Source: Comamonadaceae bacterium | GTDB lineage: Bacteria; Pseudomonadota; Gammaproteobacteria; Burkholderiales; Burkholderiaceae_C | Length of the DNA stretch: 40,716 nt | Assembly: GCA_947452785.1 (NCBI GenBank) | Contig: CANGDZ010000029.1 | Location: forward strand, 1-40,716 | Direction of reading: 5' to 3' | Shown here: positions 1 to 40,716 of the stretch, one piece after another | Layout of the letters: every line of letters starts with the position of its first letter | How positions within the stretch are numbered: position 1 is the stretch's first letter | Position numbers and translations under genes: made by a program | Notes under the pieces: generated by a model | Told to the model about the DNA's origin: nothing | Databases searched by the model: none | Seen by the model: the letters and a program-made list of their open reading frames with translations, nothing else

Positions 1-104
1 AGATCGTAAAGGCCTACGTTCAAAATCAAAGCAGCCCATCAAGATGATGGACTGCGCCTGCTTGACTCGGAGCTAAAGCACCCGAGGTTGCGCAGGGTTT
101 TGGC
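1..104. other. Intergenic left edge with weak minus-strand hairpin
   Basis: No gene is supported here. A hairpin with arms at 31-40 and 46-55 (ten pairs, one mismatch, loop of 5) is followed on the minus strand by the T-rich run TTTGATTTTG. It could terminate the NYN-domain gene, but the T tract is interrupted. Confidence 0.3.
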
Positions 105-1040
105 TCAATCTTCGATATGGACGGGCAACCCTGTCAATGCCGCGGGGGACACGGCCGTGGCCGTGCTTGCCGCCGCTGGCCCCAACACCACATTGCGCAG
201 CACTTCGCGCAGCAGTTTTTTCTCATTCAAACTCAGAGCGCGGGTCAAACGCTGACGCATGCGCAGCAGCAGTTGGCGGTCCACCTCTTGTGGCACGCCG
301 CGGCTCACTTGTAAGGCGTCACGCAAGTCTTCGCGAAGGTCTTCGGGCTCTTCATCCCACCAAGCCGTGATCACCTCGGTGATGGTTTGCCGCACATCTT
401 CCAGACTCTCCACAGGGGCACTGGAGGCCCCGTGGGGCAAGGCCATCAAGTTGGCGGGCAACTTGCCTTGCAGCATCTCTGACAGAGCTTGAGAATTGAC
501 CACCACTCGGCGGTCGGCTTGGGCCAACACGCGACCCCAACCTGGATCGCTCTTCATCATCTGCGCCATATTGCGGGCGCTTTCGTCGGCCAGCACGTGC
601 ACGTTCAGGCCACGCAATTGGGCCGCATCCATGTCGTTTAAAAAACGTTCGTCGTCGGTGGCTATCAAGACATGGTCACAGGCCTGGTTTTGCGCCAGTT
701 GCGCCAAGTCTTGACCCACAGCGCGCAGCATCGAGGCGCCACCATCGACATCGTGGGTTTGCACCCAACGCACAATTTGATCGTCCAAATACAAACCATC
801 TGAGCGGTCGGTGTACCAATACACCCTTTGGAGATCCACATCCAAGCCCACTTGGGCCATGGCTTGGGACAGCAGGCCCATCAGGCCCTGGCGATTGACC
901 ACCTCACCCACGCCCGGGTTGGCGTTTTGCTGGGCCAGCCAAATCAGAAAACGCGCATCCACCAAAGCAATACAGGTGCCGCCGCGAGACTCTGGCGAGC
1001 GACGCTCTTGTTTAAAAGAAGAGAAATATTCGCGTTTCAT
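105..1040 (-). CDS. NYN-domain (PIN-like nuclease fold) protein
   Basis: A 311-aa cytoplasmic protein. The N-terminal half (about residues 20-155) reads as an NYN domain, the PIN-like fold of RNA-processing nucleases. Acidic residues sit where metal ligands are expected: D28 in ALVDARF, D111 in a GQDLAQLA segment, and D129/D130 in IATDDERF. The C-terminal half (about 200-290) is helical and charged with no motif I recognise. The ATG at 1040 is preceded by a weak AAGG. It is a single-gene unit divergent from the kinase gene at 1196. The family is often annotated only as NYN domain-containing; RNA cleavage is inferred from the fold, not shown. Confidence 0.8.
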   Translation of the reverse strand: MKREYFSSFKQERRSPESRGGTCIALVDARFLIWLAQQNANPGVGEVVNRQGLMGLLSQAMAQVGLDVDLQRVYWYTDRSDGLYLDDQIVRWVQTHDVDGGASMLRAVGQDLAQLAQNQACDHVLIATDDERFLNDMDAAQLRGLNVHVLADESARNMAQMMKSDPGWGRVLAQADRRVVVNSQALSEMLQGKLPANLMALPHGASSAPVESLEDVRQTITEVITAWWDEEPEDLREDLRDALQVSRGVPQEVDRQLLLRMRQRLTRALSLNEKKLLREVLRNVVLGPAAASTATAVSPAALTGLPVHIED

Positions 1041-1195
1041 TCACGTAGCCTTAAGTTTAATAATTGCATTAGCACAAGCTTAGCCAGTTGATTTTACCCG
1101 CCTTGCGAGCTCAAAGCCTTGAATTGGCGCGCCTTCCAGGCCCCATGGGCTCGCGCAGGACTTAAACTTGCCCCTTTACTTGTTTGATTTGCGCC

Positions 1196-2194
1196 ATGTC
1201 CCACTACCACCTCTACGCCATTGGCAACGCCTTGGTCGATTCCGAATACGAAGTCTCTGACGCCCAACTCCAGGCCATGGGCGTGGACAAACGCCACATG
1301 ACCTTGATCGACACACCACGCCGAGCACAATTGCTGGCCCAGGTGCAAGGTCAGTCGCACCGGCGCACTGGCGGCGGCTCGGCCGGCAACACCGTGGTGG
1401 CGCTGGCCCAATTGGGCGGTCAGGCGTTTTACTCTTGCCAAGTGGCCGACGACGAATTAGGCGACTTTTACGCGCAAGATTTAGCCACCTGGGGCGTGCA
1501 CACCAACCTGACCCACGCCCGCGCCAAAGACGGCCAAACCGGCAGTTGCATGGTCTTGGTCACACCGGATGCTGAGCGCTCCATGTGCACTTTCTTGGGC
1601 GTGTCCGCCGAGCTGGACCACAAGGCCCTGCAGCCCCACGCCATTGCCAAGTCCAAAATTTATTACATGGAAGGCTATCTGGCCGCCTCCCCCACCGGTT
1701 TGCAGGCGGCCCTAGCTGGCCGTGAATTTGCCGTGGCCGCCGGCGTGCCCCTGGCGCTCACGCTCAGCGATGTCAGCATGATTCAGTTCTGCCGCGCAGG
1801 GCTGGACGCGATGCTGGGCGGCGGTGTGGATTATTTATTTTGCAATCTCGAAGAAGCTCAGGTGTGGTGCGGCACGCAAGACCTGGCGGCGATTCGCACC
1901 CAGCTGCAAGCCTTGGCGCGCACAGTGTGCCTGACCCAAGGCCCACAGGGCAGCGAGATTTTGCAGGGCGGCCAAAGCCTGCACGTGGCCGCCACGCCGG
2001 TCAAAGCCATTGACACCAATGGGGCAGGCGACATGTTTGCCGGATGTTTCTTGTTCGCCATTACCCACGGTCACAGCGCCGAAGCCGCTGCTCAACTGGC
2101 CAACCGCGCAGCCGCCCAAGTGGTCGGCCAGCACGGCAACCGGTTAACGCGCGAGCAGCTGCAAGGCATCAAGGCGGCCGTTACGGCAGCCTGA
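1196..2194 (+). CDS. PfkB-family carbohydrate/nucleoside kinase (adenosine kinase-like)
   Basis: A 332-aa ribokinase/PfkB-fold kinase that transfers ATP phosphate to a sugar or nucleoside in the cytoplasm. The N-terminal family signature contains the GGGSAGN segment near residue 57. The C-terminal signature DTNGAGDMFAGCF carries the catalytic Asp and anion-hole Gly residues. Length and order fit bacterial adenosine kinase-like members, but the substrate cannot be fixed from sequence. The ATG at 1196 is chosen because MSHYHLYAIGN starts the first beta strand; a TTG at 1184 in frame would add four residues. It converges with mipA. Confidence 0.88.
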   Translation: MSHYHLYAIGNALVDSEYEVSDAQLQAMGVDKRHMTLIDTPRRAQLLAQVQGQSHRRTGGGSAGNTVVALAQLGGQAFYSCQVADDELGDFYAQDLATWGVHTNLTHARAKDGQTGSCMVLVTPDAERSMCTFLGVSAELDHKALQPHAIAKSKIYYMEGYLAASPTGLQAALAGREFAVAAGVPLALTLSDVSMIQFCRAGLDAMLGGGVDYLFCNLEEAQVWCGTQDLAAIRTQLQALARTVCLTQGPQGSEILQGGQSLHVAATPVKAIDTNGAGDMFAGCFLFAITHGHSAEAAAQLANRAAAQVVGQHGNRLTREQLQGIKAAVTAA

Positions 2195-2210
2195 AGGCCA
2201 GGCCCTTCAG
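2191..2210. other. Hairpin overlapping the kinase stop codon
   Basis: CTGAAGG (2191-2197) pairs with CCTTCAG (2204-2210) around a 6-nt loop and includes the TGA stop at 2192-2194. No T tract follows on either strand, so it is not a textbook terminator. It lies between convergent genes and could slow or protect transcript ends. Confidence 0.3.
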
Positions 2211-2213
2211 CGC

Positions 2214-2999
2214 TCACTTGAAGGTGTAGGTGAGCGCAGCAAAACCAGAGTTCTGACTGGCCACGCCCACCAAAGGGCTGGCTTTAATGGCGCTGTCCAA
2301 CCACTTGTGACGCCACTGCAGTTGCAGCGCCCACGCACCTGTGAGCGGCACGGTGGCGGCCAAGCCCAGCATGGGCACGGTCGAAGCAGTGGCTTGGTAC
2401 GCGGTGAGGCTGCCGCCTGCGGCTTGATTGGCGGCTGCCTCTTGCGCCGAGACACCAACCAGGTGCTGCACATAGCCGCGACTGCGGTACTCCAGACCCG
2501 CCTGTGGGTAAAGCTTGACGCCTGCCACCTCGAAGCGCGCGCCATAGGTGGCTTCTGCCAAAGTGCCGCCTGAATTGACGTCGTGCAGAGCATATAAAAA
2601 GACGCCCCCGATGGCCGTGCGCTGGAAGGTACCCACGCCCACGGGTAAGGGGTTGCTGCGATTGTTTAAACCTCGCAGTGCCCTGGTGTCGGCATCAAAG
2701 CCCTCTTGACTGACGCGCAGCACACCCTCTAAATGACCCATGGCCAGTGGCAGCATTTTAATGCCCAGCGTGTCTACACGGGCAAAAGTGCGTCCCCAAT
2801 CGCCATATATATAAGGCAAGGCCGTGACCGCTGTGTCTTTGCTCTTGATCGGGGATGCGGTCGCATAAGCCGCGCCCCCGAAGTCGCCGATAAAACGATC
2901 GGTCAACGCGTCTTGCGCCTGCGCAGCGCCAGTCGTCATGAGGCTTAAGCCCAAGAAGCCCAGGCCTTGGGCCCATGATGATTTCAAAAGAAGGTACAT
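2214..2999 (-). CDS. MipA/OmpV-family outer-membrane protein
   Basis: A 261-aa exported protein with a signal peptide (about residues 1-29) ending in TTGAAQAQ, followed by a beta-barrel-like chain that finishes in alternating aromatics and a terminal LTYTFK, as in the MipA/OmpV family. MipA was described as a scaffold for murein hydrolases in E. coli; most homologues have no proven function. The ATG at 2999 has an SD-like GGAGAT at 3003-3008, which rules out the 25-residue longer reading that would also lack a start-proximal signal peptide. It overlaps nothing and ends the minus-strand run that starts at 6577. Confidence 0.85.
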   Translation of the reverse strand: MYLLLKSSWAQGLGFLGLSLMTTGAAQAQDALTDRFIGDFGGAAYATASPIKSKDTAVTALPYIYGDWGRTFARVDTLGIKMLPLAMGHLEGVLRVSQEGFDADTRALRGLNNRSNPLPVGVGTFQRTAIGGVFLYALHDVNSGGTLAEATYGARFEVAGVKLYPQAGLEYRSRGYVQHLVGVSAQEAAANQAAGGSLTAYQATASTVPMLGLAATVPLTGAWALQLQWRHKWLDSAIKASPLVGVASQNSGFAALTYTFK

Positions 3000-3021
3000 A
3001 ACATCTCCAAAGGTTTCAAAT

Positions 3022-4041
3022 TTACGATTCGCCCACGATGCGTGCGGCTTTGACGATGCGGCCCATGGCCTCAAATTCTTGTGCCACGTTGCGGCTGAAT
3101 TGCGCCACGCTGGTTTTCAAAGGCAAGCACTCGGCCGCACTCAACCGCTCACGCAGGGCAGGCTGGCTGAGCACGGCTTGAATCTCGGCATTCAAACGCT
3201 CCAGCACCGCAGCAGGCGTGCCGCCGGGCGCAAAGATGCCGAATTGCGAACTCAGATTGGCCGCGTCAAAGCCGCGCTCGGCCAGGGTGGGCAGCAAGGG
3301 CAAACTCTCCAAGCGTGTGGGAGAACCGACCGCCAAGGCACGCAGTTTGCCCTCTTTGATGTGTTGCAGCACGGCAGCTGAACTGTTGACTGACAGTAGT
3401 TCGAACTGCGCGCCCAGTGCGTCGGTGATTTGCTGGCCGCCGCCCTTGTAGGGAATGTGCGTGAAGCTTACCTGCGCGGCCATCTGCAACTGCTCCAGCA
3501 TCACATGGCCCAGCGACGCCGAGCCCGAGGTGGCCCAACGCAGCGCGCCAGGCTGGGCTTTGGCCGCAGCCAGCAGCCCTTTGAAATCAGTGACCGCTGA
3601 GGCGGTTGCGGCGGTGGTGGCCAGCAGCAACACCGGCGAAGTCATCACGCCGCACACCGGGGCAATGTCATGCATGGGATCGAACAAGGGCTTGCCCAGA
3701 TGGGGGCTGAGCGTCAGGGGGCTCAATGCGGAAAAGGCCAGGGTGGTGCCATCGGGCGCCGATTTGGCCACAGCATTCACTCCCAAAGCGCCACTGGCAC
3801 CGGCTTTGTTCTCGACCAGTACCGATACATTCAGGCGCTGCGCCAAGCGCTCGGCCAGTACCCTGGCCACGCTGTCGCTCACACCACCCGGGGGGTAGGC
3901 CACCACCAGTTTGAGGGGTTTGGTGGGCCAGGTGGGCGTCTGCGCGCCTGCGCCAAAAGCAGCCGTCCAGCCCCAACTGACCGTACTCCACACCAGCACC
4001 TGGCGGCGTGAAGGCCTGGCTTGCGGACCCCGGTTACTCAT
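3022..4041 (-). CDS. Bug-family (TctC-like) tripartite tricarboxylate transporter substrate-binding protein
   Basis: A 339-aa periplasmic solute receptor. An N-terminal signal with twin arginines (SRRQVLVW) ends near GAGAQ. The mature protein opens with the family hallmark WPTKPLKLVVAYPPGG and has the PDGTTL and IPYKGGG motifs. Bug proteins bind carboxylates or related small molecules and usually serve TctAB permeases or act as sensors; they are hugely expanded in Burkholderiales and often orphan, as here, where no tctA/tctB is present. Its ATG (4039-4041) overlaps the TGA of rfbC in the ATGA form, so it may be translationally coupled, although the two functions are unrelated. Confidence 0.92.
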   Translation of the reverse strand: MSNRGPQARPSRRQVLVWSTVSWGWTAAFGAGAQTPTWPTKPLKLVVAYPPGGVSDSVARVLAERLAQRLNVSVLVENKAGASGALGVNAVAKSAPDGTTLAFSALSPLTLSPHLGKPLFDPMHDIAPVCGVMTSPVLLLATTAATASAVTDFKGLLAAAKAQPGALRWATSGSASLGHVMLEQLQMAAQVSFTHIPYKGGGQQITDALGAQFELLSVNSSAAVLQHIKEGKLRALAVGSPTRLESLPLLPTLAERGFDAANLSSQFGIFAPGGTPAAVLERLNAEIQAVLSQPALRERLSAAECLPLKTSVAQFSRNVAQEFEAMGRIVKAARIVGES

Positions 4042-4589
4042 TCAAAACAAGGCGCCTGGGCCAAAGGCAAGCCCGCCACATCTTTGGCCGCCAGTTGCGG
4101 CGCAAAGTCAATCGGCCAGTCAATGCCCAGCTCTGGGTCGTTCCACAGCAAGCTGCGCTCGTGCGCGGGGTACCAGTAGTCGGTGGTTTTGTACAAAAAC
4201 TCGGCGCTCTCGCTGAGCACCACAAAGCCATGGGCAAAGCCCGGTGGCACCCACAATTGGAGGTGATTGTCAGCGCTCAGGCGCACACCGTCCCACTGAC
4301 CAAAAGTGGGCGAACTGCGGCGCAAGTCCACCACCACATCAAACACCTCGCCTTGCACCACGCGCACCAATTTGCCTTGCGCATGCTCAATTTGGTAGTG
4401 CAGGCCGCGCAGCACGCCGTGGACCGATTTGCTGTGGTTGTCTTGCACTAACTGAATGTCCAAGCCCGTGGCCTGGGCAAAGTCGCGGGCGTTGAAGCTT
4501 TCCAAAAAGAACCCCCGCGCATCGCCAAACACTTGCGGCTGCAAAATCAAAACATCGGGAAATTTCGTAGGGGTAACGGTGTAGGCCAT
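4038..4589 (-). CDS. rfbC: dTDP-4-dehydrorhamnose 3,5-epimerase
   Basis: A 183-aa RmlC cupin that epimerises dTDP-4-dehydro-6-deoxyglucose in dTDP-L-rhamnose synthesis. The sequence has family hallmarks in order: DARGFFLESFN, QDNHSKSVHGVLRGLHYQ (containing the catalytic His region), VVVDLRRSSPTFGQW, VPPGFAHGF and YKTTDYW. The length is standard. It is 30 bp downstream of rfbA and shares an ATGA junction with the following Bug gene. No good SD is visible before the ATG at 4589. The product feeds LPS or capsule rhamnose. Confidence 0.96.
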   Translation of the reverse strand: MAYTVTPTKFPDVLILQPQVFGDARGFFLESFNARDFAQATGLDIQLVQDNHSKSVHGVLRGLHYQIEHAQGKLVRVVQGEVFDVVVDLRRSSPTFGQWDGVRLSADNHLQLWVPPGFAHGFVVLSESAEFLYKTTDYWYPAHERSLLWNDPELGIDWPIDFAPQLAAKDVAGLPLAQAPCFE

Positions 4590-4619
4590 GCAAATGAAGG
4601 TTCTTATTGGGGAGCTTTT

Positions 4620-5492
4620 TTATTTGATTAGGTTCAACAGGTACTGCCCGTAACCGTTTTTGGCCAGCGGCGCTGCCAAGCGCGCCACATCTTGTGCAGT
4701 GATCCATTTTTGGCTCAAGGCAATTTCTTCAGGACAAGCCACCATCAGGCCCTGGCGCTTTTGCAGTGTGGCAATAAAGCCCGCCGCCTCATGCAAGCTG
4801 TCATGGGTGCCGGTGTCCAGCCAAGCGAAGCCTCGTCCCATGATCTCCACATTCAGTTGCCCCCGCTCCAAATAGACGCGGTTCACATCAGTGATTTCCA
4901 ATTCGCCCCGGGCCGAGGGCTGAATGTGGGCGGCAATGTCACACACTTGCTGGTCATAAAAATACAAGCCGGTGACGGCGAAATTGCTTTTGGGTTGCGC
5001 CGGTTTTTCTTCGATGCTGATGGCGCAATGTGCATCGTCAAACGCCACCACGCCGTAACGCTCAGGGTCGTGCACATGGTAGGCAAACACGCTGGCACCT
5101 TGGCTGCGGGCATCCGCATGGTTCAGCAAGCGCACCAGGTCGTGGCCGTAATAAATGTTGTCGCCCAAGACCAAGGCACTCGGGTGGTTGCCGACAAATT
5201 CTTTGCCAATGATGAAGGCTTGCGCCAAGCCATCGGGACTGGGCTGCACGGCATAAGTGATGTTCATGCCCCACTGGTGACCGTCCCCCAGCAACTCGGC
5301 GAAACGCGGTGTGTCTTGCGGCGTGCTGATCAACAACACATCGCGAATCCCAGCCAGCATGAGCGTGGTCAAGGGGTAATACACCATGGGTTTGTCGTAG
5401 ACTGGCATGAGCTGCTTGCTCACGGCCTGCGTCACTGGGTATAGGCGCGTCCCCGAACCACCCGCCAAGATGATGCCTTTTCTTTGATTCAT
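4620..5492 (-). CDS. rfbA: Glucose-1-phosphate thymidylyltransferase
   Basis: A 290-aa RmlA enzyme that makes dTDP-glucose from glucose-1-phosphate and dTTP, the first step of the dTDP-rhamnose pathway. Visible motifs are the nucleotide-binding [14 protein letters not shown] at the N-terminus, [21 protein letters not shown] with the metal-binding Asp, SIEEKP, and [12 protein letters not shown]. The start at 5492 ([12 protein letters not shown]) matches the usual family N-terminus; an in-frame ATG eight codons upstream is possible. The genes for steps two and four (rmlB, rmlD) are not next to it. Confidence 0.96.
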
Positions 5493-5575
5493 AAGCTTAT
5501 TGTGGCATGGCTCCAAGCAGCGATCTTTTGCCAGTGCATCTCTTCAATCCCCATTGAGCAACGCTCATTGGGCGC

Positions 5576-6211
5576 TTAACCCGCTTCAGGAGGCGCCGCC
5601 GGTTTTTCCATCTGCGCCACTTTGTCCTTGAGGTGCGCCAATTGTTCGCGCAGGGGCTCCAACTCATCGCGGTAGGCCTGAGCATCGCCAAAATCCACAA
5701 AGCCCATGTAATAAGGGTGGGCATGCAAGACCTTACGTGCGTGCTTGATGGGGCACCAGTACTGCTCGGTCTGCCCCACCACCTCGCGTGCATAGGCAAT
5801 CAACCCATTGCCGTAAGAGCAATAGGCACAGTTGATTTTCTCGATGATGTTCAGGTAGCCCAGGTGCACCCGGTCGAACACAAAATAATCCGCTCGCTTG
5901 ACCCGCGCCAAACCGTACAAGGGAAAGCACACCCACTGGTAGACCCAAACGAACAGGTCAAACAGCACCATCGGGAAAAACACCGCGTAAATCAGCGGCG
6001 CCGACAGCAAGCTTTTGATGTCCGAGCTGAGCAAGTACTTGAGCACGCCCATCTTGAAGCGCCTTTGCTGCTCCAACACCTCATGCTCAAAGCGCACCCG
6101 CTGAGCGTCGAAGTCTGCTTTCAGACCGGCCCGGCGGCGCTGCAACTCCAGCTCGATCTCATGCTCCATCTCGCGGATGGTTTCCAGCAGGGCTTCGATT
6201 TTGGTGTTCAT
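5576..6211 (-). CDS. Conserved membrane protein with coiled coil and Cys motif
   Basis: A 211-aa protein of unknown function. Residues 1-50 are a charged, heptad-like helix. About residues 68-95 form a hydrophobic segment able to span the membrane. Then comes a highly aromatic conserved block with NCAYCSYGNG and, further on, YWCPIKHA, giving three Cys and one His that could bind a metal. A second charged helix ends the protein. I recognise the pattern as a widespread proteobacterial hypothetical without an assigned job. It sits 24 bp after the DUF6172 gene on the same strand and is probably co-transcribed with it. Confidence 0.75.
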   Translation of the reverse strand: MNTKIEALLETIREMEHEIELELQRRRAGLKADFDAQRVRFEHEVLEQQRRFKMGVLKYLLSSDIKSLLSAPLIYAVFFPMVLFDLFVWVYQWVCFPLYGLARVKRADYFVFDRVHLGYLNIIEKINCAYCSYGNGLIAYAREVVGQTEQYWCPIKHARKVLHAHPYYMGFVDFGDAQAYRDELEPLREQLAHLKDKVAQMEKPAAPPEAG

Positions 6212-6235
6212 CAGGCCTCCAGGTGGTGCGCAAGA

Positions 6236-6577
6236 TCAGTGCGTGGGGTCAGCCGACTCAGCAAAGCCTCTACCGTCTTCGCCTTCGGTCACTGGCTTAC
6301 GCAAACGAATGACCGGCTTGGCCAGGACTTCCACATAACAAGTCGCAGCGCCGGCTTTGGCGGCCGCATCGATCATGGGTACCACTTGAGCAAAGGTGGC
6401 GACTTCGGCCTCCACAGGAGTGACACCCACTTTGCAATCGAAATCCCAGTAATCAAAACCTTCGGGCACGGTTTTGCGACCTTCGCGGCGAGCGTATTTT
6501 CGCACTTCGTGCTTCACGGCTTCAAGAATGCGGTCTGGGTTTTTGCCCTCAGTCTGCAAGAGGAATGTTTTTTTCAT
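6236..6577 (-). CDS. DUF6172 family protein
   Basis: A 113-aa small cytoplasmic protein. It starts MKKTFLLQTEGKNPDRILEAVKHEV and has the aromatic centre FDYWDFDCKVG, then a strand with CYVEVLAKP, which fits DUF6172 as I know it. There is no signal peptide or membrane segment. A GAAAG sequence precedes the ATG at 6577. The function of the family is unknown. It is the first gene of the minus-strand run and is divergent from rhlE. Confidence 0.7.
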   Translation of the reverse strand: MKKTFLLQTEGKNPDRILEAVKHEVRKYARREGRKTVPEGFDYWDFDCKVGVTPVEAEVATFAQVVPMIDAAAKAGAATCYVEVLAKPVIRLRKPVTEGEDGRGFAESADPTH

Positions 6578-6729
6578 GGAACTTTCAAGGTTTGTGCCGC
6601 AATCATCGCGCTGCCGCGGCCATTGGCTCGATTATGCGTCTATGCTCAAGCCCATCCATTGTGCTTGCCCGCCTTGATCTCGACCTCGTCGCGATCACCA
6701 CCCCTTGTTCTTGCTTCCTCTTTAGATTT

Positions 6730-8001
6730 ATGCCCTTCAGCTCCCTTGGCCTGCGCCCAGAACTCCTCCAAGCCCTCAAGCCCAAAGACTATCCTGCGCC
6801 CACGCCCATCCAAACGTTGGCCATTCCGGCCGTGTTGCAAGGGGTGGATGTGCAGGCCAGCGCCCAAACGGGTTCGGGCAAAACCGCCGCCTACGCCCTG
6901 CCGGTCTTGGAGTTGCTGCTGCGCCAGCCACGAGGCACACCACGCGCTGTACACAGCCTGGTGCTGGTGCCCACGCGCGAGTTGGCCGTGCAGGTGGGCG
7001 AGACCTTGCGCAGCTTGGCCGTGCATCTGCCGTCCAGCCTGAAAATCACGGTGGTGTTTGGCGGTGTATCGATCAATCCGCAAATGATGGGTTTACGCGG
7101 CGGTGCCGACGTGATTGTGGCGACGCCAGGTCGCTTGCTGGATTTGCTCGAAAAGAACGCCTTGAGCCTGTCCCAGGTGCAAATTTTGGTGCTGGACGAA
7201 GCCGACAAACTGCTGGACCTGGGCTTTCAAGACGAGCTGCAAGCGATTTTGAAGACGTTGCCTGCACAGCGCCAAAACCTGCTGTTTTCAGCCACCTTTG
7301 CGCCCGCTGTGCAAAGCCTGGCGGACGCCTTGCTGTGCGAGCCCGTGCGGCTCGATGTGCTGCCGCAAGCGGGCACTGCGCCCGACATCGTGCAGCGAGC
7401 GATTGCGGTGGACGCGGCGCAGCGCACCCAGTTACTGCGCCATCTGTTTCAAACCCATGGCTGGAAGCGGGTGCTGGTGTTTGCCGCCACCCAACACGCC
7501 TGCCAGATCATTGCCGCCAAGCTGCGCAAAGTCGGCATCAATGCCGAGCCCTTTCACGGCCAGCTGAGCCAGGGCAAACGCAGCCAGGTATTGGCCGATT
7601 TCAAGGCCTCGCGCGTGAAAGTAGTGATCGCCACCGACGTGGCCTCTCGCGGCTTGGATATTTCAGAGCTGCCGGTGGTGGTCAATTTTGATTTGCCGCG
7701 CTCGGCGGTGGACTACACCCACCGCATTGGCCGCACCGGCCGTGCAGGGCACAGCGGCTTGGCGGTCAGCTTTGTCAGCCAAGAGACCGAAGCGCATTGG
7801 CGGTTGATTGAAAAACGCCAAGCCATTTCGGTGCCACGCGAAGTGCTGGCTGGGTTTGAGCCCACAGTGGCGCCAGCGGCAGGGCCGGACGCCCCGCATC
7901 CGCAAGGCACGGCCAACGACCCCACGGGCGGCGTCAAAGGCCTGCGGCCGAACAAAAAAGACAAACTGCGCCAGGCCCAGCAACAGGCGAAAACGCCTTA
8001 A
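6730..8001 (+). CDS. rhlE: DEAD-box ATP-dependent RNA helicase RhlE
   Basis: A 423-aa RNA helicase that unwinds short RNA duplexes with ATP; RhlE-type enzymes act in ribosome maturation and RNA decay, often at low temperature. All core motifs are present: the Q motif (PTPIQ near 24-28), AQTGSGKT (45-52), PTRELA (81-86), TPGR, DEAD (156-159), SAT (187-189), ATDVASRGLD and HRIGRTGR (331-338). A short basic tail (about 395-423) follows. The ATG at 6730 is chosen because FSSLGL is the normal RhlE start; no clear SD precedes it. It converges with the SDR gene. Confidence 0.93.
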   Translation: MPFSSLGLRPELLQALKPKDYPAPTPIQTLAIPAVLQGVDVQASAQTGSGKTAAYALPVLELLLRQPRGTPRAVHSLVLVPTRELAVQVGETLRSLAVHLPSSLKITVVFGGVSINPQMMGLRGGADVIVATPGRLLDLLEKNALSLSQVQILVLDEADKLLDLGFQDELQAILKTLPAQRQNLLFSATFAPAVQSLADALLCEPVRLDVLPQAGTAPDIVQRAIAVDAAQRTQLLRHLFQTHGWKRVLVFAATQHACQIIAAKLRKVGINAEPFHGQLSQGKRSQVLADFKASRVKVVIATDVASRGLDISELPVVVNFDLPRSAVDYTHRIGRTGRAGHSGLAVSFVSQETEAHWRLIEKRQAISVPREVLAGFEPTVAPAAGPDAPHPQGTANDPTGGVKGLRPNKKDKLRQAQQQAKTP

Positions 8002-8025
8002 ACCAAGCCTAGCCTGCACGCAGGC

Positions 8026-8937
8026 TCAAGCGGGGTGCGCCGCCAGGGCCATAGCGATCTCATGACCGCCTTGTGCCGAACCGCTCAAGGGCACCATCTG
8101 ACCGGCCGGGTCTTTGACTTGCGCCAAGGCTGCCGCCAATTGCTCGGCCGTGTCGTCACGCAAGCCCAGATGCAGGCCTTGCGTCAAGGTGATGTGCGCG
8201 ACCTCAAAACTGCCGGCGCCCGCGCACAAAATGGTGCGGTTCGGCGCGTCTTCGCTGGCCATGACCAGCATGGCGGGCACTACGGCTTGGGGTTGCAAGG
8301 CCTTGAGCACTTCAGGCGGCATCAAGCCTTCGGTCATGCGGGTAGCGGCCGTCGGCGCCAAGCAGTTGACTCGGATGCCATGCTTTTCGCCTTCGATCGA
8401 CAAGGTTTGCATTAAACCGGCCAAGGCCATTTTGGCGGCGCCATAATTGGCCTGACCAAAGTTGCCGTACAGCCCGCTGGACGAGGTGGTCAACACCACG
8501 CGGCCATAGTTTTGCGCCTGCATGATGGCCCACACCGCCTTGGTGCAATGCACCGCGCCCATCACATGCACGTCCATCACCAAGCGAAAATCGGCGATCT
8601 CCATTTTGGCAAAGCTCTTGTCACGCAAGATGCCGGCGTTGTTGACCAAAATGTCGACCCGGCCCCAGGCGTCCATGGTCTGCTGCACCATGGCTTTGAC
8701 GGCTTCATAGTCGGTCACCGAGGCGCCGTTGACCATGGCCTGGCCCCCTCTGGCGCGAATCTCGTCCACCACGGCTTGGGCGGCGCTGACCGAACCGCCG
8801 TCGCCATGCACGTCAGCGCCCAGGTCGTTGACCACCACTTTGGCGCCACGTGCCGCCAAGGCCAAAGCATGTTGCTTACCCAAACCGCCGCCCGCACCGG
8901 TGACGATGGCCACGCGGCCCGTGAAATTGAGACTCAT
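8026..8937 (-). CDS. SDR-family dehydrogenase, type-2 17-beta-HSD / (3R)-hydroxyacyl-CoA dehydrogenase-like
   Basis: A 303-aa NAD(P)-dependent oxidoreductase. The Rossmann signature TGAGGGLG lies near residue 12; NNAG, TTSSSGLYGNFGQ and the catalytic YGAAK follow. The N-terminal region, with VVVNDLGADVHGDGGS, closely resembles the dehydrogenase part of the peroxisomal multifunctional enzyme type 2, which suggests a 3-hydroxyacyl-CoA substrate in beta-oxidation. The start at 8937 (MSLNFTGRVAIVTG) is the natural family start; reading further upstream would run through the divergent Nudix gene. Neighbouring acyl-CoA genes support a fatty-acid role, but this is inference. Confidence 0.88.
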   Translation of the reverse strand: MSLNFTGRVAIVTGAGGGLGKQHALALAARGAKVVVNDLGADVHGDGGSVSAAQAVVDEIRARGGQAMVNGASVTDYEAVKAMVQQTMDAWGRVDILVNNAGILRDKSFAKMEIADFRLVMDVHVMGAVHCTKAVWAIMQAQNYGRVVLTTSSSGLYGNFGQANYGAAKMALAGLMQTLSIEGEKHGIRVNCLAPTAATRMTEGLMPPEVLKALQPQAVVPAMLVMASEDAPNRTILCAGAGSFEVAHITLTQGLHLGLRDDTAEQLAAALAQVKDPAGQMVPLSGSAQGGHEIAMALAAHPA

Positions 8938-9097
8938 GATGTTGTGATCTTTCAAAAAAAAGGGACCCTGACGCCGAGGTGCCAGCCAGGAACGGATTCT
9001 TAGCGCAACTCTGATAGCCTGAGGCCATGGCTGCAATATAGGCGCAAACACAGACTCTTTCTGTAGCCTGTTTGACAGACGACCAGGAAACACACCC

Positions 9098-9985
9098 ATG
9101 CAAATCAACTCAGAAATTGTGACCACCCCGCCTCTGGACTCGGCCACTGTGGTCATGCTGCGCGATGGACCGTCCGGGCTGGAGGTGCTGCTGCTCAAGC
9201 GGCACGCCGCCTCCTCGGTGCTGGGCGGGGCGTTTGTATTTCCCGGTGGCAAACTCGATGTGGCCGATGCCCACCCCGACCTGTTGCACCGCTTGGACCG
9301 TTCGCCAACCGCTTTGCACAGCCAATTGGGCGAAACCGATTTACCCGAAGGCAAGGCCGCCAGTCTGTTTGTCGCCGCCCTGCGCGAAGCCTTTGAAGAA
9401 TCCAGCGTGCTCTTGGCCCATTCGGCGGCAGGTCAGTCCCATGCGGACACGCTGGCTGCCGCGCGTGACCACTTGAGCCAGGGCATGGCCTTTAACCCCT
9501 TGCTGGCGCAATTGAATTTGACCTTGCATACCGACGCCTTAGTGCCTTGGTCGCGTTGGATCACGCCGCGCGTGCCTTCCGTGACCAACAAACGCTTTGA
9601 CACCCGTTTTTTCTTGGCCCATGCGCCCGCAGACCAAATTGCCGCCCACGACAACCATGAAACCACCGAAAGCGTCTGGCTCGCCCCGCGCGAGGCCTTG
9701 ACCCGGTACTGGGCCGGCCAGATCGAGTTGGCACCGCCGCAAATCATGAGCCTGTCACACCTGAATCGGTACGAAAGCGCCACCAGTGCCTTGGCTGCGG
9801 CGCGCATTCAAAAACCACCCACGATTCAACCCGAACCGTTTGACCAAGAAGGCATGAGGGTTATTTGTTATCCAGGCGACGAACGCCATTCAAAGCCTGA
9901 ACGGGCACTGCCCGGTCCTACGCGCTTGCAATTTCGCAACCGCCGTTTTGAGCCTGTGGGTGGATTAGACGAATTGCTTGGTTAA
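9098..9985 (+). CDS. Nudix hydrolase, NUDT19/NUDT7-like
   Basis: A 295-aa Nudix protein. FVFPGGKLD begins the Nudix box, but a loop of roughly 40 residues separates it from the catalytic ALREAFEESSVLL half. That split box is typical of NUDT19-type enzymes, whose characterised members hydrolyse CoA and acyl-CoA. AGGAAA at 9082-9087 precedes the ATG. It is divergent from the fatty-acid-like SDR at 8937, which fits control of acyl-CoA pools. CoA specificity is inferred from the box layout only. Confidence 0.88.
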   Translation: MQINSEIVTTPPLDSATVVMLRDGPSGLEVLLLKRHAASSVLGGAFVFPGGKLDVADAHPDLLHRLDRSPTALHSQLGETDLPEGKAASLFVAALREAFEESSVLLAHSAAGQSHADTLAAARDHLSQGMAFNPLLAQLNLTLHTDALVPWSRWITPRVPSVTNKRFDTRFFLAHAPADQIAAHDNHETTESVWLAPREALTRYWAGQIELAPPQIMSLSHLNRYESATSALAAARIQKPPTIQPEPFDQEGMRVICYPGDERHSKPERALPGPTRLQFRNRRFEPVGGLDELLG

Positions 9986-10032
9986 AATAATAACATTAGC
10001 AATTTGTTACAACACAACTACCTCACTTTGTC

Positions 10033-10410
10033 ATGACCATGACCACACCCTCCTCATTTGCCTACCTCTCTGTGGAGCGGGGGATGGAATTCATTGGTGA
10101 CGAAGCTGGATTTTTGTCGCTGCTCAAAACATTGCACAAAACTTTGACCACTGACATCCCCCTCATCTCCGACCTGCTGAGCCGGGACGATGTGAATGGA
10201 GCCAACCGCTTGCTGCACCAGGTCAAAGGCTTCGCGCCTGTGTTTTGCGTGGACGCTTTGGTGGAGCATGTGGTCAAGGTGGAGGCTTTGAGCAAACATG
10301 GGGATGCCCCTGAAGTTCGGGCCGCGTTTGCGCTGATGGCGCCGCAGTTGGAGCAACTGCGCAGCGAAGTCGCCTTACACCTGGCAGCCAATCAACTGGC
10401 TTTGGACTGA
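10033..10410 (+). CDS. HPt (histidine phosphotransfer) domain protein
   Basis: A 125-aa single-domain all-helical protein. The phosphorylation motif is LLHQVKGFAPVFC, with the candidate phospho-His H62 followed by K65 and G66 as in HPt domains. Such proteins relay phosphate between hybrid kinases and response regulators. No kinase or receiver gene is adjacent; the nearest receiver protein is at 22169. It overlaps the 3' end of dusC by about 19 bp in convergent orientation. Two possible starts, 10033 and 10039, differ by two residues. Confidence 0.8.
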   Translation: MTMTTPSSFAYLSVERGMEFIGDEAGFLSLLKTLHKTLTTDIPLISDLLSRDDVNGANRLLHQVKGFAPVFCVDALVEHVVKVEALSKHGDAPEVRAAFALMAPQLEQLRSEVALHLAANQLALD

Positions 10411-11375
10411 GACTGAATGGCTTGCTGCAACCACTGCTCGACCTGAACAGGGTCGTGCAGCAGTCGGACATCTTCAAACGCCTGCTGTGCCTGCGGGTAG
10501 CTGCGGCGCAAATAATTGAGCCATTGCTTTAAACGCCCGGCGCGGTGGCGTGCCGCCACATGCAGGCCCACCCGATGCCAGAACTGCAGCATGAGCGGCA
10601 ACAAAGTTGCCCAGGTTGCTGACCTGTTGGTGCCTGTCTCCAACTGGCCCAAGCCCGCATCATGCGCCTGAATGGCCAAGCCCAAACCGGGGTCTGACAC
10701 CATGCCGCGCCCGATCATCAAATCCACACAACCGGTGACCTCGCGGCAACGCAGGGCATCGGCCAGCGTCCAAATCTCACCATTGGCGATCAAGGGCAAC
10801 TTAACCAACGCACGCAAATCGGCAATGCGGTCCCAATAAGCCGGCGGGCGGTAACCGTGCGCCTTGGTGCGCGCATGCACCACCAGCTCGGTAGCGCCGG
10901 CGCCTTCGATCGCCAAGGCGCATTCCTCGGCGCGGCTGTCGTCGTTAAAACCCAAACGCATCTTCGCCGACACCGGCACATGGGCTGGCACCGCGCGGCG
11001 CACCGCCGAAACAATCTGCGCAACGGTTTCGGGCTCGTCGAGCAACACCGCGCCGCCCCGGTGCAGGTTGACGGTTTTGGCCGGGCAGCCGAAATTCAAA
11101 TCAATGCCGGCCGACCCCATCTCAGCCAAACGGGCCGCGTTCTCGGCCAGACAAGTAGCGTCGGAGCCTAGTAGCTGGGCGCGCACCGGCACGCCGGCGG
11201 CAGTGCGGCTGCCGTTGCGCAGCTCAGGCACCACCCGCTCAAAAGCCCGGCAGGGCAACAAAGTACCGGTGACGCGAATGAACTCCGACACGCAGCGGTC
11301 CACGCCACCGACCCGAGTGAGCGCATCGCGCAAAGAATGGTCTAGCAAGCCCTCCATCGGGGCCAAAATCAGCAA
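10392..11375 (-). CDS. dusC: tRNA-dihydrouridine synthase, DusC type
   Basis: A 327-aa FMN enzyme that reduces a specific uridine in the tRNA D-loop (U16 for E. coli DusC). The sequence shows APMEGLLD at the N-terminus, the flavin/tRNA motif DLNFGCPAKTVN with the catalytic Cys, SAKMRLGF, VVHARTKAHGY, and ANGEIWT. The frame opens with TTG at 11375, 2 bp after the TGA of the upstream GNAT gene. No ATG lies before the essential APMEG block, so the TTG start with translational coupling is likely. The protein runs a little longer at the C-terminus than E. coli DusC. Confidence 0.92.
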   Translation of the reverse strand: MLILAPMEGLLDHSLRDALTRVGGVDRCVSEFIRVTGTLLPCRAFERVVPELRNGSRTAAGVPVRAQLLGSDATCLAENAARLAEMGSAGIDLNFGCPAKTVNLHRGGAVLLDEPETVAQIVSAVRRAVPAHVPVSAKMRLGFNDDSRAEECALAIEGAGATELVVHARTKAHGYRPPAYWDRIADLRALVKLPLIANGEIWTLADALRCREVTGCVDLMIGRGMVSDPGLGLAIQAHDAGLGQLETGTNRSATWATLLPLMLQFWHRVGLHVAARHRAGRLKQWLNYLRRSYPQAQQAFEDVRLLHDPVQVEQWLQQAIQSQSKAS

Positions 11376-11377
11376 TC

Positions 11378-11896
11378 TCAGTCCAGCTTGCGCTTCAAAC
11401 GCACTTCTTCCACCCGCGCCTCACCCATGGGGATGGTGCGGGCGGTGTTCATTTCACGCTTGAAGCCGGCCAAATCATGAAAACGCAGGGTACGCTCGTT
11501 GCGCAGCGGCAACCACACGGTCACGTCGGTGCAGCCTTCGTCCACCAGGCCTTCGCGCGCCGCGTCCCACAGCGCCAAACCAATGCCTTGGCCCAAACGA
11601 TCGGGATCAACATAAATCGCCCAAATTTCACCGGTGGTGTTGGGCGTTTTGGGGTCGCGCGAGCGGTCATAGCCCACCAAGCCGACGATCTCATCATCCA
11701 TCACCGCCACCATCACCTGGGGTTCGCCATACTCAATCGCCTCTTTCCAATACGACACGCGCTTGGGCATGGGCGTGGCCACCCAATGCTCCATCGGCAC
11801 CTGACCTTCATACAAAGTCATGGCGGCAATCAAATGCAGCTGCGCCACATCAGGGGCATCTTTGAGGGTGGCGAAACGAACTTGGATATCGGACAT
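11378..11896 (-). CDS. GNAT-family N-acetyltransferase
   Basis: A 172-aa acetyl-CoA-dependent acyltransferase. It begins with beta strand IQVRFATLKDAPDVAQLH, and motif A is IYVDPDRLGQGIGLALWDAA with the Q-x-x-G-x-G pyrophosphate loop. TVWLPLRNERTLRFHDLAGF matches the C-terminal GNAT block. The substrate is unknown. It is the first gene of a two-gene unit with dusC. It is divergent from the cytochrome genes, separated by about 86 bp. Confidence 0.9.
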   Translation of the reverse strand: MSDIQVRFATLKDAPDVAQLHLIAAMTLYEGQVPMEHWVATPMPKRVSYWKEAIEYGEPQVMVAVMDDEIVGLVGYDRSRDPKTPNTTGEIWAIYVDPDRLGQGIGLALWDAAREGLVDEGCTDVTVWLPLRNERTLRFHDLAGFKREMNTARTIPMGEARVEEVRLKRKLD

Positions 11897-11982
11897 ATGA
11901 AAAACTCAAGAAAATCGAGGGTACGTCAGGGGCATTGCGCCGCCCCAACACCGGGCCCCTGATTGTCGGTTATCTTTGGTGC

Positions 11983-12741
11983 ATGTTTCAGATTGTTCGA
12001 CGTTTGACTTGGGGCCTGGCACAACTGACGGTCCTGACCCTGTTCACCTTCAGCTTCACGTTCACCAGCGCCCACGCCAAAGGGTTTGAAGACTCCATGG
12101 CTGAGCGCACCCGCGCCTGCACCGCCTGCCACGGTGACCAAGGCCGCGCCGGGCCTGACGGTTACTACCCGCGCCTGGCCGGCAAGCCCGCGGGCTATTT
12201 ATACAACCAGCTGAAGAACTTCTCCGAAGGCCGCAGGCACTATGGCCTGATGACGCGTTTGGTCGACCCGCTGTCGGATGCATATTTGCACGAGATCGCC
12301 CAGTATTTCTCAGGCTTGAAACTGCCCTACCCCGCCCCTGCGCAAACCGCGTCCCGCATGGCGCCAGCCCTGTTGGCACGCGGCCAACAACTGGCGTTGC
12401 GAGGCGATGCAGCGCGGCAGGTGCCCGCCTGCATTCAGTGCCATGGCGAGCGACTGACTGGCCTGCAGCCGCATGTCCCCGGGCTGCTGGGTCTACCGCT
12501 GGACTATCTGAACGCCCAATTGGGCGCCTGGCAAACCCAGCAGCGCCAGGCCCTCGCCCCCGATTGCATGGCCCAGGTGGTCAAACGCATGGACAGCAGC
12601 GACTTGATTGCGGTGGCCACCTGGTTGTCGACTCAACCCCTGCCCGCCGACAGCACACCCGCATCCTCGCCCTCCACCCGAAGCGACACAGCTCCCCTGC
12701 CCCGCTGTGGCAGCGCGCCTGAGTTGAAAGGCCAACCATGA
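11983..12741 (+). CDS. Diheme cytochrome c (c4/c553-like), exported
   Basis: A 252-aa periplasmic electron carrier. A signal peptide (about 1-32) ends in TSAHA. Two heme-attachment motifs, CTACH and CIQCH, each open a class-I cytochrome c fold, as in cytochrome c4. The Pro/Ser/Thr-rich tail (about 220-252) looks flexible. The start at 11983 puts the hydrophobic signal at the N-terminus; the frame is open 16 codons upstream without good start features. Its TGA overlaps the ATG of the next cytochrome gene, so the two are a coupled pair. Confidence 0.9.
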   Translation: MFQIVRRLTWGLAQLTVLTLFTFSFTFTSAHAKGFEDSMAERTRACTACHGDQGRAGPDGYYPRLAGKPAGYLYNQLKNFSEGRRHYGLMTRLVDPLSDAYLHEIAQYFSGLKLPYPAPAQTASRMAPALLARGQQLALRGDAARQVPACIQCHGERLTGLQPHVPGLLGLPLDYLNAQLGAWQTQQRQALAPDCMAQVVKRMDSSDLIAVATWLSTQPLPADSTPASSPSTRSDTAPLPRCGSAPELKGQP

Positions 12742-14042
12742 AGCGGCAGCGCACTTGGGGGCTCGGGTCTTGGCTGTTCGGCCTGGGCGTGCTGCTGTGC
12801 GCGGCCGTGGCATGGGACAATTTTGCCGATGGCGTGGACGTGAACGGTCCGACCATGGCGACACTGGCCCCCTCCCCCGAAACCCTGGCCCAAGGTCACT
12901 ACTTGGTGCAGGCCGGCAACTGCGTCGCCTGCCACACGGCGCGAGGCGGCATGCCCATGGCCGGTGGCCGCGGCATCGAAACCCCTTTTGGCCGCGTGTA
13001 CAGCAGCAACCTCACGCCAGACCCGCAAACTGGCATCGGCCAATGGAACGCTGCGCAGTTTTGGCGTGCGCTGCACCACGGGCGCTCGCGCGACGGGCGT
13101 TTGCTCACGCCCGCCTTTCCCTACAACCACACCACCTTGATCAGCCGGCCCGACGCCGACGCCATGTTTGCATGGCTTAACAGCTTGCCAGCTGTTTCCA
13201 GCAAGCCGCCCTCCCACACCCTGCAATGGCCGCTGGGCACCCAACCCGCCTTGGCGGTCTGGCGTACGCTGTATTTCAAAGCGGGCAGCTACCAAGCCCG
13301 CGCCGAGCAAACCGCTGAATGGAACCGCGGCGCCTACCTGGTACAGGGCCTGGGCCATTGCGCGGCTTGCCACAGCGCTCGCAACGCCTTGGGCGCCTCG
13401 GGCGCTGTGGACGACCTCTCTGGCGGATTGATGCCGGTGGTCAACTGGACCGCGCCTTCGCTACTGGACAACGCGCAAACCGGCTTGGCGCAGTCCTCGC
13501 TGGCTGAGATTCAAACCTTGCTCAAAACCGGACAATCTGGAGCGCACCACACCAGCGGGCCCATGGCCGAGGTTGTGCAGTACAGCACCCAGTACCTGAG
13601 CTCGCCCGACCTGCGTGCCATGGCCATCTATTTGAAATCACGCGCCACTCCAGCGACCTTGGCTTTAAGCGAACCCGCAGCAGCAAAACAAACCGTTCGG
13701 TCTGAAACCGCCAACCGGGGCGCGGCAATTTACGACAAACAATGCGCGCAATGCCATGGTGATCAAGGCCAAGGCGAGCCCGGGGCTTACCCCGCTTTGG
13801 CGGGACACCGGGCGGTGCGGCAAAACGACACCACCAACCTGGTGCAAACCGTGTTGTATGGCGGTTACCCGCCGGCCACCGCAGGCAATCCCAGGCCCTA
13901 TGGCATGCCGCCGTTCATCTTAACGCTGGACGACAAAGACATTGCCGCAGTGCTGACCCATTTGCGCAGCCAATGGGGCAACCACGCCCGCGAAGTCACG
14001 CCTTTAGAGGTCAACCGCATTCGCGCCAGCCAGGGCTCCTGA
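12738..14042 (+). CDS. Triheme cytochrome c, membrane-dehydrogenase subunit-like
   Basis: A 434-aa exported protein with an N-terminal hydrophobic anchor or signal (about 8-26) and three heme motifs: CVACH (C62), CAACH (C208) and CAQCH (C336). The layout and sequence match the cytochrome subunits of alcohol, gluconate and related membrane dehydrogenases, which pass electrons from a flavo- or quinoprotein to the quinone pool or terminal oxidase. No flavoprotein or PQQ subunit is adjacent; the only partner is the upstream diheme cytochrome, overlapping by ATGA. The pair may therefore serve a dehydrogenase encoded elsewhere. Confidence 0.9.
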   Translation: MKRQRTWGLGSWLFGLGVLLCAAVAWDNFADGVDVNGPTMATLAPSPETLAQGHYLVQAGNCVACHTARGGMPMAGGRGIETPFGRVYSSNLTPDPQTGIGQWNAAQFWRALHHGRSRDGRLLTPAFPYNHTTLISRPDADAMFAWLNSLPAVSSKPPSHTLQWPLGTQPALAVWRTLYFKAGSYQARAEQTAEWNRGAYLVQGLGHCAACHSARNALGASGAVDDLSGGLMPVVNWTAPSLLDNAQTGLAQSSLAEIQTLLKTGQSGAHHTSGPMAEVVQYSTQYLSSPDLRAMAIYLKSRATPATLALSEPAAAKQTVRSETANRGAAIYDKQCAQCHGDQGQGEPGAYPALAGHRAVRQNDTTNLVQTVLYGGYPPATAGNPRPYGMPPFILTLDDKDIAAVLTHLRSQWGNHAREVTPLEVNRIRASQGS

Positions 14043-14053
14043 GCGAGCCCTGG
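14030..14053. other. Hairpin overlapping the triheme cytochrome stop
   Basis: CCAGGGCTC (14030-14038) pairs perfectly with GAGCCCTGG (14045-14053) around a 6-nt loop that includes part of the TGA at 14040-14042. There is no T tract, so it is more likely a 3'-end stabiliser or weak pause site than an intrinsic terminator. Confidence 0.35.
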
Positions 14054-14123
14054 GCACTGATTGCGCGCCCCGCCAACACCCAGGTGACAGCGCAAAAAGC
14101 AAGGCATGGCCTACCATGTGCTC

Positions 14124-14879
14124 ATGACTCAAAACCTCTACATCCTCACCGGCGCCTCACGGGGCATGGGCTTAAGCCTGGCGCAGCAACTGCTGCAAGC
14201 GGGCCACAGCGTGCTGTGTCTGTCGCGTCAAACCAATGCCGAACTTGACCTGTTGGCGCAGAAAACGGGCTCCAGTTTGACCCAATGGTCCCAAGACCTG
14301 ACTCAAGGCGTGGCCGCCAGCGCACGACTGGGCGCATGGCTGAACACGCAAACGCCCAGTGCATGGGCCAGCATCACTTTGATCAATAACGCCGGCGCGA
14401 TTGCCCGCATCGGTCCCCTGCGCCAAGCCGACGCTGCCGATTTGGGCCAAGCCCTGCGTGTGGGCCTGGAAGCCCCCATGCAACTGACCGCCGCTTTTTT
14501 GGCCGCCACCGAACACTGGGGCCTGCCGCGCAAGGTACTGAACATTTCTTCGGGCCTGGGCCGACGTGCCATGGCCTCGCAAGCCGCTTACTGCGCAGCC
14601 AAGGCGGGCATGGACCATTTCACCCGCTGCCTGGCACTGGAAGAAGCGCTCCAGCCCATGGGCGCCAAAGTCTGCTCACTGGCCCCGGGCGTGATTGACA
14701 CCGATATGCAAATCCAGATGCGCAGTGCAGATGCCAGTGCCTTTCCGGACCAAGCCGGTTTCATCCAACTCAAAGCCGGTGGACAGCTGACCTCTGCCGC
14801 CGATGCCGCAACGCGGATCCTGGCCTTTTTGGCGCGGCCCGATTTTGGCACCAACCCGGTGGCCGATATCCGAGACTGA
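14124..14879 (+). CDS. SDR-family oxidoreductase (sepiapterin/benzil reductase-like)
   Basis: A 251-aa classical short-chain dehydrogenase. TGASRGMG binds the cofactor near residue 9, LINNAGAIA follows, and ISSGLGRRA with YCAAKAG provides the Ser-Tyr-Lys catalytic set. The general pattern (short C-terminus, LAPGVIDTDMQ) is closest to the sepiapterin or benzil reductase branch that uses NADPH, but the substrate cannot be called. The ATG at 14124 starts just before the first strand; an in-frame ATG at 14106 would add six residues. It sits alone between the cytochromes and bktB. Confidence 0.88.
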   Translation: MTQNLYILTGASRGMGLSLAQQLLQAGHSVLCLSRQTNAELDLLAQKTGSSLTQWSQDLTQGVAASARLGAWLNTQTPSAWASITLINNAGAIARIGPLRQADAADLGQALRVGLEAPMQLTAAFLAATEHWGLPRKVLNISSGLGRRAMASQAAYCAAKAGMDHFTRCLALEEALQPMGAKVCSLAPGVIDTDMQIQMRSADASAFPDQAGFIQLKAGGQLTSAADAATRILAFLARPDFGTNPVADIRD

Positions 14880-14994
14880 GCGACGGGCACCGTGCTGCCG
14901 TCACTTGACTTGGGTCAATTGTGATTTGTCAGCGCGGTGTAGCCATTTCAGCCGACACTGAAGGCTCAATTGATTACCTAATTGGAGACTGAAT

Positions 14995-16179
14995 ATGAGC
15001 CGTGAAGTTGTTGTTGTCAGCGGTGTGCGCACCGCCATTGGAACCTATGGTGGCAGCCTGAAGGACATCGCGCCCACCGAATTGGCCGCGCAAGTGGTCC
15101 GCGAATCGTTGGCCCGCGCGGGTGTGGAAGGCAAAGACGTGGGTCATGTGGTGTTCGGCCATGTGGTCAACACAGAACCCAAAGACATGTACCTGTCGCG
15201 CGTTGCAGCCATCAATGGCGGCTGCGCCGAAGGCACACCGGCCTTCAACGTCAACCGCCTGTGCGGTTCGGGCCTGCAAGCCATTATTTCGGCCAGCCAG
15301 TCCATCCTGCTGGGCGACTGCGACATCGCCATTGGCGGCGGCGCGGAGAACATGAGCCGCGGCCCCTATGCCTCCCTGAGCGCCCGTTGGGGTGCCCGCA
15401 TGGGTGACACCAAGTTGGTCGACATGGTGGTCGGTGCCTTGCACGACCCCTTTCACACCATCCACATGGGCGTAACAGCCGAAAACGTGGCCGCCAAGTA
15501 CGGCATCACACGTGAGATGCAAGACGCGCTGGCGGTAGAAAGCCACAACCGCGCTGAACGCGCGACGCTGGCCGGTTACTTTAAAGAGCAAATCATGCCG
15601 GTCATGCTGAAAAGCAAAAAAGGCGAAGTGGCTTATGCCACCGACGAGCATTTCCGCCCCGGTTGCAAGCTCGAAGACATGGCCAAACTCAAGCCCGTGT
15701 TTGTCAAAGAAAACGGCACCGTGACCGCCGGCAATGCTTCGGGCATCAATGACGCCGCGTCTGCCGTGGTGTTGATGGAAGCCGGCGCTGCCCAAGCGCG
15801 TGGTGCCAAGCCACTGGCCCGTTTGGTGGGTTACGCCCACACCGGTCTGGACCCCAAAATCATGGGTGCGGGCCCGATCTCGGCCACGCTGGCCGTGCTG
15901 AAGAAAACCGGTTTGAGCGTCAACGACTTGGACGTGATTGAGGCCAACGAAGCCTTTGCCGCACAAGCCTGCGCCGTGACGCGCGAACTGGGTCTGGACC
16001 CCGCCAAGGTCAACCCCAACGGCTCGGGCATTTCGCTGGGTCACCCCATCGGTGCCACGGGCGCGCTGATCACTGTGAAAGCCCTGTACGAGTTGCAGCG
16101 CGTGAACGGCCGCTATGCGCTGGTGACCATGTGCATTGGCGGCGGTCAGGGCATTGCTGCGATCTTTGAGCGCATGTGA
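14995..16179 (+). CDS. bktB: Beta-ketothiolase BktB
   Basis: A 394-aa thiolase that condenses acetyl-CoA with acyl-CoA (or cleaves 3-ketoacyl-CoA). In Ralstonia/Cupriavidus BktB favours 3-ketovaleryl-CoA for PHBV-type polymers. The catalytic residues stand at the expected numbers: C90 in NRLCGSG, H350 in GHPIGATG and C380 in MCIGGGQG. The N-terminus REVVVVSGVRTAIGT is nearly the Ralstonia form. GGAG at 14984-14987 is a good SD. A strong terminator follows at 16206. No phaA/B/C is in the window, so PHA synthesis or fatty-acid degradation are both possible. Confidence 0.95.
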   Translation: MSREVVVVSGVRTAIGTYGGSLKDIAPTELAAQVVRESLARAGVEGKDVGHVVFGHVVNTEPKDMYLSRVAAINGGCAEGTPAFNVNRLCGSGLQAIISASQSILLGDCDIAIGGGAENMSRGPYASLSARWGARMGDTKLVDMVVGALHDPFHTIHMGVTAENVAAKYGITREMQDALAVESHNRAERATLAGYFKEQIMPVMLKSKKGEVAYATDEHFRPGCKLEDMAKLKPVFVKENGTVTAGNASGINDAASAVVLMEAGAAQARGAKPLARLVGYAHTGLDPKIMGAGPISATLAVLKKTGLSVNDLDVIEANEAFAAQACAVTRELGLDPAKVNPNGSGISLGHPIGATGALITVKALYELQRVNGRYALVTMCIGGGQGIAAIFERM

Positions 16180-16205
16180 GACTCAAAGCCTCGCAGCACT
16201 CAAAT

Positions 16206-16229
16206 GGGAGCCCACGGGCTCCCTTTTTT
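16206..16229 (+). terminator. Intrinsic terminator of bktB
   Basis: GGGAGCC (16206-16212) and GGCTCCC (16217-16223) form a perfect 7-bp GC-rich stem with loop CACG, followed by six T at 16224-16229. It lies 27 bp after the bktB stop and before the convergent 2OG-oxygenase gene. Confidence 0.9.
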
Positions 16230-16233
16230 GTCT

Positions 16234-16986
16234 TTATGCGGGTCCGACGGGATCGTCGAGGAAGCCGCCAGATCGCAGCGTGACCACCAGCGTGTCGCGC
16301 CAGCCGCCGGCCAGCTCCGGCTGGATCGGCGTGGTTTCGTGGATCATGCGGGTGTCGTCCAGCAGCAAGAGCGACCAGGGTTCGGTCAGTGTGAAGCGCT
16401 GACCGGTGGGGCTGGCGATATCGAACACCCGAGTCTCGCCGCCTTTAACACCGTGACGAGCCACCAAAAATACCGCCACCCAGTTCACGCCATCCCGGTG
16501 CGCGCCTTCTGGCGTGGGGCGGCCAATGCCGTCGGTGGTGTCGATGCGGAACTGATGCGCTTCAGTGAACCAGGTTTGTTCACCTTGGGCGGCAGAGGCC
16601 ACTGTACCCAACCAACGCAGCAAGGCCTGCCAGGCCGACTGCTGCCAGACCTCGGGGGCCACGGGGTCAAACCAACGCTGCATGCCGCCGTGTAGCGCGT
16701 TATACGAAAGCGGCTGCCAATGAGCACGGTGCGGCATGGTCCGTACGCCATCGGCTCTGACCTGCAGGCTGGCATGACGCCTGCGGCGGTAGCGCCCACC
16801 GTCTTTCAGGTACTGGTCTGGCGGCAAATCGTCCCATGAAGGTTGCAGGGCCTGCAAAGCCTCGGTCGTGACCCCTGCCAAGGCGCAGACGCTGGCCGCG
16901 CTCAGCACGGCAAAGCCTTGAGAGGACAGCGTGGCGACCAGCTGATCGGAGGCGGTCAAAGGCGGCGACAACAGGGGTAAAGACAT
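16234..16986 (-). CDS. 2OG-Fe(II) dioxygenase family protein (2OG-Fe_Oxy_2)
   Basis: A 250-aa enzyme of the family that includes L-isoleucine 4-hydroxylase-type free amino-acid hydroxylases. Seen in order: GGRYRRRRH (about 63-71), a YNALHGGMQRWFDP block, then AHRDGVNW carrying the His and Asp iron ligands, GGETRVFD, and SLLLLDDTRMIHETTPI with the distal His. The terminal GGWRDTLVVTLRSGGF likely contains the 2-oxoglutarate-binding Arg. The substrate is unknown. There is no SD before the ATG at 16986. It is divergent from the hemerythrin-like gene. Confidence 0.85.
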   Translation of the reverse strand: MSLPLLSPPLTASDQLVATLSSQGFAVLSAASVCALAGVTTEALQALQPSWDDLPPDQYLKDGGRYRRRRHASLQVRADGVRTMPHRAHWQPLSYNALHGGMQRWFDPVAPEVWQQSAWQALLRWLGTVASAAQGEQTWFTEAHQFRIDTTDGIGRPTPEGAHRDGVNWVAVFLVARHGVKGGETRVFDIASPTGQRFTLTEPWSLLLLDDTRMIHETTPIQPELAGGWRDTLVVTLRSGGFLDDPVGPA

Positions 16987-17117
16987 GAAAGCGGTCCGGA
17001 AATATCAAGCAGGGGCCATAAGCATAACGCGCCAAGGCGCATGGCAACGGGCCTGCAGCCCGATCTCCTGGGCTTCTTGAGTGCTTCTCCGATCCTTCTC
17101 AAGTTCTTGAGCCAGCC

Positions 17118-17159
17118 ATGACGTGGATCAAGACCCTGTTCAGGCGAACCTCCTAAGCT
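17118..17159 (+). promoter_or_regulatory. FNR/ANR-type class II promoter upstream of the hemerythrin gene
   Basis: ATGACGTGGATCAA (17118-17131) matches the FNR/ANR palindrome TTGAT-N4-ATCAA in the whole right half and three of five bases on the left. A plausible -10, TAAGCT, is at 17154-17159. With a start point near 17166, the box centre (17124.5) lies at about -41.5, the classic class II activating position. Confidence 0.5.
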
Positions 17160-17181
17160 GCACCTGCTTAAGGAGCGCACC

Positions 17182-17631
17182 GTGACCCCATTGCAGTGGA
17201 AAGAAGTGTTGTCGTTGGATTTGCCTGCGATGGACGAGCCGAGTTTTCAGTTGGCTGCGCTACTGGAGCTGGCCTCAGCTGCCAGCGATGCCGACTTGCC
17301 CGCCCTTTGGCGTCAGCTGATTGCCCATACCCAGACGCAGTTTGAACGCGAGGACCGCTGGATGCTGCAGACCTCCTTCTCGTCCACTCAAGTTCACAGC
17401 GTGCAGCACAAGGTCGTATTGCAAGTCATGCGCGAAGGCTTGTCCAATAACGACATCGGCGCTGGCACCGGCAACCTGCCCTTGATCCGCACCATGACCC
17501 GTGACTTGGGTGTGTGGTTTGCGCAGCACAACCAATCGATGGACGCCGCGCTGGCCCTGCACCTGCGCAAGACCGGTTACGACCCTGAGCTCGGTGTGCT
17601 CAGCATGCCTTTGGAACCTGTGGCCATCTGA
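17182..17631 (+). CDS. Hemerythrin-like protein with an incomplete di-iron site
   Basis: A 149-aa four-helix-bundle protein aligning with bacterial hemerythrins (W6, PAMDEPSFQ, QFEREDRWM, HSVQH, HNQSMD). In the usual fold, one iron is held by three His and the other by two His, with Glu and Asp bridging. Here H72, H76, H116, E57 and D121 are kept, but the two His of the second iron are replaced by S21 and Q53. A single-iron or non-O2-carrying protein is therefore likely. It starts with GTG at 17182 after AGGAG (17171-17175) and lies behind an FNR-type promoter. Confidence 0.75.
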   Translation: MTPLQWKEVLSLDLPAMDEPSFQLAALLELASAASDADLPALWRQLIAHTQTQFEREDRWMLQTSFSSTQVHSVQHKVVLQVMREGLSNNDIGAGTGNLPLIRTMTRDLGVWFAQHNQSMDAALALHLRKTGYDPELGVLSMPLEPVAI

Positions 17632-17667
17632 GCCAGTGACCGCCAGAGCGGCACAAGGCTGCAGGTT

Positions 17668-18687
17668 TCAGGCGTAGCGCTGCGAGGCCAACTTGGCGCC
17701 TTCCACCAGGGCTTTGAGTTTGGCCTCGGCCACTTCGCGGCTCATGGGCGCCAGGCCACAGTTGGTGCAGGCAATGATGCGCGCCTTGGGCACAAACTGC
17801 ATCGCACGGCCAATCGTGTCGGCCACTTCTTCAGGCGTTTCAATGGTCTCGCTGGCCACGTCGATCACGCCCACCATCACATCTTTGTCTTTCAACAAGG
17901 CCATCAAATCCATGGGCACTTGGGAGTGAAAGCACTCCAAACTCACTTGCTGAATGCTGCTTTTCGCCAAGGCGGGAAACACCTTTTCGTACTGGCGCCA
18001 TTCGTGGCCCAGCGTCTTCTTCCAATTGTTGTTGGCTTCAATGCCGTAGCCGTAGCAAATGTGAACCGCGGTGGTGCAGGTCAGGCCTTGCGCCGCCCGC
18101 TCCAGCGCCGCAACGCCCCACTCGGCCGCCTCATCCATGTAGACGTTGAAGGCCGGTTCGTCAAACTGGATGATGTCCACACCATCGGCTTGCAGCGCCA
18201 GCGCTTCTTGGTTCAGTAATTCGGCAAAAGCCATGGCCATCTTCACCTTGTCGCCATAGAAACGATCGGCCACAGTGTCGACAATCGTCATCGGGCCAGG
18301 CAAGGTGAATTTGAGTTTTTTCTTGGTGTGAGCGCGGGCCAGTTGCGCTTCAAACGCGTGGACACGGCCTTTCAAGCGCAGTGGCGCAATCACTTGCGGC
18401 ACCTGCGCGTCGTAGCGGTTGTTGCGAATGCCCATGGTGACTTTATTGACAAAGTCGATGCCTTCGACATGCTCCACAAAGCCGTGGACAAAGTGCTGGC
18501 GCGCTTGCTCGCCATCGCCAATCACATCCACACCGGCGTCTTCTTGTGCTTTGATCCACAGCAAGGTGGCATCGGCCTTGGCGCGCAGCAGGCTGTCGCC
18601 TGAGAACTTCCATTCAGGCCAGAGTTTTTGCGTCTCAGCCAACCATTCGGGTTTGGGCAGGCTGCCGGCAATAGCGGTAGTGAACAT
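17668..18687 (-). CDS. Core-MetE protein (C-terminal MetE-domain methyltransferase)
   Basis: A 339-aa protein equal to the zinc-binding catalytic half of cobalamin-independent methionine synthase, without the N-terminal half. Zinc-ligand motifs are VHICYG (His and Cys), SLECFHS (Glu) and ACTNCGLAP (Cys). IAGSLPKPEWL and DIIQFDEPAFNVYM are also typical. Such stand-alone proteins include folate-independent methionine synthases (Mes families) and other methyltransferases; none of the usual partners such as DUF1852 is visible. The ATG at 18687 is chosen for its SD GGAGA; a frame seven codons longer exists. It follows the monooxygenase gene across heptamer repeats. Confidence 0.85.
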   Translation of the reverse strand: MFTTAIAGSLPKPEWLAETQKLWPEWKFSGDSLLRAKADATLLWIKAQEDAGVDVIGDGEQARQHFVHGFVEHVEGIDFVNKVTMGIRNNRYDAQVPQVIAPLRLKGRVHAFEAQLARAHTKKKLKFTLPGPMTIVDTVADRFYGDKVKMAMAFAELLNQEALALQADGVDIIQFDEPAFNVYMDEAAEWGVAALERAAQGLTCTTAVHICYGYGIEANNNWKKTLGHEWRQYEKVFPALAKSSIQQVSLECFHSQVPMDLMALLKDKDVMVGVIDVASETIETPEEVADTIGRAMQFVPKARIIACTNCGLAPMSREVAEAKLKALVEGAKLASQRYA

Positions 18688-18703
18688 GGGTTTCTCCAAA
18701 AAT

Positions 18704-18738
18704 TTCAAGATTCAAGATTCAAGATACAAGATCTAAGA
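18704..18738. repeat. Five tandem heptamers between the monooxygenase and core-MetE genes
   Basis: Three perfect TTCAAGA units (18704-18724) are followed by TACAAGA and TCTAAGA. The array contains the TAG stop of the monooxygenase gene (18733-18735) and lies just upstream of the core-MetE SD on the minus strand. A unit of seven means a change in copy number would alter spacing but not by a multiple of three. Confidence 0.8.
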
Positions 18739-19761
18739 CTCGGACTTCAGCGCAAAGGCTTGTGCCAACAGTTCATAAGAATGGCGTTGTGCCTGCGGAT
18801 CGTGCGTCCAGGTGATGACGACCACCTCGTCGACTTGCAAGCGCTCAGCCAGGTGGCGTAATTTTTCGGCCACCACGGTCGCTGAGCCGACCAAGGCGTT
18901 GTCTTTCATCTGCACCAGCGCCAGTTGCTCGCTGACGGAATAGTCGCGCACCGCCAATTCGGGCGGCAGCATGGGGCCAATGCGTCCCAGGTTGCGGTCC
19001 ATGCGCCAACGCGCCCGGCTTTCAAACAAGCGCCAAGCCTCTTCGTCGGTATCGGCCGCGAGGGCCCACACACACACGGTGGCTTGGGACTTGGATAAAC
19101 GCTCGCTGGGACGAAAGGTTTCTCGGTACAGGCGCAGCGCATGCTCCGCACCCTGCCCGTCCGTAATGAACCAGGCAAAGGCGTAAGGCAAGCCCAAATG
19201 GGCGGCCAGTTGTGCGCCATAGTCCGAGCTGCCCAGCATCCAGACATGGGGCGCCGTTTCAGCGGCGGGGTAAGCAAACACATTGTGACCGGGGTGGCCT
19301 GCGGGCAAGGGCTGGCCTGTAACCCAGGCTTGCAACTCCATCACTTGCTGAGGAAAGTTGTCGCTGGCGTGGCGATCGGAGTTGAGCAGTTGCGCGGTGC
19401 GCCCATCGCTGCCGGGCGCGCGGCCCACACCCAAGTCGATGCGACCTGGGGCCAGCGCATCCAGCACGCGAAATTGCTCAGCCACTTTGAGCGGCGCATA
19501 GTGCGGCAACATGACGCCCGCACTGCCAATGCGAATACGTTGGGTGCGCGCAGCAATGGCCGCCATCAACACTTCAGGCGCTGTGCCCACGATGCTGGGG
19601 TGGCTGTGGTGCTCGCTCACCCAAAAGCGGTCATAACCCAAGGCCTCAGCATGCTGCGCCAGAGCCAAGGTTTGGCGAATGGCCTCATCTTGCCCCCGAC
19701 CGGCCACAGCCACAGACTGGTCCAGCACGGACAAACGCAAACGAGATGTTGAAGTGTTCAT
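18733..19761 (-). CDS. Luciferase-like (LLM) flavin-dependent monooxygenase
   Basis: A 342-aa TIM-barrel flavoprotein of the bacterial luciferase superfamily. Family landmarks include SVLDQSVAVA at the first strand, YDRFWVSEHHSHPSIVG, IRIGSAGVMLPHYAPLKVAEQF, DLGVGRAPGSDGR and WMLGSSDYGAQLAA. These match the YhbW-like branch that uses reduced FMN. The substrate is unknown. It is followed 45 bp later by the core-MetE gene on the same strand, so the two may form an operon in which oxygen or sulfur chemistry is coupled, but this is inference. Confidence 0.88.
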   Translation of the reverse strand: MNTSTSRLRLSVLDQSVAVAGRGQDEAIRQTLALAQHAEALGYDRFWVSEHHSHPSIVGTAPEVLMAAIAARTQRIRIGSAGVMLPHYAPLKVAEQFRVLDALAPGRIDLGVGRAPGSDGRTAQLLNSDRHASDNFPQQVMELQAWVTGQPLPAGHPGHNVFAYPAAETAPHVWMLGSSDYGAQLAAHLGLPYAFAWFITDGQGAEHALRLYRETFRPSERLSKSQATVCVWALAADTDEEAWRLFESRARWRMDRNLGRIGPMLPPELAVRDYSVSEQLALVQMKDNALVGSATVVAEKLRHLAERLQVDEVVVITWTHDPQAQRHSYELLAQAFALKSES

Positions 19762-19789
19762 TCAGTAGAGGGTACAGGACACTGGCGGT

Positions 19790-21487
19790 TTACGCTGCGT
19801 CGGCCTGTTCGGCCTCTTGCAAGGCACGCCACATCACCTTGCCGCTGCCGCTTTTGGGCAAGGCGTCGGCAAACGATACGACCCGCGGCACTTTGTATAC
19901 CGCCATGTTGTCGCGGCACCAGTCCACGATGTCTTGCTCCGACACTTGGCCTTGGTGCGAGCTGCGCAAGACCACCACGGCTTTGACCGATTCACCGCGG
20001 TAGGCGTCGCGCGTGGCGATGATGCAGGCCTCTTGAATGGCCGGGTGGCGAAACATCAAGGCCTCCACCTCGGCCGGCCAGACCTTGAAGCCGCTGGCAT
20101 TGATCATGCGCTTCAAGCGGTCAGTCATGAAGAAATAACCGTCTTCATCGACTCGGCCCAAATCCCCTGAGCGAAAGAAACGCTTGCCATCGCGCTCAAA
20201 AAAGGCCGCCGCTGTGGCGTCGGGCCGCTTCCAGTAACCATCAAAAATTTGCGGGCCACTCATCACAATTTCGCCTGACTCGCCTTGCGGCAATTCTTTG
20301 AGCGTGTCGGGGTCCACCACGCGCGCATCCACGCTCATGAAGGGAATGCCCAGACATTGTTTCTTGGGGGCATCGGGCGGATTGCTGTGCGACGGTGCGG
20401 CGGTTTCGGTCAGGCCATAGCCTTCCACAAAACGCAGGCCAAATTGATCCAGCAAGCGCTGCGCCACCGCCTCAGGCATGGCGGCGCCGCCACCGCCGAT
20501 GTAGGTCAGACTGGACAGATCGAATTTTTCAATCTGCGCGCTGCCGAGCAAGTCGATCACCATGGTCGGGATGTTGGTCCAGTGCGTGACCTTCCACTTG
20601 GAGATTTGATGCCCAGCCACGTCACGGTCCCAACGCGGCATCAGCACCAGCGTGGCGCCCAAGAAAATCGTGGTGTGCATGACACTGACCATGCCGGTGA
20701 TGTGGAACATGGGCACCACGGCCAAAGCCACATTTTCAGGCGTGCCGTTGCCCCACAGGCTACCGGCCATGGCGTTGTGCATGATGCTGCCGTGCGGGTG
20801 CATGCACCCCTTGGGCAAACCGGTGGTGCCGCTGGTGTAAGGCAAGATCGCCAAATCAGTGCGGGTGGCCGTCACCTCGGGCAAGGGCAAGTCATGCGCC
20901 AGCGCTTGCGTCCAGGCATGCACCTGGCCGTGGGCCAAAGAGGGCAAGGCGCGCACAGGCACCAGCCAATCGTGCCAATGGGCAGGCAAGTTCTCGGGGC
21001 CTGCGGCCACAGGGTCGAACACATCGGTGAATTGCGTCACCAGCAAATGCCGCAATTGCTGCTCAGGCGGCAAAGCGTCGCTGGCCGCCGCCAATTCAGG
21101 CGCCAAATCGGCGGTGGTGATGGCCACGCGCGCGTCCGGGTCGGTGATGTAGTGCTTGAGCTCCTCCATCCGGTTCATCGGATTGACCGGCACCACCACC
21201 GCATCCAATCGCAAAATAGCAAAGTGCGCGATCACCAACTGCGGGCAATTTTGCATGTTCAGGACCACCCGGTCCCCCTTGTGCACGCCCAAGGTGGCCA
21301 AATAGCCGGCCAGTTTTTCGGCTTCATGCTGGAGTTCGGCATAGGTCCAAGTCCGGCCCATGAACACCAAAGCCAATTTATCTGGGTAGCGTTGGGCGCT
21401 GATCTCTAAATTGACCCACAGTGAGGTTGCCGGGGGCGAAATCGCAAAAGGCAGCCTTTTGGGCCAAAACGCAGCGTGAGCGGTCAT
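19790..21487 (-). CDS. Long/medium-chain fatty acid-CoA ligase (AMP-binding)
   Basis: A 565-aa adenylate-forming enzyme that activates a carboxylic acid with ATP and CoA. Motifs in order: LPYTSGTTGLPKG (P-loop-like), YGLTETAAP, GYWKRPDAT, FRSGDLGRVDEDGYFFMTDR, MINASGFKVWPAEVE (hinge and A8) and PKSGSGKVMWR with the A10 Lys. The sequence is typical of fatty-acid ligases used in beta-oxidation. The ATG at 21487 has GGAGA six bases upstream; longer starts at 21505 or 21556 would place that SD inside the gene. It lies upstream of the monooxygenase/core-MetE pair with a 28-bp gap. Confidence 0.93.
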   Translation of the reverse strand: MTAHAAFWPKRLPFAISPPATSLWVNLEISAQRYPDKLALVFMGRTWTYAELQHEAEKLAGYLATLGVHKGDRVVLNMQNCPQLVIAHFAILRLDAVVVPVNPMNRMEELKHYITDPDARVAITTADLAPELAAASDALPPEQQLRHLLVTQFTDVFDPVAAGPENLPAHWHDWLVPVRALPSLAHGQVHAWTQALAHDLPLPEVTATRTDLAILPYTSGTTGLPKGCMHPHGSIMHNAMAGSLWGNGTPENVALAVVPMFHITGMVSVMHTTIFLGATLVLMPRWDRDVAGHQISKWKVTHWTNIPTMVIDLLGSAQIEKFDLSSLTYIGGGGAAMPEAVAQRLLDQFGLRFVEGYGLTETAAPSHSNPPDAPKKQCLGIPFMSVDARVVDPDTLKELPQGESGEIVMSGPQIFDGYWKRPDATAAAFFERDGKRFFRSGDLGRVDEDGYFFMTDRLKRMINASGFKVWPAEVEALMFRHPAIQEACIIATRDAYRGESVKAVVVLRSSHQGQVSEQDIVDWCRDNMAVYKVPRVVSFADALPKSGSGKVMWRALQEAEQADAA

Positions 21488-21605
21488 CCACAGTCTCCAT
21501 GTCATGTGATTTTTACCAAGCCGATGGTAAGGCCCGGGCCGCTGGGGCGTATGCACAAGCTTGTCGCAGGGGAGACCAATTGAATCGAACCGTCAGAAGT
21601 ACTCA

Positions 21606-21969
21606 TTGACATCCTTCCCGCCCTACAGGAGGGGGATTCCCACTACGGCAAGGCCATGTCCGGCCTCGACTAATTGCTTAGCCTTATTCACTGCAGCTTC
21701 TATGGCTCTCGCCTTCCCCGCAGTGAAGAATTTTCTTTCTAACGCCAAAAGACCTCGTTCCAGAATGTTCTTGGCAGCCTTGGTGTCTCTGTCATGCACC
21801 GTTAGACACACACGACACGCCCAGTGCCGCATGCTCAGACCTCCACCGACTGAGCCAGTAGGTGCTTGGCGTGCTTGTCTTTGAGTCGCAATTTCAGGAT
21901 CCGAGTCACCACGCCCAATGCGGCTTGGCGCAGTGAGGACTTGAAGCGAGAGACTTTTTTCGGCCTCAT
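21606..21969 (-). mobile_element. IS200/IS605-type tnpB remnant with right end
   Basis: Read on the minus strand, 21969-21835 encodes 44 residues ending LRLKDKHAKHLLAQSVEV, the N-terminal segment of TnpB. After a stop, 21832-21623 encodes 69 residues with CRVC and HDRDTKAAKNIL, the zinc-finger/RuvC-III end. The two pieces are in different frames and the roughly 300-residue middle is missing. The 3' side ends in a G/C-rich foldback and GGATGTCAA (21606-21614), matching the end at 30559. This is a non-functional internal-deletion relic. The flanks 21488-21605 and 21970-22130 hold no gene I can support. Confidence 0.8.
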
Positions 21970-22133
21970 GAAAACTGTTTTTTTATACAGATTTCAGGCA
22001 GATTTTCAAGATTGGCTCAGGGGTTGCCGCCTGTGGCTGCAGGGCCTTACATCTTCGGGCTGAACCCCGGATTTTTACGGCCTTGGTGATAAAACGATTA
22101 ATTACAAAAACGATGAACATTTTCTTAATTTTC

Positions 22134-22162
22134 TTGTTTTCAAAGTCATTTTTAGATAAAAT
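22134..22162 (+). promoter_or_regulatory. Sigma70-type promoter placed for a leaderless mRNA
   Basis: TTGTTT (22134-22139), a 17-bp spacer and TAAAAT (22157-22162) form a good promoter. The start codon of the HTH-REC gene begins at 22169, seven bases after the -10, where transcription would be expected to start. No SD can exist in between. Confidence 0.65.
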
Positions 22163-22168
22163 GAAAAC

Positions 22169-22777
22169 ATGAGTACACACATCACTCCCGAACGCCCTGA
22201 AGATTACTGCGGCACGACCTATGCAGCCAAGCTGCTGGGATTGTCCGTGGGAACCATTCAAACCTTGGTCGAAAAGACCGAACTGCAAGCTTGGAAGACA
22301 CAAGGCGGTCACCGCCGTATTTCCATGCACTCCATTCGCGATTACCAACGTCGCCACAACATGACTTCGGTCTTGACGGAAAACCGCCACAACCGACTCA
22401 AGGTCTTGCTGGTCGAGGACGACGAGGTCACGCGCGAAATGATGCGCGACTTTTGCGCCCGCTGCGACATGCCCATCGACTGCACGGCCATGGCTTCTGG
22501 CCTGGAAGCCTTGATCGATATTTCCAGCATCATGCCGGACATCTTGGTGGCGGACTTGAGCATGCCGGGTGTGGATGGCTTTGAGTTGCTGCGCACCTTG
22601 CGACAAAACCCCACCTTCAGCCGGATGACCTACTTGGTAGTCTCGGCATTGACGGCCCAAGAAATTGAATCCCGTGGTGGACTTCCAGAAGGCACTATTT
22701 TTGTGGCCAAGCCGGTCAATTTGCAATGGCTAAATGGCTTCTTTACCGCGTTGATGGCGTCCCGCCACGGCGACTGA
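22169..22777 (+). CDS. HTH (excisionase/MerR-type)-REC regulator
   Basis: A 202-aa two-domain protein with the unusual order DNA-binding then receiver. Residues 14-62 form an excisionase-like winged HTH (YAAKLLGLSVGTIQTLVEK, then the wing TQGGHRRIS). Residues 77-200 are a CheY-like receiver: acidic pair D84/D85, phospho-acceptor D129 in ADLSMPG, and K181 in VAKP. It probably binds DNA under control of phosphorylation; no kinase gene is next to it. The mRNA appears leaderless. A strong terminator at 22832 ends the unit. The HPt protein at 10033 is a conceivable but unproven partner. Confidence 0.88.
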   Translation: MSTHITPERPEDYCGTTYAAKLLGLSVGTIQTLVEKTELQAWKTQGGHRRISMHSIRDYQRRHNMTSVLTENRHNRLKVLLVEDDEVTREMMRDFCARCDMPIDCTAMASGLEALIDISSIMPDILVADLSMPGVDGFELLRTLRQNPTFSRMTYLVVSALTAQEIESRGGLPEGTIFVAKPVNLQWLNGFFTALMASRHGD

Positions 22778-22831
22778 AAAGCCTTTAACAGGCACCGGCA
22801 GTCCTGACCAAGCAGGTCTCGCCCCTGACAA

Positions 22832-22861
22832 CCCACAGTCGTGAGCCTGTGGGGTTTTTTT
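22832..22861 (+). terminator. Intrinsic terminator of the HTH-REC gene
   Basis: CCCACAG (22832-22838) pairs with CTGTGGG (22847-22853) around an 8-nt loop, followed by seven T at 22855-22861. It lies 54 bp after the stop and just before the convergent HTH gene. Confidence 0.9.
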
Positions 22862-22884
22862 GCCCTCCAGGCTCCGTGGGACGC

Positions 22885-23319
22885 TCAGGCGGACAAGCGC
22901 TCCATCACTTGTTTTTTACCCAGTTTGCGCACCGCCGAGATGGCGGGCAACTGGCTGGCACGTGGGCGCGATTTGCCAATCTCCCAGTGGTACACCGACT
23001 GCGGCGACACGCCAAGCAGCTGCGCCATTTGGGCCGCAGTCAAATCCAGTTTTTTGCGCAAAGACGCAAAGCCGCCAGCGCGAAAACGCAACTTCACGTC
23101 ATCGTCTTTGGCAGCGTTGGCAACGGCGGCGGGTGCGTGGGTGCCGGCTTTGCTCAAGCGTTTGAGCACAGACTCCAGTTCAGCCACACGGCGCTTGAGC
23201 GCCGCCATGTCGGCACGCTGTTGCACGGCCAATTGTTTGAGTCCTTTGCTTTCAGCACGAATTTCTTTTTTAGCAATGCGCGCGATCTCGCTTTTGAGTT
23301 GCTCTGCGAATGTAGACAT
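22885..23319 (-). CDS. HTH (XRE-type) DNA-binding protein with N-terminal coiled coil
   Basis: A 144-aa protein. About residues 1-60 are a Lys/Arg/Glu-rich helix with coiled-coil character (AALKRRVAELESVLKRL). About residues 78-125 are a Cro/CI-type HTH (LDLTAAQMAQLLGVSPQSVYHWEIGKSRPR). It is probably a dimeric transcription factor of unknown target. The start at 23319 (MSTFAEQLKSEIARIAKKE) is preferred over a GTG/ATG four codons upstream. It converges with the HTH-REC gene and is divergent from the RRM gene. Confidence 0.8.
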   Translation of the reverse strand: MSTFAEQLKSEIARIAKKEIRAESKGLKQLAVQQRADMAALKRRVAELESVLKRLSKAGTHAPAAVANAAKDDDVKLRFRAGGFASLRKKLDLTAAQMAQLLGVSPQSVYHWEIGKSRPRASQLPAISAVRKLGKKQVMERLSA

Positions 23320-23502
23320 AGATAAACACACAGGAAAATTAGAACAGTCTTATCATAAACGAGCCGTCTTATTTACCTCACGAAGAGACCGTTTTTCAAA
23401 GGGCAATACCCCACAGCGGTGAGGCTTGGGCATGAAGCGTACAATCGCATCAAGTGAATCAGTTGCTCTTGTGGGCTGTTGACAACTGATGGACGCCACA
23501 GC

Positions 23503-23606
23503 GCATGCATTTCTGCATGCACCCCCTGCACCCCCATCCCCCAAACCTTTGAACTGACAGCCCTGGCTGTTGACTCATTTCTCTTCGACGTCCTCACAGA
23601 CGTCGA
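23503..23606 (+). promoter_or_regulatory. Structured leader upstream of the RRM gene
   Basis: The 340-bp gap before the RRM gene holds no gene. It contains a perfect hairpin at 23503-23520 (GCATGCA, loop TTTC, TGCATGC) and another at 23585-23606 (TCGACGTC, loop CTCACA, GACGTCGA). TTGACA stands at 23479-23484 without a convincing -10. A long folded 5' region would fit cold- or structure-controlled expression; the transcript start is not known. Confidence 0.4.
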
Positions 23607-23662
23607 TTTCTCCCGCGCACATCGCTGTCACCAGCTTGTGGGCAATTTCTGAAAGGCTCAAC

Positions 23663-23959
23663 ATGAGCAGCAAAATTTACGTGGGCAACTTGCCTTATTC
23701 CATCAACGATGACAACTTGCGCGAAAACTTCGCCGCCTATGGTGACGTGGCTTCTGCCAAAGTCATGATGGACCGCGACAGCGGCCGCTCCAAAGGCTTC
23801 GGCTTTGTGGAAATGGGCAGCAGCGAACAAGCTGAAGCCGCTATCCAAGGCCTGAACGGCATGTCTGTTGGTGGTCGCTCGATCATCGTGAACATTTCAC
23901 GTCCAAAAGAGCCAAGCACTGGCGGCGGTGGTTACCGCAACGATCGCGGCGCTTACTGA
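23663..23959 (+). CDS. RRM-family RNA-binding protein
   Basis: A 98-aa glycine-tailed RNA-recognition-motif protein. RNP2 is IYVGNL at residues 5-10 and RNP1 is KGFGFVEM near 43-50, each with the aromatic residues that stack on RNA bases. The short tail is STGGGGYRNDRGAY. Bacterial proteins of this kind resemble cyanobacterial Rbp and are often cold-induced RNA chaperones. The start at 23663 follows a GAAAGG sequence; reading further upstream would enter the structured leader. A bidirectional terminator follows 14 bp after the stop. Confidence 0.92.
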   Translation: MSSKIYVGNLPYSINDDNLRENFAAYGDVASAKVMMDRDSGRSKGFGFVEMGSSEQAEAAIQGLNGMSVGGRSIIVNISRPKEPSTGGGGYRNDRGAY

Positions 23960-23973
23960 GCGTCATGCATCAC

Positions 23974-24006
23974 AAAAAAACCGGCAAATTTTTGCCGGTT
24001 TTTTTT
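23974..24006. terminator. Bidirectional intrinsic terminator
   Basis: ACCGGCAA and TTGCCGGT pair around ATTT (core 23980-23999). Eight T follow on the plus strand (23999-24006) and seven A (23974-23980) give T on the minus strand. It serves both the RRM gene and the convergent minus-strand run that ends at 24011. Confidence 0.92.
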
Positions 24007-24010
24007 CGCT

Positions 24011-24199
24011 TTAACTTTGAGCCTGTATTTTTCTCTTCATCTTGGATTCAAGCTCGTTGAGCTCAGACTCATGCTCAAGTGAGTTCGGCTTATCAGAGAA
24101 GCACATCTTCTCCCCATCCCATTGCTGGCCGCACCAGCAATAGCCGTCTTCGTTGATTAGACAAGTTCCCGTGCCGCAGCATCGAACATCATCCGTCAT
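24011..24199 (-). CDS. Small Cys-rich protein, unknown function
   Basis: A 62-aa protein with six Cys in its first 33 residues: RCCGTGTC, then YCWCGQQW and MCFSD. The spacing and the surrounding Trp/Gly residues suggest a metal-binding or disulfide knot. The C-terminal third is a charged helix. I believe similar short proteins occur in other Burkholderiales, but no function is known to me. It is the last gene before the bidirectional terminator and lies 54 bp after HiPIP on the same strand, so it is probably part of that operon. Confidence 0.65.
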   Translation of the reverse strand: MTDDVRCCGTGTCLINEDGYCWCGQQWDGEKMCFSDKPNSLEHESELNELESKMKRKIQAQS

Positions 24200-24253
24200 T
24201 GAAGACTCCAGTGGGTTAAAGCATTCATGGTTGAATCGATACGATGGTGTCGG

Positions 24254-24574
24254 TCAGCCTTTTTTGGCCCAGGCACTGCACCAGGCTTTGGCCGAGACTT
24301 GTTTGCCGGCAAACAAGGGGCAAGCGCCAGCGGCTGAACCTGCGGCGCCTTGGTAGAGGGCGCAATTGCCACAGGCTTGGCCGGCAGCGTATTTAGCTTG
24401 CTTGGCTTTGTCGACCTTGCTGGCATCGGCTTTGTAGCCGAGTGCCGCCGCTTGCGGATCGGCTTCAGCCACCATGCTTTGTGCCTGTGCACTGGCCGCC
24501 AGCAAAGTGGCGGCAGAAGCCAAGGCGCTGTGCATCATAAAGACGCGGCGTGTGCTTGAAAATTTTGAAGTCAT
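24254..24574 (-). CDS. High-potential iron-sulfur protein (HiPIP)
   Basis: A 106-aa periplasmic electron carrier. A Tat signal with STRRVFM (residues 7-13) ends near SAQAQ, consistent with export of a folded FeS protein. The four cluster ligands are C68, C71, C85 and C99 (CGNC, GACPLF, AWCSAW), the normal HiPIP pattern for a high-potential [4Fe-4S] cluster. HiPIPs pass electrons from the bc1 complex to photosynthetic reaction centres or oxidases; no photosynthesis genes are seen here. A good SD (AAGGAAA) precedes the ATG. It is in a run with an Rrf2-type regulator. Confidence 0.92.
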   Translation of the reverse strand: MTSKFSSTRRVFMMHSALASAATLLAASAQAQSMVAEADPQAAALGYKADASKVDKAKQAKYAAGQACGNCALYQGAAGSAAGACPLFAGKQVSAKAWCSAWAKKG

Positions 24575-24604
24575 GGTATTTCCTTAGGTTAAAAAAGAGT
24601 GAAC

Positions 24605-25141
24605 TCAGCGCAAATTAAATAACGCAGGCGAAGGGTCGTAACAAGCCCACAAGGCGGACGGCACTTGCGGGGCGCTTTGGCGCAGGTAGCGCCGAATCCA
24701 AGGTCCCGCCTCCCAAGGCCACATGGATCCGCTCCAAATCGAATGGTGGTAAACCACCATACCGTTTGCATTTTGTTCCAAAACAATTACGGCTGGCTGA
24801 AGCTGTGCAAACTCGACTTCAGCCAAGACCCATGGACCGGAGGATAGCAGTTGCCGCAGCTTCAAACGATGGGAATCGGGCGGGCTATAACCGCTAATGG
24901 CCTCTTTCACAGCGGTGACCTTAGCATCGCTGAGCAGATCACCTGAGAGGCTCTTGGTAATGCCGTCACAACGGCGAGTGGCCTGATTGAGGGCGGCGCT
25001 GACATGACCACGTACATCGACCGGGACGGCATCGACAAGTAGCAAATAACTGTCGTCGAGGTGTTGAACATCCAAGTGGCTGACAACCACGCCCAAGGCG
25101 GTCATGACCAGCAAGCTGAGTGCAACGTACTTCTTCATCAC
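24605..25141 (-). CDS. Exported/anchored hypothetical protein
   Basis: A 178-aa protein I do not recognise. Residues 1-21 are a signal or anchor (KKYVALSLLVMTALGVVV). The rest looks soluble and periplasmic, with a Trp/Pro-rich stretch (SGSMWPWEAGPW) and two Cys (about 58 and 167). It sits between the Rrf2-type gene and HiPIP with gaps of 37 and 30 bp on the same strand, so it may work with HiPIP, for example as a maturation or docking factor. That is a guess from position only. Confidence 0.65.
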   Translation of the reverse strand: MMKKYVALSLLVMTALGVVVSHLDVQHLDDSYLLLVDAVPVDVRGHVSAALNQATRRCDGITKSLSGDLLSDAKVTAVKEAISGYSPPDSHRLKLRQLLSSGPWVLAEVEFAQLQPAVIVLEQNANGMVVYHHSIWSGSMWPWEAGPWIRRYLRQSAPQVPSALWACYDPSPALFNLR

Positions 25142-25178
25142 AGTATTTGAAATCGGCTCATGGTCAATGCAGCCGGCC

Positions 25179-25676
25179 TCATGAATGCATGTGCAATTGA
25201 AAGACCGAATTGGGCGCTTTCGGCAACCATGCTGGCACCAGGGGCTTGAACTTGAAACGGTTCAATCCATCGACACGGCTTAACCCTTCTTGCAATGCCA
25301 ATGGGCTGATGCTGGCAAAGTCAGCCAAGGTGTACTCACGCAAAGTCGCCTCAACCACCTGCTGCAGACCCTGCTCATACGGGGCCAAGGCCCAGTCGTT
25401 ATCAGACTGGTTCATTTCAGCATAGGCTTCGAAGATGCGGGCAATGTCCCACATCGAGACTTGGCTCGCGGCACCCAAAATTTTGTAGCCGCCACCGGGG
25501 CCCCGAAACGAACACACAATTTCGTGAGCTTTGAGCTGCTTCAAGATCAGTTCCAGATAGGACACCGACAGACCGAGGTGACTGGAAAGCTGACCTGTGG
25601 AGCAACTGATTTGGTGCTGCATGCGGGCAATGCACACGCAGACCTCGATCGCCGTGAAGGTTTGTTTATTCAACAT
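25179..25676 (-). CDS. Rrf2-family transcriptional regulator lacking the usual cluster cysteines
   Basis: A 165-aa protein with an N-terminal winged helix (about 1-60) and the Rrf2 wing FRGPGGGYKI. IscR, NsrR and RsrR carry an FeS cluster on conserved Cys/His near residues 90-105; here that segment is MNQSDNDWALAPYEQG, with no Cys. The protein is therefore either cluster-free or uses other ligands. The C-terminus after about 120 is longer than usual and unassigned. It is 37 bp upstream of the exported hypothetical and 57 bp downstream of the DUF2805 gene. Confidence 0.85.
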   Translation of the reverse strand: MLNKQTFTAIEVCVCIARMQHQISCSTGQLSSHLGLSVSYLELILKQLKAHEIVCSFRGPGGGYKILGAASQVSMWDIARIFEAYAEMNQSDNDWALAPYEQGLQQVVEATLREYTLADFASISPLALQEGLSRVDGLNRFKFKPLVPAWLPKAPNSVFQLHMHS

Positions 25677-25733
25677 GCTCAGTCCTTGGTCATGGGTATT
25701 TTAAAAACGCAAGCCCGGCGACAGCCGCCAGGC

Positions 25734-26024
25734 TCAACAATTTGCACGGCGATGGTCGGCCACCGCGTGGTCGTCGAACTTCATCTCCGGACTTCTCAAT
25801 GCACGGTGCTTGGTCGTCCGTCCCCTCACCCGCATGCGCCACAACTTGAAAGAACTCGGATTGAGCTCAGCGCGCATCAGGGCAATCACGTCGGATTCGC
25901 TCAGACCCACGCGCTCCTGGATGGTCTCAAAAGTGGTTCTATCCTCCCAAGCCATCTGAATCACTGCGGAAATATCGCCGGCACTCAGACTGGCAAGTCG
26001 GTATATGGCGGGGTTGTTTTGCAT
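25734..26024 (-). CDS. DUF2805 / TIGR03643 family protein
   Basis: A 96-aa protein with the Trp- and Met-rich family core IQMAWEDRTTFETIQERVGLSE, then VIALMR, SSFKLWRMRVRGR and TTKHRALR. It looks helix-turn-helix-like and basic, so nucleic-acid binding is possible, but the function is unknown. GGAGG five bases before the ATG at 26024 fixes this start over the ATG at 26036 and longer readings. Members often neighbour photolyase/cryptochrome genes, as here. It is the first gene leftward from the divergent region shared with the MerR-type gene. Confidence 0.85.
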   Translation of the reverse strand: MQNNPAIYRLASLSAGDISAVIQMAWEDRTTFETIQERVGLSESDVIALMRAELNPSSFKLWRMRVRGRTTKHRALRSPEMKFDDHAVADHRRANC

Positions 26025-26170
26025 GTCTTCCTCCATGTAAAGCGGCGGCACTGTAAGAGCGCTCAAAGCAGTGAACCCGCTCGCTCTCGCAAGGGTGCAA
26101 GCTTTGGGCGGATCGCGACTGTGCAAGCTACTTTCAACTTAGTTTCTACAAACTATTTGTGAATTTGTAT

Positions 26171-26242
26171 TTTGCCTTTTAAATCTACGCAAAATATAAA
26201 AAAACTTCATTTTAAATATTTTTCGGCATAAAATCTACGCAA
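26171..26242 (+). promoter_or_regulatory. Divergent control region with duplicated AAATCTACGCAA
   Basis: The 12-mer AAATCTACGCAA occurs at 26181-26192 and again at 26231-26242, 50 bp apart and in the same orientation. The first copy lies in the spacer of a possible promoter TTTGCC (26171-26176) with TATAAA (26195-26200). The second overlaps TAAAAT (26229-26234), paired with TTCATT (26206-26211). A separate inverted repeat AGTTT-CTAC-AAACT is at 26141-26154. These are good candidates for operators of the adjacent MerR-type protein. Confidence 0.5.
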
Positions 26243-26262
26243 CCCCTACTCAAAAATACCAA

Positions 26263-27249
26263 TTGACCTCCACAACCTCTTCACTGGCACCGCTTTATCG
26301 GATTGGCGCGGTTTCTAAAACCACCGGAATACCTGTGACCACCTTGCGCATTTGGGAGACGCGTTACGGCGCCTTCAGCCCCGTTAAAACAACAGGTAAG
26401 CAGCGCCTGTATGAAGAGCAGGACGTGTCCAAAGCGCTACTGCTCAAACAACTCTCGCAAGCCGGTCACGCCATCAGCGCCATTGCACCCTTGGAGCTCG
26501 CCACGTTGCGGCGCATGAGCAGTCAGTCCCACAAGGCGCCAATCCACGGGGTGGCAACGGCCCAAGCGGTGTCCCTCGCGGTGGTCGGTTTGAGTCTGGC
26601 CAATCGCATGGAGTCGCAAAAACTTGCGCTGAGCCTGAAGCAAAACCGCATCCAGGTGAGCGCGGTTTGGGTGGACTTGGCTGCGGCCAGCAGCGCCGAG
26701 CTGCCCAACCCGCCTCAGGTTTTGCTCATCAAAGTCAACAGCCTGAACGCCAACGTGCATGCGGCCATCCAGACCCTGGCGCGAAAGCACCAGTTCGCTC
26801 AAACCATCGTTTTTTTCCACTTTGCCGCTGAGAAGGTGGTTCAAGCCATGAAGTTTTCGGGCTTGATCGTCAGGCGCGAACCCATTTCAGACACTGATTT
26901 GGCCGAGTTGTTGCAGTCGGTCTTGTTTGTGGACCCTGCCCGAGCCCAAGAGTTTGGCACCTCAGGCTCGGTGATCAGCAGTCGCAAATACTCGGAGGCC
27001 ACATTGAGCCGCGTGGCCGGCATCTCGAGCGATGTGCTGTGCGAATGCCCCAGGCATGTGGCCGAGCTGATTTCACAACTCGCCAGCTTTGAGGAATACA
27101 GCCAAGACTGCTTGAACAACACCGCCGAAGACGCGCACCTGCACGCCTACCTCACCTCCATTTCGGGCTCTGCCCGCGCACTTTTTGAAAACGCTCTCGA
27201 AAAAATTGCAGCGCTCGAAGGCATTGATTTGCGCGAGGGCGCGCCGTGA
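26263..27249 (+). CDS. MerR-family regulator with B12-domain-like C-terminus
   Basis: A 328-aa protein. Residues 11-80 are a MerR winged HTH (YRIGAVSKTTGIPVTTLRIWETRYG, wing QRLYEEQDV). About residues 110-220 alternate strands and helices like the Rossmann-type cobalamin domain of LitR/CarH light regulators, but the DxHxxG motif needed for lower-ligand B12 binding is absent. A helical region ends the chain. It starts with TTG at 26263, the only start before the HTH. Its neighbours are two photolyase-type genes, DUF2256, DUF2805 and HiPIP, so it is probably the light or oxidative-stress regulator of this island. Confidence 0.82.
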   Translation: MTSTTSSLAPLYRIGAVSKTTGIPVTTLRIWETRYGAFSPVKTTGKQRLYEEQDVSKALLLKQLSQAGHAISAIAPLELATLRRMSSQSHKAPIHGVATAQAVSLAVVGLSLANRMESQKLALSLKQNRIQVSAVWVDLAAASSAELPNPPQVLLIKVNSLNANVHAAIQTLARKHQFAQTIVFFHFAAEKVVQAMKFSGLIVRREPISDTDLAELLQSVLFVDPARAQEFGTSGSVISSRKYSEATLSRVAGISSDVLCECPRHVAELISQLASFEEYSQDCLNNTAEDAHLHAYLTSISGSARALFENALEKIAALEGIDLREGAP

Positions 27250-27291
27250 ACGACTCCCACAAGCTCAAGTTATGAAGCCAACGCTGACGTG

Positions 27292-27480
27292 ATGGAAGAG
27301 CCGCAAGTGAAGCTGAAAAAATCATTCAAAGGTAACAAGCAAAGCTTGCCCAGCAAGCCTTGTAGAGCCTGTGGGCGCGACATGACCTGGCGCAAAGCCT
27401 GGGCCCAAAATTGGGAGCAAGTGCTGTACTGCTCTGACGCGTGCCGCAAAAATAAACCTGCAAACTCCACGCCCCCATGA
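27292..27480 (+). CDS. DUF2256 zinc-ribbon-like protein
   Basis: A 62-aa basic protein with one C-x2-C and one C-x3-C pair (CRACGRDMTWRKAW and VLYCSDACRKN), the DUF2256 signature, probably binding one zinc. The family is found beside photolyase/cryptochrome genes and its job is unknown. An in-frame GTG at 27289 would add one residue. Its TGA overlaps the ATG of the photolyase gene (ATGA at 27477-27480), so the two are translationally coupled. Confidence 0.88.
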   Translation: MEEPQVKLKKSFKGNKQSLPSKPCRACGRDMTWRKAWAQNWEQVLYCSDACRKNKPANSTPP

Positions 27481-29003
27481 GCTACGAGCTGGTTTGGTTC
27501 AAACGTGATTTGCGCTGGCAAGACCACGCGGCACTGACTGAGGCTGCTGCGCGTGGTCCGGTGCGCTGTATTTATGTGATCGAACCCGAACTGTGGCTGC
27601 AGCCCGATGCGGCGCTTCAGCACTTTGAGTTTGTACGCGAATCCCTGCAAGCACTGGACCGCGAGCTGCACCTGCACGGCGGCGGCATCGAGATCCACAC
27701 CGGCGAGTTGCCGGAGGTGCTGACCCTAATTTGGCAAGAAGCGCCTTTTCGTGGACTGCACTCGCACCAAGAAACCGGCAATGGCTTTACGTATGCGCGT
27801 GACATCAAGGTGGCGGCTTGGTGCCGAGCGCTCCTAGTACCGTGGACAGAGCACGCCCAGTTTGGCGTCGTGCGCGGCTTGAAAAATCGCAACCTGTGGC
27901 ACGCTGAATGGGAAAAGCACATGGCAGCGCCTGTGCAAAATTTCAGCCGCTTGCAGTTTTACAAGCCCCATTCGACGGCTGTGTTGTCAATGCAAACTCC
28001 AGCGCACCTGACGCACAACCCGCCCTTACGCCAGCGCGGGGGCCGGCCTTTGGCGTTGGCCACCTTGCACAGCTTTTTGCACGCCCGCAGCCGGGGCTAC
28101 CGGGGCGGCATCTCGTCGCCGCTCTCAGCGCCTGACGCCTGCTCTCGCTTATCTGCTTATCTCGCTTTTGGCTGCATTAGCATGCGTGAAGTAGTGCAAC
28201 GCACCCGTGCGCACGGCGCTCAGCTGCCCCCACAAGCGAGTCGACACCGCGCGGGGTTGACAGCCTTCATCAGCCGCTTGTATTGGCACTGTCATTTCAT
28301 CCAAAAACTGGAGAGTGAGCCCGCCATCGAATGGCGCAATATGCACCGAGGCTACGATGGTCTGCGTGAACACGACTTCAATGAAGCGCATTTTGCAGCG
28401 CTCAAAGCAGCCCGCACTGGCTGGCCCATGGTGGACGCCTGTGTCACCATGCTGCGCGAAACCGGTTGGTTGAACTTTCGCATGCGTGCGATGCTGGTCT
28501 CGGTGGCCGCCTACCCTTTGTGGCTGCACTGGCGGCCAGTGGGGGAGTGGCTGGCCACGCAGTTTCTCGACTACGAACCGGGCATCCACTGGAGCCAATT
28601 GCAAATGCAATCGGGCACCACGGGCATCAACACCACCCGGGTGTACAACCCCATCAAACAAGCGCAGGACCACGACCCCCACGGTAAATTTGTGCGTCGA
28701 TGGCTGCCTGCGATGCGCATCGTTTCGGACTGCGACTTGTTTGAGCCCTGGCAAATGTCGCATCAATTGCAATTGAACGCAGGCGTGCAAACGAGCGCGG
28801 ACATCGCGCAGCCCGTGGTGGAGCTAGCTCAGGCCACCCGCGAAGCCAAACAACGGCTGCACGCCAGACGGCAAAACGCCGAAGTCAAGGCGGGAAAAAA
28901 AGCGGTGGTCGATAAACACGCATCGCGAAAACCCATGGTCCAGCGCAAAAGCGCCCAGGCGTCCAATGAAGCCGCCAAGCAGCAGCTTGGCTTTGATTTT
29001 TAA
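27477..29003 (+). CDS. Photolyase/cryptochrome-family FAD protein
   Basis: A 508-aa flavoprotein. Residues 1-130 form the alpha/beta antenna domain (ELVWFKRDLRWQDH). Residues about 190-420 form the FAD domain with SRLSAYLAFGCIS, TGWLNFRMRAML, FLDYEPGIHW and VYNPIKQAQDHDP. The stretch QMQSGTTGINTTRVYNP differs from the classical CPD-photolyase form (GTDAxPYFRIFNP), so it belongs to a distinct branch and its substrate is uncertain. The last 70 residues are Lys/Arg-rich. It is co-transcribed with DUF2256 and the FeS-type photolyase. Confidence 0.92.
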   Translation: MSYELVWFKRDLRWQDHAALTEAAARGPVRCIYVIEPELWLQPDAALQHFEFVRESLQALDRELHLHGGGIEIHTGELPEVLTLIWQEAPFRGLHSHQETGNGFTYARDIKVAAWCRALLVPWTEHAQFGVVRGLKNRNLWHAEWEKHMAAPVQNFSRLQFYKPHSTAVLSMQTPAHLTHNPPLRQRGGRPLALATLHSFLHARSRGYRGGISSPLSAPDACSRLSAYLAFGCISMREVVQRTRAHGAQLPPQASRHRAGLTAFISRLYWHCHFIQKLESEPAIEWRNMHRGYDGLREHDFNEAHFAALKAARTGWPMVDACVTMLRETGWLNFRMRAMLVSVAAYPLWLHWRPVGEWLATQFLDYEPGIHWSQLQMQSGTTGINTTRVYNPIKQAQDHDPHGKFVRRWLPAMRIVSDCDLFEPWQMSHQLQLNAGVQTSADIAQPVVELAQATREAKQRLHARRQNAEVKAGKKAVVDKHASRKPMVQRKSAQASNEAAKQQLGFDF

Positions 29004-29014
29004 CAGAATACTCT

Positions 29015-30562
29015 ATGACATCCCCACTCCGGCACCTGGTATTGATCTTGGGCGATCAGCTCGACGAAGAAGCATCGGCGCTGCGCGATTTCGACCCCCA
29101 ACGTGACGCGATCTGGATGGCCGAAGTGGATGAAGAGTCCACGCATGTCACGTCCTCCAAACAGCGCACAACCGTGTTCTTGAGTGCGATGCGTCACTTC
29201 GCGGCACGCTTGAGGGCGCGAGGCTGGCCGGTGCTTTACACCGCCCTGGACGCAGCGAACAACGCGGGGACCTTGGCGGGTGAATTGGACAAGACCATAT
29301 TGCAGACGCAGCCCGCGCAGCTGGTGATGACAGCCCCTGGCGATTGGCGTGTGCTGCAAAGTTTGCGCGCCGTAGCGCGCCAACACGAACTGAACCTGGA
29401 GATTCGGGACGACACCCACTTCTTCAGCACGGTGCGGGAATTTACCGAACACGCTCAGGGACGCAAGCAACTGCGATTAGAATATTTTTACCGCGAGTTG
29501 CGCCACAAGACCGGCATCTTGATGGACGGCAAAAAACCTGTCGGCGATCAATGGAACTTTGACCAGGAGAATCGCGGCAGCTTTGGTAAGCAAGGCCCCG
29601 GCTTGCTGCCCCCGCCCAGCCGGTTTGCGCCGGACGCCATCACACAAGAAGTGATTGCGCTGGTCAATCAACGCTTTGCTCAGCATCCCGGCTCGGTGGC
29701 CACCTTTGGCTGGCCGGTGACGCGCGAGCAAGCGCTGGTCGCACTGTCGGAGTTCATCGCGCACAGGCTGCCCAGTTTTGGTCTGTACCAAGATGCGATG
29801 TGGGAAGGCGAGTTGTGGCTGTACCACTCGCACCTGTCCAGCGCCTTGAATTTAAAGCTACTCAACCCGCGCGAAGTGGTGGCGGCGGCAGAAGACGCTT
29901 TTCGCACAGGTCACGCGCCGCTCCAGGCGGTCGAGGGTTTTGTGCGCCAACTTTTGGGCTGGCGTGAATATGTGCGCGGCATCTACTGGACGCACATGCC
30001 TGAGTACGCGCAGCGCAATGAACAAGAGGCCCACGCGCCCTTGCCCGCGTTTTACTGGACGGGGCAAACAGACATGGCCTGCCTGCGAGACGCCATCCAG
30101 CAAACCTTGGCGCACGGCTATGCGCATCACATTCAACGCCTGATGGTGACCGGCCTTTACGCCCTGCTGCTGGGCGTCGAGCCCAAAGCCGTGCACGAGT
30201 GGTACCTAGGTGTGTATGTGGACGCGGTGGAGTGGGTTGAGTTGCCCAACACGCTGGGCATGAGCCAATTTGCCGACAGCGGCATGATGGCCAGCAAGCC
30301 CTATATCGCCAGTGGCAAATACATCGACCGCATGAGTAACCACTGCAAAGGCTGCAGATTCAACCCGGCACTGTCCACCGGCACATCGGCCTGCCCCTTT
30401 ACCACCCTGTATTGGGACTACATGAACCAGCACGCCGACATGCTGGCCAAAAACCCGCGCATGCTGATGCAACTGAAAAACCTCAACAGGCTGACCACAG
30501 AGCAACGTGAGGCCATTGCGGTGCAAGCGCAGGCACACCGAAAACAACAAGAAGGTTGTTGA
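29015..30562 (+). CDS. FeS bacterial cryptochrome/(6-4) photolyase (PhrB type)
   Basis: A 515-aa FAD protein of the FeS-BCP family, whose Agrobacterium member PhrB repairs (6-4) photoproducts. The start LRHLVLILGDQL is the family N-terminus. The four [4Fe-4S] ligands are C356, C444, C447 and C460; the gaps of 88, 3 and 13 equal those I recall for PhrB (350, 438, 441, 454). It lies 11 bp after the other photolyase gene. Its TGA (30560-30562) is inside the TTGACATCC end of an IS200/IS605-type relic, so the last residues may come from the insertion. Confidence 0.95.
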   Translation: MTSPLRHLVLILGDQLDEEASALRDFDPQRDAIWMAEVDEESTHVTSSKQRTTVFLSAMRHFAARLRARGWPVLYTALDAANNAGTLAGELDKTILQTQPAQLVMTAPGDWRVLQSLRAVARQHELNLEIRDDTHFFSTVREFTEHAQGRKQLRLEYFYRELRHKTGILMDGKKPVGDQWNFDQENRGSFGKQGPGLLPPPSRFAPDAITQEVIALVNQRFAQHPGSVATFGWPVTREQALVALSEFIAHRLPSFGLYQDAMWEGELWLYHSHLSSALNLKLLNPREVVAAAEDAFRTGHAPLQAVEGFVRQLLGWREYVRGIYWTHMPEYAQRNEQEAHAPLPAFYWTGQTDMACLRDAIQQTLAHGYAHHIQRLMVTGLYALLLGVEPKAVHEWYLGVYVDAVEWVELPNTLGMSQFADSGMMASKPYIASGKYIDRMSNHCKGCRFNPALSTGTSACPFTTLYWDYMNQHADMLAKNPRMLMQLKNLNRLTTEQREAIAVQAQAHRKQQEGC

Positions 30563-30943
30563 CATCCTCCCCCACCTTGGCCTACGGCCACCGCTTGCGC
30601 GGGAAGGAGGTGGATTCCTACGGCGCTACGCATGAGAAACCTCGTGCATAGTCGCTTCGGTGGGTTCCTGCTTCACTGAGGCTGGTTTCGCCGTGGTCTT
30701 GCGACCCCGGCCACAGCCGTCCTCTCCACAGGCTAACAAGCGCTGTCCGCGCTCTAAAACATTGATCGCGCCGACGACATCGGCATTTTCGCCATAGCCA
30801 CAATCGACGCAAAGAAACTTGGCTTGTGTTTGTCGATTCTCTTTCGCAAGGTGGCCACAACATGGGCATGTCTGACTGGTGTGATGCGCCGGGACCGCCA
30901 GCAAGATACCGCCGCTCCATGCCATTTTGAAGTTGAGGGACAA
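30559..30943 (-). mobile_element. IS200/IS605-type tnpB 3' fragment with right end
   Basis: On the minus strand, 30943-30626 encodes 105 residues matching the TnpB C-terminus: LNFKMAWSGG, the zinc finger CPCCG ... CVDCG, and YGENADVVGAINVLERG, followed by a lineage-specific tail. The N-terminal three quarters are missing. The 3' side has long foldbacks (30570-30615) and ends in GGATGTCAA, like the relic at 21606. The region to the right (30944-31050) has no gene; it holds three AGGAACT-type direct copies and one inverted copy (30967-31019). Confidence 0.85.
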
Positions 30944-31050
30944 CGCTGCTATTTCAGTAAATCAACGAGGAACTGATAAGGAACTGATCAAGGAACTTTG
31001 GCGATATCTCCAGTTCCTTATTTCCAGATCTCATGCATGCATCTCCAGTT

Positions 31051-31189
31051 GTTTGAAATATTTCGAGAAATTCACTCTAGAATGTTGTTTTAGTGAAATA
31101 TTTCAAACACCCAAGCTAAGGACCTCTTGCCTTTGTTTGAAATATTTGCGATAGTTCATCTCAAATGCGCGTTTCTGAAAATATTTCAA
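31051..31189 (+). promoter_or_regulatory. Four-copy palindromic operator array of the first AbiEi gene
   Basis: The self-complementary GAAATATTTC core recurs as GTTTGAAATATTTC (31051-31064), GAAATATTTCAAAC (31095-31108), GTTTGAAATATTTG (31135-31148) and GAAAATATTTCAA (31177-31189, inside the gene start). The gene starts at 31165. TTGCCT (31128-31133) with ATAGTT downstream could be the promoter. AbiEi antitoxins are known to repress their own promoter through inverted repeats. Confidence 0.65.
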
Positions 31190-31905
31190 TCAAAGAGCTG
31201 CTGAGCAAGCTGGAGTGGGACACGCCATACGGTTCCCGCGACCTGCAGGCTCTGGGCTTACCTTCGACTGCTGCAGCCCGTTTGGCCCAGTCAGGCTGGC
31301 TCAAGAGATTGGGACGTGGCGTCTACCAAGTGCCAAACGCCAGGCTGGACATGAACAAGGCATTGGCTTACCTGTCACTCGAAGTTCCGGAATTGCACGT
31401 CGGGGGGAAAACCGCCCTGGCTTGGCGAGGGACACGCCACAACCTTGCACATCAAGAACGGTTGAACTTGTGGGGCCTCAAGGCGGGACGACTCCCTGCA
31501 TGGTTTACCGACCTGTTCAATGTCACCTACCAGTCAACCAGGATTTTTGACAACACCCTGCCCCAAGGGTTCGGTCTTGCACCACTCCCGGCAGGCAACC
31601 CGAAAGTGATGGTTTCCGTGCCGGAGAGAGCGTTACTCGAACTCTTCAGCGACACGGGCAAGCTTCAATCACTGGAAGAGACGTTGAACGTCGCTGAAAG
31701 CGTTCGGCACCTACGCCCTGATGTTCTTGAAACATTGTTGGCCCACACGACACGTGTAAAGGTAGTGCGGTTGGCCAAATCGTTGGCCAAGAGCCTTGAG
31801 CTGCCCTGGCTTGAGATTGCAAAGAAACACAGCGAGCGACTCGGAAGTTCAAGTCGTTGGGTTGCCGTGACCAGGGACAAGAAAATTCTTCATCTCAAAA
31901 AATGA
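31165..31905 (+). CDS. abiEi: AbiEi-family type IV antitoxin (first)
   Basis: A 246-aa protein with an N-terminal winged helix (SKLEWDTPYGSRDLQALGLPS, then GWLKRLGRGVYQVP) and the AbiEi C-terminal domain. Type IV antitoxins counter the nucleotidyltransferase toxin AbiEii without direct binding and repress their operon. The four operator copies upstream fit that role. The gene appears complete, but its toxin, which begins at the ATGA overlap 31902-31905, is cut after about 44 codons. Confidence 0.88.
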   Translation: MRVSENISIKELLSKLEWDTPYGSRDLQALGLPSTAAARLAQSGWLKRLGRGVYQVPNARLDMNKALAYLSLEVPELHVGGKTALAWRGTRHNLAHQERLNLWGLKAGRLPAWFTDLFNVTYQSTRIFDNTLPQGFGLAPLPAGNPKVMVSVPERALLELFSDTGKLQSLEETLNVAESVRHLRPDVLETLLAHTTRVKVVRLAKSLAKSLELPWLEIAKKHSERLGSSSRWVAVTRDKKILHLKK

Positions 31906-32051
31906 ACCCCACCTACGTACAAACGGTCAACCTGCTGTTGGACATCGCCCCCACAGTGTTTCAAACCCCTCGATTTGCAATGAAGGGAGGAACAGCACTG
32001 AACCTGTTCGTTCAGGACCTGCCACGACTGTCACGGCCGTTTTCAGGCTAG
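31902..32051 (+). pseudogene. abiEii: Truncated AbiEii toxin (5' fragment)
   Basis: Only the N-terminus of a nucleotidyltransferase toxin remains: MNPTYVQTVNLLLDIAP, then FAMKGGTALNLFVQDLPRLS, ending just where the catalytic DIDL motif should follow. The reading runs into unrelated sequence from about 32037 and stops at 32049-32051. The catalytic Asp residues are lost, so it cannot be active. The break lies directly before a 97-bp repeat. Confidence 0.85.
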
Positions 32052-32053
32052 CT

Positions 32054-32150
32054 ATCCCCAATTCGTAGGCAACGCACCAAATAAGAACAGACACTTCAAT
32101 GTGAGCAATTCCATCAATTTGCGGACGGCGGTTCAAATCCGCAAATCACC
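32054..32150 (+). repeat. Imperfect direct repeat, copy A
   Basis: A 97-bp unit that begins ATCCCCAATTCGT and ends AATCACC. Copy B is at 35685-35780 in the same orientation, about three quarters identical, with the best match at the ends (AATTTGCGGA-GGCGGTTCAAA). In this copy ATTTGCGG and CCGCAAAT form a perfect 8-bp inverted repeat. The two copies bracket the DUF6088 module, RloA/RloB and the IS3 relic. Confidence 0.75.
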
Positions 32151-32195
32151 CGTAAATCTACGTCCGCAGTCCAAGAATGCACTCAAATCAAGGGG

Positions 32196-32237
32196 GTGAC
32201 ACGTCGGGCAAGAAGCGCTAAAATGCATGAAATTTCA
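32196..32237 (+). promoter_or_regulatory. Promoter and operator of the DUF6088 gene
   Basis: GTGACA (32196-32201), a 17-bp spacer and TAAAAT (32219-32224) form a good promoter. The perfect 10-bp palindrome TGAAATTTCA (32228-32237) covers the expected start point and is likely the autoregulatory operator. The gene starts at 32252. Confidence 0.65.
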
Positions 32238-32251
32238 ATGAAAAAGCCTTC

Positions 32252-32863
32252 ATGTCAGCAGCCGCCACACTATTAACGCCTCCCCTAAAGGGTGCCACTG
32301 CGCACCTTGCGGGCGAACTGCAGGCAGGCCGTGTCTATCGGCGTGAAGATCTTGCTCGCCTAAGTAATGCAGTTGATCGGCATCTGCGCGAACTGGTGTC
32401 CACAGGCGTACTCAAAAAACTGGCTCAGGGGCTTTACTACGCACCCAAGCAATCGAACTTTGGTCCCTTGCTACCCACTGACGAACAGGTGGTGAGAGTG
32501 TTTCTGCGTGACAAGGACTTTTTGGTGTTTTCTCCGTCGTCATACAACACGGTGGGCCTAGGCACCACCCAGTTGTACAACAGCACACTGGTCTACAACC
32601 ACAAACGTCATGGCGTTTTCAAACTGGGCAACCGACAATTTGATTTCCGAGTGAAGCCACGCTTTCCCAAAAAACTGACGCCCGAATTCCTGTACGTAGA
32701 TCTGCTGAACAACTTAGGCGAATTGGCCGAAGACCATGACGCGGTGCTCAGCCAGGCCCGTAACAAGCTGATGTCTTTTAATCAACCCCGACTCCAAGCG
32801 GCATTAGGCAACTACGGCAACATGGCCACTCGCAAACAGGTTAGGAAGTGGATCGGCGGCTGA
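32252..32863 (+). CDS. DUF6088 protein, AbiEi-like antitoxin (second)
   Basis: A 203-aa protein with an N-terminal winged helix (GRVYRREDLARLSNAVDRHLRELVSTGVLKKL, wing GLYYAPK), then the AbiEi-like block VFSPSSYNTVGLGTTQLYN and RVKPRFPKKLTPEFLYVDLLNN. DUF6088 genes normally precede an AbiEii-type toxin. Here the gene is intact but only debris of the toxin follows. The promoter and a palindromic operator are well placed upstream. Confidence 0.85.
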   Translation: MSAAATLLTPPLKGATAHLAGELQAGRVYRREDLARLSNAVDRHLRELVSTGVLKKLAQGLYYAPKQSNFGPLLPTDEQVVRVFLRDKDFLVFSPSSYNTVGLGTTQLYNSTLVYNHKRHGVFKLGNRQFDFRVKPRFPKKLTPEFLYVDLLNNLGELAEDHDAVLSQARNKLMSFNQPRLQAALGNYGNMATRKQVRKWIGG

Positions 32864-32985
32864 ATTTCTTCACGAACGACGTGACTTCGATCAATAGATT
32901 GCGGTTGTCGAAAACGACCGTGCGCTCGCCCCCATGTTGGCCTATAGAGACTGCTGGATCACATGCGCGGCCTCTGGTGACTCCA
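32862..32985 (+). pseudogene. Decayed nucleotidyltransferase toxin after DUF6088
   Basis: In one frame the sequence reads EFLHERRDFDQ, a TAG stop, IAVVENDRALAPMLAYRDCWIT. I read this as the N-terminus of an AbiEii-type toxin of the FLHxRxDF...VEKDYWI kind. A stop codon interrupts it and the similarity ends near 32985, before any catalytic motif. The call rests on a short stretch and on its expected position after an AbiEi-like gene. Confidence 0.6.
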
Positions 32986-33015
32986 GGCATGCTATGAGCC
33001 AGAATGAAAATTCAC

Positions 33016-33044
33016 TTGAGTTTTTGCGTTTTTTACGCCAAAAT
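33016..33044 (+). promoter_or_regulatory. Promoter of rloA-rloB
   Basis: TTGAGT (33016-33021) and CAAAAT (33039-33044) are separated by 17 bp. The spacer holds TTGCGT and ACGCCAA around a T run, a near inverted repeat that could be an operator. GGAG (33063-33066) and the ATG at 33073 follow. Confidence 0.5.
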
Positions 33045-33072
33045 AGCTTTTATTTTTTTATTGGAGCAAAGA

Positions 33073-34344
33073 ATGCTGGTCGAATTTCGGGTTGCCAACT
33101 TCCGCTCAATCCGCGAGGAGCAGTGCCTGAGCTTCGCTGCATCGAACGATAAATCGCACGAAGACACCCACTGTCTGGAGACCGGTAGGCCAGGACTTTC
33201 TAGGCTCCTGCGATCGGCGGTGATCTATGGTGCCAATGCCAGCGGCAAGAGCAACATGATTTTTGCCTTGATGACGATGCAACAGCTCGTCCTCAACTCA
33301 ACGCGGTTGCTTGAGTCCCAATTCAGGGAGCAGTTCACACCCTTTCTGCTTGATAGCGATTCCCGCCAGGCACCAACCCAGTTCGAGATAACAGTTGTCA
33401 TCGGTGACCTGCGTTATCAGTACGGATTCAGTTTTGACGTCGATCGGATCCAAAGCGAATGGTTACTTGTATATGAGTCGAGTAAAGCCCAGCGATGGTT
33501 CGAATACCACTACAACCCAGAAACCCGTGAAAACGACTGGCAGCCGTTCTCGGTGCACTTCAAAGGCGAAAAGAAGGGGCAGCGAGAACTATGGAAGGCA
33601 AATACAAGTGCTCGTTCACTCTTTCTCACCCAGGCTTCGCAGTCCAACAGTCTTCAATTGCAGCCTCTCTTCAATTGGTTTGCCAATGACCTGATCGTTT
33701 TTCCTGCTCAAGCACCTTTTAACCTCATGCCCACGTTGCAGCGCTTGGATGAGCCACATTACAAAGAATGGGTTCTTCGCCTGATGAACGCTGCCGACAT
33801 TCACATCAGTGACATTCGGGTTGAAAAACGAAAAGGACCACAGATTGAATTCAGGCTGGAACCTGGCAAAAGCCCCGAATTTCAATCATTCGATGGCGAA
33901 ATGCCTGTCATTGAATTTGGACACAAAACCAGTGATGGGCAAGAACAGTGGTTTGATGCCCGGTTTGAGTCTTTTGGAACTCTACGACTGCTGGGTTACG
34001 CGGCACCGCTGCTCGATGCGCTTGAAAATGGGAAGCTCATCGTAGTTGACGAATTTGATACCAGCCTGCACCCACTTCTGACCCGCTACATCCTGCGAAT
34101 GTTGCACAGCCCATTGCTTTCGACGAAGGGTGCGCAGATGTGGATGACCACGCATGACACTTCTCTGCTAGATCCCCATCTTTTGCGGCGCGACCAGGTT
34201 TGGTTTGTCGAGAAAAAGAAGGACCAAAGCACAGAGCTATACGCGCTGATGGAATTCAGCCCACGGAAAAACGAAGCTATTGAGCGTGGCTACCTTCAGG
34301 GACGTTACGGCGCCATTCCATTCCTCAGCGACTTTCTTTTCTGA
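33073..34344 (+). CDS. rloA: AAA/ABC-type ATPase, RloA (AbiLi-like)
   Basis: A 423-aa ATPase of the Abi/OLD-like SMC group. MLVEFRVANFRSIREEQCLSF opens the family. Walker A is YGANASGKSN near residue 50, Walker B is KLIVVDEFDTSLHP, and the H-loop is MTTHDTSLLD. A linker region (about 130-260) lies between. Such ATPases paired with RloB are found in restriction and phage-defence clusters and match the AbiL pair. GGAG at 33063-33066 fixes the ATG at 33073 over the frame 23 codons longer. RloB follows after 9 bp. Confidence 0.9.
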   Translation: MLVEFRVANFRSIREEQCLSFAASNDKSHEDTHCLETGRPGLSRLLRSAVIYGANASGKSNMIFALMTMQQLVLNSTRLLESQFREQFTPFLLDSDSRQAPTQFEITVVIGDLRYQYGFSFDVDRIQSEWLLVYESSKAQRWFEYHYNPETRENDWQPFSVHFKGEKKGQRELWKANTSARSLFLTQASQSNSLQLQPLFNWFANDLIVFPAQAPFNLMPTLQRLDEPHYKEWVLRLMNAADIHISDIRVEKRKGPQIEFRLEPGKSPEFQSFDGEMPVIEFGHKTSDGQEQWFDARFESFGTLRLLGYAAPLLDALENGKLIVVDEFDTSLHPLLTRYILRMLHSPLLSTKGAQMWMTTHDTSLLDPHLLRRDQVWFVEKKKDQSTELYALMEFSPRKNEAIERGYLQGRYGAIPFLSDFLF

Positions 34345-34353
34345 GAGGCCGGT

Positions 34354-35025
34354 ATGCAGGAAAAAAATGCAAAACGCGGACGGCTAGCAAAGGAACGCGC
34401 AAAGGCAGAACGCAAGAAAGCCGGACGCCGCGAAACTGGTTCTGCCTTGTTGGTTTGCGAGGGAGAATGCACCGAACCCTATTATTTAAGGGGACTACTT
34501 CATCACTTTGGTATCAATAGCGCAAGCGTGGAGGTATTGCCCGGTCAATCAAACAGCAATGCAGTAGCCGTGGTCAACAGAGCTCGCGAACGCTTTGAAC
34601 AAGTTCCACGTGATCGTGTTTTTGTTCTGATCGATGCAGAGCAAGCCGATCTGGATCAGGCACTCAAAATATGCGAAACTCCATTGCAGCGAGGCAACCA
34701 GAAAAAGGCAATACCCGAGATTCGTATTGAGCCCATCATCAACACGCCCTGTTTCGAGGTGTGGCTGTTACTACATTTTCGCTACTGCGATCAACCGTTC
34801 AGAGTCTTCACTGACGTTCTGCCAGAACTGCGAGTTCACCTACCGGAATACTCCAAGGCGGATCGGGACATTTTTTCGAGAGTCGGCGGAGGAGAAGGTC
34901 TGCAGCGTGCACTGCTACACATCCCTCGACTTCGGACAGCTTCGGAAAATACCGGAGCCCGAAGTCCTGCTTCTGATATGGACGTTCTGGTTGAGGCTTT
35001 ACGAACCATCGCACCACAGAAATAG
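34354..35025 (+). CDS. rloB: RloB-family protein (Toprim-like effector)
   Basis: A 223-aa protein with a Lys/Arg-rich N-terminus, then LLVCEGECTEPYYL (the conserved Glu motif), VLIDAEQAD and PCFEVWLLLHF, all hallmarks of RloB. The arrangement resembles a Toprim-like nuclease fold, and RloB is taken as the effector of the RloA ATPase. In this pair both genes are intact and well spaced, in contrast to the broken toxin genes around them. GAGAGG precedes the ATG. Confidence 0.9.
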   Translation: MQEKNAKRGRLAKERAKAERKKAGRRETGSALLVCEGECTEPYYLRGLLHHFGINSASVEVLPGQSNSNAVAVVNRARERFEQVPRDRVFVLIDAEQADLDQALKICETPLQRGNQKKAIPEIRIEPIINTPCFEVWLLLHFRYCDQPFRVFTDVLPELRVHLPEYSKADRDIFSRVGGGEGLQRALLHIPRLRTASENTGARSPASDMDVLVEALRTIAPQK

Positions 35026-35084
35026 ATAGTTGCATTTGCAAGCGCTTGGGAATGTGCGACGGTTTCTGTGCATGTCATTGAAGT

Positions 35085-35522
35085 TGAAGTTGCCCCTTTA
35101 GTCCGGACAGATTATTGTTCTGTCAAAGGAGTTAAAGATGAGTCAAAGACGAGGGGCTTACGCGCCCGAATTTCGCCAACAAAATGGTTGAGTTGGTTCG
35201 CGTTGGACGCAAGACGAGCGAATTGGCACAGGAGTTTGGATGTCACGAAACCAGCATCAGCACCTGGGTTCGTCAGGCCAAAGCTGATGAGATGGGCGGC
35301 GCCAGGCTCGATACGCCGCTCACAACGGCTGAGCGCCAAGAGTTGGCTCAGTTGCTAAGGCAGTTGCGCCAAGTTACTCAGGAGCGCGACATCTTGGCAA
35401 AGGCTACGGCCTGGTTTGCCAACAAGGACAGCGCCATAGACAAGACATCTATGCGCTGATCCAGGCGAATCAGGCCGACCTTCCTATCCAAGCCATGTGC
35501 AATCACTTGCGTGTGTCCACCA
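35085..35522 (+). mobile_element. IS3-family insertion sequence remnant
   Basis: A left end resembling IS3-family tips (TGAAGTTGCCCC near 35085) is followed by AAGGAG and an ATG at 35138. orfA reads MSQRRGAYAPEFRQQ, loses one base in the A run near 35180, and continues as MVELVRVGRKTSELAQEFGCHETSISTW with a leucine-zipper tail to 35459. The first 30 codons of orfB (DIYALIQANQADLP ... RVSTS) overlap it, then similarity stops at about 35522. The DDE domain and right end are absent, so it cannot transpose. Confidence 0.85.
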
Positions 35523-35572
35523 GTCCGCAAGAACCCGCAGGAACCCGCGCAAACACGCGCTAGTAGGCAAAA

Positions 35573-35600
35573 AAAAGCCAACAGATTAAGGTTGGCTTTT
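35573..35600. terminator. Bidirectional hairpin beside the 24-bp repeat
   Basis: AAAAGCCAAC (35573-35582) and GTTGGCTTTT (35591-35600) form a 10-bp stem with an 8-nt loop, with an A run before it. It could terminate transcription on either strand. The right arm is part of the 24-bp repeat at 35590. The stretch 35523-35684 has no other supported feature. Confidence 0.55.
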
Positions 35601-35613
35601 AAGGTATTGGTGG
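35590..35613 (+). repeat. 24-bp perfect direct repeat, left copy
   Basis: The unit starts GGTTGGCTTTTAAGG and ends TATTGGTGG. It recurs without mismatch at 40318-40341, 4,728 bp away and in the same orientation. Direct copies of this kind can mark the ends of an inserted or recombined segment. Confidence 0.85.
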
Positions 35614-35684
35614 TGGTGGGGTGCAACCACGAAGCAAACAGCCTCAGAGTAGCCCCTGCGGGTCCCGTCTAGCTTCTGCCAACA

Positions 35685-35780
35685 ATCCCCAATTCGTTCG
35701 TTGTTCCCTAATGAGAACGGCCAGTTCAATGCGGTCAATTTTACAAATTTGCGGATGGCGGTTCAAACCCGTGAATCACC
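35685..35780 (+). repeat. Imperfect direct repeat, copy B
   Basis: The 96-bp partner of copy A (32054-32150), beginning ATCCCCAATTCGT and ending AATCACC. It stops 20 bp before the stop codon of the frameshifted minus-strand toxin. The internal 8-bp inverted repeat of copy A is degraded here. Confidence 0.75.
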
Positions 35781-35799
35781 TCCGTTTTCGACTGAGCCG

Positions 35800-36832
35800 C
35801 TATTGCCCGTCTCGAGCCGTGTCATTAACTTCATCTTGTATGGCCCGGCACTTCTCCATAATTTCATCAAACGATGGCTGATGAAGCGCCAGCAAGCCGT
35901 CCTCCAGCATCGCGGCGTAGTCGCTTTCCAGTGCGGCCAATGCTGCACCGGTGGGCACCAGCTGAAGTCCGCCGGTCACGGCTTTAAGGTAGTCGACCTT
36001 GAATCCACTGGCATCTTTCTCGGCGAAGAGGACCGACTTGTGTTCGGCCACCGCTCTGGCCAACTGGTGATCGTCTGCGGCCTGCGCAGCATGATCTGTT
36101 TTAGCCATAGCGGCCAAGTCGTACCAATGACGAGAATATCGCTCACCACGCAAGCGACCCTGCAAACTATAGACGTGTGCAGCCGTTGCCTTTTCCCAGA
36201 AGGTGCGCTCGGCAGCCATGACCAGAGGTGCCGCAACTGGGAATTTGACGCCCTCAATGACTTGGGCGATGTCGCAATGAACCATATGTCTGCTGTTCGG
36301 CTCGCCAGTGGCGCGGGCACCGAACTCCAACTGTATTGATGCCTCAGCATAGCCAGTGCCGGTTTTCACAGCACGATAGTCAATGATCAGTTTTTCGCGG
36401 TCCTTGCCATCAACTCGGAACTCGGCTTGCGCACTGCTGCTGATCAATGCATCTTCAAGAACCGGCTTGACCGAGCCTGCGATCCATTCCGGCAATCGTG
36501 CCCGAACGGCGCTTGTGATTTTCTTTTCCTGACTTGCCGAAACAGGAATCGGATTGCCGCCCTGCAACAAGTCTGGGACCAACATCCCGGATGTCGTAGG
36601 TCAGATCAATGTCTTCAGAAAACCGATCAATGATTTTGTAAACCTTGGAGAGCGATGTGCCGCCTTTAAAGGTCAATTTTTCGGCCAACTGTGAACCGTA
36701 GATGGCCGACAAGGCCCAGACTACCCAGATATCTTTTTCCAACAAATGTGCGGGTCGCCCAGTTCGGCCTGCCGCCACTTCAAGGGCTTCGGCCTGATCT
36801 GCGCGGCCGAGTGAGAACCATGACTCAGACAA
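35800..36832 (-). pseudogene. abiEii: Frameshifted AbiEii-type nucleotidyltransferase toxin (third)
   Basis: The N-terminal part (36832 to about 36587) reads LEKDIWVVWALSAIYG, LTFKGGTSLSKVYKIIDRFSEDIDLTYDIR with the catalytic motif. The rest continues in another frame as PDLLQGGNPIPVSASQEKK to SRHWYDLAAMA and the stop at 35800. A single extra G (C run 36586-36588 on the plus strand) explains the shift just after the DIDL motif. Without correction the toxin is about 80 residues and inactive. The start is probably TTG at 36832, overlapping the antitoxin stop. Confidence 0.85.
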
Positions 36833-37418
36833 AGGCCACCTCACTGACGGCACGTGCCATCCAACTTGGCATCGCAGCGCGAGCGGCGCGCATGGCCTCC
36901 CATTCGGCCGTGGACAACTTGGACTGCAGGATTTTGAGTGCCGAAGGGGCCTGCTCTGCCCCCAACCACGCCAAAGCACGAATGGCCATGCCCGCAGGGC
37001 GTTTGCCCATGAGCAACTGCCAAGGCGTGCCATGCTTGAACTCGACGTCCTGGTGGCCCAGGCGCAACTTGCGCGAAGGACCCGAGGTCAGAAAAACCTC
37101 CCGCACCGGCACCTGCGTCGTCAACCCGAGGGCATTCGCTTCAGCAGCGCCGCTGGGCACCACCATCTCACCACTGGCCGCCTCAATCGCCTCCACCACA
37201 GTTTGCGTGGACGGGGGACGCGCCCCAAACCGACCCTGCACCGGCAAGGCGTAGAAGCCACGGCCTACGCGCAAAATTTTTTCCTCACGCGTCAGGCGTG
37301 TCAGGGCCTGATCTACAGCGGCTCGCGAAGCTAGATGCAAAAACTCCTTAGGCGAAAGTAGACCGCCTTCAGGCAAGGCCTGAGCAGCAGCAAGGATGGA
37401 TTGGACAAGTTGGCTCAT
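36825..37418 (-). CDS. abiEi: AbiEi-family type IV antitoxin (third)
   Basis: A 197-aa protein with an N-terminal winged helix (LLSPKEFLHLASRAAVDQALTRLTREEKILRVGRGFYALP) and a C-terminal domain that includes VVPSGAAEANALGL, FLTSGPSRKLRLG and FKHGTPWQLL, as in AbiEi-like DUF6088-type antitoxins. It is complete, with its promoter and operator just upstream. Its toxin partner, overlapping at 36825-36832, is frameshifted. Confidence 0.88.
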   Translation of the reverse strand: MSQLVQSILAAAQALPEGGLLSPKEFLHLASRAAVDQALTRLTREEKILRVGRGFYALPVQGRFGARPPSTQTVVEAIEAASGEMVVPSGAAEANALGLTTQVPVREVFLTSGPSRKLRLGHQDVEFKHGTPWQLLMGKRPAGMAIRALAWLGAEQAPSALKILQSKLSTAEWEAMRAARAAMPSWMARAVSEVAFV

Positions 37419-37432
37419 ATGCAGGCTCTGTT

Positions 37433-37468
37433 TGTCAGAATTCTAAATTAGTTTCTGACATTTTGCAA
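37433..37468 (-). promoter_or_regulatory. Promoter and operator of the third AbiEi gene
   Basis: On the minus strand TTGCAA (37463-37468), a 17-bp spacer and TAGAAT (37440-37445) form a promoter. The inverted repeat TGTCAGAA (37433-37440) and TTCTGACA (37453-37460) straddles the -10, as expected for autorepression. The gene begins at 37418. Confidence 0.65.
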
Positions 37469-37594
37469 ATTGATGTCCAATGTGCGCGTAGGTCCAATAC
37501 GAGCGAAGCCGAGAAAGCTCGAAGCCCCTCAAGACTTGACTTACGACCAGAAGCACGCGTTCATTGGTTTTTACTCAAAACGGAGAAAACCACC

Positions 37595-37858
37595 ATGCAA
37601 GTCATTCACTTGGGTCAAAAAGAGCTGGCTGAACGCTGGCGAATGAGTGAGGCGACATTGGAGCGCTGGCGCAGCGACCGCATTGGCCCTGTATTTCTAA
37701 AAATTCGGGGCCGTGTGCTCTATCGGCATGTCGATATCGAGGCGTTTGAAGTAGCAAGCCTGAAAGGCACCTTTGTTGAGCATTGCAACCCAGAGCCGCT
37801 GGCGTCGAGCAGTCCGAAATTAGCGTTAGCCCGCATCAATGGGCAATCGCTCCTCTAG
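37595..37858 (+). CDS. Small HTH (AlpA/excisionase-like) DNA-binding protein
   Basis: An 87-aa protein with a MerR/excisionase-type helix-turn-helix: KELAERWRMSEATLERWRSDRIGPVFLKIRGRVLYRHVDIEAFE (about residues 9-53), followed by an unstructured tail. It resembles AlpA-like regulators and excisionases carried by integrative elements, but no integrase is in the window. GGAGA at 37582-37586 fixes the start at 37595 over a reading 44 codons longer. It is divergent from the third AbiEi gene. Confidence 0.75.
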   Translation: MQVIHLGQKELAERWRMSEATLERWRSDRIGPVFLKIRGRVLYRHVDIEAFEVASLKGTFVEHCNPEPLASSSPKLALARINGQSLL

Positions 37859-37953
37859 GCGGTAGCGCCCAGTAAGTTTGGAGCGGCGTGCCTCCATCGA
37901 AGCCGCAAACCTTTCAATTTTCAATCGGCGGTGAAACCAAAATTAAATTCACA

Positions 37954-37973
37954 AATCATACGATCGTATGATT
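37954..37973. promoter_or_regulatory. 20-bp perfect palindrome upstream of the XRE gene
   Basis: AATCATACGATCGTATGATT is exactly self-complementary. It lies 31 bp upstream of the XRE start codon (38005), and TATGAT within it (37967-37972) could serve as a -10. This is the likely operator of the XRE protein. Confidence 0.75.
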
Positions 37974-38004
37974 AATTTCCATTCAATGGCTTTATCCTTC
38001 GGGC

Positions 38005-38307
38005 ATGGACTCTTTTTTACCATCTGCCCTGCGTCGCCAGCGCAATCAGCGTCACCTCACGCTGGACGATGTTTCGGCCATGACCAGCATGTCGCCTCAG
38101 CATTTGTCTGAAATCGAGAGTGGCAAGCGCGATCCGCGTTTATCGTCCATCGAGCGAATGGCCGATGCTTTGGGGTTGGCGCTGTTGCTGGTGCCCGAGC
38201 ACATGGCGCCTGACATCCGCCGCTATATCGCAACCAATGGTCGGGTGTTTGTGGCCCCCACTCATTCCACCGCACTCAACTCACCTAGCCAGGACTCTGC
38301 CCCATGA
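38005..38307 (+). CDS. XRE-family (HipB-like) transcriptional regulator
   Basis: A 100-aa protein with a Cro/CI-type HTH at about residues 8-62 (LRRQRNQRHLTLDDVSAMTSMSPQHLSEIESGKRDPRLSSIERMADALG) and a short Pro/Ser tail. The pattern is HipB-like. The next gene begins inside its stop (ATGA at 38304-38307), an arrangement normal for hipBA, but the partner is a TPR protein rather than HipA. The 20-bp palindrome upstream is its probable binding site. Confidence 0.88.
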   Translation: MDSFLPSALRRQRNQRHLTLDDVSAMTSMSPQHLSEIESGKRDPRLSSIERMADALGLALLLVPEHMAPDIRRYIATNGRVFVAPTHSTALNSPSQDSAP

Positions 38308-39350
38308 GCACACCATTGACTTTCACCATCAGCGAAGGCTTTGAGGACGACAGCGACTCCCTCGTTCAATACGGCACGTTTTCTCGAGATTGGGAGGATG
38401 AAAAAGAGCTCGACAACTTAATGGACCGGGTGGACTCTGGCTCCATCAGCCCCAAGCAAGCGATCTTGCACGCTCAAAAGCTTCTCGCACAATCTCCAGA
38501 AAACCTCGAACTCCAAAACTACTTAGGCAACCGCATGTGGGCCTTGGAGATGCGCGACGAGGCTGCCGAGGTTTGGGCCAAGGGTTTCAAACAGGCCTCG
38601 CGCCTGATTCCCAAAGGCTTTAAAGGTTTGATCCCTTGGCTAGAAACCGACAACCGGTCGTTTTTGCGGCTGTGCCATGGCCACTTGCTGGGGCTCATGC
38701 ACCAGCTTGACGGCAAAGCAGCGCACGTGCTGGCCAAGAAAATGCTGGCTTGGAACCCCAATGACAACACAGGCGTTCGCATGCTCATGGGCGACATCAG
38801 CCTCATGCAGGGCGATAGCAAAGCCGCTATTAAAAGCTTTTTAAAAGAAGCCGAATCTTCACCAGCGCACTGGTATCAGGCTGGGCAAATTGCGTTCAGG
38901 GATGGAAATTACGTCTCTGCCTGCACCTACATACGGCGCGGGATCGCGGCCAACCCCTACATTGCGGAGGGGCTCACAGGCAGAACGGTTTTGAATGAGC
39001 ATCTGTACTGGCATGGCAGCACCAGATACGGCCCAGAGTGGGCGGTGGACTATTTGAATGCAACCCCAAACAAGGGCGCTTGCGAATGGACGCCAGAAGA
39101 AGTCGACTTCGTTGACTGGGTGTTCAACTCAGCCGAAGTGCTGAAAGAGCGCGCCAAAATCGCTGCTTTACGCGAAGGGCTGACTTACGAACGGGCCCCT
39201 GAACAAAGACAGCTGTATGCCCACAAAAGCAGCTTATTTTTGGGCACTGTCTCTGACACACTTTCGAAAAAGCTGGCCCGCAAAATCTACAACCGATATG
39301 GGGTACAGATTTGGCCTTGGGACCGAGCGGGGTTTCAGCGCAGTATCTAG
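38304..39350 (+). CDS. TPR-repeat protein coupled to the XRE regulator
   Basis: A 348-aa cytoplasmic protein. After an acidic N-terminus (about 1-45), helical repeats occupy about residues 50-235, with TPR-like units such as ELQNYLGNRMWALEMRDEAAEVW, DNTGVRMLMGDISLMQGDSKAA and WYQAGQIAFRDGNYVSACTYIRRGIAANP. The C-terminal 110 residues are aromatic and charged and end RYGVQIWPWDRAGFQRSI. I do not recognise a catalytic motif. It resembles ST7-like TPR proteins in general style. The overlap with an XRE gene suggests a toxin-antitoxin-like or regulator-target pair of unknown kind. Confidence 0.7.
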   Translation: MSTPLTFTISEGFEDDSDSLVQYGTFSRDWEDEKELDNLMDRVDSGSISPKQAILHAQKLLAQSPENLELQNYLGNRMWALEMRDEAAEVWAKGFKQASRLIPKGFKGLIPWLETDNRSFLRLCHGHLLGLMHQLDGKAAHVLAKKMLAWNPNDNTGVRMLMGDISLMQGDSKAAIKSFLKEAESSPAHWYQAGQIAFRDGNYVSACTYIRRGIAANPYIAEGLTGRTVLNEHLYWHGSTRYGPEWAVDYLNATPNKGACEWTPEEVDFVDWVFNSAEVLKERAKIAALREGLTYERAPEQRQLYAHKSSLFLGTVSDTLSKKLARKIYNRYGVQIWPWDRAGFQRSI

Positions 39351-39365
39351 GCTGTCATTTTCACG

Positions 39366-40306
39366 TCATGCATAGAAACTAAAATAGAACTCAAAACTAT
39401 AGCGAAATGGGCTTTCTATGAGCAACTGGTAGCCCTTGGCCACCACCAGGTTGAGCAGGTCTGAGCCGTAGTTCTGCTCCGCGTCTTTGTACTGGGTCTG
39501 CACCTGGCTCATTTCTTTTTCAAGCTTGACGATCTGCTCCATAGGCGAGGTCTTTTTGTCGTGCTCCGTGGGTTTGACGTCTGTGCGCTGCTCTGGCGGC
39601 GTGGCTTTGAGCAGGGCTTCGGCGTGCGCCACGGTGATGGTGTTGCTGGTCACCATCAGTTCCACCGCCTCCACCTGCCGGGCTGACTTCATGTTGCGCA
39701 GTATGCGAGTGACGTCGGGGGTGAACTGCTTGTCTTGCAGCAGGTCGATGGCTTCGGGGCAGATGCCTTCGAGCAGGTTGATGCGACGGTTGATGGAGCT
39801 GAGGTTGACGTTGAAGGCCCGGGCCAAGCGCTCGCGGCTGACGCCACGGTCTATGGCGCGGCGCAGCATGTAGTGCTCTTGCACCGTTGAAAGTCTATTG
39901 ATTCGGTGGTTGTAGGAGAAGTTTCGTCGTCTTTGGCCATCAGGCAGGGGGCGGTTTCCATCCCCAATTCCTTGAGGGCCAACACGCGCAAGTGGCCGTC
40001 CAGCAGCAAGAACTCTGACTTTTTAGGATCGGGTTGGATGACGGACAGGGGTTCAATCAGGCCGATTTCGTGAATTGATGAGACCACCTGTTTGTATTTA
40101 CGGGTGCTCATGGTGCCGTCTATGATTTTTTTGCTGGGCAGCAAATGGTCTAGCGGCACTTGGTAGGTCTCTAGGTCAAAGCCCAGCAGGGTGTTCAGGG
40201 GCCGAATGGGCAGATCTGGGCCGCGTCCTTCCAAGTGTTCCGCAGGCTGATAAATGCCGGGGTACATCTCGGCGATTTTGGGTTGGGCGTTGCTGTTGGG
40301 GTTCAT
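39366..40306 (-). pseudogene. Frameshifted and 3'-altered RepB/ParB-family gene
   Basis: The N-terminal part (from 40306) has the ParB nuclease-like fold: VPLDHLLPSKK, SIHEIGLIEPLSV, FLLLDGHLRVLALKELG. One missing base near 39920 breaks the frame; beyond it RINRLSTVQEHYMLRRAIDRGVSRERLARAFNVNLSSINRR is the HTH, then the RepB C-terminal helical domain to NLVVAKGYQ. The last 17 residues do not match the family, so the end also looks replaced. No SD precedes the ATG at 40306; the 24-bp repeat lies 12 bp upstream. It resembles RepB plasmid-partition proteins used by accessory elements. Confidence 0.8.
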
Positions 40307-40317
40307 GCTGGGGTTAG

Positions 40318-40341
40318 GGTTGGCTTTTAAGGTATTGGTGG
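40318..40341 (+). repeat. 24-bp perfect direct repeat, right copy
   Basis: Identical to 35590-35613. It sits immediately upstream of the RepB-like start codon, where a promoter and RBS would be expected, suggesting that recombination here replaced the native 5' region. Confidence 0.85.
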
Positions 40342-40414
40342 CAAGCAGGAATATGAATGCCAACGTCAAGCCCGGCGAAAAACAGTGAATCTGATGAAAC
40401 GTTCGTCCAAAAAA

Positions 40415-40708
40415 TCAAGCAACAGCCCGAGCGGAACGGGTACGGCCAGTTCGACTCGAACCAAGGTCGCTTGAGGATTTTTCAACGCCAAGATGATCTA
40501 TGACCACGGGCGGGCGATTGGGAAATTGAGCTACCAACTCTAGCTTGCCGCCCATGCTTTCCACATAGTGACGCAGCGTGGAGAGCAGCATGTCGCTGCG
40601 CTTTTCCAAGCGCGAAATCGTGTCTTGCCCCACCCCATGTGATACGGCTAATCTTTCTTGGGTTTGCTCTGCTGCCTTGCGGAGGTCTTTGAGGGTGGCC
40701 AATTCCAT
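40415..40708 (-). CDS. XRE-family antitoxin-like regulator
   Basis: A 97-aa protein with an N-terminal HTH (ATLKDLRKAAEQTQERLAVSHGVGQDTISRLEKRSDML) and the conserved LSTLRHYVESMGGKLELVAQFPNRPPVVI strand region. This is the form of HigA-like antitoxins that follow a RelE/HigB-type toxin. The toxin gene would lie just right of the window, upstream on the minus strand. The ATG at 40708 fits the family, but the window ends 8 bases later so an earlier start cannot be excluded. Confidence 0.8.
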   Translation of the reverse strand: MELATLKDLRKAAEQTQERLAVSHGVGQDTISRLEKRSDMLLSTLRHYVESMGGKLELVAQFPNRPPVVIDHLGVEKSSSDLGSSRTGRTRSARAVA

Positions 40709-40716
40709 GGCACGGC

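What the first reader, a model, noticed from the sequence alone, without database searches (positions are those of the whole stretch)
31165..37418. Three intact AbiEi-type antitoxins, three destroyed toxins
Seen: the toxin after AbiEi 1 is cut after about 44 codons; the one after DUF6088 is a 120-bp remnant with a stop; the one after AbiEi 3 carries a 1-bp insertion. All three antitoxin frames are open and have promoters with palindromic operators. Known: type IV antitoxins protect without binding the toxin. Inferred: selection kept the antitoxins, perhaps as anti-toxins against incoming AbiE systems or as repressors, while the toxins were purged. Three independent losses in 6 kb is unlikely to be random.
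Basis: partly seen in the sequence, partly recalled or inferred. Interest (0 to 1): 0.75.

Follow-up and report, generated by a model that had tools for sequence, protein, structure and literature searches.

The report
Orphan AbiE antitoxins, toxins lost
This bacterium keeps several intact antidote genes of the AbiE poison-antidote family although each matching poison gene is broken or missing, a pattern that recurs in its relatives and sometimes ends with the antidote fused to the harmless half of the poison.

Summary
The window carries three open AbiEi/DUF6088 antitoxins, each beside a broken AbiEii toxin: a 44-codon stub, a roughly 43-codon stub with an in-frame stop, and a gene split over two frames. 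A fourth such antitoxin lies on another contig of the same draft genome with no toxin after it; no intact AbiEii was found in the draft.
The losses are not three independent purges: stubs 1 and 2 end at module joins of a mosaic island, and loss 2 is ancestral (same junction in two other genomes). Elsewhere in the genus 12 of 39 scored loci have broken toxins. All 27 intact toxins have an open antitoxin; of 16 broken-toxin loci 13 do. Antitoxin 2 shows constraint after its loss (12 silent, 6 replacement changes; 6 and 5 on this genome's own branch). For the other orphans the evidence is absent or mixed, and three have decayed.
Best reading: ordinary orphan antitoxins on a mosaic defence island, probably useful against incoming AbiE modules. 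The most novel lead is in relatives: family-4 antitoxins fused in frame to the toxin's C-terminal half, without the catalytic core.

The parts
30626..30943 (-). relic of an IS605-type TnpB C-terminus (Cas12f1-like TNB domain); left border of the island
   Evidence: Pfam PF07282 1.1e-15
30931..31020 (+). 90-bp scrap of the flank of an integrative-element cargo site
   Evidence: 89-91% identical beside family-3 modules in G013, G014, G069, G087; contiguous with AbiE1 in G027
31052..31190 (.). four TTTGAAATATTT-like repeats, probable operator of antitoxin 1
   Evidence: present with changes in 5 of 6 loci, deleted in G046
31165..31905 (+). antitoxin 1 (AbiEi_3 type)
31902..32033 (+). stub of toxin 1: 44 codons, cut between NTase motifs I and II (motifs placed by eye)
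32054..32150 (+). partial copy of repeat D1, upstream flank of module 2
32228..32237 (.). core of operator-like site of antitoxin 2 (TGAAATTTCA)
   Evidence: aligned site present with small changes in 10 of 10 family-2 loci
32252..32863 (+). antitoxin 2 (DUF6088/AbiEi type)
   Evidence: constrained after toxin loss
32861..32988 (+). stub of toxin 2 with an in-frame stop, ends before NTase motif I (placed by eye)
33073..34344 (+). AAA_21 ATPase (PADLOC AbiLi), intact, with its own conserved upstream stretch
   Evidence: Pfam 8.1e-31, PADLOC 1.5e-96, upstream alignment
34354..35025 (+). RloB-like protein (PADLOC AbiLii), intact
   Evidence: Pfam 5.4e-26, PADLOC 1.6e-19
35184..35459 (+). IS3-type orfA relic
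   Evidence: NCBIfam 8.3e-11, below its curated cut-off
35611..35780 (+). repeat D1, longer copy
35800..36585 (-). toxin 3, C-terminal part in a second frame
   Evidence: AbiEii profile 43-237, 1.4e-22
36566..36829 (-). toxin 3, N-terminal part (inside ORF 36455-37033)
   Evidence: AbiEii profile 2-43, 1e-13
36825..37418 (-). antitoxin 3 (DUF6088/AbiEi type)
37433..37460 (.). TGTCAGAA-N12-TTCTGACA, probable operator of antitoxin 3
   Evidence: present with small changes in 12 of 12 loci
37595..37858 (+). small HTH_17 protein (called AlpA-like from recall), near cargo in relatives
   Evidence: Pfam 4.2e-6

Best explanation
The stretch 30.6-37.9 kb is a mosaic, partly decayed defence island built from AbiE modules and an AbiL-like AAA_21-RloB pair. 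The three AbiEii toxins were lost by truncation at module joins (1 and 2) and by a frame break that is recent or a sequencing error (3). A toxin cannot outlive its antitoxin, so loss in this order is the expected one. What remains are orphan, probably self-repressing AbiEi antitoxins. Shown: the genes, breaks, joins, conserved operator-like sites, and constraint on antitoxin 2 after its toxin was lost. Inferred: the orphans still neutralise intact AbiEii toxins of the same families brought in by integrative elements, so that a cell does not become addicted to such elements; this would be what keeps at least antitoxin 2.
For: Module and break anatomy. The block 32191-35077 is 97.2% identical in G048 with the same stub and stop; L157 has the same toxin-AAA junction. 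Homology to G027 ends at 32033, after which the D1-flanked module 2 follows. Same-genus loci with intact toxins of the same families: 3, 8, 6 and 10 for families 1-4. Family 1 (G027), family 3 (G013, G014, G069) and AAA-RloB (G021, G035) sit at one cargo spot of a shared element. Antitoxin 2, G000 against G048: 12 silent and 6 replacement changes, dN/dS 0.158, p=2e-4, within the range of toxin-paired family-2 pairs (0.09-0.25). Operator-like sites kept beside broken toxins. No AbiEii other than these fragments found in the draft genome.
Against: Neutralisation and DNA binding were not tested. On the G000 branch alone antitoxin 2 shows only 6 silent and 5 replacement changes (p=0.03). The G046-G088 family-1 pair has dN/dS 0.72. 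Three of 16 orphan antitoxins have decayed, six of 19 with partial hits. For antitoxins 1, 3 and 4 of G000 the changes after loss cannot be separated from those before it; stub 1 has no replacement change against G027, so that loss is recent. Antitoxin 2 may be kept because it rides with a selected AAA-RloB pair (dN/dS 0.02 each). Recombination in the cassette is likely.
Confidence: 0.55

Rival explanations
1. Neutral lag: the toxins went first because only that order is viable, and the antitoxins are relics that have not yet decayed; no present function.
For: G046-G088 family-1 antitoxins 7 silent/16 replacement, p=0.47 against neutrality and p=0.012 against the intact pair G081-G026. Decayed antitoxins in G046, G061:C17, G073 and in partial family-4 hits. 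Stub 1 has only 2 silent differences from G027, and the C-terminal frame of toxin 3 has no stop, so losses 1 and 3 are recent.
Against: Antitoxin 2 is constrained after its loss (12/6, p=2e-4); family-3 orphans G026-G088 8/2, p=6e-4, though their breaks differ. The relaxed look of G046-G088 is not specific to orphans: toxin-paired G026 has 4/3 or 4/5 on its own branch, and polarised against G026 the G088 branch is 6/6. Operator-like sites kept.
Confidence: 0.3
2. Antitoxin 2 was co-opted as regulator or antitoxin of the AAA_21-RloB pair that replaced its toxin.
For: Antitoxin 2, stub and AAA stay together in G000, G048 and L157 (in L157 RloB is cut short and the antitoxin runs off the contig). 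A TGAANNTTCA site like the antitoxin-2 core lies at 33005-33014 before the AAA gene. An AbiEi is described as a wider regulator in Mesorhizobium (PMC8436566, abstract read).
Against: The AAA gene has its own conserved upstream stretch, also in loci without antitoxin 2. None of the 8 other full-length homologues in the ORF lists (one with only 0.85 kb upstream) and none of 5 shows it. The second site is lost in L157, and two or more such sites arise in 16 of 100 shuffles.
Confidence: 0.1
3. Sequencing or assembly error, above all for the frame break in toxin 3.
For: Draft genome of 120 contigs; toxin 3 is otherwise open in both parts.
Against: Breaks 1 and 2 replace most of the gene by unrelated sequence; break 2 recurs in another assembly.
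Confidence: 0.05

Closest known systems
AbiE type IV toxin-antitoxin systems (Dy et al. 2014, PMC3985639; passages read)
   Same: AbiEi antitoxins with winged-helix start, inverted repeats upstream, AbiEii nucleotidyltransferase fragments directly downstream
   Different: no intact toxin was found in this draft genome for any of four antitoxins
Orphan antitoxins in Klebsiella and E. coli (PMC7192599, PMC10790755; passages read)
   Same: unpaired antitoxins, common in populations; anti-addiction or regulatory roles already proposed there
   Different: here each toxin remnant or gap and its intact relatives are identified, and constraint after loss was measured for one
AbiL (PADLOC AbiLi/AbiLii models)
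   Same: AAA_21 ATPase followed by an RloB-like protein
   Different: preceded here by an AbiE antitoxin and a toxin stub

Membership tests
AbiE type IV toxin-antitoxin system | antitoxin gene followed by an AbiEii gene | tested here: not met
   three toxins broken, fourth absent; no other AbiEii found in the draft
AbiE type IV toxin-antitoxin system | toxin with NTase motifs I-IV in one frame | tested here: not met
   stub 2 ends before motif I, stub 1 between I and II, toxin 3 lies in two frames (motifs placed by eye from PMC3985639)
AbiEi antitoxin | N-terminal AbiEi/winged-helix domain | tested here: met
   PADLOC AbiEi for all four; Pfam AbiEi_4 above cut-off for 1 and 3, below it for 2 and 4
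AbiEi antitoxin | C-terminal antitoxin domain | tested here: inconclusive
AbiEi antitoxin | inverted repeats before the gene | tested here: met
   for antitoxins 1 and 3; a 10-bp palindrome core for 2; antitoxin 4 not examined; binding not tested
AbiEi antitoxin | autorepression and toxin neutralisation | not testable with these tools
   needs experiments
AbiL | AbiLi and AbiLii genes in tandem | tested here: met
   1.5e-96 and 1.6e-19
AbiL | phage resistance | not testable with these tools
   needs experiments
Orphan antitoxin (as in PMC7192599) | antitoxin homologue without a partner toxin | tested here: met

The most novel reading that the evidence does not exclude
In this genus AbiE modules are not merely decaying but are repeatedly converted into toxin-free proteins that selection keeps. 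For the family of the fourth antitoxin the end product is a chimera: the whole antitoxin fused in frame to the toxin's C-terminal half, with the nucleotidyltransferase core (motifs I-II) deleted. It arose several times with different junctions and may work as an immunity protein or decoy against incoming AbiEii toxins.
Probability: 0.4. Interest if true: 0.7.

Novelty: new variant of a known kind. Interest (0 to 1): 0.48.

Why it matters
Whether orphan antitoxins are relics or a kind of immunity against addictive mobile elements is an open question. Here the same families exist with intact toxins, broken toxins and, in one family, in-frame antitoxin-toxin chimeras, in species of one genus. The question can therefore be tested directly by evolution (constraint after a dated toxin loss) and by simple rescue assays in laboratory strains.

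Tried and rejected
Structure of antitoxin 2: AlphaFold pLDDT 52.5, not used. Sequence search of solved structures with antitoxin 1 and with the antitoxin-2 profile: no match. Foldseek with the family-4 chimera: no match at E 0.001 or better; the VIA-align rows shown mostly cover the winged helix (residues 1-60) and say nothing about the toxin half. D1 as a known RNA: no Rfam family near threshold; the likeness of its end to a tRNA T-arm is from recall. D1 and the 90-bp scrap in plasmid records: none. Antitoxin 2 as dedicated regulator of AAA-RloB: weak, see rivals. Break positions: the eight breaks that I scored all fall in the first 27% of the toxin (KS p=5e-5), but the first of several lesions is biased to the 5' end and the set was chosen after the fact, so I give it no weight. 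Papers on AbiE antitoxin-toxin chimeras: none noticed in the listings; that is the whole basis for calling them undescribed.

Rows dropped from the tallies: the G047 family-2 hit (contig edge); three partial same-genus family-2 hits (G013, G021, G029); all hits outside the genus; the 20 family-3 rows under 64% identity (some are family 4); three partial family-4 hits (G010, G024, second G021 copy), which are counted separately.
Full report
1. What is there. The window is the whole contig C29 of a 3.5-Mb, 120-contig draft genome. Three open antitoxins and three broken AbiEii toxins lie at 31165-37418 as described. Between modules 2 and 3 is an intact AAA_21-RloB pair that PADLOC calls AbiL. Around them are relics: a TnpB C-terminus, an IS3 orfA and a 90-bp scrap of an integrative-element flank.

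2. How the toxins were lost. Similarity to G027, whose toxin 1 is intact, runs at 95.7% to 32033 and stops; from about 32049 the flank of module 2 follows. The stub has two silent differences and no replacement difference from G027. Toxin 2 ends at a junction to the AAA-RloB module. G048 has the same junction and the same stop in a 97.2% block; L157, from a MAG labelled Ferrovum, has the same junction with a better-preserved stub. There the antitoxin end is closer to the toxin-paired G074 than to G000 (14 against 30 differences in 225 bases), so recombination across the cassette is likely. Toxin 3 lies in two frames; its second part is open without a stop, so this break is recent or an error.

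3. A fourth orphan. A family-4 antitoxin on contig C31 (270 aa; DUF6088 2e-8, PADLOC AbiEi 2e-24) has no toxin after it. Of 13 other full-length same-genus copies, 10 have an intact toxin (248-254 residues matched) directly after or overlapping the antitoxin end.

4. How common this is. Same-genus loci of the four families, contig-edge and partial hits left out: family 1, 3 intact and 3 broken; family 2, 8 and 3; family 3, 6 and 6; family 4, 10 and 4. In all, 27 intact and 16 broken. With an intact toxin 27 of 27 antitoxins are open; with a broken one 13 of 16 (p=0.045), or 13 of 19 counting three partial hits (p=0.003). Broken toxins are 4 of 4 in this genome against 12 of 39 elsewhere (p=0.015; 15 of 42 with partial hits, p=0.024), post hoc and not independent, since three share one island.

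5. Selection (Nei-Gojobori counts by own script). Antitoxin 2, G000-G048, both after the loss: 12 silent, 6 replacement, dN/dS 0.158, p=2e-4. By branch, with G074 as outgroup: G000 6/5 (p=0.03), G048 6/1 (p=0.001). For comparison AAA 13/1 and RloB 27/2, both 0.02. Family 1, G046-G088, both broken in different ways: 7/16, dN/dS 0.72, not different from neutral and different from the intact pair G081-G026 (p=0.012). But G046 has lost its start, polarised against G026 the G088 branch is 6/6, and G026, with an intact toxin, has 4/3 or 4/5 on its own branch; so this signal is not clearly due to toxin loss. Family 3, G026-G088: 8/2, dN/dS 0.085, but their breaks differ. G000-G027 of family 1: 17/6, of which 8/3 lie on the G000 branch, with an unknown share after the loss.

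6. Operators. TGTCAGAAA-N-TTCTGACA before family 3 (12 of 12 loci), TGCATGAAA/TTCAATGA before family 2 (10 of 10) and TTTGAAATATTT repeats before family 1 (5 of 6) are kept, with small changes, whether the toxin is intact or not. AbiEi is known to repress its own operon through inverted repeats (PMC3985639, PMC7319586; passages read). Binding was not tested here.

7. Mosaic and mobility. AbiE family 1 (G027), family 3 (G013, G014, G069; G087 by its left flank only) and AAA-RloB (G021, G035) occupy one cargo spot of a shared integrative element (that the element is an ICE is inferred, not tested). Some part of the repeat D1 and its left flank matches in 31 of 149 genomes; in 14 of these a match covers most of the 170-bp core. 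It lies beside family-2 modules in G000, G074 and G047, and within 4 kb of the HTH_17 gene in G000, G048, G068, G087 and G014. In G015 it directly follows the gene that also borders the window's island (29015-30562, photolyase-like by recall).

9. Verdict. The window's own finding is a clear but ordinary case of orphan antitoxins, a known kind. Anti-addiction is the most likely function and is untested. The chimeras in relatives are what could be new; the searches listed nothing on them that I noticed.

Noticed in passing
G000 contig C31, 3384-4193 (-), locus L163: fourth AbiE antitoxin without a toxin in the same genome; a tandem repeat of about 25 bp follows it
   Followed up: partly
loci L173, L179, L181, L184; proteins P0121-P0146, P0153, P0177, P0215, P0230: antitoxin fused in frame to the C-terminal half of AbiEii, NTase core deleted, several junctions
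   Followed up: partly
window 35611-35780 and 32054-32150: D1, a repeat of about 170 bp; core matched in 14 of the 149 genomes searched (31 with any part), sometimes beside AbiE modules; no Rfam match
   Followed up: partly
window 30626-30943 (-): TnpB C-terminal relic with a sub-threshold RAGATH-18 RNA match at 30665-30732 (E 0.069)
   Followed up: no
loci L039, L051-L053, L046, L089, L090: one cargo spot of an integrative element holds AbiE1, AbiE3 or AAA-RloB in different species
   Followed up: partly
locus L157: MAG labelled Ferrovum carries the antitoxin2-stub-AAA cassette; RloB ends early there; possible binning error
   Followed up: no
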